In this document: positions 1 through 64,000 of the stretch, piece by piece | Numbering within the stretch: position 1 is the first letter of the stretch | Layout: every line of letters starts with the position of its first letter | Source of the DNA: Sulfuricurvum sp. | GTDB taxonomy: Bacteria > Campylobacterota > Campylobacteria > Campylobacterales > Sulfurimonadaceae | Direction of reading: 5' to 3' | DNA: 64,000 bases | NCBI GenBank assembly: GCA_030693335.1 | Contig: JAUYAU010000011.1 | Coordinates: forward strand, 186,001 to 250,000 | Made by a program: the position numbers and the translations under genes | The notes under the pieces: model-generated | Seen by the model: only the letters and a program-made list of their open reading frames with translations | What the model was told of the DNA's origin: nothing | Database searches by the model: none

Positions 1-1
1 T

Positions 2-442
2 CGAGCACAGATACGTATGGCAAAAAAAGTAAAAAAGCCGTTGATTGTCCATATCCGTGACGCGAGCCACGATTCTAAGATGATCTTGCTCTCTGAAGGT
101 GCAGGAGAAGTAGGGGGCGTATTGCATTGTTACAATGCGGATGAAGAGCTTCTAAGTCTTGCAAATGAAGGATTTTATTTTGGAATAGGGGGTGTACTGA
201 CCTTTTCAAATGCGAAAAAGCTGGTTAATGTTCTTCCTAAAATCCCAAAAGATAAGCTTTTGATTGAAACCGATGGCCCTTATTTGACTCCACATCCACA
301 CCGTGGTAAGCGAAATGAACCTGCGTATACGAAACTTGTTGCCCAAAAAATGTCTGAGTTATTGGAGCTTTCTATAGAAGAGGTTGAACGCCTGACAACC
401 CATAATGCAAAGATTCTTTTTGAGGGGTTAACCAAACATTAA
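2..442 (+). CDS. tatD: TatD-family metal-dependent deoxyribonuclease, 3' part
   Basis: The reading frame is already open at base 2, so this is the C-terminal part of a gene that begins before the window. An internal ATG at 17 is not the true start. TatD enzymes are TIM-barrel metal-dependent DNases of the amidohydrolase superfamily. Visible signatures are LIVHIRDA, a metal-binding His strand, and ETDGPYLTPHPHRGKRNEP, the family's C-terminal signature with the catalytic Asp. The end EEVERLTTHNAKILF matches the usual last helix. It precedes a murein hydrolase gene on the same strand by 50 bp, as in Campylobacter (from memory). Family assignment is very secure; the cellular substrate is not shown by the sequence. 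Confidence 0.95.
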   Translation, partial: RAQIRMAKKVKKPLIVHIRDASHDSKMILLSEGAGEVGGVLHCYNADEELLSLANEGFYFGIGGVLTFSNAKKLVNVLPKIPKDKLLIETDGPYLTPHPHRGKRNEPAYTKLVAQKMSELLELSIEEVERLTTHNAKILFEGLTKH

Positions 443-492
443 TAAGAGAGTGTTATACTTGTTCACTATGGATTATAATCCGAGGAGGTAAG

Positions 493-1710
493 TTGCGCTG
501 GTTGTTACTTATGATCGCATTTACATTTGATGCTTATCCATTTGCATTTAAGCCTAATGATGAAAAGAAAATCACGGTGTTGAAACATTTTGATATTCCT
601 GCCTCATTTTTGAATGATTCCTATTTAAATGATATGTATATTGCGCAGAAACGTTATTGTACAGAAAATGGATTCGCTAATTCATCTGAAAATGCAAATA
701 TTTTAATACCCATGCTTACCTCTTTGATTTCTCAATCTGATTTACCGAGTGAATTTTTATTTGTTGCTTTGGCAGAATCGAGTTTAGATACCTTATCCAC
801 TTCTTCACAAGGTGCCAGTGGAATTTGGCAGTTTATGGCAAGTACAGGTCAATTACACGGTTTAAAAATTACCTCTTATGTAGATGAACGGCGCGATCAT
901 CTCAAATCTACGCGCGCGGCTATTGCCTATTTATCGCAACTGCATCGTCAATTTGGTAAATGGTATCTTGCGATTATCGCATATAATTGCGGTGATGGAA
1001 GGCTTTCCAAAGCGATACGTAAAGCGGGAACGGATGATTTGAGCGTGTTGGCGAGTCCGAATAAAAAGTATATTCCACTTGAAAGCCGTCATTATATTCG
1101 CAAAATTATTGCGCTGGCTTTGCTTGCCAGTGATCAGGTTTTTTTAGAACAAATTCAATATGACCATTTGATCGGAGTAGCATCTGAAAATCCCATTGCA
1201 ACGGTCTATCTTCCTGAAGGAGAAGATATCAATCGTATTGCAGCAGTTTTGGAAATGCCCAAAAAGAAGTTACTTTTATTGAATACTCATTTGAAACGAG
1301 GAATAACACCTCCCAGTAAAGATATGTATCCGGTCTATATTCCTGAGGATAAACTTGAGTTATTTCGGCAAACGTACCGTACGAAAGAGTTGAAGGGCTA
1401 CTTTGTGATGCATCGGACAAAAGCTGGTGAAAATCTTGACACGGTTTCTAAAAAGTATGATGTTTCATCTGGGGCCATTCGTATCGAAAATATGATGGGT
1501 GATCGTGATGAACTCACTTTGAATCACAATATCAAAATTCCAATCAATCGAGGCTTTATTCGGCATGCATCGCTTGATAAAGCTAAATCAGGTGAAATCA
1601 AGATTTCAGTAGCAAAACTGTACAATTCCACTATTGAACAGTTAAAAGTAAAAAACCTTTTTATTCAACCTAAAGTTAAAGATGGTGAGGAAATTAAAGT
1701 CGGTGATTAG
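493..1710 (+). CDS. mltD: MltD-like membrane-bound lytic murein transglycosylase
   Basis: A 405-residue exported murein hydrolase that cleaves the MurNAc-GlcNAc bond. It starts at TTG 493 behind a strong GAGGAGG at 482-488. The only ATG near it (codon 7) would cut the signal peptide. Residues 1-18 are a signal sequence. The SLT domain has catalytic Glu95 in VALAESSLDT, then GASGIWQFMASTG (107-119) and AYNCGDGRL. The C-terminal quarter (YFVMHRTKAGENLDTVSKKYDVS) resembles a LysM repeat for peptidoglycan binding. Its 3' end overlaps rlpA by 29 bp, so the two wall enzymes are probably translated together. MltD is the best family name, but other LysM-SLT proteins are not excluded. Confidence 0.9.
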   Translation: MRWLLLMIAFTFDAYPFAFKPNDEKKITVLKHFDIPASFLNDSYLNDMYIAQKRYCTENGFANSSENANILIPMLTSLISQSDLPSEFLFVALAESSLDTLSTSSQGASGIWQFMASTGQLHGLKITSYVDERRDHLKSTRAAIAYLSQLHRQFGKWYLAIIAYNCGDGRLSKAIRKAGTDDLSVLASPNKKYIPLESRHYIRKIIALALLASDQVFLEQIQYDHLIGVASENPIATVYLPEGEDINRIAAVLEMPKKKLLLLNTHLKRGITPPSKDMYPVYIPEDKLELFRQTYRTKELKGYFVMHRTKAGENLDTVSKKYDVSSGAIRIENMMGDRDELTLNHNIKIPINRGFIRHASLDKAKSGEIKISVAKLYNSTIEQLKVKNLFIQPKVKDGEEIKVGD

Positions 1711-2509
1711 AGTTGTATTATTAGCTTTCATACTTATTATGAGCGGATGTACTTCCTATATGGGATCGTATCAATACCGTCCTGTAAAAACTTCTAAAAA
1801 GTATCCTTCTGAAATTCTTGCAGATACCCCCTCTACGGTGAAGAAAAAGAATGGGGAGTTAACGGCATCCATGCGCCCTTATACGGTTTTTGGAAAAGAG
1901 TACTATCCTACTGTTGTGAACGTTGGAGATACGATGAGCGGACGTGCGAGTTGGTACGGAAGTGATTTTCATGGAAAGTCAACGTCCAACGGTGAAGCAT
2001 ACGATATGTATGCAATGACCGGTGCACATAAGACCTTGCCGATGAATACGGTAGTACGCGTCACTAATTTAGCAAATAATCAAAAAACAGTAGTTCGAAT
2101 CAATGATCGAGGACCGTTTGTTGAGAGTCGCATCATTGACTTGTCCTTTTCAGCGGCCAAAGAGATTGATATGGTATCTAAAGGAAGTGCTCCAGTAAGT
2201 TTAGAAGTTTTGGGATTTGAGCCAAGTGATGCGAGGTCCATTGATTTTAAAGCCTTAGCAAAAGGGCCGAGACAGGAAGTTTTGAATTCATTTGCCGTTC
2301 AGATAGGTGCATTTATGAATATACAAGGTGCTTTGGAAACACAAAAAAAGTATGCTTCTTTTCATGGATATTCCGCAATCATCAAAGATTCGCAGTATAA
2401 TAACAATCCATTATACAGAGTTTGGATGCGTGGATTTAGAAGCGAAGCTGAGGCGAGAGATTTTATTTCGCAGGGCTATTTTAACGGTCAGTTTATCACA
2501 AGGGAATGA
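1682..2509 (+). CDS. rlpA: RlpA septal-ring lytic transglycosylase lipoprotein with SPOR domain
   Basis: 275 residues. A type II signal peptide ends in the lipobox IMSGC (lipidated Cys23), so it is an outer-membrane lipoprotein. A double-psi beta-barrel (about 87-165, GRASWYGSDFHGKSTSNGE to INDRGPFVESRIIDLS) carries the catalytic core that cuts peptidoglycan strands lacking stem peptides. A SPOR domain (about 203-272, FAVQIGAFMNIQGA) targets denuded glycan at the septum. It starts inside the 3' end of the MltD-like gene and stops one base before hisB. The domain order is exactly that of RlpA, so the call is secure. Confidence 0.96.
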   Translation: MVRKLKSVIRVVLLAFILIMSGCTSYMGSYQYRPVKTSKKYPSEILADTPSTVKKKNGELTASMRPYTVFGKEYYPTVVNVGDTMSGRASWYGSDFHGKSTSNGEAYDMYAMTGAHKTLPMNTVVRVTNLANNQKTVVRINDRGPFVESRIIDLSFSAAKEIDMVSKGSAPVSLEVLGFEPSDARSIDFKALAKGPRQEVLNSFAVQIGAFMNIQGALETQKKYASFHGYSAIIKDSQYNNNPLYRVWMRGFRSEAEARDFISQGYFNGQFITRE

Positions 2510-2510
2510 G

Positions 2511-3083
2511 ATGATTCAAAAAAATCGTAAAACCAAAGAAACCGATATTGCACTTGCACTTAATATATCAGGTACAGGTAAAAGTACAATAGCGACAAAT
2601 GTCAGTTTTCTCGATCATATGTTAGAAAGTTTTGCCAAACATTCATTGATGGATCTTAGTATAACTTGTAATGGTGATACGCATATTGATGATCACCACA
2701 GTGTTGAAGACGTCGGGATTGTTTTGGGGCAGGCATTACGTGAAGCGATTTTTCCTATAGAGCAAGTCGAGCGTTTTGGAAGTGCTGTCATTGTTATGGA
2801 TGAAGCGGCGGTTAGCTGTGATTTAGATTTGAGTAATCGACCTTATCTTTTGTATGATGTTGCGATTGAGGGCAAAGTAGGGCAGTTTGATGTTGAGTTG
2901 GCTGAAGAATTTTTCCGTGCCGTTGTCTTTAATGCAGGAATCACGGCCCACATCGTTTTACAACGCGGTAAAAACAAACATCATATTGTTGAAGCGGCTT
3001 TTAAATCGTTAGCAGTAGCTTTGCGTCGAGCATTGGTGACAAATGTAAGAGTCGGTATTCCTAGTACTAAAGGTGTATTGTGA
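2511..3083 (+). CDS. hisB: Imidazoleglycerol-phosphate dehydratase
   Basis: Sixth step of histidine biosynthesis: imidazole glycerol phosphate to imidazole acetol phosphate. The open frame extends upstream to 2328, but that part lies inside rlpA. ATG 2511 directly follows the rlpA stop, is preceded by AAGGGA, and gives the normal 190-residue monofunctional enzyme. Manganese-binding signatures are NVSFLDHMLESFAKH, HIDDHHSVEDVGI and KNKHHIVEAAFKSLA. There is no fused histidinol-phosphatase domain, unlike enterobacterial HisB. The stop overlaps the kdsC GTG start (GTGA). It is a lone his gene inside an envelope operon. Confidence 0.97.
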   Translation: MIQKNRKTKETDIALALNISGTGKSTIATNVSFLDHMLESFAKHSLMDLSITCNGDTHIDDHHSVEDVGIVLGQALREAIFPIEQVERFGSAVIVMDEAAVSCDLDLSNRPYLLYDVAIEGKVGQFDVELAEEFFRAVVFNAGITAHIVLQRGKNKHHIVEAAFKSLAVALRRALVTNVRVGIPSTKGVL

Positions 3084-3571
3084 TTCGACTGTTATTACTG
3101 GATGTTGATGGATGTATGAGTGATGGCCGTATTATTTACAATGAAAAAGGTGAAGAGACTAAGAATTTTAACGTCAAAGACGGATTCATTATACGTTCGT
3201 GGCTTACCATGGGGCATCATATTGCTATCATAACTGGCCGTGAATCGGCAATAGTAGCGAATCGTGCAAAAGAGCTGCGTATACCTTATTTGTTTCAAGG
3301 CATAGATGACAAACTCGCTGTCGCTCAAAAGTTGTGCAGTGAACTTGGATTAGAACCTCATGAGGTAGCAGCGATTGGCGATGATGTTAATGACTATAAT
3401 ATGCTTCAATGGGTGGGGCAGGGATATACTCCTAAAGATGGATCACACTATTTACATGCGGTAGCCACGGTTCTTGAAAAGAATGGCGGTGATGCGGTTG
3501 TGCGTGAAATGATCGAAAAAGTGATTGATCATAATGGTGAGCGGGAAAAATTTTTGAGTTTATGGATTTAG
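3080..3571 (+). CDS. kdsC: KDO 8-phosphate phosphatase
   Basis: A 163-residue HAD-superfamily phosphatase that removes phosphate from 3-deoxy-D-manno-octulosonate 8-phosphate to give KDO for LPS inner core. HAD motif I is LLLDVDGCMSDG, with nucleophile Asp8 and Asp10. Motif II/III elements are AIITGRES and the acidic AAIGDDVNDYNML. There is no cap domain and the length is typical of KdsC. GTG 3080 overlaps the hisB stop by four bases. Two LPS transport genes follow without gaps, which supports the KDO assignment over other small HAD enzymes. Confidence 0.95.
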   Translation: MIRLLLLDVDGCMSDGRIIYNEKGEETKNFNVKDGFIIRSWLTMGHHIAIITGRESAIVANRAKELRIPYLFQGIDDKLAVAQKLCSELGLEPHEVAAIGDDVNDYNMLQWVGQGYTPKDGSHYLHAVATVLEKNGGDAVVREMIEKVIDHNGEREKFLSLWI

Positions 3572-4081
3572 ATGTCAATTAATCTTTTTTTTGTTTTACT
3601 GTTGAGCCTATTATTAGGTATGTTTGGTTATTTTAAACCGACACTGTTCGTGGGTGAGACAAAAAAAGAAGTTCCAAAGTTTGAGTTAGAATCGTTTGTC
3701 GTTTATGAGATTAGTGCTACGGGAATCGACCGTTTTTTCGAAGGTAATCATGGTATGCGTTTTGAAGATCGATATGAGGTTTCATCAGCAAAATTCAGTA
3801 ATAATTCCAAAGACCTTTTTGAATCGATCAGTGCAAACGAAGCTCTTTATAAAGACGACATCATTTCGTTAGAGGGAGATGTTCACTATGTACGTGAAGA
3901 CGGACTCCAGTTTCGCTCTGATGAGGGAAAATACGATACGGTTAATTCGTTGGTTTCAACACGCGGAAGTTTCGTGATAACGCAAAATAGCAATAGAGTA
4001 AACGGTACACAACTGCTATTAAATACGCAGCAAAAAACAGTGAGTGCGAATGCAGTTTCTGGCAGTTACCAACTAGATTAA
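3572..4081 (+). CDS. lptC: LptC-like LPS export periplasmic protein
   Basis: A 169-residue bitopic protein: one N-terminal membrane helix (residues 2-21), then a beta-rich periplasmic part. LptC takes LPS from the LptBFG transporter and passes it to LptA. Support comes from strand-rich repeats such as YKDDIISLEGDVHYVREDGLQFRSDEGKYDT, which resemble the LptC/OstA fold, and from its position between kdsC and lptA. ATG directly follows the kdsC stop. Sequence similarity to E. coli LptC is low in this phylum, so gene order carries much of the weight. Confidence 0.88.
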   Translation: MSINLFFVLLLSLLLGMFGYFKPTLFVGETKKEVPKFELESFVVYEISATGIDRFFEGNHGMRFEDRYEVSSAKFSNNSKDLFESISANEALYKDDIISLEGDVHYVREDGLQFRSDEGKYDTVNSLVSTRGSFVITQNSNRVNGTQLLLNTQQKTVSANAVSGSYQLD

Positions 4082-4096
4082 TAAAAAGATTAAATT

Positions 4097-4585
4097 ATGA
4101 GAAAAATTATTTATATTTCCCTTTTATGTGCACTGGGTCTTTATGCCGAGGAGCTAAAAGTTTTTTCTGAAAACTTTAGAGCCGATCAGCCAAAAGGTGT
4201 TTCTGTGTTTACGGGCAAGGTTGTTGTGACCAAAGGTTTGGATGAATTAAATGCGTCAAAAGTGACGATTTATACCGATAGCAATCGCAAACCTACTAAA
4301 ATGGTTGCCGAAGGGGATGTCTCTTTTTATATTGTTACGGAATTAAAAGAGAAATACAGAGGAAAATCTCAAAGAGCGGTTTACTTGGCAAATGAAAAAG
4401 AGTACCAATTTTATACAAAAGTTGATTTGATCCGTTTGGATGATTTTCGCCGTGTAAAAGGGGATAAAGTTGTTGTTAATACGATACATGGTCATGCAAG
4501 TGCTGACAGCGCGAATAATGAACCGGTTATGATGGTATTTACGCTTCAAGATAACAATTCAACTAAAAAAGGGACGTCAAAATGA
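4097..4585 (+). CDS. lptA: LptA/OstA-type periplasmic LPS transport protein
   Basis: A 162-residue secreted protein with signal peptide MRKIIYISLLCALGLYAEE. The mature part has the OstA beta-jellyroll pattern: VFSENFRADQPKGVSVFTGKV, LNASKVTIYTDSNRKPTKMVAEGDVSFYI. LptA forms the periplasmic bridge that carries LPS from LptC to LptDE. It sits 15 bp after lptC and overlaps engB by 4 bp (ATGA). Function rests on the fold pattern and neighbours. Confidence 0.92.
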   Translation: MRKIIYISLLCALGLYAEELKVFSENFRADQPKGVSVFTGKVVVTKGLDELNASKVTIYTDSNRKPTKMVAEGDVSFYIVTELKEKYRGKSQRAVYLANEKEYQFYTKVDLIRLDDFRRVKGDKVVVNTIHGHASADSANNEPVMMVFTLQDNNSTKKGTSK

Positions 4586-5202
4586 TTGAAATCATTAATT
4601 CGGTTTTTATGACGTCGGCTCCTCATATTCGTCTCTCTCCCGAAAATCCATTGCAAAATGAAGTGGCTTTTATGGCCCGTTCCAATACCGGTAAAAGTTC
4701 GATTCTCAATACCCTAACCCAGCGAAAATCACTCGCAAAAGTTTCTTCTACCCCAGGTAAAACAAGATTGATTAATTATTTTGATGTCGAATTTATGAAT
4801 CGTGATACAGGTGAAAAATTAGAAGCAAAGTTAGTCGATCTTCCTGGATTTGGATATGCCAAAGTAGCAAAGTCTCTCAAAACGGATTGGGAGAGTAATC
4901 TAACTGACTTTATAACCCAGCGTCAGCAACTCCGTATTTTTGTTCATCTTATTGATGCGCGTCATCCAGATTTGGAGCTAGACCATTCGGTTTCAGAATA
5001 TTTAGAGCAAATTTGTCGCAAGGATCAGTTTATTCTCAATGTTTTTACAAAAATTGACAAATTGAATCAAAAAGAGCTGAATGAGCTCAAAAAACAGTTT
5101 CCGGATGCTTTGATGGTGTCTAACACAAAGAAGCGCGGTGTCGACAGAGTGGTTGCCAAGATTTACGAATTATTGAGCTATGTGGAACAGCATGAAGATT
5201 GA
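4582..5202 (+). CDS. engB: Ribosome-biogenesis GTPase EngB/YsxC
   Basis: A 206-residue TrmE-Era-EngA-EngB family GTPase needed for late 50S assembly. G1 is ARSNTGKSS (32-40), where the family normally has GRSNVGKSS. G2 is STPGKTRLINYF, G3 DLPGFGYAK, G4 FTKIDKL and G5 SNTKKRG. The two G1 changes (Gly to Ala, Val to Thr) keep the P-loop GKS. The start is coupled to lptA (ATGA). Assignment is secure. Confidence 0.97.
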   Translation: MIEIINSVFMTSAPHIRLSPENPLQNEVAFMARSNTGKSSILNTLTQRKSLAKVSSTPGKTRLINYFDVEFMNRDTGEKLEAKLVDLPGFGYAKVAKSLKTDWESNLTDFITQRQQLRIFVHLIDARHPDLELDHSVSEYLEQICRKDQFILNVFTKIDKLNQKELNELKKQFPDALMVSNTKKRGVDRVVAKIYELLSYVEQHED

Positions 5203-5653
5203 ATATAAGAAGCCAACACTAAGCGATATCCCTCAGATGCAGCTGCTGGTTGCTCCTGAGATCGAGAGCGGCGTTATTCTCCCACGTACGGATGATGAAA
5301 TAGCAACCAACATACGCTCCTATACGCTGGCGATGGATGGGGATAAATTGGTGGGATTTTGTGCTTTGCATATTCATTCTCACAAGCTTGCTGAAATACG
5401 TTCTATGATTATTGACGGTGATTACAGAGGTAAAAACATAGGGAGTGAGTTAGTAAATAAGGTGTGTCAAGAAGGTTCGCTATTAGGGCTTAAAGAAGTA
5501 TTGGCTTTAACCTACCAGAAACATTTTTTCGAGAGATTAGGATTTATCGAAATTCCAAAAGAGAGTATTCCCGAGCATAAAATTTGGGCTGATTGTATTA
5601 AATGTAAACTTTTTCCTGTATGCAACGAAGTATCGCTTATAAAAACGCTTTAA
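5192..5653 (+). CDS. GNAT N-acetyltransferase, probable N-acetylglutamate synthase type
   Basis: A 153-residue GNAT-fold enzyme starting MKIEYKKPTLSDIPQM. An upstream in-frame ATG at 5180 gives only four extra residues and lies deeper in engB. ATG 5192 has GGA at a fair distance and the usual GNAT first strand. The acetyl-CoA loop is SMIIDGDYRGKNIGSELVNKV (R/Q-x-x-G-x-G/A-like), followed by HFFERLGFIEI. The tail IWADCIKCKLFPVCNE resembles short stand-alone N-acetylglutamate synthases (first step of arginine synthesis). That role is inferred from resemblance, not proven. It overlaps engB and the next gene. Confidence 0.8.
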   Translation: MKIEYKKPTLSDIPQMQLLVAPEIESGVILPRTDDEIATNIRSYTLAMDGDKLVGFCALHIHSHKLAEIRSMIIDGDYRGKNIGSELVNKVCQEGSLLGLKEVLALTYQKHFFERLGFIEIPKESIPEHKIWADCIKCKLFPVCNEVSLIKTL

Positions 5654-6075
5654 GCGATCTTTTGTGGATTGCCGTATTTGGCATCTACATTGCGCTCAGC
5701 AGTATCTATCTTTTTTTCCCGCCAATGTTGGCAGTTCTCGGCTTTCTTTATTATAGAGCATTACAACGGTATGATCTTTTTGCACTGGTTGTGGCTTCTA
5801 TTATGCTATTGATGTTTGAGGCCGAAAAAGGGTATTGGTTTGGTTCTTCAATTGTATATTTTACCCTCATATGTCAGTATATAATGCCGAAGCTTGAACA
5901 GACAGTCCAATCGCAAATGAGTATTAAGGGAATATTTGTATTGCTCTCCTACTTTGGATTTTCTGTTTTTTTAGGAATGGTAAACAGTGTGTTGATTTTA
6001 CCTCTTCCTACACTTGATTGGCAGGTAATTTTTTATATCGCGATTGAATTTGCACTGATTGCGATTGCCGGATGA
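5620..6075 (+). CDS. Small polytopic membrane protein, MreD-like by position
   Basis: A 151-residue hydrophobic protein with four to five predicted membrane helices: LLWIAVFGIYIALSSIYLFF, the LAVLGFLYY and LFALVVASIMLLMF regions, IFVLLSYFGFSVFLG and VIFYIAIEFALIAIA. It starts 34 bp inside the GNAT gene and overlaps mrdA by 4 bp. MreD proteins are small, poorly conserved, and lie next to PBP2 in rod-shape loci. Size, topology and position fit that role, but I see no diagnostic motif. Confidence 0.65.
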   Translation: MQRSIAYKNALSDLLWIAVFGIYIALSSIYLFFPPMLAVLGFLYYRALQRYDLFALVVASIMLLMFEAEKGYWFGSSIVYFTLICQYIMPKLEQTVQSQMSIKGIFVLLSYFGFSVFLGMVNSVLILPLPTLDWQVIFYIAIEFALIAIAG

Positions 6076-7904
6076 AATTTAAAATTTTATTGGCGATCTT
6101 TTCATTAATCTGGATATCTTTGATAGTACGCGTATATCATCTCGCCATTCAATCCAATGAACATTATGAAACGCTGGCTCAAAATAACAGTATAAAAACA
6201 GAGTTCTCAGCACCGGTTCGAGGTGAAATACTTGACCGAAATCTTGAACCCATAGCAATTAATGAACTTGGATTCAAAATAGCACTTTCCCCTCATTTAA
6301 CGAAAGGAAAAGATACGACTCTCTTAGACCAAGAAGTGGGCTATTTATTATCAATGATTCCGACGTTAGATGCAAAAAAGATATTAAAAACCTACAAACA
6401 ACAAGATTCCTATTACAATCACAGTTACATTGATGTGGTTGAATTTGTTCCTCATGAGACGATGATGCCTTTGTACTCATTGATGAATTTAAGGGAATCA
6501 ATTAAAATTTCTCCTTCTCCAAAACGTCTTTATCCCTATGGAAATTCAGCTTCTCATATTATTGGCTATGTCGCCAAAGCGAATCAAAAAGAGGTTGAAA
6601 AAGAAGAAATTTTAAAGCTTTTAGGTCATGTCGGTAAAAGTGGGATTGAAAAGTACTATAACGGATATCTTCAAGGTGTTGCAGGTGAACGTCGTATCAA
6701 AGTAAATGCTCATAACGTTGAAATAGAGGAAATAAGTAGAAGTACTACCAAAGAAAATCGTACCTTAGTGCTCAATATCGACATGCGATTGCAAAATTAC
6801 ATTGACGCCATTTTTGAAAAGAAGGTCGGTGCGATTGTTGTTATGGATACCAAAGGGGCCATCTACGCTGCCGGAAGTTATCCTGAATACGATTTAAATG
6901 CATTTGTTGAGGGGATTAGTTCACAGCAGTGGAGTTATTTGATTAACAGCGTGGATGCCCCTTTTACCAATAAAATAGTGAATGGTTTGTATCCTCCCGG
7001 CTCAACCATCAAAACGGGGCTAGGGCTTCTTTATGTCTCCTCTGGTATTCTCAATGAAGGCTCACATGTTCATTGTACGGGGTCGTTTCGACTGGGAAAT
7101 CGCTCGTTCCGATGTTGGCGTAAAACGGGGCATGGAGGCGGTGTCAGTGTTGAAAAAGCAATTGCCCAAAGTTGTGATGATTATTTTTACAAGGGAAGCT
7201 TGAATGTAGGAATAGAACGTATGGCGTTAGGATTAAATCGAATGGGGCTTGGGAGAAAAACGAGCATTGATTTACCTAACGAATTTATAGGGACTGTTCC
7301 CAGTCGTAAATGGAAAAAAGAGAAGTTCAAACAACCATGGTATCGTGGGGAAACGCTTAATACTGCAATCGGTCAGGGGGATTTTTTGGCGACGCCGATC
7401 CAGATAGCTCAATACACGGGATTGATGGCAACAGGTGTTTTACCTGTTCCGCACATAGCGCATAAAATAGGCACTAAAATTTATAGCCCTAAGGGTAGTG
7501 ATGTTCTTACTAAAATTGAGAAACAAAAACTTCCATTGATACAAGGTGCAATGCGTGATGTCTGTAATGATCCTAGAGGAACGGCAAAAGCGTATGTATC
7601 TACACGATTTCCTATCGCGGGTAAAACGGGTACCGCACAAACGACGGGGATCGGACAAAGCGTTAAAAATCGTCAAAGTGAACATACTATGGAGTATTTA
7701 AAACGTTCCCATGCATGGTTCACGACGTATGGACCAGCCGATAATCCTCAGTTTATTGTAACGGTTTTGGTAGAGCATGGGGGACATGGTGGAGAAGCAA
7801 CCGGTGGGATTGTTTCTGGGATCTATAACAAGTTATTGGAGTTAGACTACATCAAATTGACCAAGTCAAAAGATGAAAATCTTACACTTGTGTCCGGACA
7901 ATAA
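6072..7904 (+). CDS. mrdA: Penicillin-binding protein 2, elongasome transpeptidase
   Basis: A 610-residue class B PBP. A membrane anchor (3-22) leads into the dimerisation domain (FSAPVRGEILDRNLEPIA, PYGNSASHIIGYV). The transpeptidase has SxxK S311-TI-K314, SxN-type SCD at 367-369 and KTG K518-TGT. It cross-links peptidoglycan during side-wall elongation with RodA/MreBCD. The middle motif is SCD rather than SxN, a variation seen in PBP2. It is the last gene of the + strand envelope run and overlaps convergent ybeY by 23 bp at the 3' ends. Confidence 0.96.
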   Translation: MKFKILLAIFSLIWISLIVRVYHLAIQSNEHYETLAQNNSIKTEFSAPVRGEILDRNLEPIAINELGFKIALSPHLTKGKDTTLLDQEVGYLLSMIPTLDAKKILKTYKQQDSYYNHSYIDVVEFVPHETMMPLYSLMNLRESIKISPSPKRLYPYGNSASHIIGYVAKANQKEVEKEEILKLLGHVGKSGIEKYYNGYLQGVAGERRIKVNAHNVEIEEISRSTTKENRTLVLNIDMRLQNYIDAIFEKKVGAIVVMDTKGAIYAAGSYPEYDLNAFVEGISSQQWSYLINSVDAPFTNKIVNGLYPPGSTIKTGLGLLYVSSGILNEGSHVHCTGSFRLGNRSFRCWRKTGHGGGVSVEKAIAQSCDDYFYKGSLNVGIERMALGLNRMGLGRKTSIDLPNEFIGTVPSRKWKKEKFKQPWYRGETLNTAIGQGDFLATPIQIAQYTGLMATGVLPVPHIAHKIGTKIYSPKGSDVLTKIEKQKLPLIQGAMRDVCNDPRGTAKAYVSTRFPIAGKTGTAQTTGIGQSVKNRQSEHTMEYLKRSHAWFTTYGPADNPQFIVTVLVEHGGHGGEATGGIVSGIYNKLLELDYIKLTKSKDENLTLVSGQ

Positions 7905-8301
7905 GGCTTAGCGGAAGAGAAAACTTTTGTACCAGACGCTCTTCTTGAACACGCATTTCACCCTTGTCTATTTCATGATCCATCCCTAACAGATGAAGCA
8001 TTCCATGGATAAAAAGCAGAGTCAGTTCATCGTTTTCGCTGTGTCCTAACTCTTGCGCAATTTCTGAAACTTTATCAACGCTTATGATAATTGTTCCCAA
8101 CGGTGCACCGGGAAACGGATCATTGGGAAAGCTGAGGACATCTGTAGGTTTCTTAATTCCTCGAAATTCCCCGTTTATCTGTGCAATCTCATCATTATGG
8201 GTGAGGATTAACTCAACTTCTAGATGTGAGAGTGATGCGGTAATCGCTTTTATTGTCTCAAAATCATATTTTTTTTCGGTTCGGTTGTCTAAATCTATCA
8301 T
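7882..8301 (-). CDS. ybeY: Endoribonuclease YbeY, rRNA maturation factor
   Basis: About 139 residues from the chosen ATG (MIDLDNRTEKKYDF). An in-frame ATG at 8328 would add nine residues with no clear ribosome site. The metal signature is HGMLHLLGMDHEID, the three-His zinc site of the UPF0054/YbeY family, preceded by RGIKKPTDVLSFPND. YbeY acts in 16S 3'-end maturation and ribosome quality control. It converges on mrdA, with the last 23 bp shared. Confidence 0.95.
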   Translation of the reverse strand: MIDLDNRTEKKYDFETIKAITASLSHLEVELILTHNDEIAQINGEFRGIKKPTDVLSFPNDPFPGAPLGTIIISVDKVSEIAQELGHSENDELTLLFIHGMLHLLGMDHEIDKGEMRVQEERLVQKFSLPLSLIVRTQV

Positions 8302-8352
8302 GCCACAATTGTAGCATGATTTAATCATTGTTATTGATTACTTGTTTTACAA

Positions 8353-9375
8353 TTAAAAACTTTTTCCTATACCAATAGTTGATTTAAAGCTTACATCATT
8401 TTGTACGCCCTTCATATCTTGATACACTGGTACTGAAACAGAAACAAAGAATGAGTAATTATTTTCTGTAGATACTTGTAAACCAGTTGATGCAAAGATG
8501 ATATTATGTCCCGTATTGCCCGCTATTGAACCATTGAAGCGGTCTTCTCCTGCTCTTTCACCATTAAGTTCAATGAAAGTATCTACAGAGTACCCACGAT
8601 GATTTTCTTTTTCTAATCCAGTAAGAGCAGTATGAGGTTTATGATCTAGTAAGGTATATGATAATGCTACATTATAGGTAAGTATATCTCCAAGTTCACT
8701 GTTTCCAACACCTTTATTATTATGCTTATAGAGTATATCTGAGTGAAGTGAAAAATCTTCAAAGTCTTTTGTAAAAGCTACACCAGCGAAAAGATCCCAT
8801 GAACCGCTCCCTGATTGTAAGTCGGCTTCCAGTACTTTAATCTCTCCATCTTCAACAAATGTAACATCATCTTTTCCAGTAGGTGCTTTAAGCCCTGCTA
8901 AAAGTGCAACTTTGAACTTATCATCATATACTTTGTATTGCAAAAGAGCTGAAGCGTCACCTAATTCCTTGATGTCATCATGAGGGTGAACTTCAAAGCT
9001 ACCACCATGATCTTCACCAGCACGAATGCCTTTGCGAGTGACATAGGGAAGTTGTACATTTAATGTCAAATCATCTGTTATCCCATAAGAGGCTGAGAGA
9101 GAGTACGCGTTAACAGAATCAATAGCGTGTAGATGATCACCACCATCCGCTTCCATAGCTGAATCTGAGAGGTTTTTATTACGTACTGTTTCTGCGTTTA
9201 CACCTAGGTAAAGGCTTCCTTTTTTCATAGTATTTGCCGATATGGTGTAAGCAGTAGCTGTGTGTCCGGCTCCAATACCTATAACATGCGAACCATTACA
9301 TGCCCATGTTGATGTTGCAGTTGCTGATGCCAATAGAGAGATGAGAGTTAATTTATTTAGTGTATTTTTTTGCAT
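8353..9375 (-). CDS. Outer-membrane beta-barrel protein (MetA-degradation/transporter-like), paired with a His/Cys protein
   Basis: 340 residues with a signal peptide (MQKNTLNKLTLISLLASATATSTWA, cut before CNGSH). It has alternating amphipathic strands (LTLNVQLPYVTRKG, DASALLQYKVYD, KVALLAGLKAPTGKDD) and a terminal aromatic residue (GIGKSF), typical of outer-membrane barrels. PTGKDD and the overall pattern resemble the phenol MetA-degradation/transporter barrel family, whose substrates are mostly unknown. Loops are rich in His and acids (GGDHLHAID, EVHPHDDIKE), which could bind a metal; that is inference. AGGA lies 7 bases before ATG and is inside an inverted repeat with the end of the upstream gene. 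I cannot name the substrate. Confidence 0.8.
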   Translation of the reverse strand: MQKNTLNKLTLISLLASATATSTWACNGSHVIGIGAGHTATAYTISANTMKKGSLYLGVNAETVRNKNLSDSAMEADGGDHLHAIDSVNAYSLSASYGITDDLTLNVQLPYVTRKGIRAGEDHGGSFEVHPHDDIKELGDASALLQYKVYDDKFKVALLAGLKAPTGKDDVTFVEDGEIKVLEADLQSGSGSWDLFAGVAFTKDFEDFSLHSDILYKHNNKGVGNSELGDILTYNVALSYTLLDHKPHTALTGLEKENHRGYSVDTFIELNGERAGEDRFNGSIAGNTGHNIIFASTGLQVSTENNYSFFVSVSVPVYQDMKGVQNDVSFKSTIGIGKSF

Positions 9376-9378
9376 TTT

Positions 9379-9447
9379 TATATCCTAATATATAATATTT
9401 TTTATTTTTGTAAAGTTTTTTGTTTTATTTTTTGAGTTTAGGATATA
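9379..9447 (-). promoter_or_regulatory. Inverted repeat joining the upstream stop codon to the barrel gene's Shine-Dalgarno
   Basis: A perfect 10-base inverted repeat: TATATCCTAA (9447-9438, - strand, ending in the TAA of the 88-residue gene) and TTAGGATATA (9388-9379, containing the AGGA of the barrel gene). The arms are 49 bases apart, in a very AT-rich spacer. If they pair in mRNA, the barrel's ribosome site is closed unless ribosomes finishing the upstream gene open it. The repeat is seen directly; the coupling role is inferred. Confidence 0.6.
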
Positions 9448-9704
9448 ACGGGGGGTGCGCGAGTTTGATTAGAATTTTCTTTTATACGTTGTGTTATGAT
9501 TTGTGTGTTTTGCGCTATCTTTTCAAAGTTGATTCTTTCAACTTCTTTCCCTTTTTCAATGGCATCGCCACATGATAAGTTATCGCCTATCAGACATACC
9601 ATACATGGTGCATCATCTGAATGCGTAATATGCTCTACTTCATGGATAGATGCAAAAGTTGTTGTGATAAGAAAAAATATTGATAGTATTACTCTTAGTT
9701 TCAT
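9438..9704 (-). CDS. Small secreted His/Cys protein, possible metal-binding partner of the barrel
   Basis: 88 residues with signal peptide MKLRVILSIFFLITTTFAS. The mature N-terminus has a dense set of possible metal ligands, H21-x3-H25-x2-H28-x5-C34-x2-C37 (HEVEHITHSDDAPCMVC), and another Cys at 45. The rest is charged and helical. Similar short His plus CxxC secreted proteins occur next to metal-uptake outer-membrane proteins, but I cannot assign a named family. It ends 62 bp before the barrel gene and the two are probably one operon. Binding of zinc or copper is a guess from the ligands. Confidence 0.7.
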   Translation of the reverse strand: MKLRVILSIFFLITTTFASIHEVEHITHSDDAPCMVCLIGDNLSCGDAIEKGKEVERINFEKIAQNTQIITQRIKENSNQTRAPPVIS

Positions 9705-9775
9705 AAGTGGAATTGTATCGTATTATTTTGAAGTTAGTATAAGTGGTTTAATGAGGGTAAAGGGATCAAGCTTGG

Positions 9776-9781
9776 TATAAT
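9776..9781 (+). promoter_or_regulatory. Probable -10 element of queC
   Basis: TATAAT preceded by a GG, 18 bases before the queC ATG. The region upstream is AT-rich, with no clear -35, as is usual in Campylobacterota. The leader would be short. I see no preQ1 riboswitch between this site and the start. Confidence 0.5.
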
Positions 9782-9799
9782 TTCATCAAAGGGTGGTAG

Positions 9800-10468
9800 A
9801 TGAATAAAAAAGCATTGTGCATCATGAGCGGCGGGATGGACTCGACATTAGTCGCTTATATTATGAGGGGACAAGGACATGATATCGTTGCGTTGCATTT
9901 TAATTATGGTCAGCGTACGGTTATCAAAGAGCTAGAAGCCTTTCGTGCCATAAGCTCTGATTTGGATGTGGCAAAAAAATATGAGATTGATTTGGACTTT
10001 TTTAAAACCATTGGTGCTTCAGCTTTGACCGATCATAGTATCGATGTACCGACACAGGGGATAGAGCCGGGTGTTCCTATCACATATGTCCCTTTTCGTA
10101 ACGGTATTTTTTTGAGCATTGCCACTGCGATCGCCGAAAAAGAGGGATGCGAAATTATTGCCATCGGTGTTGTTGAAGAAGACAGCAGCGGTTATCCGGA
10201 TTGTCGTGATTCTTTTATCCAGTCGTTTCAAGAAGCAGCCAATCTGGGAACAAAAGAGACAACGCACATTCGCATCGAAATGCCTTTGGTCCATATGCAA
10301 AAATCACAGATTGTTCAAGAAGCGCACAAGCTCAATGTCCCATTGGAGTTGACATGGAGCTGTTATAAGAGTGAGGATAAAGCATGCGGTATCTGTGACA
10401 GCTGCCGATTGCGTTTACGCGGGTTTGAGCTGGCAGGACAAAAGGATCCCATAGTATATGCTGTTTGA
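9800..10468 (+). CDS. queC: 7-cyano-7-deazaguanine synthase QueC
   Basis: A 222-residue ATP-dependent enzyme converting 7-carboxy-7-deazaguanine to preQ0 in queuosine synthesis. The N-type ATP pyrophosphatase loop SGGMDS is at 10-15. The C-terminal zinc site is [18 protein letters not shown] (four Cys). FNYGQR and [13 protein letters not shown] are further family signatures. It overlaps the next gene by 11 bp. No other queuosine genes are in the window. Confidence 0.97.
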
Positions 10469-11096
10469 CCCACTGTATTCGTCTTTTATACATGTCCATG
10501 TTCCTAGTAACCGTAATACCTATATCTCTTTAACCAAAGAGGGTGAAGTTCGGGTACGAACACCGCTGGTAGATGAACAACGGGTACGTCGTTTACTGTC
10601 TGAAAGATCTGATTGGATTAATGCAAAGTTAGCGGTTATAGCGCACGCGGCTACTACGCATACTTTAGGAGAAACGATTTTATTTCGCGGTGAAATCGTC
10701 CCTGTTCAACAACTGCCGCAATTGCAACAATCGCTTGAAAAGAGCCGAAAAAATACGGATTTAAAAAAATATTACACCCGTTTTTATCATAATGAGTCCC
10801 TTTTAACGCTTCCCTCGCGCATTCGTCACTATGCGCAAAAGATGAATTTGACACCCACAGAGATACGATATAAAAATTTGCGTCGTCGATGGGGAAGCTG
10901 TGATTCTAATGGTGTACTGACGTTTAACGTGATGATGATGCAGTTATCGTATCGTCATGTGGATTACATTATTGTCCACGAATTGGCCCATATACACCAT
11001 ATGAATCACTCAAAAGCTTTTCATGATATGGTACGGACGATTTTAGCAGATGAAAAAATTTTGCGACAGGAACTCAAAGCGATTCGGATGCATTAA
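10458..11096 (+). CDS. YgjP/DUF45 family zinc metallopeptidase-like protein
   Basis: 212 residues. The C-terminal half has the HExxH zinc motif VHELAH (H174, E175, H178) with a third ligand in the HHMNHSKAF stretch, preceded by the family signature [18 protein letters not shown]. This is the YgjP/WLM-SprT-like gluzincin group (DUF45/M48-like). The target is unknown; some members act on nucleoprotein substrates or as general metal hydrolases. It starts within the end of queC, suggesting coupled translation, and converges with the next gene (4-bp overlap). Confidence 0.88.
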
Positions 11097-12097
11097 AAGT
11101 CAAAGCCCAATTGTCTCATAGAGGAGCGGGTAGGGTTTAAGATACTCTTATCGGCACCGGCAACCAGCGCAAAATGAAAATCATTGGTTTGTAAGAGGGT
11201 TAGTATTTCTTCAGGATATCGATAAAAAAGGATATTTTCAACCCCGATAGTGATACTGGACTTCATGGAATCAGGAATCAAATAAAGAATTTTTGCCCAA
11301 GAAGCCTGAGCGTGTAAAAAGTCTCTCTGTTCATCAATGAACTCCAAAAGAGGCTCAAAGATCACTACACGTTCGCTGCTCCCAAACTCTTTGATCTCCA
11401 ATCGTGCATTGGTAAATACCGGAATAAAATGACCCATTTTACTGAAGCTTTTTAGCTGAAACGGTATGCGCATAAACGTGTAGAAAAAGAGCAGATGTTC
11501 TAAATAGGGGATAAAGAAAGGGGAGAGCATTTGACGTTCATAGAAGGTGTCATTATGAATAAATGAGGTCTCAAAGAGGGTCTGCTCGATGATGGTGATG
11601 GTTTTTTCCTGCGCGCGTATCAGCTGTGATGTTTCGATGAAGATTTCGGGATCGGTGAGCGCTTGGGAGTACAAGACAACCGATTTTTTTTCCAGAGGCC
11701 AAAGCTTTTCCCAAAGTTGTTCCATCGTTCCCTCAACAGGACAGAAATTAGAAGGGGTTGATACGGATAATGCAAGATGCAAAGTGATAGGATCACATGC
11801 ATAAACGAGCAGCTCTTTTTCAAGCAGGTAAAAACGCAGCAGCCGCTTAAGGGCTTCATCGATGGATTCTACTTTGATCCAGGCAACTTCATTGTCGCCC
11901 ATTTGTGTCGGCTTGTCAAAAAGTACACCATACGCACCATTGGAAAGGGCTTCTTTGATATCTTGAGGGTCATAAGCGACATAAAGAGATCCTCGTTTTA
12001 CTTTGGAAACATCAAAGGCGAGGTTTTCAAAGAGCGTGACATTGGGATTGCTGTACAGCGTCCCTTTGGTTAGCGCGAGGATATTTTCAAGTCTCAT
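11093..12097 (-). CDS. Conserved protein with Mur-ligase N-terminal-like domain, function unknown
   Basis: 334 residues from ATG 12097, which overlaps the metG stop as ATGA. A second ATG at 12109 is possible. The first 95 residues (MRLENILALTKGTLYSNP, FDVSKVKRGSLYVA, ALSNGAYGVLFDKP, WIKVESIDEALKRLLRFY) look like the UDP-binding N-domain of MurE/MurF. The ATP-binding GKT/S loop of the central ligase domain is missing, so a normal ligase reaction is unlikely. The remainder has no motif I recognise. A gene of this kind follows metG in Campylobacter (from memory), so the pairing is ancient. Confidence 0.7.
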   Translation of the reverse strand: MRLENILALTKGTLYSNPNVTLFENLAFDVSKVKRGSLYVAYDPQDIKEALSNGAYGVLFDKPTQMGDNEVAWIKVESIDEALKRLLRFYLLEKELLVYACDPITLHLALSVSTPSNFCPVEGTMEQLWEKLWPLEKKSVVLYSQALTDPEIFIETSQLIRAQEKTITIIEQTLFETSFIHNDTFYERQMLSPFFIPYLEHLLFFYTFMRIPFQLKSFSKMGHFIPVFTNARLEIKEFGSSERVVIFEPLLEFIDEQRDFLHAQASWAKILYLIPDSMKSSITIGVENILFYRYPEEILTLLQTNDFHFALVAGADKSILNPTRSSMRQLGFDF

Positions 12098-14040
12098 CCC
12101 ACCGAGCATCCACTTTTACGGGATTTTTCAGGACGGATCAGGCAAAGCCCATCTTCGTCTTTCGCAGCGAGTATCATTCCCTCAGACAACATACCCATCA
12201 GTTTCGCAGGCTTTAGGTTGGCGACAACACACACTTGGGTTCCTACGAGCGATTGAGCACTGTAGTACTCACGGATTCCGGCTACGATTTGACGGGGAGA
12301 TTCTTCCCCTAAATCGACTTGAAGTTTGAGCAGCTTTGAACTTTTCGGCACCTCTTGCGCTTCTAGGATGGTCCCAATTTTGATGGCGGTTTGAAAAAAC
12401 TGATCGATCGTAATAAGACCGTCTTGGGGGACAGTAGTTACTTTCTTATCTTCGGTTTTGGATGGTGCGGCAACAGGTGCTTCTTCTATCATTGCTTTTG
12501 GTGCTTCGGGCATCAATGGTGCTTCGACTCTCGGAAAGAGAGGAGGGATTTTTTTGATGGTAAAGGCTTTTAAGAGTTCCTTGTTCAGAATCAATGACTC
12601 ATAGCTTTGTGTATTGATCTTAAATCCTAGTGCATCGGCAATGGTAGCCGTAGTTTTAGGCATGATAGCATGCAGCATAACGGATGCTTTTGCGAGTAAA
12701 TTAGCAACAAGGGCAACGGTTGCAAGCGCTTCGTCTATACGTCCCTCTTTGATCTTTACCCATGGAGCGTGTTCTTCGATCGCTTTATTGCCGATGGTAA
12801 ACACTTTCCAAAGCTCTTCTAGATAGCGGTGCAGTTGCAGATCATTAAGATAGTTCTCTAAGCCCCCTAAAATCGTATGCGCATCATCGATTTCTTTGGA
12901 GTGGTATTTGAGAACATCAACGCTATCGATCGCAAAATCGGAGTATTTCTCTGACATTCCGATAACACGATTGAGAAGGTTCCCCAAATCATTGCTTAAA
13001 TCTGAATTCATACGGTCGATGAGGGCGCGTTGAGAGAAATCACCGTCTTGACCGAAAGGGACTTCACGCATCATAAAATAGCGCAAATTTTCAACACCAT
13101 AGTGCTGGGATACTTCTCGGGGGTCGACGACGTTGCCTTTTGATTTTGACATCTTTTCACCATCGCGCGTCCACCATCCGTGTGCACCGATACGTTTTGG
13201 CAGAGGCAGATCAAGACTCATTAAAAATGCAGGCCAGTAGATGGCATGAAAACGTAAAATATCTTTACCAACCAGCTGAGTTGTAGCAGGCCAAAATCCC
13301 ATTTTTTCTTCATCATTGCCGTATCCAAGTGCTGTCACATAGTTCATAAGAGCATCGAGCCAAACGTACATAACATGCTGACCATCATTGAGAGACGCCG
13401 GTACGGGAACCCCCCAACTAAAGCTCGTACGTGTAACCGAGAGGTCATTTAGTCCCCCTTTGACAAAACTCATTACTTCATTACGGCGTGATTTTGGGAG
13501 GATAAAATCAGTATGGGCTTCGTAATACTCCATGAGAGGCTTTTCATACTTAGAGAGGCGGAAAAAGTAGCTCTCTTCTTTGACGATGGTAGTCGCACGT
13601 CCGCAATCAGGGCAGCATCCGCCTTCCATGAGCTGTGATTCAGGAAAAAATGTTTCACAGCTGACACAGTAGTTCCCCTCATAAAAATCTTTGTAAATAT
13701 CACCCTTAGCCATCATTTTTTCAAAAGCGGCTTGAACTCCGACTTTATGTTTGGCATCGGTTGTTCGAATAAATTGGTCGTTGCTAATATCAAATTCATC
13801 CCATAAGTTTCTAAAAGATGCACTGATTTCATCCGCGAATTCTTGAGTCGGTTTGCCCAGCTTCTTAGCCGCTTCTTCGATTTTTTGACCGTGTTCATCC
13901 GTTCCGGTGAGAAAATAGGTTTCATTGCCCTGCAGACGTGAATAACGTGCAAGTGTATCGGCAATAAAAGTGGTATAGGCATGTCCGATATGCGCTTCAC
14001 CGTTCACGTAATAGATGGGAGTAGTGATATAGTTTTTCAT
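12094..14040 (-). CDS. metG: Methionyl-tRNA synthetase
   Basis: A 648-residue class I synthetase. HIGH is at 17-20 in GEAHIGHAYTT and KMSKS in DGEKMSKSKGN. The zinc knuckle is CVSCETFFPESQ with CCPDCGR. A C-terminal EMAPII/Trbp111-type tRNA-binding domain (from about 545, TIDQFFQTAIKIGTILEAQ) follows an Ala/Pro-rich linker (EAPKAMIEEAPVAAPSKT). It is first of two coupled genes and lies 20 bp downstream of the Cys4 protein gene. Confidence 0.98.
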   Translation of the reverse strand: MKNYITTPIYYVNGEAHIGHAYTTFIADTLARYSRLQGNETYFLTGTDEHGQKIEEAAKKLGKPTQEFADEISASFRNLWDEFDISNDQFIRTTDAKHKVGVQAAFEKMMAKGDIYKDFYEGNYCVSCETFFPESQLMEGGCCPDCGRATTIVKEESYFFRLSKYEKPLMEYYEAHTDFILPKSRRNEVMSFVKGGLNDLSVTRTSFSWGVPVPASLNDGQHVMYVWLDALMNYVTALGYGNDEEKMGFWPATTQLVGKDILRFHAIYWPAFLMSLDLPLPKRIGAHGWWTRDGEKMSKSKGNVVDPREVSQHYGVENLRYFMMREVPFGQDGDFSQRALIDRMNSDLSNDLGNLLNRVIGMSEKYSDFAIDSVDVLKYHSKEIDDAHTILGGLENYLNDLQLHRYLEELWKVFTIGNKAIEEHAPWVKIKEGRIDEALATVALVANLLAKASVMLHAIMPKTTATIADALGFKINTQSYESLILNKELLKAFTIKKIPPLFPRVEAPLMPEAPKAMIEEAPVAAPSKTEDKKVTTVPQDGLITIDQFFQTAIKIGTILEAQEVPKSSKLLKLQVDLGEESPRQIVAGIREYYSAQSLVGTQVCVVANLKPAKLMGMLSEGMILAAKDEDGLCLIRPEKSRKSGCSVG

Positions 14041-14060
14041 GTTTTTATTCCTCTAAAATA

Positions 14061-14255
14061 TTAAAAATCAAATCCGCCGGTTTCACCCTTGGACATACTT
14101 TCGTACACGGTACGGACATACGCGGTACGAATAGGGCACCCAATCAGCGATGGGCAGTTAAGACAGCTTTCCAATGCTTTGGACGTTTGACACTCTTGGA
14201 GGGCTGTTTTAGCTTCCTCCAATTTGGCTTCGTAGGGATTGTTAGTTTCGGCCAT
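14061..14255 (-). CDS. Small four-cysteine protein, function unknown
   Basis: About 64 residues. ATG 14255 ([11 protein letters not shown]) is preferred because GCGGA lies five bases ahead; ATG 14261 abuts it. The middle holds C-x8-C-x2-C-x5-C (ALECQ region to [11 protein letters not shown]), a spacing able to hold zinc or an Fe-S cluster. It has no signal peptide and an acidic, helical start. It overlaps the fbp stop by 14 bp and sits between fbp and metG, an arrangement I recall from Campylobacter. No known domain is recognised. Confidence 0.78.
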
Positions 14256-15084
14256 AAACATCCGCTACAACAGAAATCTCATGTTTAGAACCAAAGAAGC
14301 AAGGACTTGTATCGTGGATGTGTGCGGTTACTTTGTCCAAGACTCTGTTTTTACCGTCAATCGCCTGACCGCCAGCCATTTCAAAAATCATTGCAAATGG
14401 GAAAACTTCAAACAGCTGACGCAGTTTTCCCTCGGGTTTATCCGATGCACTAGGATAGCTGAACAATCCGCCCCCTTTTAGGAGAATTTGATGCAAATCA
14501 GGAACCATGCCTCCCGAATAGCGAAGACGATAGCCGGTTGCAAAAAAAGAATCAATCATTGCTTTGTGATACGGTGCCCAAAACTGTTGAGTTCCGCCTG
14601 GGGCCATTATTTTACCTTTTTCATTCAAATGAATCTCTTTGACGTATTCAAATTCACCCTCTTGGAGAAGATAAAGTTTTACTTTTCCATTGTGTGCAAA
14701 TACAAGCTCTACACGCGGTCCATAGACTACATAGCACGATGCAACGAGCTTACTACCTACGAATTCACCCTCATAAATTCCAAAGATTGATCCAACGCTC
14801 AAGTTCACGTCTACAAGAGAAGAGCCGTCAAGCGGATCAAAAGCGATAAAATACTGTCCCGCTTCATTGAGAAGCATCGGCAGCTCTTTTTCTTCACTGG
14901 CAATTGTGTGAACACTGCTTACGCCACTGAGTTCTTCCTCGATGATGAGGTCACTTTGGATGTCCAACTGCAGCTGTGTCTCACCCGAACTGTTTTGTTC
15001 TTGAGAATAGCCGATATCTTTGACATCAATAGCGTGTTTAATACGAATGGCACTTCGCTCAATCGCTTCTAAAATTTGTTTCAT
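14242..15084 (-). CDS. fbp: Fructose-1,6-bisphosphatase class I
   Basis: A 280-residue enzyme hydrolysing fructose 1,6-bisphosphate in gluconeogenesis, needed when carbon enters through the (reductive) TCA cycle. The metal/substrate signature [18 protein letters not shown] is intact. [19 protein letters not shown] and the C-terminal [11 protein letters not shown] also match class I. It is shorter than eukaryotic forms and lacks the AMP-site N-terminal extension. It overlaps mobB by 4 bp and the Cys4 gene by 14 bp. Confidence 0.96.
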
Positions 15085-15587
15085 TCAATAACCTTTGCGT
15101 GTGTTAAAATCCAGTCTATTACCATATCCGTATTATTGAGGTCGAGTACATCAACGGAGGTGGGAAGAGGGTAGTTCGTGATGGTAATGGTATGATCGAT
15201 TGCCAAGGCATTCATAAACGGAAAATAGTCCTCATCTATGGAGTTGCGAAAGATACTGATACGAGGAAGCGGAAGAGTTTTGAGCCCTTCAACCAAAAGA
15301 ACATCAAATTCACCAAACATATCGATCATTTCATCGAGCTCTTTATGGCGTTTGGAAAAGTAGGTAGTACGCGTAGGTGACGTAACGATTACTTCGGCTC
15401 CTGTGTCGCTGAACTTGTAACTGTCTTTACCGGGAACATCCAAAGTGGCTTTGTCTTTTGGATCATTTTTGATGATAGCCACTTTGAGTCCCATCTCATG
15501 TATCATCTTGCGAGCTACTTTGAGAATCAGTGTTGTTTTACCACTGTTGGACGGACCTGTAAATGCGACTGCTAAACGTTTTTTCAA
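15081..15587 (-). CDS. mobB: Molybdopterin-guanine dinucleotide biosynthesis adaptor MobB
   Basis: A 168-residue P-loop GTPase-like protein with Walker [11 protein letters not shown] (11-20). [10 protein letters not shown] replaces the usual VxxIKHdhH stretch, and [20 protein letters not shown] is the Walker B/EG region. MobB helps deliver MGD cofactor to molybdoenzymes such as nitrate reductase or DMSO-family enzymes, none of which are in the window. It is first of the operon mobB-fbp-Cys4-metG. Confidence 0.92.
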
Positions 15588-15629
15588 AAAATAGCCTCTA
15601 TCATTGTTTTGATGTAAATAATGGACAAC

Positions 15630-15638
15630 ATTATAACA
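15630..15638 (-). promoter_or_regulatory. Extended -10 promoter element for the mobB operon
   Basis: On the - strand the sequence reads TGTTATAAT, an extended -10 (TGnTATAAT), about 43 bases before the mobB ATG. No good -35 is present, as is common in this phylum. This would drive mobB-fbp-Cys4 gene-metG. Confidence 0.55.
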
Positions 15639-15724
15639 ACTTTACCCAAACAGAATAGGGTTTTTAGAGTTTTTTAGATCATTAATTACTAAATGTCATT
15701 TAACACCTTACAATTTCTTAATTC

Positions 15725-15748
15725 TTCTAACACTTTATTTCGTTAGAA
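15725..15748 (+). promoter_or_regulatory. Inverted repeat before the phosphoesterase gene
   Basis: TTCTAAC-N10-GTTAGAA, a perfect 7-10-7 dyad ending 7 bases before the ATG at 15756. It could be an operator or an mRNA hairpin near the ribosome site. No ordinary Shine-Dalgarno is obvious here. Function unknown. Confidence 0.4.
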
Positions 15749-15755
15749 TTAACCT

Positions 15756-16865
15756 ATGAAAAGCCTTTTCCCCTTTATCATCACCATTTTTTTTGCTATG
15801 GTTCATTATTTGGCCTATACTCGTGTTATCTCACGTTTGCACGTCAGTATTCGAACAAAAAGACTTTTTAAATACCTATTGATCCTGAATGTACTCATTA
15901 TTATAGGCTACCTTGTAAGCCGTTACACCCTTAGCCCGCCTAAATATCTCTATTTTTTACTTTCTCTAGGAATTGGTGTAGGATTTGTACTTTTTGTGGG
16001 GACGATTTTATATGAAATACTTCATCTTCTGCAGCATTACACTCCATTTGATGAGGAAAAGCGGTATTTTTTTAAACGCACTAGCGACATCGGATTTTTA
16101 GCCCTTGGCAGTGCTTATATTGTAGGTGCGACCATCGAAGGATCAAAGGAGCCTGTCATAAAGTATGTCGATGTCAAACAAAACCGTTTTAATGGCAAAT
16201 CCTACACGATCGCTCAAATCAGTGATATGCACATCGGAGGGCTCATTGATCGAGAATTTGTTTCCAAAAGCGTTCAAATGATCAATAAACTCAATCCTGA
16301 TCTTATTGTGATAACGGGAGATCTGTCCGATGCCCATGTCAATGTTATCAAAGAGGCAATTGATGAATTGAAACATCTAAAAAGCCGTTACGGAACTTAT
16401 TATATTGTCGGAAATCACGAATATTTTCATTCACTTGAAGACACTATTGCTCATCTAAAAACACTCAATATTCATGTGTTGGAAAACAGCTCCGTAAAGA
16501 TTGAAGATTTTTACATTGCAGGGGTATATGATCTTTTTGGATATCGATTCGGGTCATATTCACCTGATATTGCAAAAGCCATGAAAAATATTCCAAGTGA
16601 TGCACCCACATTACTCTTGGCTCATCAGCCAAAATACGTAGAGTATTTGGAAGGCTTTACCCCCTCTTTGATCCTCAGCGGTCATACTCACGGAGGGCAA
16701 ATCTGGCCGTTTGAATATTTAGTCCGATTGGCACAGCCTTATATAGCAGGGCTCTATTCTTTGGATTCAAATCGCCATATTTATGTCAACAGCGGAATCG
16801 GATTTTGGGGTCCTCCGATGCGTCTTGGATCTCAAGCAGAGATCACCTGCATTACGTGGTCATGA
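15756..16865 (+). CDS. Membrane-anchored calcineurin-like metallophosphoesterase
   Basis: 369 residues. Three to four N-terminal membrane helices (about 1-125: FPFIITIFFAMVHYLAY, YLLILNVLIIIGYLV, FLLSLGIGVGFVLFVGTILY) precede a binuclear-metal phosphoesterase domain. Metal motifs in order are ISDMHIGG (D-x-H), VITGDLSD (GD), VGNHEYF (GNH[DE]), LLAHQP and LSGHTHGGQIWPF (GHxH). This is the YaeI/YkuE class, which includes lipid-A or UDP-diacylglucosamine hydrolases and undecaprenyl-lipid phosphatases; the substrate is not evident. It stands alone between a divergent operon and the tRNA-bounded segment. Confidence 0.88.
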   Translation: MKSLFPFIITIFFAMVHYLAYTRVISRLHVSIRTKRLFKYLLILNVLIIIGYLVSRYTLSPPKYLYFLLSLGIGVGFVLFVGTILYEILHLLQHYTPFDEEKRYFFKRTSDIGFLALGSAYIVGATIEGSKEPVIKYVDVKQNRFNGKSYTIAQISDMHIGGLIDREFVSKSVQMINKLNPDLIVITGDLSDAHVNVIKEAIDELKHLKSRYGTYYIVGNHEYFHSLEDTIAHLKTLNIHVLENSSVKIEDFYIAGVYDLFGYRFGSYSPDIAKAMKNIPSDAPTLLLAHQPKYVEYLEGFTPSLILSGHTHGGQIWPFEYLVRLAQPYIAGLYSLDSNRHIYVNSGIGFWGPPMRLGSQAEITCITWS

Positions 16866-16919
16866 TAAATTGCGTCGTAGTATTTGATTGTTGAATTGGC
16901 GAAGATTGTTGTGATTGAT

Positions 16920-16945
16920 GTTTGTGGTTGGTTGCGGAAGCAGGA
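16920..16945. repeat. Left copy of 26-bp direct repeat of the tRNA-fMet 3' end (att-like)
   Basis: Bases 16920-16945 are identical to 18091-18116. The second copy covers the last 17 bases of tRNA-fMet including CCA plus 9 bases beyond it. Duplication of a tRNA 3' end with flanking bases is the usual mark left by tyrosine-recombinase integration. No integrase gene is present between the copies. Confidence 0.75.
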
Positions 16946-16994
16946 GCCCAATTATTCACTTCTGAAACTATACTGACAATAAGAATCTCATTGT

Positions 16995-17156
16995 CTACAA
17001 CTCAAACACAAACTCGTTTCTACCTTGCACAATCTCCTCGGGAATATATATCTGTGTTTGCGACTCATCCACTTGACTCATATTAAAAGGGAGAGATTTA
17101 TAAATATCCGTTAAATTTTCATCTTCATGAAGACGCTCATATATCCGCTCTAGCAG
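16995..17156 (-). pseudogene. C-terminal fragment of an unidentified gene
   Basis: Read on the - strand there is a 53-codon open stretch ending in TAG at 16995-16997, directly preceded in frame by TAA at 17157-17159 and with no start codon before its 26th residue. The translation is protein-like: it begins LLERIYERLHEDENL, includes IYIPEEIVQGRNEF and ends VFEL. Composition is that of a normal charged C-terminal tail, unlike the AT-rich noise around it. I read it as the surviving 3' end of a deleted gene. The parent family is not recognised. Confidence 0.55.
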
Positions 17157-17293
17157 TTATGAAATTTTGGAAATTAATAGTAAACGGATAAAAAAGCTTG
17201 TTATGTAAAAAACATGGGCACCAATGAATTCCATAAAAACATTGTATGTTTAAAGATGATTTTATTACTCGCTAAAATTTTACATTGTTTCTT

Positions 17294-18049
17294 TTAAAAA
17301 GCGTAAATTCCTCTAAATACAAAAGCTTTTTCACGCGCAAAGCTTGAATTCCCAAAGCTTAAACCCGCTTGGAATTCAAAATCTTTATTTATGTTGTAAT
17401 GGACCTGCGGTACAAGAGTGAGTGCATAATTTCCATTTTCGTGGAGCGAGTAGTTTGTTTCTAGTCCTAGTGTCAGTGTATGGTTAAACTGAGCAAAAAG
17501 AGATCCATTTGCCAAATATTCAAAACTGTTCTCTTTATTACTCCCCTCTATATCCATTCTTCCGCCAAGCATAAAAAGTGAACTAAATATTTCATTAAAA
17601 CGGTATCCGCCCAAGTAAAGTACGGTGGTATTGTATTTTTCAAAATCTTGGTTAGGCTCTAGAAGTACCTGTATCCCGTGTATATAAAAATCATTTACTT
17701 TGCCAAAAGTATACTGTGCGCCAAATTTATACGCCTCGATTTGACTTCCTTCGATCGGTAATTCGAATTCAAGGGCAAATCCATCATCGATAGCATACTC
17801 AATTTCGGGAGACCACTCTATTTTTCTTTTATCAGATGTTGTAGAGCCTGAGCCAAAAGGATCAATGGAGTGATTTGTATTTTTTGCTTCATAGCTTTTG
17901 TGCACTAAAGTATTTACTTCAAGCTCTCCTTTTTTAGAATCAAGTGGTCTGACAAGGTCAAAAAGCATAGGTTCTGGAATACCATCTCCAGCATAAAGTG
18001 GAAAACATAAAAATGATATCAGCAGTGCAAAAGTAGGAGTTTTATTCAC
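17294..18049 (-). CDS. Small outer-membrane barrel-like protein inside the repeat-bounded segment
   Basis: 251 residues with signal peptide MNKTPTFALLISFLCFPLYAG. The mature part starts DGIPEPMLFDLVRPLDSKKGELEVNTLV, continues in alternating strands (IEYAIDDGFALEFELP, TLTLGLETNYSLHENGNY, FQAGLSFGNSS) and ends in Phe (FRGIYAF), consistent with an outer-membrane beta-barrel of about 12 strands. No family name is secure. It is the only intact gene between the two 26-bp repeats, so it may be cargo of a former element. It has no operon partner. Confidence 0.7.
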   Translation of the reverse strand: MNKTPTFALLISFLCFPLYAGDGIPEPMLFDLVRPLDSKKGELEVNTLVHKSYEAKNTNHSIDPFGSGSTTSDKRKIEWSPEIEYAIDDGFALEFELPIEGSQIEAYKFGAQYTFGKVNDFYIHGIQVLLEPNQDFEKYNTTVLYLGGYRFNEIFSSLFMLGGRMDIEGSNKENSFEYLANGSLFAQFNHTLTLGLETNYSLHENGNYALTLVPQVHYNINKDFEFQAGLSFGNSSFAREKAFVFRGIYAF

Positions 18050-18090
18050 GAAATACCTTTTGTAATTGTTAGCAAGTAGGAGAAGATTAA

Positions 18091-18176
<86 letters not shown>

Positions 18177-18187
18177 ATAAAAAAATG

Positions 18188-18262
18188 TGGATGGGGTAGG
18201 AGGACTCGAACCTCCAATCTACAGTACCAAAAACTGTTGGCATACCATTTGCCTATACCCCA
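18188..18262 (-). tRNA. tRNA-Gln (TTG)
   Basis: A 75-base cloverleaf with encoded CCA. Acceptor TGGGGTA pairs with TACCCCA; the anticodon stem ACAGT/ACTGT encloses loop TTTTGGT, anticodon TTG. The T arm is GGAGG-TTCGAGT-CCTCC. It lies 11 bases upstream of tRNA-fMet in the same transcript. Campylobacterota usually charge tRNA-Gln through a misacylating GluRS and GatCAB; gltX is at 34.2 kb. Confidence 0.97.
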
Positions 18263-18287
18263 GTGGGTTCTCTTTTAAGAGGCCGAA

Positions 18288-18316
18288 ATTATAGATTCTT
18301 TTGCGAAAATTGTCAA
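18288..18316 (-). promoter_or_regulatory. Consensus sigma-70 promoter of the tRNA-Gln/tRNA-fMet transcript
   Basis: On the - strand TTGACA (18316-18311) and TATAAT (18293-18288) are separated by exactly 17 bases, a perfect consensus. The following TTTCGGCC gives a GC-rich discriminator, as in stringently controlled stable-RNA promoters. The tRNA 5' end is 25 bases beyond the -10. Confidence 0.88.
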
Positions 18317-18377
18317 GAGTTTTACGCGTATTTTTGAAAAAAAGTGATTAAATTGGAATGTGATAGCTTTTTAGCCC

Positions 18378-18403
18378 TATTTGACTATAATTATTGTCAA
18401 ATA
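18378..18403 (+). promoter_or_regulatory. Perfect 8-10-8 inverted repeat over the ribBA -10 box
   Basis: TATTTGAC-N10-GTCAAATA, perfectly symmetrical, with TATAAT (18386-18391) starting directly after the left arm. The ATG of ribBA is at 18427. A protein bound here would cover the -10 box, so a repressor operator is the simplest reading. No FMN riboswitch (RFN element) is visible in the 164 bases before the gene. Confidence 0.55.
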
Positions 18404-18426
18404 TATACTAAATTAAAGAGATTATC

Positions 18427-19464
18427 ATGTCAGCAATGAAACGTGTGTTAGAAGCAATTGAAGAATTCAAAAAAGGGCGTATGGTCATCATGGTAGATGA
18501 TGAAGACCGTGAGAATGAAGGCGATCTTGTCTATGCATCGGTTTTTTCAACTCCCGATCATGTAAATTTTATGGCTACTCATGCAAAGGGGCTGATTTGT
18601 GTTGCGATTAATCCTACAATAGCCAAGAGACTCAATTTGGAGCCGATGGTAAAGTCCAACTCGTCTATGCATGAAACCGCCTTCACGGTCTCCGTTGATG
18701 CCACTGCTGCAACTACTGGGATTTCGACAGCAGAGCGCGATATGACGATCAAGATTTTGGGTAATCCGATTAGTCAGCCTTGCGAGCTTGTTATGCCGGG
18801 ACATATTTTTCCGTTGATTGCAAAAGAGGGCGGTACCCTTGTCCGTATCGGGCATACAGAAGGGTCGGTTGATCTATGCCGATTGGCCGGGCTTGCAGAA
18901 TCGGCAGTAATATGTGAAATCATGAAGGAAGACGGCTCTATGGCCCGTCGTGATGATTTGGACATCTTTGCGCAAAAACATGATTTAAAAACGGTTTACA
19001 TCTCTGATATCGTTGAATATCGTCTTGCCAATGAGATTTTGGTCAAAGCGACTGCAGAAGAAGAGATAGAGTTTTTTGGGGTGAATGTCAAAAAATACCT
19101 TTTTGAAGATCATCAAGGAGATGAGCATACAGCCATTGTTTTTTATAAAGCAGGAGAAACCTCCAATGTACGTGTTCATAATGTTATTCCCGATATTGAT
19201 TTGCTATTGAATCAAAGTCGCTATATCCAGTTGATTGATTCAATACACTATCTTAAACAAAACAGCGGTGTATTGCTTTTTATCAATAAGCCCAATAACA
19301 GCAATGGGAATATGAAAGAGTACGGTATTGGAGCCCAAATTTTAAAAATTTTGGGTGTTCGTCATATGCGGCTTTTAGCAGATAATAAAAATACAGAATT
19401 TTCTGCACTCAATGGTTTTGGATTGGATGTGATAGAGATTATTGACCCTACGAAGGAGAACTAA
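18427..19464 (+). CDS. ribB: RibBA-type protein: DHBP synthase with degenerate GTP cyclohydrolase II domain
   Basis: 345 residues. Residues 1-205 are 3,4-dihydroxy-2-butanone 4-phosphate synthase (riboflavin pathway), with MVDDEDRENEGDL, MHETAFTVSVDA, GHIFPLIAKEGG and RIGHTEGSVDLCRLAG intact. The C-terminal part is shaped like GTP cyclohydrolase II (TSNVRVHNVIPD, YGIGAQILKILGVRHMRLL) but lacks the three-Cys zinc site and the RCDCGxQL active-site region. GTP ring opening is therefore unlikely and a separate RibA is expected elsewhere. This split is known from Helicobacter (recalled). It follows its own dyad-bearing promoter. Confidence 0.93.
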   Translation: MSAMKRVLEAIEEFKKGRMVIMVDDEDRENEGDLVYASVFSTPDHVNFMATHAKGLICVAINPTIAKRLNLEPMVKSNSSMHETAFTVSVDATAATTGISTAERDMTIKILGNPISQPCELVMPGHIFPLIAKEGGTLVRIGHTEGSVDLCRLAGLAESAVICEIMKEDGSMARRDDLDIFAQKHDLKTVYISDIVEYRLANEILVKATAEEEIEFFGVNVKKYLFEDHQGDEHTAIVFYKAGETSNVRVHNVIPDIDLLLNQSRYIQLIDSIHYLKQNSGVLLFINKPNNSNGNMKEYGIGAQILKILGVRHMRLLADNKNTEFSALNGFGLDVIEIIDPTKEN

Positions 19465-19470
19465 CTCCTT

Positions 19471-19869
19471 TTATCGGGCTGTATTGCATTTACGTATGGT
19501 TTGATATCCTGGTGCAGCTGGTTGTGGTGTAGATCCCAATGCAGTACCAAGTGCCGCTCCTCCTATCGTAGCTGCTGTTTTTCCACTACCGCCTCCGAAT
19601 TGATGCCCAATAACACCTCCTATAATACCACCAACAATAGCTCTGTATAAGTTCGGAGATTCATTTCCCGTAGCATTTGAAACAGGCACTTGTTCATACC
19701 AGCAATTTTCAACACCATCTAGAGAACTTTGAGGGATAGTATAGCTCTCTTTTTCGGTAGTATTTTTAGGTACCGGGGCATATTCAACACCATCTATAAT
19801 GACACTTGAGGGAGATTGGGCATGGATCAGTGTTACCAAAGAGAGTATGGAGATTAGTGTGTATTTCAT
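19471..19869 (-). CDS. Secreted glycine-zipper protein
   Basis: About 132 residues from MKYTLISIL (an in-frame ATG at 19881 is possible). Signal peptide to about HAQS. The C-terminal half is a glycine-zipper segment (AIVGGIIGGVIGHQFGGG, AATIGGAALGTALGS), able to insert in or associate with membranes, as in SlyB/Rick-17kDa-type proteins. It has two Cys outside the zipper. It overlaps none of the coding body of the LpoB-like gene if this start is used. It is probably the last gene of the four-gene lipoprotein cluster. Exact role unknown. Confidence 0.78.
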   Translation of the reverse strand: MKYTLISILSLVTLIHAQSPSSVIIDGVEYAPVPKNTTEKESYTIPQSSLDGVENCWYEQVPVSNATGNESPNLYRAIVGGIIGGVIGHQFGGGSGKTAATIGGAALGTALGSTPQPAAPGYQTIRKCNTAR

Positions 19870-19874
19870 AGGTC

Positions 19875-20489
19875 TTACCATCCTACCGAGGATTTTGAAG
19901 TTACTTTGCGAATCTCTTTTTCGTCAGCCCATAATATTTCACCTGATTGAGGACTTACCAATTCGAGTGATACATTGTAATAAACATCTTTGACGTCGTC
20001 ATTTGCCTTTTTAATAGAACGGACGTTGCCCGTAATGATGTAATCAGAATCGGCCATTGCTTTGTTTTCTTTATTGGCTGTAGCAGATTCGGTGAATTCA
20101 CGCTCATCTTTGACCTGATTGAGATTAGCGTTATCTGCTAAAAAGCGAACTTGTCCTGATTTTAGAAGTTTGATACGGATTTTATCGGTAATGGCTTTGG
20201 TGTCAATGTGCTCATAAGTGAGGTTGTTTACGGCTCTTAAACGCACTTTAGGCGGTTGTGGCGCTTTTGCAATGTAGCGTGACTCTAAAAGTGACTGTGT
20301 TAAGCTCTCTGCTGTTGTTTGAAGATCTGTGGAACCAAAATCCGCAGTAACGGTTTCTACGGCTTTCGCATCACCGTATTTGACATCTGATTGGTATCCG
20401 ACCATTCCTGCACCGCCTTTTGGTGCACAGCCGCTGAAGAGGATTACAGCCAGTGTGATTGATAGTGAAATGTTTGTAATTGTTTTCAT
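19875..20489 (-). CDS. LpoB-family lipoprotein
   Basis: 204 residues with lipobox LFSGC. The body (VRLRAVNNLTYEHIDTKAITDKIRIKLLKSGQVRFL, SDYIITGNVRSI, YYNVSLELVSPQSGEILWADEKEIRK) matches the LpoB/PBP-activator fold (TolB-N-like). In E. coli LpoB activates PBP1b from the outer membrane. Whether this protein activates a PBP in Campylobacterota is not known. It lies in a run with YcfL and COG3014 proteins, the same trio seen in gammaproteobacteria. Confidence 0.88.
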   Translation of the reverse strand: MKTITNISLSITLAVILFSGCAPKGGAGMVGYQSDVKYGDAKAVETVTADFGSTDLQTTAESLTQSLLESRYIAKAPQPPKVRLRAVNNLTYEHIDTKAITDKIRIKLLKSGQVRFLADNANLNQVKDEREFTESATANKENKAMADSDYIITGNVRSIKKANDDVKDVYYNVSLELVSPQSGEILWADEKEIRKVTSKSSVGW

Positions 20490-20500
20490 GAAGAGTGTCC

Positions 20501-20866
20501 TTATTTATTGGGTACTGAAACAATGATTTTATAATCAATGATATCAGGGATATTGGTCATTTCGACGATTTGAACTTTTTGATTTTTATGGATCGTAATT
20601 GCTTTCCATGGGGTAGTATCTTTGATAAAGCCATTTTTATCATACCATTCTATCTGGTACACAAACCCTTCGGTTTCATCATAATCGTCATTCTCCAATT
20701 CGGCCATTATTTTTAAAAAATTACCTTCTTGAATACTTTTGTGTTTGGTAATTTCTACTCTTTTTTCGCCAATGATATGAATGTTTTTGGAAGTACATCC
20801 AGAATAAAAACCAACCAAGAGGGTGGATAAGCTAAGTGAAATTAAAATATTTTTAGTAGGTGACAT
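20501..20866 (-). CDS. YcfL-like (DUF1425) lipoprotein
   Basis: About 121 residues from ATG 20866 with AAGGA six bases ahead; a TTG two codons earlier abuts the AAGGA. The lipobox is GFYSGC. The immunoglobulin-like body (LKIMAELENDDYDETEGFVYQIEWYDKNGF, TPWKAITIHKNQKVQI) fits the DUF1425/YcfL family, found next to LpoB. The function of YcfL is unknown. It overlaps the end of the COG3014 gene by 14 bp. Confidence 0.82.
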   Translation of the reverse strand: MSPTKNILISLSLSTLLVGFYSGCTSKNIHIIGEKRVEITKHKSIQEGNFLKIMAELENDDYDETEGFVYQIEWYDKNGFIKDTTPWKAITIHKNQKVQIVEMTNIPDIIDYKIIVSVPNK

Positions 20867-22196
20867 GATCAATCCTTATGTTGTCTGGAGTTAAATAGGT
20901 TATGAGTACAATGGTCCCTTTTTTATCTGATGGAAGCACAAATGACTCCTGCGTGTTATTAAGTTTTATGTTGACGGTTGAATTTTTAATGGCTTCAAAT
21001 TTGGCAATGTAGCCTGAGTTTGGCATCATCTCCCAATTCCTGAAACCAGAATCTGCATAGCTGCTTCCAACATCGAATACTAATGATGCCACAAGTCCCC
21101 CTAAATTTCCAAAATGGTCTGAGGCTTGCTTCGCGGCGATGGCCTTGGTAGTAGCACGAACGACTGATTTCGCGAGCTCTCCTGGAAGTTCGTCTTTGAG
21201 TGTTTTGTATGCCATAAGGTCTGTTTTAAGAAGTCTTGGCGGTTGTAACTTTAGCTGATCGGTCGTAATCGCAACCATATTAATATCATTTTTTGGCAAG
21301 GTATAAGACGGAAGATCAATACTGGTATAGTTTGCTCCGTAAAAGATTGGGAAACGGATTTTTTCAATTTTCATAGCTGGAGCAATCCCCGATAAGACGA
21401 TGACTGTGACATCCATTTTAGGGGTAAGATCAGGAAGAGTTACGAATACTTTTGACACATCGGGATTAAGGGCTAATGCCCTTTTTAAACTGATTTCAGC
21501 TGAATTTCCGGATGCTGCAGATTGACCTGAAATATCCAGAATAATGCTGCTAAGGGTATATGAGAATGGGTCTTGGTAATTGTTGACCAATGCTCTGATA
21601 TCTTCATCCTCAAGCATGCTTGCTAAGGAATAGTTTTGCGGTATACGGGAAGTGTCACTCCCTTTTTGACGCGCTTCTTCTCTTTTTTTGGCAGCTTCTT
21701 TGATTTTATCTGTACTCTCTTGCAGCCAAAACTTTTGGCGCTGTTCCATACGGCGCATTTCTACTGCGGCACTTTCAAAATTACCCAGCATCAGATAATT
21801 TAATGCATTGAGTGTATGCATGGAGGTGCGTTCATATCCTTTGCCATAATAGGTTTCGCTCCCCTTGCTCATGAGTGATGAACCTAAAAATGAGCCAATA
21901 TTACGAAGACTGATGGTTGCTCTGTTTTCGTATTCATCTAAAATAGCATAGGCCCTTTCAAAGGATTGAATGGAGGATGTGAAATCTCCATTGGCTTGCT
22001 GTAGACGTGCGAGATTGAGCCAATACCAAAATTTGTCATCATCGGATGTGTCTGAGGCAAGGGTGGCAAGGGTAGTTTGAAAGTTATTGAGCCAAAGGCC
22101 AGAATGGAGTTGATTGGTAGTTAAGACACTCGCATTTAAAAGCAACGAAGAAAAAAAGATTATTCTAAACGTAACTTTTAGCAGAGAATTTATCAT
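20853..22196 (-). CDS. COG3014-type TPR-like secreted protein of the LpoB cluster
   Basis: 447 residues with an N-terminal hydrophobic signal (TFRIIFFSSLLLNAS). The first 200 residues are helical and TPR-like (FWYWLNLARLQQANGDFTSSIQSFERAY, HTLNALNYLMLGNFESAAVEMRRMEQRQ). The second half is beta-rich and includes small hydrophobic stretches (GNLGGLVASLVFDVGSS). It has no lipobox Cys in the signal, unlike some relatives. It is first of the cluster COG3014-YcfL-LpoB-glycine zipper, probably an envelope assembly system. Biochemical role unknown. Confidence 0.78.
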   Translation of the reverse strand: MINSLLKVTFRIIFFSSLLLNASVLTTNQLHSGLWLNNFQTTLATLASDTSDDDKFWYWLNLARLQQANGDFTSSIQSFERAYAILDEYENRATISLRNIGSFLGSSLMSKGSETYYGKGYERTSMHTLNALNYLMLGNFESAAVEMRRMEQRQKFWLQESTDKIKEAAKKREEARQKGSDTSRIPQNYSLASMLEDEDIRALVNNYQDPFSYTLSSIILDISGQSAASGNSAEISLKRALALNPDVSKVFVTLPDLTPKMDVTVIVLSGIAPAMKIEKIRFPIFYGANYTSIDLPSYTLPKNDINMVAITTDQLKLQPPRLLKTDLMAYKTLKDELPGELAKSVVRATTKAIAAKQASDHFGNLGGLVASLVFDVGSSYADSGFRNWEMMPNSGYIAKFEAIKNSTVNIKLNNTQESFVLPSDKKGTIVLITYLTPDNIRIDHVTY

Positions 22197-22209
22197 TGGT
22201 ACCTAACGC

Positions 22210-22911
22210 TTAATTTTTTATAGCCTTAATAAACGATTCATAAATATCTTCAAGTTGTAAATCTTGCTCAAGAATCTCCGTATTGTCTTTAACTAAAATG
22301 TGTTCCAATACGGCAACGCGTTTGAGGAGGTATTCAAACATCTCTTTGTTGATATCGGGCAGTTTATTGTGACTAAATGGATCTTTATCACGTCCTTTTT
22401 GTATGACATGTGCGGGAATCCCAATGGCAGTGCTGTTTTCAGGAACATTACGAACCACAACGGAGTTGGCACCGACTTTTGAGTTCTCACCAATAGTGAT
22501 GTTTCCTAAAATTTTGGCACCGGCACCGATGACGGCACCGCGTTTAATCGTAGGGTGGCGCTTACCGGCAATCAAGCTCACTCCGCCAAGCGTCACACCC
22601 TGATAGATTAAAACATCATCTTCAATAATAGCGGTTTGTCCGATGACAACACCCATACCATGGTCAATAAAAACTCTATTTCCGATAGTTGCACCCGGAT
22701 GGATGTCAATGTTTGTCAAAATTTGACTAAGTCCCATAATCATACGAGACAACGCTTTAAAATTATTTCGATAAAGACGATTGGCAATGCGATACCAAAA
22801 CATAGCCCATACTCCCGGATAGTTAAAGAGAAACTCTGCAGGAGAACTGATAGCGGGATCATTTTTGTATACATTTGAAAAATCTTCGGTTATTTCTGAA
22901 AAAAGTCCCAT
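22210..22911 (-). CDS. cysE: Serine O-acetyltransferase
   Basis: A 233-residue left-handed beta-helix enzyme making O-acetylserine for cysteine synthesis. An N-terminal helical part (EFLFNYPGVWAMFWYRIANRLY) leads into hexapeptide repeats from about residue 70 (IHPGATIGNRVFIDHGMGVVIG, GVTLGGVSLIAGKRHPTI, VVVRNVPENSTAIG). The catalytic His-Asp region is IDHGMGVVIG. There is a long acidic C-terminal tail. It follows speA by 8 bp in the same operon. Confidence 0.95.
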   Translation of the reverse strand: MGLFSEITEDFSNVYKNDPAISSPAEFLFNYPGVWAMFWYRIANRLYRNNFKALSRMIMGLSQILTNIDIHPGATIGNRVFIDHGMGVVIGQTAIIEDDVLIYQGVTLGGVSLIAGKRHPTIKRGAVIGAGAKILGNITIGENSKVGANSVVVRNVPENSTAIGIPAHVIQKGRDKDPFSHNKLPDINKEMFEYLLKRVAVLEHILVKDNTEILEQDLQLEDIYESFIKAIKN

Positions 22912-22919
22912 GATTTTCC

Positions 22920-24749
22920 TTAGCGTGTTGTTCTTAAATACCCATTTTGATAGAGGTACATTTCTAGCTTTTGAAGTGTATCAGTTTTTTCTTCTTCTGT
23001 AATAAATTCACTCGAGGCCAATTTATTTTTAAGGTTTGTTAGAAGTTTGGATGAGTCATAGCCGATATCTTCCAAGATATTGAGGACATTATCGGATTCG
23101 GTAAAGTTCTCGATTTCATACCCTGTATCATTGATTAAGATCGTACATTCGCTTGGATGAGTAAAAAGATTATGATTCATTCCCAGTGTCTCTTGATAGG
23201 CACCTACGTTAAAGAAAGCGAGAAAATAATCTTCTTCATCCAAGTCAATATCATGCAGATACAGCGGCGTATCCGGTTTAAACCGAATTTCTCCATCGCT
23301 GTCACAGGTGATATCCCAAAGACTGGCGGCACGTATGGCAGGTATGTCGAGTCTATCCAGAGGCATGATTGGAAACTGCTGCTGTAGTCCCCAATAGTCT
23401 GGGATACTTTGGAAGATAGAGCTGTTGATTAAATAGCGTTCTTGCATTTTCACCTGTAATCGTTCGATTTCCGGCATAGGGTTGTCTTGAGAAAGATAAA
23501 GGGATTTTTTAATAATTTGATGTACCAAGATCTCTGCATTAGATCGGTCCTGCAAATCAATATGACCAAGATTAAAGAGGGTGAGCAATGATTCCATGTG
23601 GTCAAGGGCATCGTGCATGTACTCAATGCACGTACGTGGGGTAAGGAGAGAATTAAGTTCACGTAATTCTTCGATAAGGGGAGGGTTTTTATCTTTTAGC
23701 TTCAATGATTTTAGTTGATAATCATGTGAGAAGAGTTCAAGTACCGGAGCGATGAGAACAGAGTGTGATGCTACAATAAAACGTCCGGACTCTGTATAAA
23801 TATCGGGATGTTCAACTCCTTTGGCATTCATAATTTCGCGCAGTAGGAAAACAACGCTGTTAGAAAACTCTTCAAGGGTATAGTTGCGTAAACGTGTTGA
23901 GCTGTGCTGTGAATATTCAACCGCCAATCCCCCTCCGATATTGATAGCATTGAGATTGGAAGCACCCATTTTTTTGAGCTCTGCATAGATATTTCCGGAT
24001 TCACGCAACACACGTTTGAGTGTTGAAATGTCTTGCATTTGAGATCCAACGTGAAAATGGATCATCGTAAAATGCTGTACCATATCATTATCTTGAAGCA
24101 TTCCGATGGCTTCGATAAGCTCGGTAGAGGTTAAGCCAAATTTTGCGCTCAAACCGCTGCTTTTAGCCCAGATACCGCTCCCCTCGCTTTGTAAACGAAC
24201 TCTGAATCCGATGTTAGGAACTTTTAAACCGCACGATTGTGCTACATCAATGATCCATTCAAGCTCACCAAGCCCCTCAATCGTAATCGTAATATCATGA
24301 CCCATTTGTGCTGCCATAAAACTGAGTGTTACCATCTCTTCATCTTTGAACCCATTGACCGTGATAGGTGATCCGATCGATGTTTTTGCCATGGCAATCG
24401 CAAGCTCTGCTTTTGAACCCGCTTCCAAGCCGTAAGCGTATTTTTCACCAAGTTCTACTATGGCATCGACGGCTTCTGGAAATTGGTTGACTTTGAGCGG
24501 GAATACGGCACGAAATTTACCGGTATAATCGTTTTCGAAAATTGCGCGTTGAAAGTTTGAATACAAAAGATTAATTTGTTTTCCGATCAGATGGGGAAAA
24601 CGAAGTATCAGCGGTCCCCGCAAATTTGTCTTTCGAATTTTTTCTGTAATTTCTATAAGCGATGGTGAACTTTTATAATTGACTTTGACTTTGCCTTGAT
24701 CTATCATAAAGTTGTTTTCACCCCAGATATCGATACCGTAATTTTGCAT
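22920..24749 (-). CDS. speA: Biosynthetic arginine decarboxylase
   Basis: A 609-residue PLP enzyme of fold III making agmatine from arginine for polyamines. The PLP-lysine region is FRAVFPLKVNQFPEAVD. MIHFHVGSQMQDI, INIGGGLAVEYS and DIYTESGRFIVASHSVL are further cofactor and substrate signatures. The length matches bacterial SpeA. It is 9 bp from the GltB-like gene and 8 bp from cysE. Confidence 0.97.
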   Translation of the reverse strand: MQNYGIDIWGENNFMIDQGKVKVNYKSSPSLIEITEKIRKTNLRGPLILRFPHLIGKQINLLYSNFQRAIFENDYTGKFRAVFPLKVNQFPEAVDAIVELGEKYAYGLEAGSKAELAIAMAKTSIGSPITVNGFKDEEMVTLSFMAAQMGHDITITIEGLGELEWIIDVAQSCGLKVPNIGFRVRLQSEGSGIWAKSSGLSAKFGLTSTELIEAIGMLQDNDMVQHFTMIHFHVGSQMQDISTLKRVLRESGNIYAELKKMGASNLNAINIGGGLAVEYSQHSSTRLRNYTLEEFSNSVVFLLREIMNAKGVEHPDIYTESGRFIVASHSVLIAPVLELFSHDYQLKSLKLKDKNPPLIEELRELNSLLTPRTCIEYMHDALDHMESLLTLFNLGHIDLQDRSNAEILVHQIIKKSLYLSQDNPMPEIERLQVKMQERYLINSSIFQSIPDYWGLQQQFPIMPLDRLDIPAIRAASLWDITCDSDGEIRFKPDTPLYLHDIDLDEEDYFLAFFNVGAYQETLGMNHNLFTHPSECTILINDTGYEIENFTESDNVLNILEDIGYDSSKLLTNLKNKLASSEFITEEEKTDTLQKLEMYLYQNGYLRTTR

Positions 24750-24758
24750 TAATGACCT

Positions 24759-26492
24759 TTAGTGGTGGAATTTTTGATGAAAGTAAATATCGACGTCAAA
24801 ATAGATTTCTCCGCCTTCATTTCTAAATGTGAGGTGATTTCGTCCCAAATCGGTGATATTGGGAATCCCCATGACTGCAAGCATGTTCTTGATACCTTTT
24901 AGGAGATTATTATGGTAGTTTGCAATCTCTCCTGATTTACGAAGAACCAAATAGGATGCGCGTAATGCAGGGTTTTGCGTGGCCAATCCAACGGGGCAGT
25001 GATGAGAACCTGTTCCTGCACACATTCGGGCACGAATGCATCCCGCACTCATCATAAATCCTCGCGCGATTCCAACCGCATCTGCCCCCATGGCGAGGGT
25101 GACAACAACATCGTCCGGTGTTAAAATCTTACCGCTGGCAATAATTTTTAGATCCTCACGCAAACCGTAATCTTTCATAACGGTATCTAAAATATACAAG
25201 GCATTTAGGGTAGTGAGTCCTACTGCGCCCATGAGTTCCAACGGTGCAGTTGCACTGCCGCCATCTCCACTGTCTACGGTAATGAAATCAGGATTGCTTT
25301 TTCCTGAACGTTTGCGTTGCGACATTACTTCTGCCAATGAGCGGACGTTGGCGTCATCGGAAATGACGATTTTCATACCTACCGGTTTTAGGGATATGTC
25401 TTGCAGTTTTGCAATAAAATCCAAAAGTTCTTCGTCATTAGATGCATAAGGAAATCGATTGGGTGATATAAGGTCTTTATGAGCCTCAACTCCACGGTAA
25501 AACGCGATATCGTCGGATACTTTAGCAGCAGCAAGTTTGCCTCCTGTTTGTTTGGCTCCTTGTGCAATTTTGATTTCTGTCATACGGCAAAAACGTATTA
25601 CTTTGGCATAACGGTCAAAATCAAATTTTCCCTCTTTATCGCGAACCCCATAAAGTCCTGAGCCGATTTGAAAAACGATATCAGGCATGTCTGCGGGGAC
25701 TTCTTTTGGGAAAGCGTCTAGCGGTGCATTCCAATTTATACGGAACAGCAGATGAGAGACAGGGTCATAGATGTAAGTGTTTTCAGTATTGCTGTTTAAA
25801 AGTATATGGCGGTATATCTTGATGGCAATACCGCGATTGAAACAAAAAGCGGCTATTTTAAAGGCCAACTCGGCAAACCAGGTTCCTTGAACAACTTCAA
25901 GATATTCCATATGAACAACATCGGGACGGTGAGTGTAAAAGAAATTGGAGGTTAAACCACCCTCTCCCGTGTTAATGGGAAAATGACCCATGGTAGAGCC
26001 AAGGGCAAAGGCGCGTATTCCCTCAGGGCTTATTGCACCATCACTCATAGCTGAGCGTAATATTGGTGTTTTTGTTTTGAAAGGTTTAGTCCGTGTTGGT
26101 CCAAAAGTTATTCCCAAATCTTGATTGACTTCAGATTCGTTGAGAACATGGGATGAGTGTTTGACAATAAAACGAGAGTTATTAAACGGTTGGGTTAGTG
26201 AAAAAGACATAAAATTGGGGACATTTTTAGCGGCTTTGTATACCCATTCAATTTTGTCGCGTGAATCATAAAAAGTTTCGTTGGCAAAGTATTGACGCAT
26301 AGGTTCGCGTAAGGCTTCAAACACATAGCGCATACGTCCGATGATAGGATAATGAATCAACAATTGATGCTTACGCTGTATGTAGCGATCATACACAAAA
26401 AGCATAAAAAGTAAAATAGGGATAATCAAAAAACCTAGTTCAAAAATTTCACCTATCCCCTTAAGCACAATATATTCTATTTCTTCCAACAT
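24759..26492 (-). CDS. Membrane-anchored FMN-binding glutamate-synthase-like protein
   Basis: 577 residues. One N-terminal membrane helix (about 17-36, FELGFLIIPILLFMLFVY) precedes a GltB-type FMN domain without the amidotransferase half. Key blocks are GDGGSATAPLELMGAVGL, KIIASGKILTPDDV and the Fe-S ligands C485, C491 and C499 in GCIRARMCAGTGSHHCPVG, whose spacing differs slightly from classical GltS. Its electron donor and acceptor are unknown, and ordinary glutamate synthesis cannot be assumed without a glutaminase domain. Embedded between hisS and speA, as recalled in relatives. Confidence 0.88.
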   Translation of the reverse strand: MLEEIEYIVLKGIGEIFELGFLIIPILLFMLFVYDRYIQRKHQLLIHYPIIGRMRYVFEALREPMRQYFANETFYDSRDKIEWVYKAAKNVPNFMSFSLTQPFNNSRFIVKHSSHVLNESEVNQDLGITFGPTRTKPFKTKTPILRSAMSDGAISPEGIRAFALGSTMGHFPINTGEGGLTSNFFYTHRPDVVHMEYLEVVQGTWFAELAFKIAAFCFNRGIAIKIYRHILLNSNTENTYIYDPVSHLLFRINWNAPLDAFPKEVPADMPDIVFQIGSGLYGVRDKEGKFDFDRYAKVIRFCRMTEIKIAQGAKQTGGKLAAAKVSDDIAFYRGVEAHKDLISPNRFPYASNDEELLDFIAKLQDISLKPVGMKIVISDDANVRSLAEVMSQRKRSGKSNPDFITVDSGDGGSATAPLELMGAVGLTTLNALYILDTVMKDYGLREDLKIIASGKILTPDDVVVTLAMGADAVGIARGFMMSAGCIRARMCAGTGSHHCPVGLATQNPALRASYLVLRKSGEIANYHNNLLKGIKNMLAVMGIPNITDLGRNHLTFRNEGGEIYFDVDIYFHQKFHH

Positions 26493-26503
26493 ATAAAAAC
26501 TCC

Positions 26504-27715
26504 TTATAGTGCATCTAGCGAGATGATAGTCTCTTTTTGCTCAAGTAAGTCTTTAATCCAGATAGAATTTGTGTTTCTTTCATTTTCACCGATAACTGCA
26601 CAGTAGCGAGCATTGATACGATCGGCACCTTTGAGATGGTTTTTGAGGTTTTTAGGTTCATATTCAACCACAGCTTTGTCGGTTTGACGGTATTTTTCAG
26701 CACACTTGAGAATTAATGCCAATGATTCGTTTTCCATTGCACCGAAATAATAGCCATCACGAATAGATTCAGGCATCACGATGAGTTCCATAAGACGTTC
26801 AATTCCAATCGCAAACCCTACAGCAGGGGTCGGTTTTCCGTCCAGAAACTCGATAAGACGGTCGTATCGTCCGCCGCCGGCAATGGCACTTTGTGACCCG
26901 ATGTTGTCACTGACAAATTCAAAGGCTGTTTTAGAATAATAATCCAATCCGCGTACCAGATTCGTATCGATTTCATACGCAATATTATGATCATCCAAAA
27001 TCGTTTTCAACGTATTGAAATCGCTCTGGCATCCATCACATAGCTGATTGATCAGTTTGGGTGCATTGGTATAGAGGTGTTGGCATTTTTCATTTTTACA
27101 ATCCAAAACACGGATGGGATTGGTGGCTTTGCGTCGTTGGCAGTCTTCACAGATATTCTCGCCGCAAGATTCGATAAAAGAGACCAAGTTGTCACGATAG
27201 GCGGGCATACAGTTTTGATCCCCCAAAGAGTTTAGCTGTAAACGGTAGCCGATCCCTAACGCTTTTAAGATATCGGCTACCATCATAATCATCAGTGCAT
27301 CTTCATACACCGAATCCACACCGAAACTCTCAACACCAAACTGATGGAACTCTCTCAAACGACCTTTTTGCGGACGCTCGTAGCGAAACATCGCACCGTG
27401 ATAGTAAAAACGGTGGATTCCCCCTTTTTTATCCAGTTTTTGTTGGATAAAGGCACGGACGACTCCCGCTGTCCCCTCAGGGCGTAAACAGACATCATTG
27501 CCCCCTTTGTCAGTAAACTGGTACATTTCTTTGCCCACGATGTCACTGCTCTCACCCACAGAGCGCTTGAACAAAGCCGTTTCTTCGAGTAGAGGGGTTT
27601 CGACGTAATGAAATCCATACCGCTTGGCAATGGCTGTCGCGGTGTCTATAAAATAGGTAAAACGTTCATAGTCGTTTGAGAGGATATCATTCATCCCTCG
27701 CAGTGATTGAATCAT
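26504..27715 (-). CDS. hisS: Histidyl-tRNA synthetase
   Basis: A 403-residue class II synthetase. Motif 2 is FRYERPQKGRLREFHQFGVE; the His-specific signature is LVRGLDYYSKTAFEFV; motif 3 is AVGFAIGIERLMEL. A Cys cluster (CGENICEDCQRRK, CKNEKCQHLY, CDGCQ) is inserted as in many bacterial forms. The start is coupled to tmk (4-bp overlap). Secure. Confidence 0.98.
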   Translation of the reverse strand: MIQSLRGMNDILSNDYERFTYFIDTATAIAKRYGFHYVETPLLEETALFKRSVGESSDIVGKEMYQFTDKGGNDVCLRPEGTAGVVRAFIQQKLDKKGGIHRFYYHGAMFRYERPQKGRLREFHQFGVESFGVDSVYEDALMIMMVADILKALGIGYRLQLNSLGDQNCMPAYRDNLVSFIESCGENICEDCQRRKATNPIRVLDCKNEKCQHLYTNAPKLINQLCDGCQSDFNTLKTILDDHNIAYEIDTNLVRGLDYYSKTAFEFVSDNIGSQSAIAGGGRYDRLIEFLDGKPTPAVGFAIGIERLMELIVMPESIRDGYYFGAMENESLALILKCAEKYRQTDKAVVEYEPKNLKNHLKGADRINARYCAVIGENERNTNSIWIKDLLEQKETIISLDAL

Positions 27716-28293
27716 AAGGCTCCTTTGATGAGATTGGCAATCTCGAGTGTAATGGTATCAATAGATTGTGACGCATCGATTACATGGGTTTGAATGCCCA
27801 ATGAATGTGCTGATGCTATGAGAGCATTTTGTATGGAGAGGAGATACTCTATTCCTCTGGATTCGATGGCATCGTGTTCTTTTTGGGACAAACGATAGAT
27901 TAATTCTTCTGGAGTGAGGACAAGTATGAAAACGTGCTGTGGCAAATGATTATCCGTGGCTAAACGGTTAAGTTGTACCAAGGTGTCAGTATCACAGACA
28001 TTTTGAACGGTTGCATAGGCAACCCCCGATACGCACGATCGATCGGATATAATAAGTTTATTGAGATTAGGGACAATAACTTTATGCGTATGCTCGGCGC
28101 GATCGGCTAAAAACATAAACATTTCAGCATGTTTATTTTTTAATTCTCCGTTAAGAATCATTGACCGTATGGTCTGCCCTATATCCGTACCACCCGGTTC
28201 TTTGGTAAAAACTGCTTGTGTAAAGAGTTTGCGCAAAGCCTCAATTTGAGTACTTTTTCCTGCCGTATCAATTCCCTCTATGGTAACGTACAT
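27712..28293 (-). CDS. tmk: Thymidylate kinase
   Basis: A 193-residue P-loop kinase forming dTDP. The P-loop is EGIDTAGKSTQ (Thr-Ala for the commoner Gly-Ala/Gly). The DRx motif is LADRAEHTHKVIVP; the catalytic ISDRSCVSG and LID stretch SQKEHDAIESRG are present. It overlaps coaD by 16 bp and hisS by 4 bp. Confidence 0.95.
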   Translation of the reverse strand: MYVTIEGIDTAGKSTQIEALRKLFTQAVFTKEPGGTDIGQTIRSMILNGELKNKHAEMFMFLADRAEHTHKVIVPNLNKLIISDRSCVSGVAYATVQNVCDTDTLVQLNRLATDNHLPQHVFILVLTPEELIYRLSQKEHDAIESRGIEYLLSIQNALIASAHSLGIQTHVIDASQSIDTITLEIANLIKGAL

Positions 28294-28769
28294 GATTTCA
28301 TACTCCCAATAACATTTTGAACAGAAGGGGGGAGCAAGTGTTCCGTTTTCCCATTAAACTTTAATAAATTACGAACAATGGAGGAGCTGATAAAGGCATG
28401 TTTGAGTTTTGGCATTAAATAGACCGTCTCGATGTCAGGCTGTAATGAATTATTCAAGTAGCCCAATTGAAGTTCAAATTCAAAATCACTTATGGCACGA
28501 AGTCCCCGTATAAGAACGGTTGAATTGATGGATTTTGCCAATTCTACAGTAAGGATATTAAATCCTACAACACGTACTCGATCGAGATCTTTGATGGCGA
28601 GTTCTACCATCTGTACACGTTCATCGAGTGAAAATCTAGGCTTTTTATCGGATGAATCGGCAACTGCAACAACTACTTCATCAAACAGCTTTAGGGCACG
28701 TTCTATGATGTCAAAATGTCCATTAGTTATGGGATCAAAGGTTCCGGGGTAGAGGGCTATTTTATGCAT
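28278..28769 (-). CDS. coaD: Phosphopantetheine adenylyltransferase
   Basis: About 163 residues from ATG 28769 (MHKIALYPGTFDPITNGHFD), the usual start. The frame is open 11 codons further upstream inside ubiX, which is not needed. Signatures: YPGTFDPITNGH (T/HxGH), IRGLRAISDFEFELQ and ISSSIVRNL (ISSTxVR). It makes dephospho-CoA. It overlaps ubiX by 8 bp. Confidence 0.97.
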   Translation of the reverse strand: MHKIALYPGTFDPITNGHFDIIERALKLFDEVVVAVADSSDKKPRFSLDERVQMVELAIKDLDRVRVVGFNILTVELAKSINSTVLIRGLRAISDFEFELQLGYLNNSLQPDIETVYLMPKLKHAFISSSIVRNLLKFNGKTEHLLPPSVQNVIGSMKSCTLP

Positions 28770-29289
28770 GATCACTCCACCGCTTATAGAGATTGTTTTC
28801 AATACCCATCAAATCACACCATTTTCCAATCATAAAATTTTCCATTTCATCAAGCGTTTCTTGTCCTGAATAGTAGGCAAGTACCGGAGGTGCAATAATA
28901 ACACCCATCATGGAGAGTTTGTGCATGTTTTCCAAAGCAATAGGAGAAAATGGGATCTCACGAGGAGCCAAGACGAGGGTTCGGCGCTCTTTGATCATCA
29001 CACTTGCCGCACGTGTTATCAGGTTGTCAGCAATCCCGCATGCTATTTTAGCGAGGGTATTCATACTGCAAGGGAGAATAATCATGGCATCGGCACCATA
29101 TGAGCCTGAGGCAACAGATGCCCAAATTTCATCGTTGGCGTGTACGGTAGTATTTTCTTCTTTGTCGAGGACAATTTGTGCGTGATTGGAGACAATAATA
29201 TGCTTTTGTATCTGTGCAGGAAGAGCTTTTGCAAATTTTAAACCCAAACTTGCACCGCTGGCTCCGCTGATACCTACGACCACTTTCAT
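28762..29289 (-). CDS. ubiX: Flavin prenyltransferase UbiX
   Basis: A 175-residue flavoprotein that makes prenylated FMN for UbiD-type decarboxylases. GISGASGASLGLKFAKALP at the N-terminus and ILPCSMNTLAKIACGIADNL plus RRTLVLAPREIPFS are diagnostic. In Campylobacterota the partner UbiD/MqnP-related enzymes serve menaquinone or decarboxylation steps elsewhere. It overlaps flgA by 4 bp. Confidence 0.95.
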   Translation of the reverse strand: MKVVVGISGASGASLGLKFAKALPAQIQKHIIVSNHAQIVLDKEENTTVHANDEIWASVASGSYGADAMIILPCSMNTLAKIACGIADNLITRAASVMIKERRTLVLAPREIPFSPIALENMHKLSMMGVIIAPPVLAYYSGQETLDEMENFMIGKWCDLMGIENNLYKRWSDHA

Positions 29290-30155
29290 TGTAGTTCCAC
29301 CCGATTTTCTCCGATCACTTTAGCTTTTGCCCTTTTTTTGTCACTTTTTTCAATCGTAATAATATCATACAGAGCCCCTTCTTGTGTGGCGGTAGCGATA
29401 AACTCAACGATTACTAGTCCATTTTTCACTTGCACACTTACTTTTGACCCTTTTAGGACAATTGGCAACGGCTCTAGATAACGATCAACGATGGGAGTGT
29501 TTTCTCTTAATGAACGGCGAAATCGTTGTGTTTGGTCAGGAAGAGTACTGAGCGGTTTGCCTCTGAATTGGGTAAAAGGGAGTGATTTAAGAGTCGAATT
29601 AGTTGAAGAAAGAACCTGATTTCGATTTATTTTTTGATTACTATGCAGGATATTGAGAGAGGCTTCTAATGAAAAATCAAAATAACGGCGTACACCGCTC
29701 TTGTCAAGAACGTAGAAAATTCCATTGTTTTTATCGGTAATATCAGGATCTAAAACAGCTTCAGAATTTTCAGGAATGGATTCAATAAATCCTCTTGGAA
29801 AAATATCGATTTTTTCGATATTCATCCTGGGGTAAGCAGAGATAAACACATCGGTGAGTTGTTGTTTTAACTTCGTAAGATCAAGTGAGGTTTGTTTGGT
29901 GAAATTGACATAACGGACTTTTCCAACGTCAATACTGCATCCGTTAAGTTCGAAGGTTTTGGCAATTATTTCTGCATTGATACGATACGTCGTTTTACCA
30001 TCGGGTATCTGTAAAATTTCAAAACGGTTAGAACATCCGTTTATGAGGTCTGAAGAATATATTTTTGGCTCTTTGAAAGTATAAGCTTGCTTGAGTGTAT
30101 CGCATTGGGCTGTTGCGAAGAAAAGAAATAAAAAAGTGACTAATCGAAGATACAT
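29286..30155 (-). CDS. flgA: Flagellar P-ring chaperone FlgA
   Basis: A 289-residue periplasmic protein with signal peptide MYLRLVTFLFLFFATAQC. The SAF-like C-terminal part (VLKGSKVSVQVKNGLVIVEFIATATQEGALYDIITIEK to KAKVIGENRVEL) is the standard FlgA end, which assists FlgI ring assembly. It is longer than enterobacterial FlgA at the N-terminus, as in other Campylobacterota. It indicates a flagellated cell. Confidence 0.9.
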   Translation of the reverse strand: MYLRLVTFLFLFFATAQCDTLKQAYTFKEPKIYSSDLINGCSNRFEILQIPDGKTTYRINAEIIAKTFELNGCSIDVGKVRYVNFTKQTSLDLTKLKQQLTDVFISAYPRMNIEKIDIFPRGFIESIPENSEAVLDPDITDKNNGIFYVLDKSGVRRYFDFSLEASLNILHSNQKINRNQVLSSTNSTLKSLPFTQFRGKPLSTLPDQTQRFRRSLRENTPIVDRYLEPLPIVLKGSKVSVQVKNGLVIVEFIATATQEGALYDIITIEKSDKKRAKAKVIGENRVELQ

Positions 30156-30185
30156 AAACGCTATTTTAACATAACTAAGACGTAT

Positions 30186-30515
30186 TTAGATATTGGATTT
30201 TTTTTGGTTCCTATAGCTAGCCAATAATGCTTCGGGAAGGGCACTGATAGGGGGAAAGTATTTGAGTGCCAGTGCTACGGCCAGTCCGGAGTTTTGCATC
30301 CCCACTTCGATAGCCACTGTTTGACAAATTTTGGGCCTTTTCAGTGCACGTAAAAAATCGCTGCTGGAGAGGGTCATTCCCATAAAAAGCATAATCGCCA
30401 TGAGTAAATAGGTGATGGTATGGGAGAGTGATGAAAAAAATTGGGGATACAAGTAGGCCATTGTAGAAAAGACAATGGCCCAAAGAGGAAAGAAGGTGTT
30501 GAATTGGCTAATCAT
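30186..30515 (-). pseudogene. BASS-family (bile acid:Na+ symporter type) transporter with internal deletion
   Basis: Only 109 codons, where the family has about 300. Residues 1-62 match the family N-terminus ([26 protein letters not shown]). The text then jumps to [23 protein letters not shown], a signature normally found near residue 230, followed by [15 protein letters not shown]. The reading frame is kept, so an in-frame deletion removed about 160-170 codons between K62 and I64. The usual SVWHN segment after ALPEA also seems missing. With most helices lost, transport is impossible; I treat it as a pseudogene. Confidence 0.8.
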
Positions 30516-30525
30516 GGATTAACAC

Positions 30526-30804
30526 TTAACCTCTCGCAGTAACTTCCAGTAAGTGATAACCGAATTGCGTTTTAATAGGTCCGTATAAAACACCTACGTC
30601 GCCGTTGAATACCGCTTGATCAAACTCAGGAACCATTTGACCAGGACCAAATTTACCCAGATCTCCCCCTTTACGTCCTGAAGGACATTTAGAGTGCTCA
30701 GCTGCAGCGCTTTCGAATGATTCGCCATTCTCAATTTGTCCTTTGAGTACGTTGCACTCCTCTTGGGTGGCTACTAGTATATGTCGTGCGGTTGCCCATG
30801 CCAT
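30526..30804 (-). CDS. Single-domain parvulin peptidyl-prolyl isomerase
   Basis: A 92-residue PpiC-type enzyme: ARHILVATQEECN, FESAAAEHSKCPSGRKGGDLGKFGPGQMVPEF, YGPIKTQFGYHLLEV cover the whole rotamase fold. There is no signal peptide, so it is cytoplasmic, like E. coli PpiC. It stands just upstream of the BASS remnant. Confidence 0.95.
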   Translation of the reverse strand: MAWATARHILVATQEECNVLKGQIENGESFESAAAEHSKCPSGRKGGDLGKFGPGQMVPEFDQAVFNGDVGVLYGPIKTQFGYHLLEVTARG

Positions 30805-30856
30805 GATAATCCTTTGTATTTTTGATGCAATTTTACACTATTTTAGGTGTTTTGGC

Positions 30857-31267
30857 TTAGTGGTCGAGTATATCTTCTGTTTCGACTCGGATGTAGGAGG
30901 TTTTTCGGGTTTCGGCAAGGATCTGATTTAACCGGGTGAGGACAGCTTTTGGAGATTTTGAGGTATCAAAAGTGTCCAGTGCAATACAGCTGGTTTGGTT
31001 GTTAAAATATTGGTCAAGACAGTATAAGATGTTTTGTGATGCTTTGTATGAATTTTCCTGCGACGTGAATGCAAAAATAATAAAATAGTGGTTGTCGTCA
31101 AGCGGGATAATTTGGTCGGTAATTCTGATATATTTGGATAACTCGATGACATTTAACGGTTTTTCATGATAAAGCAACGCGAATGTGGCATCAACATTAA
31201 ATCGGTCAAAGGTATAGTATGTTTTTTTGACGAGTACACTGACCCGATTTAAGATATCAAAACTCAT
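30857..31267 (-). CDS. Hypothetical cytoplasmic protein
   Basis: 136 residues from ATG 31267 (MSFDILNRVSVLVKK) with GGGA upstream; an in-frame start at 31312 is also possible. The sequence alternates strands and helices (YIRITDQIIPLDDNHYFIIFAFTSQENSYKASQNILYCLD), reminiscent of the fold of a degenerate GGDEF domain, but no GGDEF or catalytic motif remains. No family recognised. Confidence 0.65.
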   Translation of the reverse strand: MSFDILNRVSVLVKKTYYTFDRFNVDATFALLYHEKPLNVIELSKYIRITDQIIPLDDNHYFIIFAFTSQENSYKASQNILYCLDQYFNNQTSCIALDTFDTSKSPKAVLTRLNQILAETRKTSYIRVETEDILDH

Positions 31268-31351
31268 GCAGTCCCAATTTATAATTTTATGGAGTATAAC
31301 ATAATAACGCATCTTGGAGATATAAGTTTTGAAAATCTGTTAAAAATACTT

Positions 31352-31696
31352 TTAGAGCAGATCAGCACCTTTTTGCGTCAGTACCAAGGTTACACCGTCT
31401 GGTTGTACTTCAAAAAGTCCCTCATTGATCATCTCATCCATTGCCCGTGTAAAAAACTTGTCTTGTTTCGAATCCAATTTTTTCAAAATAGCTTTTATGA
31501 CATCTGCCTTGGTCATTACATGGCCTTGGACTGCATTGCTGGATTTAAACCAATGCATAAACATAGATTTTATCTCATTGACTTGCAGGGTCTCTACATT
31601 CTCTTTTTTTGGCGGTGCTTTGCGTGCAAAATTTTGAGGAGGATTTGCATAATTCTTTTTCGGTGTTGTTTTTCTGTCGGTGTATGAAGGTTTGAT
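31352..31696 (-). CDS. Small basic protein with winged-helix-like C-terminus and no ordinary start codon
   Basis: The frame is open from 31720 to 31352. The first ATG (31564) would discard 44 protein-like codons (KPSYTDRKTTPKKNYANPP, ARKAPPKKENVETLQVNE). Upstream of these, AAGGA (31707-31703) stands six bases before an ATC codon at 31696-31694, with no ATG, GTG or TTG. So translation may begin at ATC, or a base differs here from the true gene. The C-terminal 55 residues (MTKADVIKAILKKLDSKQDKFFTRAMDEMINEGLFEVQ) look like a winged helix, possibly DNA-binding. A TACAAT box lies upstream near 31733. Confidence 0.55.
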   Translation of the reverse strand: MKPSYTDRKTTPKKNYANPPQNFARKAPPKKENVETLQVNEIKSMFMHWFKSSNAVQGHVMTKADVIKAILKKLDSKQDKFFTRAMDEMINEGLFEVQPDGVTLVLTQKGADLL

Positions 31697-31849
31697 GATG
31701 ATTCCTTGAATATTGTGTAATCAGTTTTGTAATTGTATTGAGTTTTGCTTAATGACTCTCTATAGCCCTTTTTATACTTTTTAGCCTTCAAGTCAACTAT
31801 CATTGAAATTTCGTTAAGATAGTGGATATGAATTAACTAAAGGATACCT

Positions 31850-32341
31850 ATGCGATTTTCTGTGCTTGGACTTATTGCACTTTTAAGCTTGAGCGGATGC
31901 GCTGATAAAGGGGCATTTGATCTTTTCACAATGGACAAAGCGCATGAGCGTTCCGTTGAGCAGTTACGAACGGGCAGCATTGTCCTCTCTCTTGAAACCA
32001 AAGCGATTATTTCTGCTATTTATTTGAATCCTGTTTATCCAGAACAATACAAAGATGGCGAGTTTTTTATTGCGGCTATTTATTTTGAAAACGATATGCG
32101 AAGTGTGAAAAAACGGGATTTGAAGGATATCGGTTACCGTTTGACACTCAACGGCAAAGAACCTGTTGAGATAGAAGAGCTAAAAGAAGCGGATGTAAGA
32201 CGCCAACTAATGCCGGTTCGCAACACATGGAACCGATTTTATCTTGTAAAGTATCATAACTTTACTGAGGGAGTTTTAGCGCTTGGGCTCGAAAATAATC
32301 TGACTGGGAAGGTTGTATTAAATTATCAAAAAGGGAAGTGA
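31850..32341 (+). CDS. Lipoprotein of unknown function
   Basis: 163 residues, lipobox SLSGC (Cys17). The mature part is acidic and strand-rich (IISAIYLNPVYPEQYKDGEFFIAAIYFENDMRS). AAAGGA precedes ATG. Its last 80 bp overlap the end of the convergent slt gene. A lipoprotein next to slt is also recalled in Campylobacter. No known domain. Confidence 0.8.
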   Translation: MRFSVLGLIALLSLSGCADKGAFDLFTMDKAHERSVEQLRTGSIVLSLETKAIISAIYLNPVYPEQYKDGEFFIAAIYFENDMRSVKKRDLKDIGYRLTLNGKEPVEIEELKEADVRRQLMPVRNTWNRFYLVKYHNFTEGVLALGLENNLTGKVVLNYQKGK

Positions 32342-33899
32342 TTTTCACTTCTTCTCCCAAAATCTTTTTATAGATGACATAGTTGGCAAGCACTCGTTTG
32401 CCGTATTCTCTATTTTCATCATTGCCCATAAGTTCCATACTCAAAAACGGCTCATAGGTTCCCGGTAAAAAGCGTCCTCCCTCTGTCAAAAGCCGTTTCG
32501 TAGAGCCAAGACCTGCATTATAGCCATAGGCAATGAGAGTAGGGTTGTAGAGTTTGTCTTCCAAATGTTTTAAATGAGAAATTGAATACGCAATGCTCAT
32601 TTTTGGTTCCAGCATATCGAAATAGGTTGTTGGCTTGAGAGAGTGTACTTTACTGATAGTATCCACATTAAACGGCATGATTTGCATAAGCCCCAAAGCA
32701 AAGGAGCGTGAGATCAATCCAGGGATAAACCGGGTTTCTTGACGCATGAGAGCATACAAAAGCGCTTTTTTGTCATTACTCAGGTTTGTCATGTATTGGT
32801 CATACGCCATGGTAAAGTTATGAATGTACGGTTCATAGGTGCGTTCCAGTACGTATCCCTGAATCGCCATGGATTCATTGCCATCACTGCGGTCGATGAG
32901 GTTGCTGATCGTTTCTGGTTTTGAACTCATGATCTCTTGGGAAAATGCTCTCCATTCGAACGGATCGATCCCTTTGACACTGTCGGTGCGATTCGTTGTC
33001 GGTAAAGAGGTAAAATAGTTTTCTGTAGGCAAGCTTAGAAGCTCGCGGGCATAGAGGACATACATATTGATGTCCAGACTCTGGGATAGCTCTTGGAGAT
33101 ACTCTTGGTCTTTGGTGATTTGATACATCCAGAATCGAGTTTTATCTTTATCAATCGGGGAATAAAAACGTGATTTCGCCTCTTTGAGGTGATCGAGTGC
33201 AATACCGAGTTTGCCGTATTTGATCGAATTCATAGCCAAAAAGAAATGGGTCTGTGAATCGAATTTCCCTCCCGTTACGTCGGACAACGATTGCTGAAGC
33301 TGATCCATTTTTGGATCGGTGACGGTTAAGAAAACAATGTTTCCAAAAGAGTTCATGGCAGATAATGCCAAAAGAACTTCAGGGGTTAGAGTGTGATTAA
33401 AATGATCATACCGATAAGCCGCCCCCGCTAGACGAAAGAGAGTTGTTTCGTTGTGAAGATTGTTTGTGGAGGCATAAAAACTTTCCTGATTCATAGTACG
33501 AAGCCATTGGGTATTTCCAAATTTATTTTCTAACCGTGCGGCGATGCCCTCGCGCTCTTCATTTTTGAGTGCCGCAGCTTTTGCGGGATTAAGCGCGAGC
33601 ATCAGACAGTCATCTTCAGGAATCAATGGAAGATTAGAAGCGAGTTCTTTCATGCAGTTAACGGTGTATTTTATCTCTGCTTCATCTGTTTTTGCCGCAT
33701 AATCAAAGAGAAATTTTTCATTAACATGTTCGACTTGATAAAATGCGTCACTGGCTTGCGATGCATTGATGTCCTGATGCAAAAACTGCCAGATCAAGAA
33801 GTTTTTTTGTCGTGAAGCTGGTTTGTTATTGATCTCCTCTAACGTGATTCCCAAAGTGGAAGAAACAAGGAGTAAGCTTAATAGTAAAGAACGTTTCAC
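32262..33899 (-). CDS. slt: Soluble lytic murein transglycosylase
   Basis: A 545-residue periplasmic enzyme with signal peptide MKRSLLLSLLLVSSTLG. Long helical U-shaped domain, then a C-terminal SLT catalytic domain: catalytic Glu in ALMRQETRFIPGLISRSFALGLMQIMP, and IAYGYNAGLG. It cleaves glycan with 1,6-anhydro product formation. It overlaps yggT by 4 bp upstream and the lipoprotein gene by 80 bp at its 3' end. Confidence 0.93.
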   Translation of the reverse strand: MKRSLLLSLLLVSSTLGITLEEINNKPASRQKNFLIWQFLHQDINASQASDAFYQVEHVNEKFLFDYAAKTDEAEIKYTVNCMKELASNLPLIPEDDCLMLALNPAKAAALKNEEREGIAARLENKFGNTQWLRTMNQESFYASTNNLHNETTLFRLAGAAYRYDHFNHTLTPEVLLALSAMNSFGNIVFLTVTDPKMDQLQQSLSDVTGGKFDSQTHFFLAMNSIKYGKLGIALDHLKEAKSRFYSPIDKDKTRFWMYQITKDQEYLQELSQSLDINMYVLYARELLSLPTENYFTSLPTTNRTDSVKGIDPFEWRAFSQEIMSSKPETISNLIDRSDGNESMAIQGYVLERTYEPYIHNFTMAYDQYMTNLSNDKKALLYALMRQETRFIPGLISRSFALGLMQIMPFNVDTISKVHSLKPTTYFDMLEPKMSIAYSISHLKHLEDKLYNPTLIAYGYNAGLGSTKRLLTEGGRFLPGTYEPFLSMELMGNDENREYGKRVLANYVIYKKILGEEVKITSLFDNLIQPSQSDYFRAQALKLPQ

Positions 33900-34189
33900 C
33901 CTATAACCACCGCATTAATAATGTTCACCAAGATCACATCCAAAACCTGTAAAAGTATGATGAGAATCAAGGGAGCCAAATCCAGTCCGTTGAACACTGT
34001 GGGCATGATTTTGCGAACCAATCGATACGCAGGCTCGGTGAGTCGGTAGATGATTTGGACTATAGGGTTGTAAGGATCAGGACGGACCCATGTTAAGAGC
34101 GCACCGATGATAACGATCCAGATATAAACGGTGAGCAAAGAATGGACAATCCCTCCAAGACCACTTACAATTCCATCTATCGGATTCAT
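33896..34189 (-). CDS. YggT-family membrane protein
   Basis: 97 residues with two membrane helices (VYIWIVIIGALLTWV and LDLAPLILIILLQVLDVILVNI). The signature WVRPDPYNPIVQIIYRLTEPAYRLVRKIMP is that of YggT/CCB3 proteins, associated with cell division or cofactor-linked membrane roles. It is coupled by 4-bp overlaps to gltX and slt. Confidence 0.92.
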   Translation of the reverse strand: MNPIDGIVSGLGGIVHSLLTVYIWIVIIGALLTWVRPDPYNPIVQIIYRLTEPAYRLVRKIMPTVFNGLDLAPLILIILLQVLDVILVNIINAVVIG

Positions 34190-35484
34190 TTTACTACCTC
34201 TTTTAAATAATTTTTTAGATGCTCGTACAGATCACCCATTTCAGGGCCGTGTTCGCAGCCACCGATGAGAATACGCAACGGTTTAAAGAGATTTTTTCCC
34301 TTAAGTCCGCTGTGTTGTATTAAATAGGCTTTATACGATTCGTAATCGTCATAATGAGGGGCTTTGAGCGTCAAGTCGCGTAAAAGTTCAAACCCTTCTT
34401 TGTATTCGTCCGGAACAATTTTAGGAGAGAAAATGGCACTGATTTTAGATCGGAGTTCTTTGAGTGTTGGTGCTTCATCCAAAAAGAGTTTCGCTAATCT
34501 TCCAATCTCTTCATCTGCAAATCCGACGTAGCGTGAAAGCTCTTTTGGATCCATCATTTTGAGATGTTCACGATTGATAAATTTGAGTTTATCGATGTCA
34601 AAATGGGCAGGTGATTTTGAAATAGTGCTCAAATCAAACCAGCTGATTGCATTTTTTAGTGTAAAAATTTCATTGGGTGTTTTGTTACCGATCAAAATCA
34701 AATAATTCATAATGGCCTCAGGTATAAAGCCCTCTTCAAGAAGCCATTTTACACTGGAAGCATCATCTCGCTTGGACATTTTTTTGCCTTCATTATTCAA
34801 AATAATAGGCAAGTGGGCATACTCGATTTTTTTGTCATATCCCAGTGCCAGATGAATGGCGATTTGTTTTGGGGTATTGCTAAAATGATCTTCACCTCGG
34901 ATAATGAGGGAAACATCACTGAGCATATCATCCACGGCACACGCAAAATTGTAGGTTGGGTACTTGTCGGTACGCATGATGATAAAACTGTCAATGTCAT
35001 CAGGTGCAAATGAAGACTCTCCCTTGATAATATCATGTACGCTGATACTGTGAGACGGCTTTTTAATGCGAATGGTAAATGGGGCCATATTGTCGATCAC
35101 TTCTTCGGCATGAAGGTTTTCACAGGTGGCATCATATCGATAAGCTTGCTTGGCTTCTTTTGCGGTGTCACGTTTAGCTTCGAGTGTTTCGGGAGTACAA
35201 AAGCAGCTAAACGCTTTTTTGTCGTGTAAAAGCTGTAATGCCATAGCACGATGAAACTTTAAATTATTGCTTTGAAGCTGGTGCTCTTCGTGTTCAATTC
35301 CAAAAAGAGCCAAAAGTTCTAAGATTTCATTCTCTTTTCCCTCGATGTTGCGTTCTTTGTCGGTATCTTCGATACGTACCAGCAGGGGTTCATTTCGTTT
35401 TTTAGACATAATATGATTAAATAAAGCGACTCGAAGATTGCCAATGTGCATATCTCCTGTCGGGCTTGGGGCAAAGCGAAGCAT
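34186..35484 (-). CDS. gltX: Glutamyl-tRNA synthetase
   Basis: A 432-residue class I enzyme. HIGH motif: FAPSPTGDMHIGNLRVALFN; KMSKS: NEGKKMSKRDDASS. Campylobacterota often carry two GluRS, one charging tRNA-Glu and one tRNA-Gln for amidation. This copy resembles in size the second type, but the specificity cannot be read from sequence alone. AGGA precedes the ATG by 7 bases and yggT overlaps by 4 bp. Confidence 0.96.
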   Translation of the reverse strand: MLRFAPSPTGDMHIGNLRVALFNHIMSKKRNEPLLVRIEDTDKERNIEGKENEILELLALFGIEHEEHQLQSNNLKFHRAMALQLLHDKKAFSCFCTPETLEAKRDTAKEAKQAYRYDATCENLHAEEVIDNMAPFTIRIKKPSHSISVHDIIKGESSFAPDDIDSFIIMRTDKYPTYNFACAVDDMLSDVSLIIRGEDHFSNTPKQIAIHLALGYDKKIEYAHLPIILNNEGKKMSKRDDASSVKWLLEEGFIPEAIMNYLILIGNKTPNEIFTLKNAISWFDLSTISKSPAHFDIDKLKFINREHLKMMDPKELSRYVGFADEEIGRLAKLFLDEAPTLKELRSKISAIFSPKIVPDEYKEGFELLRDLTLKAPHYDDYESYKAYLIQHSGLKGKNLFKPLRILIGGCEHGPEMGDLYEHLKNYLKEVVK

Positions 35485-35526
35485 TATAATTCCTATAAAT
35501 ATTTTTGAAATTTTACCCTAATGCTC

Positions 35527-35532
35527 ATTATA
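35527..35532 (-). promoter_or_regulatory. Probable -10 element of the gltX operon
   Basis: TATAAT on the - strand in CATATAATGAG, 43 bases before gltX. No consensus -35 is seen. It would drive gltX-yggT-slt. Confidence 0.5.
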
Positions 35533-35615
35533 TGCGCATTTTAATCAATTTTTTACCCCAGTCTCCTAAGAACACGCTACAATAAAGTAATAATTTTACA
35601 ATAAAGAGTTTTTGT

Positions 35616-37481
35616 ATGCCGATAGAAAAGATTAGTAAATATACCAAATTTTTTGACCTATTGGTAATTGGGGAGGAAGAGAACTGCGGGTTTATTTGTG
35701 CTACAGGTTTGGAGTATTTTCGCACCATGCGCCGTATTGGTTTTTCTGAGATAACATCTGAAGCCTTGTCGTGTCATATTCTGATTATTAACGGCTCTTT
35801 AGCCAGTATATCTTCATCTACTGCACGTTCGTTGAGTGGGCATGTACAGCGTCTTGAAGCATTACTGCTCTCTGATGATGTAAATATTTCCTTGTATAAA
35901 GAAGCACTGCTTTTTAGAGCTGGGTATGTTGGAAAATACATTACCAATGAGCAAGAATTTGCCACAATGATGCTTTCTACATTGCCTAATACGATTAAAA
36001 AACATAATGAATCTTTAATCGTATTAAATTACAAACAGGTTGTGGACAATACATCCCATATGTATTGGATTTATCGCGGGAACAAAGGAATATTTGCCAA
36101 TGATGCGTTTAAGCAGTTTTATGGTCTTTCAGCACTCAATGCATTTGACGGTTCTGATGCCGCTATTTTTTTTAAACAGATTTCGACTCCTGAAATACGT
36201 GAACTGATTAATCATAGAAAAATTACCGAATCATTTTTAGTAGATGCGCATAAAATCAGTGACAGTGAAATATTAGTAGAGATGAGTCCCATAGGCGGAG
36301 CATTTAAAAAATCAGAAAAACTCTTTCTCAACCGGATTAATTTTATTGAAATTCTGAAAGATGCTTTTGTGGTACATAAGCAAGAGAGCGAACCGATCCC
36401 TGTCATTGTTATCATGATAGAAAATGAAGAAAAAGTCATTGAAGAATTCGGTGAAGATGTCTACAATGAGATATGCATACAAATTTTTGCTATGGCCAAA
36501 AAACATTTTAATGCTATGGCTAATATTGCGCTTTGGCATAAAGATGTATTCACTGTTATTGATGAAGGGGTTTCGCTGAATGAACTCAAGGAAAGTTTGG
36601 AACGGCTGCATGAAAATGTAGCTGCCCAAATTTCGGTGAATGGAGCGACTCCTATTCTGGATTCTTTTGTTATTGATATGTCTAAACTGGAATTGAATAA
36701 AGCGATTAATATTATTGACCATATCAACCAAAGAGAATTGATATCAAGTGATTTGTCTCATTTAGTCTATCACGAGATCTCTTTTGATGATAAATCACTG
36801 GACAGTAAAGATCAGGCTTTGCATTACTTGGAAAAGTTATTTTTATCAAAGTCACAAGTGAAGTTGCTTAATTTTTATAAAGGGATACGTATCAATACCA
36901 TAGGGCAAATTATAAAAATTGCAGATGGCATGGTGTATATGGCGATTGAAAAAATTCAAGGTTATGCAATGCAGGTTGAAAAAAGTATCGTTATTCAAGG
37001 GACAAATCTCCCGTTTGACATTGCAGCAGAGATCAAAATTGTGGATATTGGTAGAAAAATAGCGATTTTTCGAAATTTTGTCCCTTTAAGGGCATCTGCA
37101 AACAGTCGTCAACATATTCGCATTCAAAGCGACCACCGAATGCATCTCACCATGAATGCACTTAAAAATATGATTTCAGCTTCGATCTTGGATATTTCTA
37201 TCAAATCCATAGCCTGTAGAGTTAATAATGCAAGAGGTATCCCTCCCCTGGGAACTTTGGTGACTTTGCAATTCCATCTTCCCTCCAAGCGTTCGGAAGA
37301 TGGTGTGGTAAGTATGATAGTAACCGGAAATGTCGAGTTTATTAAGGATGAGGGTGAATATACAAAAGTAGTAGTCGTCCTTGATTTAGAAGAACCGTAT
37401 GAGAGCTTTTTGATCGAGTATCTTTATGCCAGACAGCAAGAACTTGTTAGTGAGATTAAGTCGATCGTCAGTAAGTTGTAA
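35616..37481 (+). CDS. Large PilZ-domain protein with degenerate signalling domains
   Basis: 621 residues. A response-regulator-like N-terminal part (about 10-110) lacks clear phosphoacceptor features. A middle segment (about 135-240, YWIYRGNKGIFANDAFKQFYGL) resembles PAS. A following region (about 255-345, VIVIMIENEEKVIEEFGEDVYNE) has the spacing of a GGDEF domain but no GGDEF motif. The C-terminus (about 490-615) is PilZ-like (SRQHIRIQSDHRMHL, SASILDISIKSIACRV, TKVVVVLDLEEP), with RxxxR replaced by a partial motif. It is probably a c-di-GMP effector or a former one. Confidence 0.7.
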   Translation: MPIEKISKYTKFFDLLVIGEEENCGFICATGLEYFRTMRRIGFSEITSEALSCHILIINGSLASISSSTARSLSGHVQRLEALLLSDDVNISLYKEALLFRAGYVGKYITNEQEFATMMLSTLPNTIKKHNESLIVLNYKQVVDNTSHMYWIYRGNKGIFANDAFKQFYGLSALNAFDGSDAAIFFKQISTPEIRELINHRKITESFLVDAHKISDSEILVEMSPIGGAFKKSEKLFLNRINFIEILKDAFVVHKQESEPIPVIVIMIENEEKVIEEFGEDVYNEICIQIFAMAKKHFNAMANIALWHKDVFTVIDEGVSLNELKESLERLHENVAAQISVNGATPILDSFVIDMSKLELNKAINIIDHINQRELISSDLSHLVYHEISFDDKSLDSKDQALHYLEKLFLSKSQVKLLNFYKGIRINTIGQIIKIADGMVYMAIEKIQGYAMQVEKSIVIQGTNLPFDIAAEIKIVDIGRKIAIFRNFVPLRASANSRQHIRIQSDHRMHLTMNALKNMISASILDISIKSIACRVNNARGIPPLGTLVTLQFHLPSKRSEDGVVSMIVTGNVEFIKDEGEYTKVVVVLDLEEPYESFLIEYLYARQQELVSEIKSIVSKL

Positions 37482-37493
37482 AATAGAGAAATT

Positions 37494-38456
37494 TTAATGG
37501 TCGTAATGATGACTGTGTCCGTTACAATGGAGGTTATTTTCTCCGGCATATTTATGTGTTTCAGGCTGAAGCAGGATATGCGTGGCTCCAGCGTGTGAGA
37601 GGTCATTCCGAAGTTCCTCGATGATACGTTCTACCTTGGCAAGACTCAATGTATCCTCCAGTACGATGTGAGCAGAAAAATAGTATTCACGGCTGGAAGG
37701 GCGTATGAGATGAACATCATGTATTTCCAAAACTTGTGAATTTTTCATAATGATGTTTAAAAATTTAGCAACGGTTTTGGGATTGGTACGATCCATAAGA
37801 CTGGAAAAAGATTGTGAGATAAGTTTTGCACTGGCGATCAAAATCACTGCGGCAAATATCAGCGAGAGAACCGAATCGATCCACGGAATCCCCCACAAAA
37901 TCATAGCCCCTCCACCCAATACGACTGCAAGGGATAAAATTGCATCGCTTGCCATATGCCAAAAAGCGGCACGGACATTGAGATCTTGGTGATGGTGCGC
38001 ATCGTCGTTTTCATCGTGGGTATGCACATGGGCATGACCGCCTAAAATCACCGCGCTTGCCGTATTGACAACCAATGCGATACTCGCCGTAATCATTGTG
38101 AGCCATCCATCCACTGGCAGAGGGTGAAGTAGACGATCCACTGCTTCAACCGCAACCCAGATCATCAAGAGGGATAAAAAACCTGCGTTGATGAATGTCG
38201 CCATCATTTCAGAACGGACGTATCCATAGGTCATTGTAGGTGTAGCAGGACGTGCTCCAAGACCCAGAGCAATGGCCGTTACCACAAGAGCCAATACATC
38301 ACTTAGGTTGTGCCATGCATCAGAGAGTAGGGCAAGTGAGCCACTGATAACTCCAACAGTACTTTCGATGATGACGATGGCTACGTTTAGGAAAATGACT
38401 AACATAACTTTACGTTGGTCGTGAGTGAGGTTTTGAAAAAATGAAGTTTGTTTCAT
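37494..38456 (-). CDS. Cation diffusion facilitator exporter
   Basis: A 320-residue CDF transporter with six membrane helices. Metal sites: SDAWHNLSDVLAL (HxxxD) in TM2 and MASDAILSLAVVLGG (HxxSD-type) in TM5. A His-rich loop HAHVHTHDENDDAHHHQD lies between TM4 and TM5 and a His-rich tail LHCNGHSHHYDH at the end, typical of ZitB/CzcD zinc or cadmium/cobalt exporters. It is the last gene of the arsenic/thiol run, 9 bp after the thioredoxin gene. Confidence 0.94.
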   Translation of the reverse strand: MKQTSFFQNLTHDQRKVMLVIFLNVAIVIIESTVGVISGSLALLSDAWHNLSDVLALVVTAIALGLGARPATPTMTYGYVRSEMMATFINAGFLSLLMIWVAVEAVDRLLHPLPVDGWLTMITASIALVVNTASAVILGGHAHVHTHDENDDAHHHQDLNVRAAFWHMASDAILSLAVVLGGGAMILWGIPWIDSVLSLIFAAVILIASAKLISQSFSSLMDRTNPKTVAKFLNIIMKNSQVLEIHDVHLIRPSSREYYFSAHIVLEDTLSLAKVERIIEELRNDLSHAGATHILLQPETHKYAGENNLHCNGHSHHYDH

Positions 38457-38465
38457 GACGGTTAC

Positions 38466-38840
38466 TTAAATTTTATGTTTTGCCAAGAATTTTTTCAAAG
38501 CATCGGTCGTAAATCCACCGATATGGCGGTCAATCTCTTTTCCTGTACCGTCATAGATAATCTGCGTGGGGATCATCTGAATTTTCATTGTCCGTGCCGC
38601 GTCACGCTCTTTGCCAACATCGACAAAAAAGATTTTGCGGTCAGGATTGATTTGTTTTTCGCGGTAAAGGAGTTCTCCCATCTCTTTGCACGCATTGCAC
38701 ATAGTGGAACCCGCTTCTACCATCACTGTCTGACCACGGCCTATCTCCTGTTTGACAAGGGCATACGGATGAGGCTGAAGCTCAGCGGCGATGAGTGAGA
38801 GAGAAAGGGCAGTGAGTAGGGCAAAAAATTTCATGAACAT
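38466..38840 (-). CDS. Periplasmic thioredoxin-like protein
   Basis: 124 residues with an N-terminal signal (MFMKFFALLTALSLSLIAAE). The thioredoxin fold carries CNAC at 48-51 (STMCNACKEMG) and the cis-Pro loop MKIQMIPTQIIYD. It sits 4 bp after the CcdA-like gene, which would pass electrons across the membrane to it, in the manner of a split DsbD. Family is clear; the substrate is inferred. Confidence 0.88.
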   Translation of the reverse strand: MFMKFFALLTALSLSLIAAELQPHPYALVKQEIGRGQTVMVEAGSTMCNACKEMGELLYREKQINPDRKIFFVDVGKERDAARTMKIQMIPTQIIYDGTGKEIDRHIGGFTTDALKKFLAKHKI

Positions 38841-38844
38841 CCTT

Positions 38845-39549
38845 TTAAAGTTGTTGATAGGCTAAGGTAAAAAAGTAGATTCCAATACTGATGAGAGCAA
38901 GAGAAAAGAGTTTGGTCATCCAGTTTGTGATAAACGCTATTTTACCACTGCTGGCGACGCTTTGTGCAAAGCCTACTGATACACCTGCTGCGAGCAGAAG
39001 CAGTGAGTGCCCCAGAGCGAAAATAAGCACCAGTGCATACGCATACCACTGCGGGGCATTGGCGGCAACGGTAATGATTGCTACGAGAGGAGCGGATGCA
39101 CAGGGTGTTGATACGAGGCCAAACAGCATTCCGATCAATAGTGCTCCCACATAGCGCAGAGTGATGAGACGGCTCATCCATCGTGATTTATCGATCACTT
39201 CAGGCAAAACTCCTAGTGAATACAGCCCGATGGTGATAGCAGCGATCCCTCCTGCGATATACGCTTCCAACGGCGCAATTGAAAAAAAATACCCCATTTT
39301 TGCGACCATATAGGCGAGGATCGAAAAGCTTACCGCAACACCCAGCGCAAAGAGAGAGGCAAAGATATAGGTAAACCGTACCCGCTCTCTAGGATTCAAA
39401 TGCGAACTCATCCCCAGCGCACTACCGACTAGCAGAGGAACCGAAACAATAGAGCAGGGGGCGAGAGACGTAAGCGCTCCGATTCCGAATGCGGCGGCAA
39501 AGACGATCAGCCCATGCGTTTCGAGTAGAGATATAAAAAAGGCTTCCAC
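38845..39549 (-). CDS. CcdA/DsbD-beta type thiol electron-transfer membrane protein
   Basis: A 234-residue protein with six membrane helices. Two paired Cys sites lie in homologous half-repeats: LTSLAPCSIVSVPLLVG and LVSTPCASAPLVAI, the redox pair that relays electrons from cytoplasmic thioredoxin to the periplasm. It overlaps the small thioredoxin gene by 1 bp and precedes the periplasmic thioredoxin, forming a thiol relay in the arsenic locus. Confidence 0.93.
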   Translation of the reverse strand: MEAFFISLLETHGLIVFAAAFGIGALTSLAPCSIVSVPLLVGSALGMSSHLNPRERVRFTYIFASLFALGVAVSFSILAYMVAKMGYFFSIAPLEAYIAGGIAAITIGLYSLGVLPEVIDKSRWMSRLITLRYVGALLIGMLFGLVSTPCASAPLVAIITVAANAPQWYAYALVLIFALGHSLLLLAAGVSVGFAQSVASSGKIAFITNWMTKLFSLALISIGIYFFTLAYQQL

Positions 39550-39785
39550 TAGTGTGCTTTTATATACTCTACTATTTCATTAACATTGAGAGATTTTCCA
39601 GTGCTGAGGACTTTACCGTCGATTACGAGGGCAGGAGTGCTCATCACGCCGTATTCCATGATTTTCATAATATCTTCGACTTTTTCGATCTGAGCAAAGA
39701 TCCCGCTTTGCGCGACTGCTTGTTTAGTTGCTTCTTCGAGGGCTTTGCATTTAGAACAACCTGTTCCTAAAATTTCGATTTTCAT
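39549..39785 (-). CDS. Small thioredoxin/glutaredoxin-like redox protein
   Basis: 78 residues with CSKC at 10-13 (GTGCSKCKALEEAT) and cis-Pro loop GVMSTPALVIDGKV. This is the 'redox-active disulfide protein 2' family often coded next to ArsP-type permeases. It has no signal peptide. Tight spacing to the permease (9 bp) and CcdA-like gene (1-bp overlap) implies joint function. Confidence 0.92.
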   Translation of the reverse strand: MKIEILGTGCSKCKALEEATKQAVAQSGIFAQIEKVEDIMKIMEYGVMSTPALVIDGKVLSTGKSLNVNEIVEYIKAH

Positions 39786-39794
39786 GAGTTTCTC

Positions 39795-40751
39795 CTATAA
39801 TATGGCATTAAACAAATATCCTACACCGATTATACCCAGTGTTACCGTACCGAAAAATATGGCAATCAGTTTGAGCGACAATACCCGCTTCAAGATCATT
39901 GCTTCGGGTAAACTCAAAGCGACAACCGCCATCATAAACGATAGCGCCGTTCCTAGTAGCATCCCTTTTTGTGTGAGTACTTCGACGAGGGGCAAGACTC
40001 CTGCCGCATTGGAATACATTGGCACACCCATTATGACGCCGATGACAGGGGCATACCATGCGTTCCCTCCGGCATAATTGGTGATGAAATCCGCGGGAAC
40101 ATACCCATGAATAAATGCCCCGATACCCACACCAACGACTACATAGAGATAAATCTTTTTGAAGATATCTGCTGTGTAGTCCCATGCTTCACGCAAGCGG
40201 TGCCGAAATAGTGTTTCCTCTTTTTCATAAGAGATGTCGCTTAACGGTTTTACTTCGATTAGTACCTCTTTTTCCAGGTTCATCGCACCGATAATAAGTC
40301 CAGCAACAATTGCGATTAGAAGCCCGACGCTTACATAAAGGAGGGCGATTTTCCATCCAAATAGCGAAAGTAGCATGGCGATGACGACCGCGTCACTCAG
40401 TGGTGCTGATATGAGATAACTAAAAGTGACCCCCAAAGGGATGCGCGCTTGCAAAAATCCCAAAAACAGGGGGATCGCCGAGCAACTGCAAAAAGGGGTG
40501 ATAACCCCAAATACTGCCGCGAGTATATGACCAACAATCTTGTGTTTACCGCTGATGTAGGCACGGGCTTTTTCTATTGGAAAATAGTTACGCAATAGAG
40601 TAACTAGATAGATGATACTAATTAGGAGGATAAAAATTTTGATGGTGTCGTAGATGAAAAAGTGTACAGCGTCACCAAGGGGGCTTGGTTTTTGAAATTT
40701 GAGTATCTCAAAAACAAAAAAGCCGCTGAGGTTCTCCCACCAATCAAACAC
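39795..40751 (-). CDS. ArsP/SO_0444-type permease (DUF318)
   Basis: A 318-residue membrane protein with about eight helices. The family motif TPFCSCSAIPLFLGFLQARI is intact, followed by TFSYLISAPLSDAVVIAMLL and the second-half repeat VIMGVPMYSNAAGVLPLVE. Members export trivalent organoarsenicals (ArsP) or copper/zinc. Beside ArsI-like and ArsC genes an arsenical is the likely substrate; this is inference. It overlaps arsC by 8 bp. Confidence 0.9.
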   Translation of the reverse strand: MFDWWENLSGFFVFEILKFQKPSPLGDAVHFFIYDTIKIFILLISIIYLVTLLRNYFPIEKARAYISGKHKIVGHILAAVFGVITPFCSCSAIPLFLGFLQARIPLGVTFSYLISAPLSDAVVIAMLLSLFGWKIALLYVSVGLLIAIVAGLIIGAMNLEKEVLIEVKPLSDISYEKEETLFRHRLREAWDYTADIFKKIYLYVVVGVGIGAFIHGYVPADFITNYAGGNAWYAPVIGVIMGVPMYSNAAGVLPLVEVLTQKGMLLGTALSFMMAVVALSLPEAMILKRVLSLKLIAIFFGTVTLGIIGVGYLFNAIL

Positions 40752-41148
40752 ACAGTTCCTTTTTCACAATCGGTAGAAGTTCAGCTTCGATTAGATCAAG
40801 TGTTTTTGCATACTCTTCTACTTCTTTACCGCTAGGATCTTCAAAAGATACATGGATGGTTTTGGTGGCCTTTGGGAACATTGGACACGTCTCATGAGCA
40901 TGATCACAGACAGTGACGACAAGATCAAACGGTGTATCGATGACCGTATCGATCACTTTGGAGTGGTATTCCTCTCTCCAGTAACCACGTGACTCCAGTA
41001 GAGCTTTGGCATTGGGATTAACTTTACCGCTGGCTTTGACACCCGAACTTTGAGCGAATACACAATCTCCTATTTTAGCATTGATAAGCGCTTCAGCCAT
41101 GATAGAGCGGCAGCTGTTGCCCGTACAGAGGATTAAGACGTTTTTCAT
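40744..41148 (-). CDS. arsC: Arsenate reductase, low-molecular-weight phosphatase type
   Basis: 134 residues with the P-loop LCTGNSCRSIMAEAL (C8-x5-R14) and VTVCDHAHETCPMFP, which carries the resolving thiols of the thioredoxin-linked ArsC class. It reduces arsenate to arsenite for efflux. It overlaps arsR by 4 bp and the permease by 8 bp. Confidence 0.95.
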   Translation of the reverse strand: MKNVLILCTGNSCRSIMAEALINAKIGDCVFAQSSGVKASGKVNPNAKALLESRGYWREEYHSKVIDTVIDTPFDLVVTVCDHAHETCPMFPKATKTIHVSFEDPSGKEVEEYAKTLDLIEAELLPIVKKELCV

Positions 41149-41462
41149 AATTTACATTCTCCTGTTTGTTTGATGAGTGGGGGAAGATCGATTCCCAACG
41201 TAGTTATTTCTTCCAGTGCTTGGAGGCGAAAACGATCCAGTGGCGAACGTATCGTATAATAGGCCCACGTCCCCTGACGATCGACGCGTAAAAATCCCGC
41301 TTCTTTGAGGATTTTAAGGTGGCGTGAGAGACGTGATTGTATCATCCCAAAACTCTCCTGCAGATCACAGACACACAGCGGACCGTGGAGATTTAAAAAT
41401 GCTAAAAGCTTGATACGGGTTTCGTCATTCAAAGCCGATACGGTTTCTAAAAAGGTTTCCAT
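41145..41462 (-). CDS. arsR: ArsR-family arsenite-responsive repressor
   Basis: A 105-residue winged-helix repressor. The arsenite-site motif is LCVCDLQ (C30-V-C32) on helix alpha3, followed by the recognition helix QSRLSRHLKILKEAGFLRV. A further Cys in the tail (GECKL) may complete a three-thiol site. It starts 4 bp after the ArsI-like gene and probably controls the dyad at 41969. Confidence 0.95.
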   Translation of the reverse strand: METFLETVSALNDETRIKLLAFLNLHGPLCVCDLQESFGMIQSRLSRHLKILKEAGFLRVDRQGTWAYYTIRSPLDRFRLQALEEITTLGIDLPPLIKQTGECKL

Positions 41463-41465
41463 GTG

Positions 41466-41924
41466 TTAGCTACAGCTTCCGCCCGTAGACCATTGACCGT
41501 TTTTGGAAAAGGATGGTTGACAACAACCTGTTCCACCGGTAAACTCATCCCCGCCGAATACTTCGATCTGTTCCATCGTATGGTAGTTTTCCCAGATGAT
41601 ATTTTGGGGATCTTCGACCCAGTATTTTTTGCTGGATGCGTAACAACATGCGGCTTCTTCTTGTTTCTCACCCATCACATTTCCTTCAACTAGACGTTGC
41701 TCGATTACTTCAAGCGCTTCGTCACTGTCCACTTGGATGCCTAGATGGTTAAGTCCGATTTTATCACGGCCGCTGGAAATGGCAAAATTAATGTACGGAT
41801 CATCGAGAAGCCATTGGAGGTAATCCTCTTTGACTTTGGTCGGTTCACTCCCAAATAACGTGGTGTAAAATTGACGGTTTTTCTCGAGGTCTTTGACGCT
41901 AATATGAAGATGCAAACGTTTCAT
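41466..41924 (-). CDS. arsI: ArsI/CadI-type vicinal-oxygen-chelate protein
   Basis: A 152-residue VOC dioxygenase fold. Candidate iron ligands are H7 (LHLHISV), H60 (LNHLGIQV) and E112 (NIIWEN), with vicinal Cys93-Cys94 (EAACCYAS) as in C-As lyases that break methyl- and aromatic arsenicals. The C-terminus has additional thiols (GCCQPS, GGSCS). CadI-type proteins share this fold, so arsenic versus cadmium use is not proven. First gene of the - strand operon. Confidence 0.85.
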   Translation of the reverse strand: MKRLHLHISVKDLEKNRQFYTTLFGSEPTKVKEDYLQWLLDDPYINFAISSGRDKIGLNHLGIQVDSDEALEVIEQRLVEGNVMGEKQEEAACCYASSKKYWVEDPQNIIWENYHTMEQIEVFGGDEFTGGTGCCQPSFSKNGQWSTGGSCS

Positions 41925-41968
41925 AATGACTCCTTGATTTTATGAAAGTGTAACGAAATAAAAATAAT

Positions 41969-41988
41969 ATATCAAGATATATTGATAT
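41969..41988. promoter_or_regulatory. ArsR-type operator dyad between divergent ars genes
   Basis: A perfect inverted repeat ATATCAA-N6-TTGATAT in the 97-bp gap between the ArsI-like gene (-) and the ArsB/NhaD permease (+). Its position lets one repressor control both directions. A GATACAAT -10-like box for the permease lies just to its right at 41992-41999. Confidence 0.72.
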
Positions 41989-42021
41989 TATGATACAATT
42001 CATCAAAATAAGTTTTGGAGA

Positions 42022-43281
42022 ATGATGATGGTTTTAGCAATAGGGGTGTTTTTAGCAACACTTGTATTAGTGATATGGCAGCCTAGAGGATTGAAAATCG
42101 GTACCACGGCGGTAGGCGGAGCACTTGTGGCACTGTTACTGGGAGTGGTGAGCTTTGCAGATGTTATCACAGTTACTTCCATCGTGTGGGATGCAACATT
42201 AGCGTTTATCGGTATTATTTTATTGTCTATGGTACTTGATGAGATTGGATTCTTTGAATGGGCTGCATTGAAAATGGCACGTCTTTCAGGGGGTAATGGA
42301 AACCTTATGTTTGTCTATATTTTGATTCTCGGAGCATTGGTAGCGGCGTTTTTTGCTAACGACGGTGCGGCATTGATCCTAACCCCGATTGTTTTGGCAA
42401 AAATGAAATATCTGAAGATGAAACCGTTGGCGATGTTCGCCTTTTTGATGGCGGGAGGATTTATCGGTGACAGTGCCTCCAATCCGCTCGTGATTTCAAA
42501 CCTCACCAATATCGTAACAGCAGGGTATTTCAAAATCGGGTTTTGGGAATATGCGCAAACGATGTTTTTACCGAATTTACTCAGCATCATTGCTTCTATT
42601 GCGGTTTTATGGATTTATTTTCGCAAAGATATTCCAAACTATATTGATACCGATCATCTTCCAACTCCAGAGTCTGCGATCAAGAACATGACGATGTTTC
42701 GTCTTAGCTGGTGGTTTTTAGCTTTGTTAATGGTGGGTTATTTTATCGGGGATGTCTATCATCTTCCGATTTCGGTCTTTGCACTTGGTGGTGCGTTGGT
42801 GTTTTTAGGAATTGCCACCTATTTTAAAGCTACTAAACCGATTATGACAATCAAAGCGGCACCATGGCAGGTAGTGTGGTTTAGCATTGGGCTGTATGTT
42901 GTGGTTTACGGACTTAAAAACGGCGGATTGACAACCTATCTTGCGGGAGTCATCACACAGTTACAGGGAATGGGAAATATGTATGCCGTTATCGGTACGG
43001 GATTTTTATCCGCGATACTTAGTTCCGTGATGAATAATATGCCTACGATCATGATCATGGATATCGCAATTGCGGAGGCTGGCAACAATGCCTTAGCCTA
43101 TGCTAATATCATCGGATGTAACCTAGGGCCTAAAATGACCCCGATCGGTTCATTGGCAACACTTCTATGGCTACATGTTTTGGCTCATAAAGGGGTCAAA
43201 ATCGGATGGGGCGAGTACATGAAAGTGGGATTAGTGATTACACCGCCAGTTCTATTGGTAGCGTTATTGGGATTGTTATAA
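42022..43281 (+). CDS. ArsB/NhaD-family permease
   Basis: A 419-residue ion transporter with about 11 membrane helices (FLATLVLVIW, LAFIGIILLSMVLDEIGFFEW, LGALVAAFFANDGAALILTPIV). FANDGAAL, DSASNPLVISNLTN and NIIGCNLGPKMTPIGSLATLLW are the conserved ArsB/NhaD membrane motifs. The divergent ars operon and shared operator favour arsenite export over Na+/H+ exchange. Three tandem ATGs (42022-42030) follow TTTGGAG; the first or second is likely used. Confidence 0.92.
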   Translation: MMMVLAIGVFLATLVLVIWQPRGLKIGTTAVGGALVALLLGVVSFADVITVTSIVWDATLAFIGIILLSMVLDEIGFFEWAALKMARLSGGNGNLMFVYILILGALVAAFFANDGAALILTPIVLAKMKYLKMKPLAMFAFLMAGGFIGDSASNPLVISNLTNIVTAGYFKIGFWEYAQTMFLPNLLSIIASIAVLWIYFRKDIPNYIDTDHLPTPESAIKNMTMFRLSWWFLALLMVGYFIGDVYHLPISVFALGGALVFLGIATYFKATKPIMTIKAAPWQVVWFSIGLYVVVYGLKNGGLTTYLAGVITQLQGMGNMYAVIGTGFLSAILSSVMNNMPTIMIMDIAIAEAGNNALAYANIIGCNLGPKMTPIGSLATLLWLHVLAHKGVKIGWGEYMKVGLVITPPVLLVALLGLL

Positions 43282-43336
43282 TTTTTACCTCTAAATCTTA
43301 TTCTCTCTGTAAGAGACATAACCGTACAATGCGCCC

Positions 43337-45079
43337 ATGAAAACTAACCCTGCTGAAACTTTCCGATTTTTACCAACCACCCGTGCCGAAATGGATGCTC
43401 GGGGCTGGGATCAATGCGATGTGATTCTCATCAATGGCGATGCGTATATCGATTCTCCATTTATCGGTATTGCAGCTGTTGGACGTATATTGGAGCGTGA
43501 GGGGTATCGTGTAGGTATCATCGGTCAGCCTGATGTTACCTCTGATGTAGATATAAAACGTCTGGGTGAGCCTCGTCTTTTTTGGGGGGTTAGCGGTGGC
43601 AGTGTTGACTCGATGGTTTCCAACTATACCGCCACCAAAAAGTTCCGCAATAGTGATGATTATACCCCCGGCGGTGTCAACAACAAACGCCCTGATCGTG
43701 CGACGCTGGTCTATACCAATCTTATCCGTCAATATTACAAGAACACTGTTCCTATCGTTTTAGGAGGGATAGAAGCAAGCTTGCGCCGTGTGACCCATTA
43801 CGACTATTGGACAAACAAGTTACGCAAACCTATCCTCTTTGATGCCAAAGCCGATTATTTGATCTACGGTATGGGTGAGGGGGCGATCATTGCTCTTCCA
43901 AAAGCACTGGAGCGGGGCGAGTCACCGCATAATATTCGCGGTGTGTGTTATATTTCCAAAGAACCTCGCAAAGATTATTTGAGCTTGCCATCTCACAAAG
44001 AGTGTTTGGAAGACAAAGAAAAATACATTGATCTTTTTGACGCTTTTTATGACAACAATGACCCGATTTCAGCTGAAGGTTTATGTCAAGAGGTGGATGG
44101 TCGCTACAGTATCCAAAACCCACCTGCCGATTATCTCGATGAGAATGAAATGGACGCCGTATCGGCACTCCCCTTTACTCGTGAACTTCACCCTTATCAT
44201 CAGCCGCAAGGGGCTGTTAAGTGTTTGGAAACGATCAAGTTTTCGATCATGACCCATCAGGGATGCTGGGGTGAGTGTAACTTTTGTGCTATTGGTGTTC
44301 ATCAAGGGCGCACGATTCGCACCCGTAGTGAAGAGTCTATTATCAATGAGGCAACACAGTTTACGGAGTATAAGGATTTCAAAGGTATCATCAGTGATGT
44401 GGGCGGTCCCACAGCCAATATGTACGGCTATGAGTGCAATAAAAAACTCAAACACGGTACCTGTGCCCATCAGCGCTGTGTGGATGATACCCATCTGTGT
44501 AAATCGATGAAAGTGGATCATACCCGTGTTATCAACCTTCTGCGCCGTCTTAGAGAGGTACGTGGTATTAAAAAAGCATTTGTAGCATCAGGCGTACGCT
44601 ATGACCTGATCAATGAGGACAAGAAGCAAGGCTATGAGTATCTCAAAGAGATGGTAAAACACCACATCTCAGGACAGATGAAAGTCGCCCCCGAACACAC
44701 ATCTGATCATGTACTGCATTTGATGAATAAACCGGGAAAACAAACTCTTGTGGATTTCAAAAAACTGTACGATCAGCTCAATCGCGAAGAGGGAAAAAAG
44801 CAGTTTTTGACCTATTATCTAATCGCAGCCCATCCTGGATGTACCGAAAAAGACATGCATGATTTAAAACGCTTTACCAGCGATGAACTCAAAATGAACC
44901 CTGAGCAAGCACAAGTTTTTACTCCGACCCCTGGGACGTATTCAGCGGTAATGTACTACACTGAAATGGATCCAAAAACGAGACAAAAAATCTTCGTAGA
45001 AAAAGATACCGCGCGTAAAGAAAAACAAAAGCAGATTGTTGTCCAAAAGGACAATTTTAAAAGTGGTTTTGGGAGTTAA
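43337..45079 (+). CDS. YgiQ-family radical SAM protein
   Basis: A 580-residue enzyme. N-terminal B12-binding-like domain (VILINGDAYIDSPFIGIAAVGRIL), then the radical SAM core with the CxxxCxxC cluster loop HQGCWGECNFCAIGVHQG. GGIEASLRRVTHYDYW and APEHTSDHVLHLMNKPG are diagnostic for YgiQ (UPF0313). The reaction is unknown. It stands alone. Confidence 0.93.
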   Translation: MKTNPAETFRFLPTTRAEMDARGWDQCDVILINGDAYIDSPFIGIAAVGRILEREGYRVGIIGQPDVTSDVDIKRLGEPRLFWGVSGGSVDSMVSNYTATKKFRNSDDYTPGGVNNKRPDRATLVYTNLIRQYYKNTVPIVLGGIEASLRRVTHYDYWTNKLRKPILFDAKADYLIYGMGEGAIIALPKALERGESPHNIRGVCYISKEPRKDYLSLPSHKECLEDKEKYIDLFDAFYDNNDPISAEGLCQEVDGRYSIQNPPADYLDENEMDAVSALPFTRELHPYHQPQGAVKCLETIKFSIMTHQGCWGECNFCAIGVHQGRTIRTRSEESIINEATQFTEYKDFKGIISDVGGPTANMYGYECNKKLKHGTCAHQRCVDDTHLCKSMKVDHTRVINLLRRLREVRGIKKAFVASGVRYDLINEDKKQGYEYLKEMVKHHISGQMKVAPEHTSDHVLHLMNKPGKQTLVDFKKLYDQLNREEGKKQFLTYYLIAAHPGCTEKDMHDLKRFTSDELKMNPEQAQVFTPTPGTYSAVMYYTEMDPKTRQKIFVEKDTARKEKQKQIVVQKDNFKSGFGS

Positions 45080-45094
45080 TATTTTTTGGAATCG

Positions 45095-45664
45095 TTACTT
45101 ATTAGCTAGCTTAGAAACTATATCGTTAATACTGTCAGTAAAAAGTGCATCCAGCAAAGGTTCTACATCTTTGGATGTGTAAGACGGTTTTATCCATATT
45201 CCTTGTTTTTGAGTAAATGTGAGCACATTTACCTTGTCAGCTTTTGTTAGAGTCAGCTCTACGATTATTTTACCCTTAAGATTTTCATCAAATTTGTTAG
45301 TATCATTATAAATTAGTTGAATATCTTTGATTTTTACATCTATTTTTGTATTAGCATCTGTAGGATTATTGACTAAATTGAACTTAGCAACTTTCAATAC
45401 TCTAGCAAGTCCATCTCTGTATCTGTCTGCAAAATTTACATAGCTATATAACTTTGTAGTTACTTGACCATTTGCTTCAACATATCCTATTGAAGTCTTA
45501 TCCTCTCGTATATCCGTTACTGACGATAAAGAAGCAGTACTCATATCTTGTGTTGTTTGACCTATATACTGGGTTTTGTATGATGAAAGCTCTATTGCCT
45601 CATTTTTATACGAACATCCCGTCATCAAGACAATAACTGCAACCAAACTATATAACTTACTCAT
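45095..45664 (-). CDS. Lipoprotein, YajG-like by appearance
   Basis: 189 residues, lipobox LMTGC. The body (VTDIREDKTSIGYVEANGQV, YVNFADRYRDGLARVLKVAKFNLV, KIDVKIKDIQLIY, IIVELTLTKADKVNVLTFTQKQG) follows the strand order of YajG/LptE-like envelope lipoproteins, but no motif proves it. RBS is GAGGT. It converges on ygiQ with 15 bp between. Confidence 0.7.
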   Translation of the reverse strand: MSKLYSLVAVIVLMTGCSYKNEAIELSSYKTQYIGQTTQDMSTASLSSVTDIREDKTSIGYVEANGQVTTKLYSYVNFADRYRDGLARVLKVAKFNLVNNPTDANTKIDVKIKDIQLIYNDTNKFDENLKGKIIVELTLTKADKVNVLTFTQKQGIWIKPSYTSKDVEPLLDALFTDSINDIVSKLANK

Positions 45665-45689
45665 TTCATTACCTCTATAAAATCAAAAA

Positions 45690-45695
45690 ATTATA
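45690..45695 (-). promoter_or_regulatory. Probable -10 element of the lipoprotein gene
   Basis: TATAAT on the - strand in TTTTGTATAATTTTTTG, 26 bases before the ATG at 45664. The flanks are AT-rich with no strong -35. Confidence 0.55.
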
Positions 45696-45802
45696 CAAAA
45701 TATGTACAACATAAATCTAATGCACTGCAACTCATTCTATAAACAAAATATATCAAGCTATATTAAAAATGTAGCTGAAAATTTGCCAATGTTTTGATAA
45801 AA

Positions 45803-46318
45803 CTAGTTTTTTATAACATCATACCCGGCAGGAATAGAGGGCTGGAAACGACTGCTAGGAATGGCGACATTGTGCGAAGGTTTTAAAAACTGTATGGTGA
45901 CTTTATTGTCATAGCCATCAGTGTATTGAATCATACTGAGCAAATCATTTTTAAATGTGATGGTATAAGTCTGTCCATTGACAGTTGCTTTGTAGTGATC
46001 GTTGTCGATTTTTTTGGCTTTTTTTATGATCTCTAAGAAGTCGATTTCATCTCCCAGTGAGCGGACGGTAGCCTGTTCGAGTTGCGGTTCGAGAATTACC
46101 AGACGTTTGCCGCTGATGTAAACGCTTTTTTGTATTGGTTTTTGATACGACCACAATGCATTTTGAGGTTTGCTGGCCCACAGTTCACCGCGATAAACGA
46201 TCACTTTTCCATGTTCATCCACAATACGCTGTTCAAAAGAAGAAGTAAACGAATTGATCTCTTGTGGAGAAGCAAACAGGGTGAGGGTTAATAGAGATAA
46301 TAAGGGTAAAAAGCGCAC
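45803..46318 (-). CDS. lolA: Outer-membrane lipoprotein carrier LolA
   Basis: A 171-residue periplasmic protein with signal peptide MRFLPLLSLLTLTLFAS. Half-barrel strands ISSFEQ-type NSFTSSFEQRIVDEHG, YRGELWASKPQNALWSYQKP and NGQTYTITFKNDLLSMIQYTD fit LolA. It carries lipoproteins from LolCDE to the outer membrane. Divergent from secA; lolC/E lies just beyond secA, so the Lol pathway clusters here. Confidence 0.9.
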   Translation of the reverse strand: MRFLPLLSLLTLTLFASPQEINSFTSSFEQRIVDEHGKVIVYRGELWASKPQNALWSYQKPIQKSVYISGKRLVILEPQLEQATVRSLGDEIDFLEIIKKAKKIDNDHYKATVNGQTYTITFKNDLLSMIQYTDGYDNKVTIQFLKPSHNVAIPSSRFQPSIPAGYDVIKN

Positions 46319-46389
46319 AAATTTCCTTGTTCTTGTAGATAAAGAATTGTACCATCATACCCATTAACCAAAACAATAGTATAGCTGTG

Positions 46390-46396
46390 TTAAAAT
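46390..46396 (+). promoter_or_regulatory. Possible -10 region of secA
   Basis: TTAAAAT preceded by TG (46387-46396 region), about 40 bases before the secA ATG. No -35 seen. Tentative. Confidence 0.35.
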
Positions 46397-46434
46397 CAGC
46401 GACTTTTTAGATACAGAACTTATGAAGGTAATCA

Positions 46435-49002
46435 ATGCTCCAATCATTTATGGGAAAACTCTTTGGCACAAAAAACGATCGCGAAGTTAAAAAATATCTT
46501 GAGCGTGTTGAACAAATCAATGCACGTGAAGCACACTTTGCAAATTTGGATGATGCGTCACTCCAAAACGCTTTTGCTCTTTTAAAAGAATCCGTACAAA
46601 ACGGAACCCAAACATTGGACAGTGTCCTGGTTGACTCTTTTGCCATTACCCGCGAAGCCAGTAAGCGTGTGTTGGGAATGCGCCATTTTGATGTACAGCT
46701 TATCGGTGGTATGGTATTGCATGATGGGCGTATTGCTGAGATGAAAACAGGGGAGGGTAAAACTCTTGTTGCCACTCTAGCCGTTATTCTTAATGCGATG
46801 ACGGGTGAGGGGGTTCATGTCGTTACGGTGAATGATTATCTTGCTTCCCGCGATGGAACGCAGATGTCGGTCCTTTACGCCTTTTTAGGTTATGAGACAG
46901 GCATATTGCTGGAAGGGGAACATAACCCTGCCAATAAGCGCCTTCAATACAGTGCCCATATTACGTATGGAACGAACAACGAATTTGGATTTGATTACCT
47001 GCGCGACAATATGACCTATTCAAAAGAGCATATGGTTCAGCGTGATCATGCTTTTGTCATCGTCGATGAGGTGGATTCGATTTTGATCGATGAAGCACGT
47101 ACTCCATTGATTATTTCAGGTCCTACAAACCGTGCATTGGAAAACTACACACGTGCAGATTTGGTTGCCAAAGCATTGGTAAGAGACGAGCATTTCACCG
47201 TTGATGAAAAAGACCGTCTTATTTTGACTACCGAAGAGGGGATTATCAAGGCAGAAGAACTTTTTGGGGTAGACAATCTCTACAGCATTGAAAACTCTTC
47301 TCTTTCTCACCATTTGGACCAAGCGCTCAAAGCCAACTATTTGTTCGAAGCAGACGTGGACTATGTATTGCAAGACGGACAAGTGGTTATTGTTGATGAA
47401 TTTACAGGGCGTCTCTCTGAAGGTCGCCGTTTTTCTGAGGGGCTACACCAAGCGCTTGAAGCAAAAGAAGGCGTTATTATCAAAGAAGAGACCCAAACGC
47501 TTGCAGACATTACCTTCCAAAACTATTTTAGAATGTATAATAAAATAGGAGGCATGACCGGTACGGCACAAACAGAAGCAACTGAGTTTTCTCAAATTTA
47601 CAATTTGGACGTTATTTCCATCCCTACGAATGTTCCTGTTATTCGTAAAGACTTGAATGACCTCATTTATAAAACTGAAAGTGAAAAATTTTCTGCTGTT
47701 ATTGAAAAGATTAAAGAACTTCATGCCAAAGGTCAGCCGGTTCTTATCGGTACTGCATCGATTGAAAAATCTGAAAAACTGCACCTCCTTATTAAAGGAG
47801 AAAAAATTCCTCATACCGTATTGAATGCTAAAAATCATACGCAAGAGGGTGAGATCATTAAAAATGCAGGGGCCAAAGGAGCGATTACGATTGCTACGAA
47901 CATGGCTGGACGCGGTGTTGATATCAAAGTGAGTGATGAGATCAAAGAACTGGGTGGTTTGTATATTCTGGGGACAGAACGACATGAAAATCGTCGTATT
48001 GACAATCAGCTGCGCGGACGTTCAGGACGTCAGGGCGATCCGGGAACGACACAGTTTTATTTGAGTCTTGAAGATAACTTACTGCGTATTTTTGGTTCGG
48101 ATAAGATCAAGTCGATCATGGAACGCCTAGGGGTTGAAGACGGTGAATACATCGAATCTTCCATGGTGACACGTGCTGTTGAAAAAGCACAGAAAAAAGT
48201 TGAGAACATGCACTTCGAGGGACGTAAACATATCGTTGAATACGATGATGTTGCGAATGAACAGCGTAAGATTGTTTACAAATTCCGTGGTGAGCTTCTC
48301 GATCCGGCTTATGATATTGCGACCAAGATCGATATGATCCGCCAAGAGTATATTGCACGATCATTGGCATTAAGCGGAATATTTGAAGGTATATCTCAAG
48401 AAGAGATTAATCTTGATAAATTGGTACTTCTATTCCAAGAAGAGCTCAATGCTATTGTAAATATGGCTCTCTATTCCGAGAAAACGTACAGTGCCATTTT
48501 AAATAAGTCGATTGAAGTTTTAAAAGAACAATACGATGCAAAAATGTCGGTTATTGACCCGTCTACGCGTTCCAATATTGAGCGTGAGATTTATCTCAAA
48601 ACGCTTGATACCGCATGGCGTGAGCATCTGTACCAAATGGACAGTATGAAAACAGGTATCCGTTTACGAGCCTATAACCAAAAAGATCCATTGGTTGAAT
48701 ATAAAAAAGAGAGTTACAATCTCTTTAGCGAGCTTGTAGGGACAATTAAATACGATACGATCAAGACGCTTCATGTTATTCAGTTTAGAGTCGAAAACGT
48801 TGAAGAAGAGGCCCAAGCGTTAGCAAAACAAATGGAAGTTCAAAAACGTCAAGAAGAGTTGCAAATGTCACTTAATCATGCAAGCAGTGAACTTGAAAAC
48901 TCAAAAATAGCGCGTAACGATGATTGCCCTTGTGGAAGTGGATTGAAATATAAAAACTGCTGCGGTAAATCAGGACCTAAAAAAGGGGTATTCGCCTCTT
49001 GA
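46435..49002 (+). CDS. secA: Preprotein translocase ATPase SecA
   Basis: 855 residues. Walker A MKTGEGKT (103-110), Walker [28 protein letters not shown], helicase-like motor domains, PPXD and helical-scaffold regions in normal order. The C-terminal zinc finger [14 protein letters not shown] binds SecB/lipids. AAGGT stands before the ATG. It drives Sec export of the many signal-peptide proteins in this window. It overlaps the Lol permease gene by 4 bp. Confidence 0.98.
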
Positions 49003-50195
49003 ATATCGTCCGTTATCTGACCAAACGTTTTTTACGTTTTGACAAAGAACAGCCATTTATCTTTATCTCTGCTCTTTTAGCGTTTAGCGGTATCGCACTT
49101 GGGGTTATGGTACTTATCATTGCGATGGCATTGATGAACGGTTTTGACAATGAGTTTAAGAAAAAACTCACCGTTATGAATTATCCCCTCACCATACAGC
49201 CTAAATTTTTTGGCGCCGTTGAGGCATCGCTTCTTCAAGAACTCGAACAAAAATTTCCTAATCTTGCTTTTAGCCCTTACATTACATCTTCTGTGTTATG
49301 CCGATACGATACGCTGCTTGAGGGCGGGTATCTTTTTGGGGTTGATTTCAAGCGTGAAGCAAAAGTGAATGAGATTGTGGCAAAAGGGCTTGAAAAGGAT
49401 GTTCCTAAGGGATTTGAGGTAATGGTCGGGAAAGGACTCATGGAAGCGTATTCGCTCAAAAGCGAGGATAAACTTACCTATATCTTTACTCAACTGGAAC
49501 CGGGCGGAATCGCCATGTCTCCAAAGATGAAACGCTTTAAACCCACGGCTGTTTTTGATTCAGGATTAAGTGCGTACGATAAAGGATATTCCTATACGAC
49601 ACTCGAATCGTTGCGAAAAGTGTTAGCGCTTCCAGAAGGTGTTTATGATGGTATTCATGTTCACTCAAGTGTTCCAGAAGAAGATATCAGAAAAATTGCA
49701 GCAGTGTTGCCCGATTCGGTTTCCATTCGTGGCTGGTGGGAAGACAATGGGAATTTCTTTGCCGCATTGCAAATGGAAAAAACCTCTCTTTTTATCGTGT
49801 TAATGCTTATTATCCTTATTGCGGCTATTAACATTATTTCATCTTTGCTTATGACTGTAATGAACCGTCGCAGCGAAATCGCGCTGTTGCTTTCGCTTGG
49901 GGCATCCAAACAGGAGATTAAGCGTGTCTTTTTGATTCTAGGGGTTGTTATCGGGACTTTGGGGATTATTACAGGATCTCTTCTGGGATTTATTGGAATA
50001 TGGGTTTTAGGAAGTTTTGACATTATCTCACTGCCGGCGGATGTCTATCCAACATCAACACTGCCTCTTGATTTGACGGTAACGGATTTTTTCTCTATTA
50101 TAATCGGTGCGTTTGGTATTGTGATACTCTCAGCCTGGTATCCGGCCAAAAAAGCCGCGGATGTCGATCCACTAACCGTATTACGTAACGAATAA
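48999..50195 (+). CDS. lolC: LolC/LolE-family ABC permease
   Basis: A 398-residue MacB-fold protein. The first helix is [34 protein letters not shown] with the Lol-type [10 protein letters not shown] and MNGF motifs. Three C-terminal helices ([62 protein letters not shown]) are the FtsX domain. It extracts lipoproteins from the inner membrane with LolD (not in window). It overlaps secA by 4 bp. Confidence 0.93.
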
Positions 50196-50199
50196 GTTA

Positions 50200-53100
50200 C
50201 TATTTTTTCTTCTCATCATCCATCATCCATAAAAATGGATAGGTGACTGTTCGTTTTAAGATATTGAACGGTATCGTAATAATCTCTTTTGCAATTGCCG
50301 TTTCTACGACAGGATCGCTCAGTTTCCCTTTTAGATTTACTGTTGTACTTACAGAACCGTGATCTCCAAAAAGTATGTAACCCACCATAGGAATACGTCC
50401 CAGTTGTGATCCTAAATCACTTTTCAGGGTAAGAGTTCCTTGAATAGAATCCTCTTTGAAGTTTACATTTCCCTCGCCATTTATTTTGAGCTCAGGTGAA
50501 TTCAGAGTGAAATTTTCAACATGAAATTTGTGATTACGGAAAGTATAATGGCTATAGACCTCTTTAATGGGAAGTCCATTTGTATTGTAATTTGGAAGAG
50601 AAAAAGTAGCCAGCGATGGGACCGTATTGATAAACGATAAAACATTATTGAGGAGTTTATATTCTTTTAGGACAGTGTTCTCAATGCGCATAATCCCTTC
50701 AAAATCATCTACTTGACCGCCCAATTCAAAAGACATTACACCGCCTTGAAAGTCACTAAAAGCAAATAAGTGTTCCATAAAGATATCGTTAAAATGACTT
50801 CCTTTAACATGATACAATCCATTTCTCATTTGCAGGTCTGCCCAGCCTGAACCATGAGTCATACGAGCATCCAGATCGTCTCCTGTTAACGTAGCAGTTA
50901 AAGTATCAGCAATTATTTTTCTATTCTTCATGAGGTAGAGATGGGTATTCGTTGCATTGAGATATATGGGTACAGGTTCAGAGCCGTCTTGAGACTTTTT
51001 TTCTGTAGGAATATCAAGCCATTTTGCCAGCTCAGACGCATTAATACCCATGTTGTTGGCACGGATATTAATGGATTTGTCATAATTTATTTTTAGACGG
51101 TCATTAACTCTGATGGAGGATTTCCCATTTTGATACGAACCGCTAAACCGATACGATGAAAGGCTCTGTTCATTAACCACCATCAAACGATACGGGTAAT
51201 CTATAATACCATTAAAAGTATATCGTCGTTGTTTCGGATAATAAAAAAGATCAGCATAGCCGTGAGTGATTTGATATTGGTGCAGCAAAGGAGAATTATT
51301 ACTTAAAAGTGATATATCAGGGACGGTTATTTTCCATCCCTGGCTCATCGTTGTAAAATCAATCCCCAATGATTGCGAATGAAGCGTTAGATGTTCATGT
51401 GCAGCATTGATAGAAAAATTTTGATTTTTATGGAGATTGATATAGCTACTGATTGTTTGGTTTAAAGGTATCATGTTGGTGAGTGATATGAAGCCTTGAT
51501 TAAGCTTCCATAGATACTCTCCAGAAATGCTTCCCTCAAGAAAAGTTTCTATTCTTATTTTGATATCGTCGAATACCAGCTTGTTGTCGCTGGCACGTAT
51601 ATGAAGGGGAGAGAGTGAAAAGTCCTGCCCGTTAAGCTTCCAGGAAGAAGCGGCATTGGAGGTTATGTTAACGCCGTCCTGATCACTGACGAAAGTGAGT
51701 GCATAGTTTTTACTTGATAATAAAAGATCTTGTACATTAAATTTATCAAGTCCAAGTTGAAGCCACCAATATTCAGGTGAAATTTTTCCTTCGAAAGTCC
51801 CCTGAATCTTATGGGGAACAGTAAAATGCAATTTTGGAATGACTGTGGAAGCGTTTTTATAGTCATAGGGTATGGTAAAGCCTTCAATGTTAACCGTTTC
51901 ATCCAATACTTTCCACTGTGTTGGCGCTATTTGAAGTGTGTCATGAGTGGGGCCAATATTATAAATTGCGATTGTTTTGAGTGGATGGGTTAATAACGAC
52001 AATATCGCTGGGTCACCTGTAGGTGTAAAAGAATAGGGGAGTATTTTTACACTTCCTTTTTCTGCATGGGCATCATAATGACCTTCCACCTGTGCATGCA
52101 ATGTATTTTTATACTTAGTATCAAATCCGCTGAAAAATACTTTATTAGTGTCAAGTGTTACGATTCCACCCATAGTCTGAAACAAAAAGTTTTCCAATTG
52201 TAATTCAGATTTTCCGGGTATAAACCTCCCTTTTGCTGTGGTATTAAAATTGTTAAGATCAATTGAGAGGTTTAAATCAACATTGCATAACCCGCTGTTT
52301 TGACGAATAGGAACAGTGATTTTATAATAATGCAGCAAATTCAGGATGTTGTCATTTAATTGTGCGCGATTTGTTAATATATAAGCATTAAGAAGTATGT
52401 TTTTGGGATTGAAATCAATAAAGAGATGACTATTTTGCGTTGGAATAGTATAAAAAGAGCCATTTAACGGATAAATACCCAAGACGCCATTTTTAAAAAC
52501 AAGGTCTACTTTTTTAGCAATGATAGGAGCAATTGTAGGTGCAAAGGTATATTCAGCACCGTCTACGCTGGCACGTACAAAAAGAGTGTGTAAAAGTTTC
52601 TGCGGCTGATCGTATAAAAAACTGCCATGGCATTCGTGAAGAGTCAATCGGCTAGCTTTTGCATAATGAGTTATCCAAGGACGGGTTTGAAGCGGTACTT
52701 CAAAAAAATCCACCAACTCGTCTAATGTATTGAAAGGTTTATCTGCTTTAACACTAATACGGAGTTTTTTCTGATCTCCTAGGGCATAGGCTTTTAGAAT
52801 TGGGGTATTTGGCAATGCAAAGCTTCCCCATGCATTTAGCTTTTGCTCTTGTAAGTAAAGATGTAAAAGTCCATGGACCTGTGCTGCTGATTCATTTTTG
52901 GAAGAAAGAGTTAGCTTAAATTTGGAAGGTGTTATCGCGAAATAACCATTCATACGGATTTTTCCCATACGAACATCGATCGTTCCTAGAGAATTTTTGT
53001 GATAGTGCAGTGAAACTTCTGTATTTTGATAGCGGATAGCTTTGATGTCGATAGAAGCAACCCAACGCTGCATCCAATCAATACGGTCGGTTATTTTAGA

Positions 53101-53358
53101 AAGAGGTTTGAGCGTAATGGGTTCATTATCGCGATGAAGTTCATTTAAGTCAATTAAAGAGGCAGTGATGGTGAGCCTATTATCCCATTTTAGATATAAT
53201 CTTTCAAATTTTATATCCCCTAATTTGAGATGAGAAATGGTAAAACCTTCTAATAAAGCGACAAAAATAAAAAAGCCTGCAAGAAAGAGCAAAAGTAAAA
53301 AAACAAGTAAATTAAAGTGGATTCTTTTAATTATTTTAATGATGGCTTTATCGTTCAT
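50200..53358 (-). CDS. AsmA-like (YhdP/DUF3971-type) envelope protein
   Basis: 1052 residues. N-terminal basic stretch and membrane anchor (MNDKAIIKIIKRIHFNLL, VFLLLLFLAGFFIFVALL), then a very long beta-rich periplasmic part made of repeated strands. The C-terminus (GNVNFKEDSIQGTLTLKSD, GRIPMVGYILFG) matches the AsmA-like C-terminal domain. Such proteins form lipid-conducting grooves between the membranes. The first 122 bp overlap the start of mltG on the other strand. Confidence 0.85.
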   Translation of the reverse strand: MNDKAIIKIIKRIHFNLLVFLLLLFLAGFFIFVALLEGFTISHLKLGDIKFERLYLKWDNRLTITASLIDLNELHRDNEPITLKPLSKITDRIDWMQRWVASIDIKAIRYQNTEVSLHYHKNSLGTIDVRMGKIRMNGYFAITPSKFKLTLSSKNESAAQVHGLLHLYLQEQKLNAWGSFALPNTPILKAYALGDQKKLRISVKADKPFNTLDELVDFFEVPLQTRPWITHYAKASRLTLHECHGSFLYDQPQKLLHTLFVRASVDGAEYTFAPTIAPIIAKKVDLVFKNGVLGIYPLNGSFYTIPTQNSHLFIDFNPKNILLNAYILTNRAQLNDNILNLLHYYKITVPIRQNSGLCNVDLNLSIDLNNFNTTAKGRFIPGKSELQLENFLFQTMGGIVTLDTNKVFFSGFDTKYKNTLHAQVEGHYDAHAEKGSVKILPYSFTPTGDPAILSLLTHPLKTIAIYNIGPTHDTLQIAPTQWKVLDETVNIEGFTIPYDYKNASTVIPKLHFTVPHKIQGTFEGKISPEYWWLQLGLDKFNVQDLLLSSKNYALTFVSDQDGVNITSNAASSWKLNGQDFSLSPLHIRASDNKLVFDDIKIRIETFLEGSISGEYLWKLNQGFISLTNMIPLNQTISSYINLHKNQNFSINAAHEHLTLHSQSLGIDFTTMSQGWKITVPDISLLSNNSPLLHQYQITHGYADLFYYPKQRRYTFNGIIDYPYRLMVVNEQSLSSYRFSGSYQNGKSSIRVNDRLKINYDKSINIRANNMGINASELAKWLDIPTEKKSQDGSEPVPIYLNATNTHLYLMKNRKIIADTLTATLTGDDLDARMTHGSGWADLQMRNGLYHVKGSHFNDIFMEHLFAFSDFQGGVMSFELGGQVDDFEGIMRIENTVLKEYKLLNNVLSFINTVPSLATFSLPNYNTNGLPIKEVYSHYTFRNHKFHVENFTLNSPELKINGEGNVNFKEDSIQGTLTLKSDLGSQLGRIPMVGYILFGDHGSVSTTVNLKGKLSDPVVETAIAKEIITIPFNILKRTVTYPFLWMMDDEKKK

Positions 53359-54232
53359 AGTTTACCTGTTTACTACAGTTACATCACCAAAAATAGTCTA
53401 TATACCGAAGGGTTCTGTTTTTAAAAGTATATCACACCTGCAAAATAATGGTGTTAATCTTTACAAGATAGATGCCATAATCCTTAGGTTGATCGGTCAT
53501 CCACAGCAAGGTTGGATTGATTTAAAAGAAGAAAAATCAACACGTATAGAGTACCTGTATAAACTTACAACTGCAAAGGCTGTAACTCAAACCATTACGT
53601 TGATACCTGGAGAAACGACAGTCGTATTTTTAGAACAGATGGCTCAGCAGTTGAATTTGAATGCAAGAAAATTAAAAGATGCCTATACGGATAGAACCTC
53701 AGTACCGGAAGGAATGTTTGTCCCCGATACCTATAGTATTCCCAAAGAAATTAATGAAGAAAGGCTGATAAGCTTTTTGTTAGATCAGTCAGCACAAAAA
53801 CACAGGGCTATGGCAACAAAGCTTTTGGGTAGTTATGATGAAGCAAAATGGTTACAATTAGTAACACTTGCATCCGTTATACAAAAAGAGGCGGCTTCCG
53901 TAGAAGATATGCCAATGGTGAGCTCTGTAATTCAAAATCGATTAAAAAAGAACATGCGATTGCAAATGGACGGTACTTTGAACTATGGTGAATACTCTCA
54001 TCAAAAAGTAACAGCAGCACGTATACGTAGTGATAAAACAACCTATAACACCTATAAACACCGAGGTTTGCCTAAGGATCCTGTTTGCAATGTCAGTTAT
54101 GCAGCACTGGATGCAGCTATCAATCCAAAGCATACAGACTACCTTTATTTCGTACGTGGAAAAAATGGTGAACATATTTACAGTAGTTACTTTTCTACAC
54201 ACCATAAAAACATACTAAATGCTACAAAATGA
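53237..54232 (+). CDS. mltG: Endolytic murein transglycosylase MltG
   Basis: 331 residues. A Lys-rich cytoplasmic head (NKATKIKKPARKSKSKK) leads into a membrane helix (WILLIILMMALSFIVYLF), then the YceG domain: catalytic Glu in SVIQKEAAS, VIQNRLKKNMRLQMDGTLNYG, and the C-terminal GLPKDPVCNVSYAALDAAINP signature. It cuts nascent glycan and limits strand length. The start at 53237 lies 122 bp inside the opposite gene; starting later, at 53339, would destroy the helix. Confidence 0.93.
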   Translation: MVKPSNKATKIKKPARKSKSKKTSKLKWILLIILMMALSFIVYLFTTVTSPKIVYIPKGSVFKSISHLQNNGVNLYKIDAIILRLIGHPQQGWIDLKEEKSTRIEYLYKLTTAKAVTQTITLIPGETTVVFLEQMAQQLNLNARKLKDAYTDRTSVPEGMFVPDTYSIPKEINEERLISFLLDQSAQKHRAMATKLLGSYDEAKWLQLVTLASVIQKEAASVEDMPMVSSVIQNRLKKNMRLQMDGTLNYGEYSHQKVTAARIRSDKTTYNTYKHRGLPKDPVCNVSYAALDAAINPKHTDYLYFVRGKNGEHIYSSYFSTHHKNILNATK

Positions 54233-54293
54233 AACATATTCAGCTCTTTTTACAGCTATCAATGTAAACAAAGTATAAATATATTCAAGTAAG

Positions 54294-54302
54294 TGTTATT
54301 AT
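54294..54302 (+). promoter_or_regulatory. Extended -10 promoter of icd
   Basis: TGTTATTAT (TG-n-TATTAT) 33 bases before the icd ATG; AGGAG at 54325-54329 is six bases before the ATG. Typical of strong Campylobacterota promoters without a -35. Confidence 0.55.
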
Positions 54303-54335
54303 GCGTATACAAAAATAAAACCACAGGAGTATCTG

Positions 54336-56507
54336 ATGTCAAAAATCATTTGGTCAGTAATTGATGAAGCACCAGCCCTAGCGACTTACTCGCTTTTACC
54401 AATCGTTAATGCGTTTACAAAAGCAGCAGGCGTTGAAGTAGTTACAAGTGATATTTCACTTTCAGGCCGTGTTCTTGCAGCAATGGGTCTTGCAGAAGAC
54501 GAATTGTCAAAATTAGGTGAAGTTGTTCTTCAAGAAGATGGTAACATCATCAAGCTTCCAAATATTTCAGCTTCTGCTGGTCAATTAAAAGATTGTATCG
54601 CTGAGCTTCAGTCTCAAGGTCACAAAATCCCTAACTACCCTGAAAATCCGACAACGGATGAAGAAAAAGCGATTCAAGCTAAATATGCTACTTGTTTAGG
54701 TTCAGCGGTTAACCCAGTTCTTCGTGAAGGTAACTCAGACCGTCGTGCTGCAGTTGCTGTTAAGAAATTTGCTCAAAAGAACCCGCACAAACTACGTGCA
54801 TTCGCTGCAGACTCTAAAGCATATGTTGCACATATGGAAGGCAAAGGTGATTTCTACTCACACGAGAAATCTGTTACTTTGGATAAAGATCAAAAAGTGA
54901 CCATCGCTCTTAATGGTAAAGAATTGAAAACTGTTGATTGTGTTGCATCTGAAGTACTTGACGGTACATTCATGTCAATTTCAGCATTGAAAGCTTTTTA
55001 CAAGAAAACAATCGAAGATGCAAAAGCAAAAAATCTTATCTGGTCTCTTCACTTAAAAGCAACTATGATGAAGATCTCTGATCCAATCATGTTCGGTTAC
55101 GCTTTTGAGATCTTCTTCGCAGATGTATTTGCACAATATGCGGATGTCTTCAAGGCAGTTGGCGTTAATCCAAACATGGGTATGTCAGACTTGGAGAAGA
55201 AAATCGCTGGTCACGCTAAAGAAGCTGAGATTAAAGCGGCTTTCCAAGCGGTTGTAGAAGCTGATGCTCCAAAAATCGCAATGGTTGATTCTGACAAAGG
55301 GACAACAAACTTCAATGCATCTAACGATGTTATTATCGATGCTTCTATGCCGGTAGTGGTACGTGAAGGTGGTAAACAATGGGACAGAACAGGTGCAGCT
55401 CTTGAGACAGTTGCGGTTATTCCTGATTCTACTTATGCTATGTTCCACGCAGAGATGGTAGCGGATTGTGTTAAACATGGTCAATACGATGTAGCAACAA
55501 TGGGTACAATGCAAAATATCGGTCTTATGGCTCAAAAAGCAGAAGAGTACGGTTCTCACCCAACTACATTTGAACTCAAAGAAGCAGGTACTGTTACAGT
55601 AACTGGAGCCAATGGTGTTCTTATGAGTTTTGAGTGTGAAGCGGGTGATATCTGGAGAATGTCTCGCACTAAAGATGCTGCGATCAAAGACTGGGTACGT
55701 TTGACCGTTGAGCGCACACGTTTGGAAGGAATCCCTGCAGTATTCTGGTTGGATGAAAAACGTGCACACGATGCTGAGTTGCTCAAAAAAGTAAATGCAT
55801 ACCTAAAAGATTTTGATACAACAGGTCTTGATATTCAATTCATGAACGTAACCAATGCTACACGTTTTACAAACACACGTATTCGTGAAGGTAAAAACAC
55901 AATCGCAGTAACAGGTAACGTTTTACGTGACCACTTGACTGATATGTATCCAATCATTGAGCTTGGAACATCAGCTAAAATGCTTTCAATCGTTCCATTG
56001 CTTGCAGGCGGTGGTTTGTATGAGACAGGTGCCGGCGGATCTGCTCCTAAACACGTTGAGCAGTTTGTAAACGAAGGTCACTTGCGTTGGGATTCATTGG
56101 GTGAGTTCTTGGCATTGGCTGAGTCTTTACGTTTCCTAGGTCAAAAACACTCTGATGCAAAACTAACCGCTCTAACTGCTGGTTTGGATACTGCAAATGC
56201 AGGTTACCTTGATAACAACAAAGAGCCAGGTCGTAAAGCGGGTCAACCTGACAATAGAGCATCTCACTTTTTCTTGGCTCAATATTGGGCTAAAGCATTG
56301 GCTGAAGGTCAAAATGCTGAATTAGCTGCTAAGTTTGCTCCAGTTGCTAAAGCATTGGTTGATAATGAAGCAAAAATCATGGAAGAGCTTCTTGCAGTAG
56401 CAGGAAAACCACAAGATATCGGTGGTTACTTCCGTCCAGATGATGCAAAAGCTGAAAAAGCAATGCGTCCGTCTGCTACATTAAACGCAATTATCGCTTC
56501 TATATAA
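54336..56507 (+). CDS. icd: NADP-dependent isocitrate dehydrogenase, monomeric type
   Basis: A 723-residue single-chain IDH of the 80-kDa class. ALATYSLLPIVNAFTKAAGVEV at the N-terminus, GNSDRRAAVAVKKFAQKNPHK, MVDSDKGTTNF, ASMPVVVREGGKQWD and LIELGTSAKMLSIVPLLAGGG are characteristic. It interconverts isocitrate and 2-oxoglutarate; in a reductive cycle it carboxylates 2-oxoglutarate. Codon choice is strongly biased, as for an abundant protein. It ends in a good terminator. Confidence 0.98.
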   Translation: MSKIIWSVIDEAPALATYSLLPIVNAFTKAAGVEVVTSDISLSGRVLAAMGLAEDELSKLGEVVLQEDGNIIKLPNISASAGQLKDCIAELQSQGHKIPNYPENPTTDEEKAIQAKYATCLGSAVNPVLREGNSDRRAAVAVKKFAQKNPHKLRAFAADSKAYVAHMEGKGDFYSHEKSVTLDKDQKVTIALNGKELKTVDCVASEVLDGTFMSISALKAFYKKTIEDAKAKNLIWSLHLKATMMKISDPIMFGYAFEIFFADVFAQYADVFKAVGVNPNMGMSDLEKKIAGHAKEAEIKAAFQAVVEADAPKIAMVDSDKGTTNFNASNDVIIDASMPVVVREGGKQWDRTGAALETVAVIPDSTYAMFHAEMVADCVKHGQYDVATMGTMQNIGLMAQKAEEYGSHPTTFELKEAGTVTVTGANGVLMSFECEAGDIWRMSRTKDAAIKDWVRLTVERTRLEGIPAVFWLDEKRAHDAELLKKVNAYLKDFDTTGLDIQFMNVTNATRFTNTRIREGKNTIAVTGNVLRDHLTDMYPIIELGTSAKMLSIVPLLAGGGLYETGAGGSAPKHVEQFVNEGHLRWDSLGEFLALAESLRFLGQKHSDAKLTALTAGLDTANAGYLDNNKEPGRKAGQPDNRASHFFLAQYWAKALAEGQNAELAAKFAPVAKALVDNEAKIMEELLAVAGKPQDIGGYFRPDDAKAEKAMRPSATLNAIIASI

Positions 56508-56526
56508 TATAATACTCCCCTAAAAT

Positions 56527-56556
56527 CTTCAGCACACTTGCTGAAGGTTTCTTTTT
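56527..56556 (+). terminator. Rho-independent terminator after icd
   Basis: Perfect 8-bp stem CTTCAGCA/TGCTGAAG with a 4-base loop, followed by GTTTCTTTTT. It separates icd from mdh, so the latter has its own promoter. Confidence 0.9.
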
Positions 56557-56670
56557 GTCGTTTTATTTGTGTAGAGAAGATCTCTATAAATATAAGGCGA
56601 TAGGTCATCGTCTGTGTATTAACTCTCTGACCGTATGCTTATTAGTGTTTTTTATAAAAATAGTGATGAG

Positions 56671-56676
56671 TATAGT
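56671..56676 (+). promoter_or_regulatory. Possible -10 element of the mdh-fumC-sucCD operon
   Basis: TATAGT in GAGTATAGTGGATTG, 47 bases before the mdh ATG, downstream of the icd terminator. Tentative. Confidence 0.4.
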
Positions 56677-56722
56677 GGATTGTAGGGAGTTGTACGTATT
56701 TTTGCCACTAGGAGTTGTGCAT

Positions 56723-57679
56723 ATGGTAAAAGGAAAACGTGTTGGAATCGTCGGTGCAGGAAATGTCGGGTCTACTATAGCCTATTCACTTGCAATGCAG
56801 GGTGCTTGTCATGAGATTATTTTACGTGACAATAAAATAGAAATAGCGCGCGGTAAAGCACTTGATATGTCTCAAGCTGCAGCTGCAATTCGCAGTCACA
56901 CGGTTGTGAGTGTTGCCGATAAAATGGCTGATTTAACCGATTGTGATATCGTTGTTATTACGGCAGGAAGTCCACGATTACCTGGTATGAGTCGTGATGA
57001 TCTTTTAATGATTAATGCAAACATAACGCGTGAAGTTATTGAAGGAATTTCAAAATACTCTCCGAATGCCATTATTATTATGGTTTCTAATCCACTTGAT
57101 GTCATGACGTACGTTGCACTCAAAGAGAGTGGATTTGACAGAAGCCGCGTTATTGGAATGGCGGGCATTTTGGACAGCGCGCGTATGGCTGCATTTATTC
57201 AAGAAAAGCTTGGATACGGTGGAGGTCAGATCCGTGCTTCGGTTATGGGCGGTCATGGGGATGATATGGTTCCACTCCCACGGTATTCAACCGTTGCCGG
57301 TGTTCCTCTTTCTGACTTACTGTCTCAAGATGAGATTAATGAAGTAGTACAGCGTACACGCAGCGGAGGAGCAGAAATTGTGGCCCTTTTGCAAACAGGT
57401 TCAGCTTATTATGCCCCTGCAAAATCTACAGCTATGATGATTGATGCTATTTTAAAAGATACAAAACAAATTCACCCTTGTGCCGTGTACCTTGATGGTG
57501 AATACGGTTACAGTGACGTTGTGAGCGGTGTTCCAATAATGCTGGGGGCAAACGGAGTAGAAAAAATAATTGAGATAACGCTTAATGATGCTGAGAAAGC
57601 CATGTTTGCTAAGTCATGTGCTTCAGTTCAATCTATGATTGATACCTTGAATTCCAATAAATTTTTCCAAGGAGTGTAA
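56723..57679 (+). CDS. mdh: Malate dehydrogenase (LDH/MDH superfamily)
   Basis: 318 residues from ATG 56723 ([23 protein letters not shown]) with AGGAG eight bases before it. The frame is open 56 codons further up, but that part is hydrophobic and runs back over the terminator, so it is not used. NAD loop [29 protein letters not shown], catalytic His in [16 protein letters not shown], and [14 protein letters not shown] are present. It links malate and oxaloacetate. Confidence 0.96.
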
Positions 57680-57684
57680 CAGAG

Positions 57685-59076
57685 ATGTCTTACCGTATAG
57701 AAAAAGACACAATGGGCGAAATTCAGGTTCCCCAAAATGCGTATTGGGGTGCTCAAACCCAGCGCTCGATTGAAAACTTTGCTATCGGCGAAGAGACAAT
57801 GCCTTATGAGATTACGAGAGCATTTTCTTATCTAAAAAAAGCAGTTGCCATCGTCAACAAAGATCTTGGTAAACTTGATGCGAAAAAAGCAGAAGCTATT
57901 GGACAGGCTGCTGATGAGATGTTAGCTGGAAAGCTTGATGGAAACTATCCTCTTGTAGTATGGCAAACGGGTTCAGGCACTCAGTCAAATATGAACAACA
58001 ATGAAGTTCTTGCAAATCGTGCTACTGAGATCCTTGGCGGTGATTTCCGTAAAGAAAAGCTTGTTCATCCTAATGATGATGTTAATAAATCTCAGTCTTC
58101 AAATGATACGTATCCAACTGCACTTCATGTTGCAGCTGTTATCGCCGTTGAAACGAGACTGCTTCCTGCTATTGCAAAATTAAAAACTACGCTTGCGAAT
58201 AAGTCTGCTAAATTTGAGTCTATCGTGAAAATCGGTCGTACTCACCTTCAGGATGCTACACCGATCACTCTTGGGCAAGAAATAAGCGGTTGGGTAGAGA
58301 TGCTGAACAAATGTGAAAAGATGGCAATACAGTCACTTGAACCGGTTCGTGAACTCGCACTTGGCGGTACTGCAGTGGGAACAGGTTTGAATGCTCATCC
58401 TGAATTGGGTACACGTGTTGCTGCTAAACTTACTGAGCTTACGGGACATCAGTTTGTTACTGCTCCAAATAAATTTCATTCATTGACTTCTCATGATGCA
58501 CTTGTGTATTCCCATGGTGCTCTTAAAGCGCTTGCTGCGGACATGATGAAAATTGCCAATGACGTACGTTGGTTGGCATCAGGTCCTCGTTGTGGGCTTG
58601 GAGAGATTACTATTCCTGAAAATGAGCCAGGTTCTTCAATCATGCCTGGTAAGATTAATCCTACTCAGGCAGAAGCCGTAACTATGGTTACTTGCCAAGT
58701 CTTTGGAAACGATGTTGCTATTTCTATGGGTGCATCTCAGGGTAATTTTCAGCTGAATGTATTTAAACCGGTTATCGCACTTAACTACCTTCAATCAGTA
58801 CGTTTGTTAGCAGATTCTATTTCATCATTTAATGATCACTGTGCTGTTGGAATTGAACCGGTTGCGGATAAAATAGATCATTATTTACATGATTCATTGA
58901 TGTTGGTTACTGCTCTTAATCCTTATGTGGGTTATGACAATGCAGCTAAAATTGCAAAAACAGCACACAAAAATAATTCTACGTTGAGAGCTACTGCCAT
59001 AGAGCTTGGGCTTTTAACAGGGGAAGAGTTTGATAAATATGTTGTGCCGGAAGATATGATCGCACCTAAAGCTTAA
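57685..59076 (+). CDS. fumC: Class II fumarate hydratase
   Basis: A 463-residue fumarase without Fe-[43 protein letters not shown] and the signature [16 protein letters not shown]. It interconverts fumarate and malate. It lies 5 bp after mdh and 19 bp before sucC. Confidence 0.98.
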
Positions 59077-59095
59077 ATTTAAAAAAGGAGAGTTA

Positions 59096-60265
59096 ATGAA
59101 TATTCATGAATATCAAGCAAAAGAGTTATTTGCGAAATATAATGTCCCTACATTACGTGGACATATCGCATTTACACCCGATGAAGCGGTAAAAGCTGCT
59201 CAAGAATTAGGTGGAAATATTTGGGTTGTAAAAGCTCAGATTCACGCTGGTGGTCGAGGATTGGGCGGCGGCGTTAAGCTTGCGCGTTCAAGTGGAGAAG
59301 TACGTGAAGTAGCTCAACAAATTATTGGTATGAATTTGGTGACGCATCAAACAGGTCCTGAAGGTAAAATGGTACAGAAGGTTTACGTAGAAGAGGGTGC
59401 TGATATTAAAAAAGAGTATTATTTGGGAATACTTTTGGATCGTGCATTGGAAATGCCAATTATGATGGCATCTACTGAGGGCGGTATGGCGATCGAAGAT
59501 GTTGCTCATAATACTCCTGAAAAAATTATCAAAGTAGCCATTGACCCTGTAACAGGTTTCCAAGGTTTCCATGGCCGTAAATTGGCATTTGGACTTGAGT
59601 TACCAAAAGAAGAAGTAAATACCTTTATCAAATTTGCTGCTGCACTTTACAATGTTTACATGGATTATGATTCAGAAATGATTGAAATCAATCCATTGGT
59701 TAAAACCGGCGATGGTCGTTTCTTGGCTCTTGATGCAAAAATGGGCTTTGACAACAATGCATTGTATCGTCAAGAGCATATTCATGAAATGCGTGATTTG
59801 AGTGAAGAAGAACCTACTGAGGTTGAAGCTGGAAAGTCTGACCTCAGTTATATCAAACTTGATGGAAACGTTGGTTGTATGGTTAACGGTGCCGGTCTTG
59901 CAATGGGTACTATGGATACGATAAATTATGAGGGTGGAAAACCTGCAAACTTCTTGGACGTTGGCGGTTCTGCGAATGCAACAACCGTTGCTAAAGGGTT
60001 TGAAATTATTCTTAAAGATCCAAATGTAAAAGCGATTTTTGTTAATATTTTTGGTGGAATCGTTCGTTGTGACCGTGTTGCAAACGGTATTATTGAAGCA
60101 ACAAAATTGACGAATGTTAATGTACCGGTAATCGTACGTCTCGATGGTACAAATGCTATTGAAGCAGCTGAAATTTTAAGAAATGCGGGTATTAAAAATA
60201 TTATTGCAGCAACCGATCTTGCAGATGGCGCTAAAAAAGCTGTTGCAGCAGCGAAGGGAGAATAA
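59096..60265 (+). CDS. sucC: Succinyl-CoA synthetase beta subunit
   Basis: A 389-residue ADP-forming subunit. [18 protein letters not shown] start, ATP-grasp region [50 protein letters not shown] and the [12 protein letters not shown] segment. AGGAG precedes ATG. It pairs with sucD, 3 bp away. Confidence 0.98.
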
Positions 60266-60268
60266 TTT

Positions 60269-61153
60269 ATGTCAATTTTAGTTAACAAAGACACAAAAGT
60301 AATTGTACAAGGCTTTACAGGGAAAGAGGGATCTTTTCATGCTGAACAATGTATCGCATACGGCACTAAAATCGTTGGTGGTGTAACACCGGGTAAGGGT
60401 GGTCAAGAACATTTAGGATTACCGGTTTTCAATACGGTAGCTGATGCCGTTGCAGCTACGGGAGCTACTGTATCTATGATTTTTGTACCGCCTGCTTTTG
60501 TTTCTGATGCAGTAATGGAAGCCGCTGATGCGGGTGTTACTATGGCAGTTATTATTACCGAAGGTGCTCCTGTTAAAGATATGATGTACGCAAAGGCATA
60601 CGCTGTTAAGAAAAATATGATGACTATCGGGCCAAACTGTCCTGGTATTATCACTGCAGATGAGTGTAAGATTGGGATTATGCCTGGATTTATTTTCAAA
60701 AAAGGAAGTATCGGTCTTATTTCTAAATCAGGAACATTGACATATGAATCAGCCAATCAGGTTGTTAAAGAGGGCTTTGGTATTACTACTGCAGTAGGTA
60801 TCGGTGGAGACCCGATTATCGGTCTTAGCTACAAGCAATTGCTTCCAATGTTTGAAGCAGATCCTGAAACTAAAGCAATCGTTATGATTGGTGAAATCGG
60901 TGGTGATCTTGAAATTCAAGCAGCAGCATACATCAAAGAACATGTTACTAAGCCTGTCGTTGCATTTATAGCAGGGCAAACAGCTCCTGAAGGTAAACGT
61001 ATGGGTCACGCCGGTGCAATCATCTCTGGCGGTGCAGGTACCGCAGCAGAAAAAATGGCAGCGTTAACTGCTGCTGGTGTTACAGTTGTTGTCTCTCCGG
61101 CAGATATTGGTAAAGCTGTTGCGCAAGTCATGGCTAAGCTAGCGACTAAGTAA
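60269..61153 (+). CDS. sucD: Succinyl-CoA synthetase alpha subunit
   Basis: 294 residues. CoA-binding [13 protein letters not shown] and [35 protein letters not shown], and the phosphohistidine loop [18 protein letters not shown]. With SucC it makes succinyl-CoA from succinate (reductive direction), the substrate of OOR. The HMA-like gene starts immediately after the stop. Confidence 0.98.
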
Positions 61154-61405
61154 ATGATTCAGACGTTAGAAGTAAGAGATCTTAGTTGTGGCGGCTGTGC
61201 TGTCACAATCAGAACGGCACTTGATATAGCTGGATTTACATCGGTAAAAGTTAATATTCTTGGCAGCCCTCATACGGTAGCAGCTGAGATCGAAGACGAT
61301 AACCATTTAGAACTTATGAAGTCTGTTTTAAGAGAGCATGGTTACCCTCTATTGGAAGACGAAGTTCCAGAACTTCCGGATTACGTTGAATATGACTTTT
61401 CGTAA
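61154..61405 (+). CDS. Small HMA-like (heavy-metal-associated) protein
   Basis: 83 residues. A ferredoxin-like fold with LSCGGCAVTIRTALD (C12-x2-C15) resembles MxCxxC copper-chaperone HMA domains, though Met is replaced by Leu/Ser. The second half (LMKSVLREHGYPLLEDE) completes the babbab pattern, followed by an acidic tail (VPELPDYVEYDF). It directly follows sucD with no gap, so it is part of the TCA operon. Role in metal or Fe-S supply is inference. Confidence 0.78.
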   Translation: MIQTLEVRDLSCGGCAVTIRTALDIAGFTSVKVNILGSPHTVAAEIEDDNHLELMKSVLREHGYPLLEDEVPELPDYVEYDFS

Positions 61406-61415
61406 ATAGTAAAAC

Positions 61416-61454
61416 TTTATTTCGTCAGGACAATATCTATACTGACGAAATAAA
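61416..61454. terminator. Bidirectional hairpin terminator
   Basis: A perfect 13-bp inverted repeat (TTTATTTCGTCAG and its complement) with a 13-base loop, flanked by T-rich ends on both strands. It lies between the convergent HMA-like gene and the haemoglobin gene and suits both. Confidence 0.85.
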
Positions 61455-61835
61455 TTAGATCTTCAAGTAACGTATAAATTCTTCAGAAAAATGAATCCCT
61501 TTTTCTTTCAAACGAGCCGAAATTTCTGGTACATACACATCATCAGCTGATGCGGAAAAAAGTTCTATCCATTTCGCAAAACTTTCTCTGCTTATATGGG
61601 GCACCTTAATATGAGCACCATAAATATTTCCCTTATAAGTTTTTTCACCTAAAAGCTCCGCCAACCAAAAATCAGCGAGAAGCTCTACATGCTCAGTCCA
61701 GTCTTCATTGCTTATATCGTTTCCGAGCTGATGTATGAAAAAAGGCCCTAATACTTCATCTCCAATAGCTCTTGTATAAAACAAAGTCATCAAGGTTCTG
61801 AGATTTTCTCTGGTAATATTCTTTTGTAGTTCCAT
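61455..61835 (-). CDS. Group III truncated haemoglobin
   Basis: A 126-residue globin. LRTLMTLFYTRAIGDEVLGPFF carries the B-helix aromatic residues; the proximal His is probably H75 (GAHIKVPH), followed by SRESFAKWIELF. The IIIP class (Ctb of Campylobacter) binds oxygen and affects NO/respiratory responses. It is 8 bp after the CobW-type gene and appears co-transcribed with it. Confidence 0.93.
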   Translation of the reverse strand: MELQKNITRENLRTLMTLFYTRAIGDEVLGPFFIHQLGNDISNEDWTEHVELLADFWLAELLGEKTYKGNIYGAHIKVPHISRESFAKWIELFSASADDVYVPEISARLKEKGIHFSEEFIRYLKI

Positions 61836-61843
61836 GTTAACCG

Positions 61844-62815
61844 TTACTTCTTTACTTTAAATAGAGGCAGATTTAAATAATCGAACTGTGCGACAAGTTG
61901 GTCGACATCTTTATCTATATTTTCACCAATAAATATCATAATGGATGGTTGTGTATACGAGTCTAACTCTTCAAACGAGACATCACCAAACGAATAATTA
62001 ATGACAATAGGGTTAGGGACATCTTTTGTTTTGACAACACCCTTCACCCTGTAAATACTTTTAGGAAGAGAGTTTAATATTTTATCTACATCACTGAACT
62101 CTATGTTTTCTTTGAGATAAGCGACTTTTTGTGTGATAGAAGCCCTTGTAGTATGATCATTTTGCTGATACTCATTCGCCAATCCGATGATGTCATCAAC
62201 TCTGTATACTCCTTCAAAAACTTCTTTACTCAGAAGACCTTGTTGGGCATAGTCAATTACATATCTGTCAAATATCATTTTACCGGTAAGATTGTTTTTA
62301 ATATTGTATTCTTCTTTGATGGCGATAACATTTTGCTTGACAGTTTCTAATTCGATACCTGTTACTAAATCGGTCTTATTCAGAACGATTATGTTTGAGC
62401 CGCCAATTTGATATTTGGCAGTTGAATTATCTATGTATGAAGCTATGTTTTTAGAATCAACAACACATATTACACCTTCAACGGCAATACCGAGGTTTTG
62501 TAACGATAAAAAGATAGGAAAAGGCTCAGAAGCGCCAGAAGTTTCAACAAATATAATCTCTGGGTTATATTTATTCATAATTTCAATAACGCCACTTTCA
62601 AATTCTTGGGCTAATTGACAGCAGATACATCCCTCGGAAATTTCAAGTACTTCACTGTATACATTGCTGAGAATATTGCCATCTACGCCAATATCGCCAA
62701 ACTCGTTTACCACAATAGCGACTTTTCTATCACTAAAATATTTTTTTACCGTATTAAGGAGCATGGTGGTTTTGCCAACACCTAAAAATCCTGTAATAAC
62801 AAATGACTGTATCAT
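61844..62815 (-). CDS. CobW/COG0523 GTPase, metal chaperone type
   Basis: 323 residues. G1 is GFLGVGKTT (about 8-16); the metal site is EGCICCQLAQEF (CxCC); ETSGASEP, VVDSKN and VLNKTDLV follow. COG0523 proteins insert or traffic zinc, cobalt or other metals under limitation. The C-terminal CobW domain is short and acidic. Paired with a haemoglobin gene, its client is unknown. Confidence 0.92.
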   Translation of the reverse strand: MIQSFVITGFLGVGKTTMLLNTVKKYFSDRKVAIVVNEFGDIGVDGNILSNVYSEVLEISEGCICCQLAQEFESGVIEIMNKYNPEIIFVETSGASEPFPIFLSLQNLGIAVEGVICVVDSKNIASYIDNSTAKYQIGGSNIIVLNKTDLVTGIELETVKQNVIAIKEEYNIKNNLTGKMIFDRYVIDYAQQGLLSKEVFEGVYRVDDIIGLANEYQQNDHTTRASITQKVAYLKENIEFSDVDKILNSLPKSIYRVKGVVKTKDVPNPIVINYSFGDVSFEELDSYTQPSIMIFIGENIDKDVDQLVAQFDYLNLPLFKVKK

Positions 62816-62885
62816 GCGTGTACCTTAAATATTTGATTTTAATTGAGAGGAGTGAAGTATGTGATATTCATATGCAGTGTTAGAG

Positions 62886-62914
62886 TAACAACTGTACGTT
62901 ATGTACAGTTGTTA
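62886..62914 (-). terminator. Strong hairpin after oorC
   Basis: A perfect 12-bp stem (TAACAACTGTAC and its complement) with a 5-base loop, starting 7 bp beyond the oorC stop. A clear T-run is missing, so it may be a weak terminator, an mRNA-stability element or a protein site upstream of the CobW gene. Confidence 0.6.
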
Positions 62915-62920
62915 TAGTGA

Positions 62921-63625
62921 CTAGTGTGGAGTTGGAGCATCCAACATTTGTTTGAAACCAACTTCTTTACACCATGCAGCAGTCAAATCAAATGCAGCAG
63001 ATGCAGTATCGAGATTTTTCTGGATTAGATCCATTTTCTTTTTAAACTTTTTCTCAATAGCAGAGTCAAGTGTTGCAGTTCCGCCTGAAGCTGTATATTT
63101 TTTAAGGAATCGGTCTTTGATCCCTTCTTCAATAGCAGGCTTACCAACAGTACCTAATGCACCAAACAATGCACCCAACATCGCCATATTTGTAGCGAGT
63201 TCAGTTCCTGCTTGTTCAATAGCAAACTTAGTAAAGTCTCTTGTAAGAACTTTTACGTTCAAATCATCTAAAATCTTTTTATCTTCATCCGTCAAAAGAT
63301 CTGTATCACTATTAATGATAACAAGACCATTTTCTTTAATACCGGCATAAAAAGGCATTGTGTATGATTTACCCATAGTAATAACTTGTGGGTGATAAAT
63401 CATAACGATATCTGGATAGATAACTTCACCTCTGTCATAAACAGGTACCGTTCCAATTCTTGCATAACTCTCAGATGGAGCCATACGCTTTTCAGCACCA
63501 AAAAAAGGATTTGATACAGCATAATAACCAGCAGTGTCTGCCGCAGTTGCTGCGATATGCGCAGCAGTAACTGCTCCTTGCCCACCTAGAGCAGGCATTC
63601 TTATTTTAATTGAATCTTTTGACAT
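62921..63625 (-). CDS. oorC: 2-oxoglutarate:acceptor oxidoreductase gamma subunit
   Basis: 234 residues of the POR/OOR gamma domain: IRMPALGGQGAVTAAHIAATAAD, NPFFGAEKRMAPSESYARIG, AIEQAGTELATNMAMLGALFGALG. The enzyme makes or splits succinyl-CoA with ferredoxin or a menaquinone-linked acceptor, a key step of the reductive TCA cycle. A charged C-terminal extension (KKFKKKMDLIQKNLDTASAAF) is seen. It overlaps oorB by 1 bp. Confidence 0.93.
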   Translation of the reverse strand: MSKDSIKIRMPALGGQGAVTAAHIAATAADTAGYYAVSNPFFGAEKRMAPSESYARIGTVPVYDRGEVIYPDIVMIYHPQVITMGKSYTMPFYAGIKENGLVIINSDTDLLTDEDKKILDDLNVKVLTRDFTKFAIEQAGTELATNMAMLGALFGALGTVGKPAIEEGIKDRFLKKYTASGGTATLDSAIEKKFKKKMDLIQKNLDTASAAFDLTAAWCKEVGFKQMLDAPTPH

Positions 63626-64000
63626 TATAAACGCCCCTCTTCTTTCAATTTTGCTAAGAGTTCTTCTGCTTCTGGTGAAACATATTTGAACGCAGCAAAT
63701 CTTTCTTTGTCTTGTTCTTTCATTTCTCTAAGTCCTTCATTAGCACTAAGGCCAATTTCAAGGATACAAGGTGTGTAGATATTAAGGAAAGTAGGCCCAA
63801 CGTATCTAGCAACAAAAATAGCTTCTCTAACCGCTTTAGCGACTGCTTTAGGTGCAGAAGCTGTCATGTTCATAGAGTAATGACAACCAGAAGTAACAGC
63901 GAGTTCCCACATTTTTACTTTTTCAAACTTTTTACCAGTAGGTGCCATTTTGAAAACTTGACCTTTTGGAGTTGAACCACTTTCTTGTCCACCAGTATTT
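63625..64000 (-). CDS. oorB: 2-oxoglutarate:acceptor oxidoreductase beta subunit, C-terminal part
   Basis: The frame stays open to the end of the window. The visible 124 residues begin TGGQESGSTPKGQVFKMAPTG, the conserved ThDP-enzyme beta-subunit motif after the cofactor site, then SGCHYSMNMTASAPKAVAKA and FLNIYTPCILEIG. Upstream oorA and oorD would be beyond base 64000. An internal ATG at 63948 is not the true start. Confidence 0.93.
   Translation of the reverse strand, partial: NTGGQESGSTPKGQVFKMAPTGKKFEKVKMWELAVTSGCHYSMNMTASAPKAVAKAVREAIFVARYVGPTFLNIYTPCILEIGLSANEGLREMKEQDKERFAAFKYVSPEAEELLAKLKEEGRL

Follow-up and report, generated by a model that had tools for sequence, protein, structure and literature searches.

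The mltG gene, encoding an endolytic transglycosylase, and a gene encoding a YhdP/AsmA-like protein very probably form a genuine and ancient dual-coding interlock, in which two genes for inner-membrane proteins share their 5′ ends on opposite strands. This reading is drawn from sequence comparison, and the starts of both transcription and translation are inferred. What the comparison shows is the overlap itself, its fixed phase, selection on both frames and fixed -10 boxes that follow the genes they presumably drive. The arrangement stands out by its age, by encoding two anchors in one fixed phase and by promoters that are embedded in each other's genes. It was studied in a stretch of 64,000 nts (hereafter the window; contig JAUYAU010000011.1, positions 186,001 to 250,000) from a Sulfuricurvum sp. 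genome of 2.17 Mb, where the gene order is secA, a permease gene whose lolC-like name is inferred, the yhdP-like gene (minus strand), mltG (plus strand), and the genes for isocitrate dehydrogenase and malate dehydrogenase.

As defined by its open reading frame and domain models, mltG (YceG family, 331 aa) occupies 53237..54232 of the plus strand and opens with the ATG at 53237. Its product scores 198.5 bits against PF02618 (Pfam YceG, cut-off 32.4) and 124 bits against TIGR00247 (cut-off 103.4), and is 82-85% identical to its nearest named relatives (Sulfuricurvum metagenome genomes) and 91% identical to one Epsilonproteobacteria bacterium record. The yhdP/AsmA-like gene (50200..53358, minus strand, 1052 aa), likewise defined by its frame and a domain model, starts at the ATG at 53358, and its product scores 81.4 bits against PF13116 (Pfam YhdP, cut-off 46). 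Both proteins are ordinary members of their families, MltG (PF02618) with a YceG domain and a single N-terminal membrane helix, YhdP (PF13116) by its domain and anchor plan (YhdP profile, N-terminal helix by hydropathy); the difference lies in their head-to-head arrangement. YhdP of E. coli acts in phospholipid transport between membranes, a function which for the present homologue is carried over as background only.

The two coding sequences overlap head to head over 122 bp (53237..53358, both strands, from the reading-frame coordinates) in phase 123:213; the coordinates and strands given for this overlap in the initial annotation proved exact. The cytoplasmic head of MltG, rich in Lys and Arg, is encoded by 53240..53317 (plus strand), the complement of which encodes the YhdP helix, while the MltG transmembrane anchor (53318..53371, plus strand; best 19-residue mean hydropathy 2.57) faces the YhdP head. 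On the minus strand, YhdP begins with the basic head MNDKAIIKIIKRIHFN (53311..53358), followed by the transmembrane anchor LLVFLLLLFLAGFFIFVALL (53251..53310), recognized by its hydropathy. Hence each basic head lies opposite the other protein's helix and both anchors are encoded by the shared DNA, as first described.

In phase 123:213, the third codon position faces the third, and the first faces the second. TTN codons (Phe/Leu) are consequently paired with AAN (Lys/Asn), CTN (Leu) with AGN (Arg/Ser) and GTN (Val) with ACN (Thr), while ATN (Ile/Met), GCN (Ala) and CGN (Arg) face themselves and TCN (Ser) faces GAN (Asp/Glu). Because of these pairings, a Leu/Phe helix can lie opposite a head of Lys, Arg (as AGR) and Ser (as AGY), and a head of Ile and Lys, such as IIKIIKR, opposite a helix rich in Ile. 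With Arg as CGN, or Ser as TCN, a charge would enter the helix of the opposite protein; a sharp test of selection is thus possible, because AGR and CGN, like AGY and TCN, are synonymous in the first frame. According to the accessible passages of a study of overlapping pairs (PMC2174442), whose phase notation is used here, this phase couples the two informative codon positions and is the least robust; that work gives pair counts and, in those passages, follows no single pair. At mltG/yhdP, the phase pairs Lys/Asn with Phe/Leu and Arg/Ser with Leu, which suits two anchors.

The initial annotation had held that the complementarity of AAA/AAG with TTT/CTT lets basic heads and hydrophobic anchors mirror each other. 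The code does permit this, as the phase pairings show, but the mirror is not automatic: of 76 ordinary signal-anchor genes, only one lies opposite a stop-free antisense frame of helix-grade hydropathy in phase 123:213, as do 20 of 544 other genes, and the mirror was rejected as a general property of signal anchors. The same counts bear on the possibility that the whole arrangement is an artefact of composition, an A-rich head and a T-rich helix automatically resembling a helix and a head in reverse. Antisense frames in phase 123:213 are indeed more hydrophobic on average (0.96 vs 0.45 and 0.33). However, the antisense frame at mltG/yhdP reaches a mean hydropathy of 2.88, a helix-grade frame is found in only the one signal-anchor gene, and mltG genes lacking yhdP show antisense stops or polar frames. 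In ten loci without a yhdP-like frame at the junction (L023, L024, L026, L066, L067, L114, L126, L130, L137 and L173; L025 not included), stops interrupt the antisense frame in all ten over the 50 codons examined, and in L170, L171 and L174 this frame is polar and also contains stops. We give this explanation almost no credence.

The arrangement was followed through 174 loci which, after removal of 14 duplicates and 5 loci outside the Campylobacterota, left 155 unique mltG loci. A divergent gene, defined as an open reading frame of at least 400 codons, or 300 if running off the stretch, is present at 138 of these, and the overlap phase is the same (third position facing third) in 136 of the 138. 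Minus-strand frames taken from ten loci across the order all exceeded the Pfam YhdP cut-off (10/10), and in the family of the window the YhdP start mostly falls at the identical MltG codon. Mapped on a tree of the 155 MltG sequences, presence or absence of the overlap requires 7 changes: family f6, which has no overlap, L170/L171 and seven Sulfuricurvum genomes that have lost yhdP are nested among overlapping relatives, and L023-L026, L173 and L174 stand apart, most of them on long branches. Sampling was not random, with 31 loci from a scan of named genomes, all 36 genus matches, and 80 of 245 order-level matches plus 28 of the phylum-level matches hand-picked for genus spread, apart from 8 among them that were chosen automatically, so that the set leans to Sulfuricurvum. 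The codon, ribosome-site and synonym tests described below used the 117 loci in which the genes have ordinary starts and overlap by 40 bp or more (L062, L166 and L175, with odd far starts, were excluded), and 65 representatives of less than 70% identity agreed when tested for codon choice, ribosome sites, resampling and -10 score.

Codon choice within the overlap responds to the opposite frame. In MltG, the ratio of AGN to other codons is 87:16 for Arg in the overlap vs 372:472 outside (p 1.6e-15; 117 loci), and 102:68 vs 632:1051 for Ser. In YhdP, Arg behaves similarly (38:16 vs 639:921), and Ser taken over the whole overlap shows no codon shift (80:119 vs 1768:2765, p 0.77; 117 loci in each case). 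Resolved by what lies on the other strand, MltG Arg opposite the YhdP helix is AGR in 79 of 79 cases (79:0), vs 44% elsewhere in mltG, and Ser gives 67:0 in the same 117 loci, while opposite the YhdP head the ratios are 8:16 for Arg and 35:68 for Ser. Reciprocally, YhdP codons opposite the MltG helix give 28:1 for Arg and 65:56 for Ser, and otherwise 10:15 and 15:63. Because the helix segment was chosen by hydropathy, the identical choice was repeated on 76 control signal-anchor genes; these gave 19:33 for Arg and 33:28 for Ser, and the choice of segment was rejected as the cause of the 79:0 ratio. N-terminal codon bias was likewise rejected as the cause of AGR use, since 628 ordinary genes, taken from the window and 40 control stretches, show little of it (Arg 0.36 vs 0.31, Ser 0.39 vs 0.41).

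Synonymous recoding gave a concordant result. When mltG was recoded in the 65 representatives, the hydropathy of the YhdP helix fell from 2.85 to 2.59 (p 4e-10) and the yhdP ATG survived in only 21% of the recodings, and recoding of yhdP lowered MltG hydropathy from 2.68 to 2.51 (p 6e-5). Third-position change is suppressed in MltG codons 1-40 in Sulfuricurvum (p 0.0016); in the leader (MltG codons 42-60), such suppression was not significant (p 0.41-0.48). Judged from these sequence patterns, both frames are under selection in the shared DNA. A comparison of the two N-termini in relatives for constraint in both frames had been proposed at the outset, and codon choice and recoding, each with controls, revealed that constraint.

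Each start codon is preceded by a putative ribosome site within the codons of the other gene. For yhdP, the Shine-Dalgarno-like AGGT at 53364..53367 (minus strand, within mltG codons) has a predicted anti-SD duplex of -3.8 kcal/mol, and over the 117 loci the pairing is clear, with a mean of -3.46 vs -0.77 kcal/mol in the control. For mltG, the weak Shine-Dalgarno-like stretch at 53227..53236 (plus strand, within yhdP codons) reaches -2.7 kcal/mol, and the mean pairing is weak (-2.48 vs -1.33 kcal/mol in the control; 117 loci).

Long divergent overlaps are open to the objection that one gene truly begins later and that the overlap exists only in the annotation. This was the conclusion of Palleja et al. 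2008 (PMC2478687), in which, as far as the available passages go, all 75 divergent overlaps longer than 60 bp in 338 prokaryotic genomes were classed as misannotations and a rule for flagging them was proposed. Those cases resemble the present one in being annotated opposite-strand genes with 5′ ends overlapping by more than 60 bp. In contrast to the start-codon errors that the passages describe, the mltG/yhdP overlap is conserved throughout an order with a locked phase and has the backing of codon choice and promoters. Ahead of residue 50, the mltG frame of the window offers no ATG, GTG or TTG other than M1, M35 and M36, and the later yhdP starts after the ATG at 53358 are a TTG at 53292, within its helix, and then an ATG at 53073. 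Every one of these alternatives (M35, M36, TTG 53292 and ATG 53073) cuts an anchor, so the 122 bp cannot be reduced with standard start codons. The overlap was therefore also measured between the latest start on each side that spares the helix: even by this rule it exceeds zero in 134 of the 135 loci in which both starts were found (median 68 bp), with at least 40 bp in 120 loci and at least 60 bp in 78, and only L116 is without a forced overlap. Together with the response of codons in the overlap to the opposite frame and with ribosome-site energies at the inferred starts that exceed the control, this leaves an artefact of start assignment very unlikely.

The observation that lends the artefact some support is that the exact overlap length varies, because the mltG start differs in sister species of Sulfuricurvum. 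The mltG ATG of the window's clade (residue 1) has been replaced by ATA, ATT or ATC in L048, L050, L053, L054 and further sister loci of Sulfuricurvum, and a GTG or ATG ten codons further on (residue 11) is kept and fits better; in these loci the MltG start has probably moved, giving an overlap of 92 bp. As to chance, a simple open reading frame caller that takes the longest frame found overlaps in 8 of 82 divergent neighbour pairs in about 864 kb (40 control stretches and the window). The four longest of the other divergent overlaps, inspected individually, look like over-extended starts in our judgement, without a formal test. The mltG/yhdP overlap is confirmed as real and, with its phase kept in 136 of 138 loci, as more than chance.

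The promoters of both genes also appear to be written in the coding sequence of the partner. A sigma-70 scan requiring a -35 element found no useful box near either start and missed both -10 boxes, and the codons concerned were spotted by eye before the order-wide test. The candidate yhdP box, recognized by third-position conservation, is the extended -10 TGATATACT at 53426..53434 (minus strand), within mltG codons 64-66 (S-I-S), from which a yhdP RNA start near 53419 (minus strand) is predicted. In 29 Sulfuricurvum mltG genes, codons 62-66 hardly vary at their third positions, and all 29 carry an extended -10 box on the minus strand there, either TGATATACT or TGCTATACT. Promoters in Campylobacter and Helicobacter usually have this extended -10 form. 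Across the order, a perfect TGNTATAAT often stands at the identical MltG codons, and the box matches at 7-8 of 8 positions at the exact place in 120 of the 136 loci that have yhdP in its usual phase, vs 1 of 19 others (p 2.5e-13), the latter including L170 and L171, in which yhdP is present without interlock. It is absent from the fixed place in 16 of the 136 loci, for example L156-L163. The real sites score 7.46, vs a mean of 5.75 after synonymous recoding of mltG (117 loci). That TGNTATAAT is a promoter signal in these genomes is supported by its distribution: 60 of 191 upstream gaps contain it with at least 7 of 8 matches, vs 6 of 163 stretches antisense to coding sequences.

The candidate mltG box, TATAAT at 53195..53200 (plus strand), lies within yhdP codons 53-55 (R-L-Y), was likewise recognized by third-position conservation and predicts an mltG RNA start near 53207 (plus strand). 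The L-Y motif used to place the box was not found in 24 of the 136 loci examined; in the remaining 112, the box reads TATAAT in 79, TACAAT in 18 and TATACT in 3. The yhdP Leu codon within it is TTA in 81 of 102 cases, vs 24% elsewhere in yhdP (p 7.6e-28). Searched for without a fixed position, the box shows only a modest gain over recoded sequence (6.26 vs 5.46). Given the fixed boxes, in 120 of 136 loci for yhdP and as TATAAT in 79 of 112 for mltG, the promoters very probably do lie inside the opposite genes, as had been suggested, although no transcript map is available.

Two further elements were noted within mltG. An inverted repeat, GGTTACAATTAGTAACA, at about codons 205-210 (window positions 53850-53866) has near-invariant third positions in most of the 29 Sulfuricurvum genes. 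In its exact form, GTTAC-N5-GTAAC, the repeat has a single copy in nearly every Sulfuricurvum mltG locus, also where yhdP is missing, and is present in 4 other loci; it resembles an operator embedded in a coding region. Likewise, the last 16 codons of mltG (about 54182-54235), ahead of the isocitrate dehydrogenase gene (54336), have a third-position identity of 0.94 over codons 316-330 in the 29 genes and are probably an isocitrate dehydrogenase promoter or regulatory element.

Natural losses of yhdP provide a separate view of the two boxes. Seven Sulfuricurvum genomes carry no intact yhdP at mltG; whole-genome searches with the window YhdP, which may miss distant homologues, found remnants in three and nothing in four. 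The yhdP box inside mltG has decayed in all seven (0/7 score at least 7), and the mltG box is kept in six, as TATAAT in four and as TATACT and TATAGT in the others, and is gone in L067. In L045 (identical in sequence to L008), yhdP is deleted except for 54 bp between the lolC-like stop codon and the mltG ATG, and these carry GGTATAAT, containing TATAAT, the presumed mltG -10 box, and the leader. Each box thus tends to be retained while its presumed target gene survives, whichever protein is encoded over it; the seven losses come from one genus with overlapping ancestry and are not fully independent. Stages of yhdP decay can also be read: the start codon has become Thr (L039), GTG (L055) or Ile (L061), an early stop has arisen in L065, and in these four loci the first 30-80 yhdP codons, opposite or near mltG, are still partly readable. 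In family f6 (L114, L126, L130 and L137), mltG has no yhdP neighbour and no match to the window YhdP was found anywhere in the four genomes.

Relatives with separated genes and unrelated N-termini had been named in the initial annotation as a finding that would refute the overlap. Such relatives do occur: two sister-species loci, L170 and L171, keep yhdP without the interlock phase and without the box inside mltG, the yhdP ATG of L171 being clearly separated from the mltG ATG by 132 bp, and other relatives lack the gene. However, these are derived exceptions, without the antisense helix and without the yhdP promoter embedded in mltG. Since L170 and L171 keep the gene pair without the phase, the interlock is not indispensable.

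If the inferred starts are correct, about 240 bp (53195-53434) would hold, for each of the two genes, the -10 box, the ribosome-binding site, the start codon and the signal anchor, with both strands in use at once. Transcription of mltG would begin from the box inside yhdP and that of yhdP from the extended box inside mltG, so that the promoters would face each other and the two mRNAs would be complementary over about 210 nts at their 5′ ends, spanning both ribosome sites and both start codons. With lower confidence, as there are no expression data, face-to-face transcription (polymerase collision) and 5′-5′ RNA pairing might let each gene damp the other, which would tie the supply of MltG, a cutter of glycan strands, to that of YhdP, a lipid-bridge protein. 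Protein synthesis from the inferred starts, the 5′ overlap of the mRNAs and mutual antisense control are all inferences made without RNA-seq, Ribo-seq or N-terminal peptide data.

Persistence of the arrangement may need no benefit, as an interlocked pair could be separated only by loss of yhdP or by a rare rearrangement. We put at about even odds that the interlock is real and dual-coding without any regulatory role, a frozen accident which point mutations cannot undo. The observed escapes through loss of yhdP, with one lineage (L170, L171) that has separated the genes and kept both, fit such a trap, of which the fixed phase and boxes are the expected trace. Against this, the positions of both facing promoters have been conserved across the order, and an interaction is to be expected between promoters that face each other and yield complementary 5′ RNA. 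The alternative, an excludon-like antisense switch in which facing promoters and 5′-5′ RNA pairing set MltG and YhdP levels in opposition and balance wall cutting against lipid transport, is possible but rather unlikely on present evidence. The two -10 boxes do flank both starts and the predicted complementary stretch is about 210 nts, but there are no expression data in its support. An H. pylori G27 fragment upstream of a DUF3971 gene was shown to drive high GFP in isolation (PMC10353542), and the available passages of that report, which also describe nth, duf and mltG as associated genes in some of the helicobacters, do not state the position of the fragment relative to mltG; the result fits a live promoter and, in those passages, is silent on interference. 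Only a single sampled lineage has pulled the genes apart and retained both, and for this reason we consider a selected switch no more likely than a frozen accident.

In the excludons described so far, a long 5′ leader extends over the neighbour gene. The mltG/yhdP pair differs from them in that the start, anchor and promoter of each gene lie inside the coding sequence of the other. The likeness, as far as the accessible parts of two reports allow (PMC10936155, PMC4179725), consists of oppositely transcribed units with complementary 5′ RNA, which at mltG/yhdP is predicted. Protein-coding frames on both strands are also known from E. coli O157:H7, where ano (PMC5960689), laoB (PMC5810103) and asa (PMC6294744) were recognized from RNA-seq or Ribo-seq; by the passages available, these are short frames antisense to an annotated gene, in contrast to two large, widely conserved genes that share their 5′ ends. 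A literature search, outside which most subscription papers lay, found no description of the head-to-head mltG/yhdP arrangement. The locus presumably corresponds to the locus tags Cj0529c in C. jejuni and HP0586/HP0587 in H. pylori. Two C. jejuni papers (PMC11955535, PMC10151779) contain nothing on it in the passages available, and a C. jejuni proteome study (PMC11123243) records, in the part accessible, a change in MltG abundance.

The interest of the locus is that of a long divergent overlap conserved across an order, with codon-level evidence for both frames and with promoters that track their own genes through natural losses. Rules that trim start codons could remove real membrane anchors in these genomes. 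The interlock offers a clean model for dual coding, for promoters written in coding sequence and for the question of whether two envelope genes are coupled by facing promoters and complementary 5′ RNA. More speculatively, and with a probability that we judge low, a compact two-way switch of about 240 bp may have been kept through the diversification of the Campylobacterales, in which promoter collision and 5′-5′ pairing would oppose MltG to YhdP and so link the length of wall glycans to the supply of lipids to the outer membrane.
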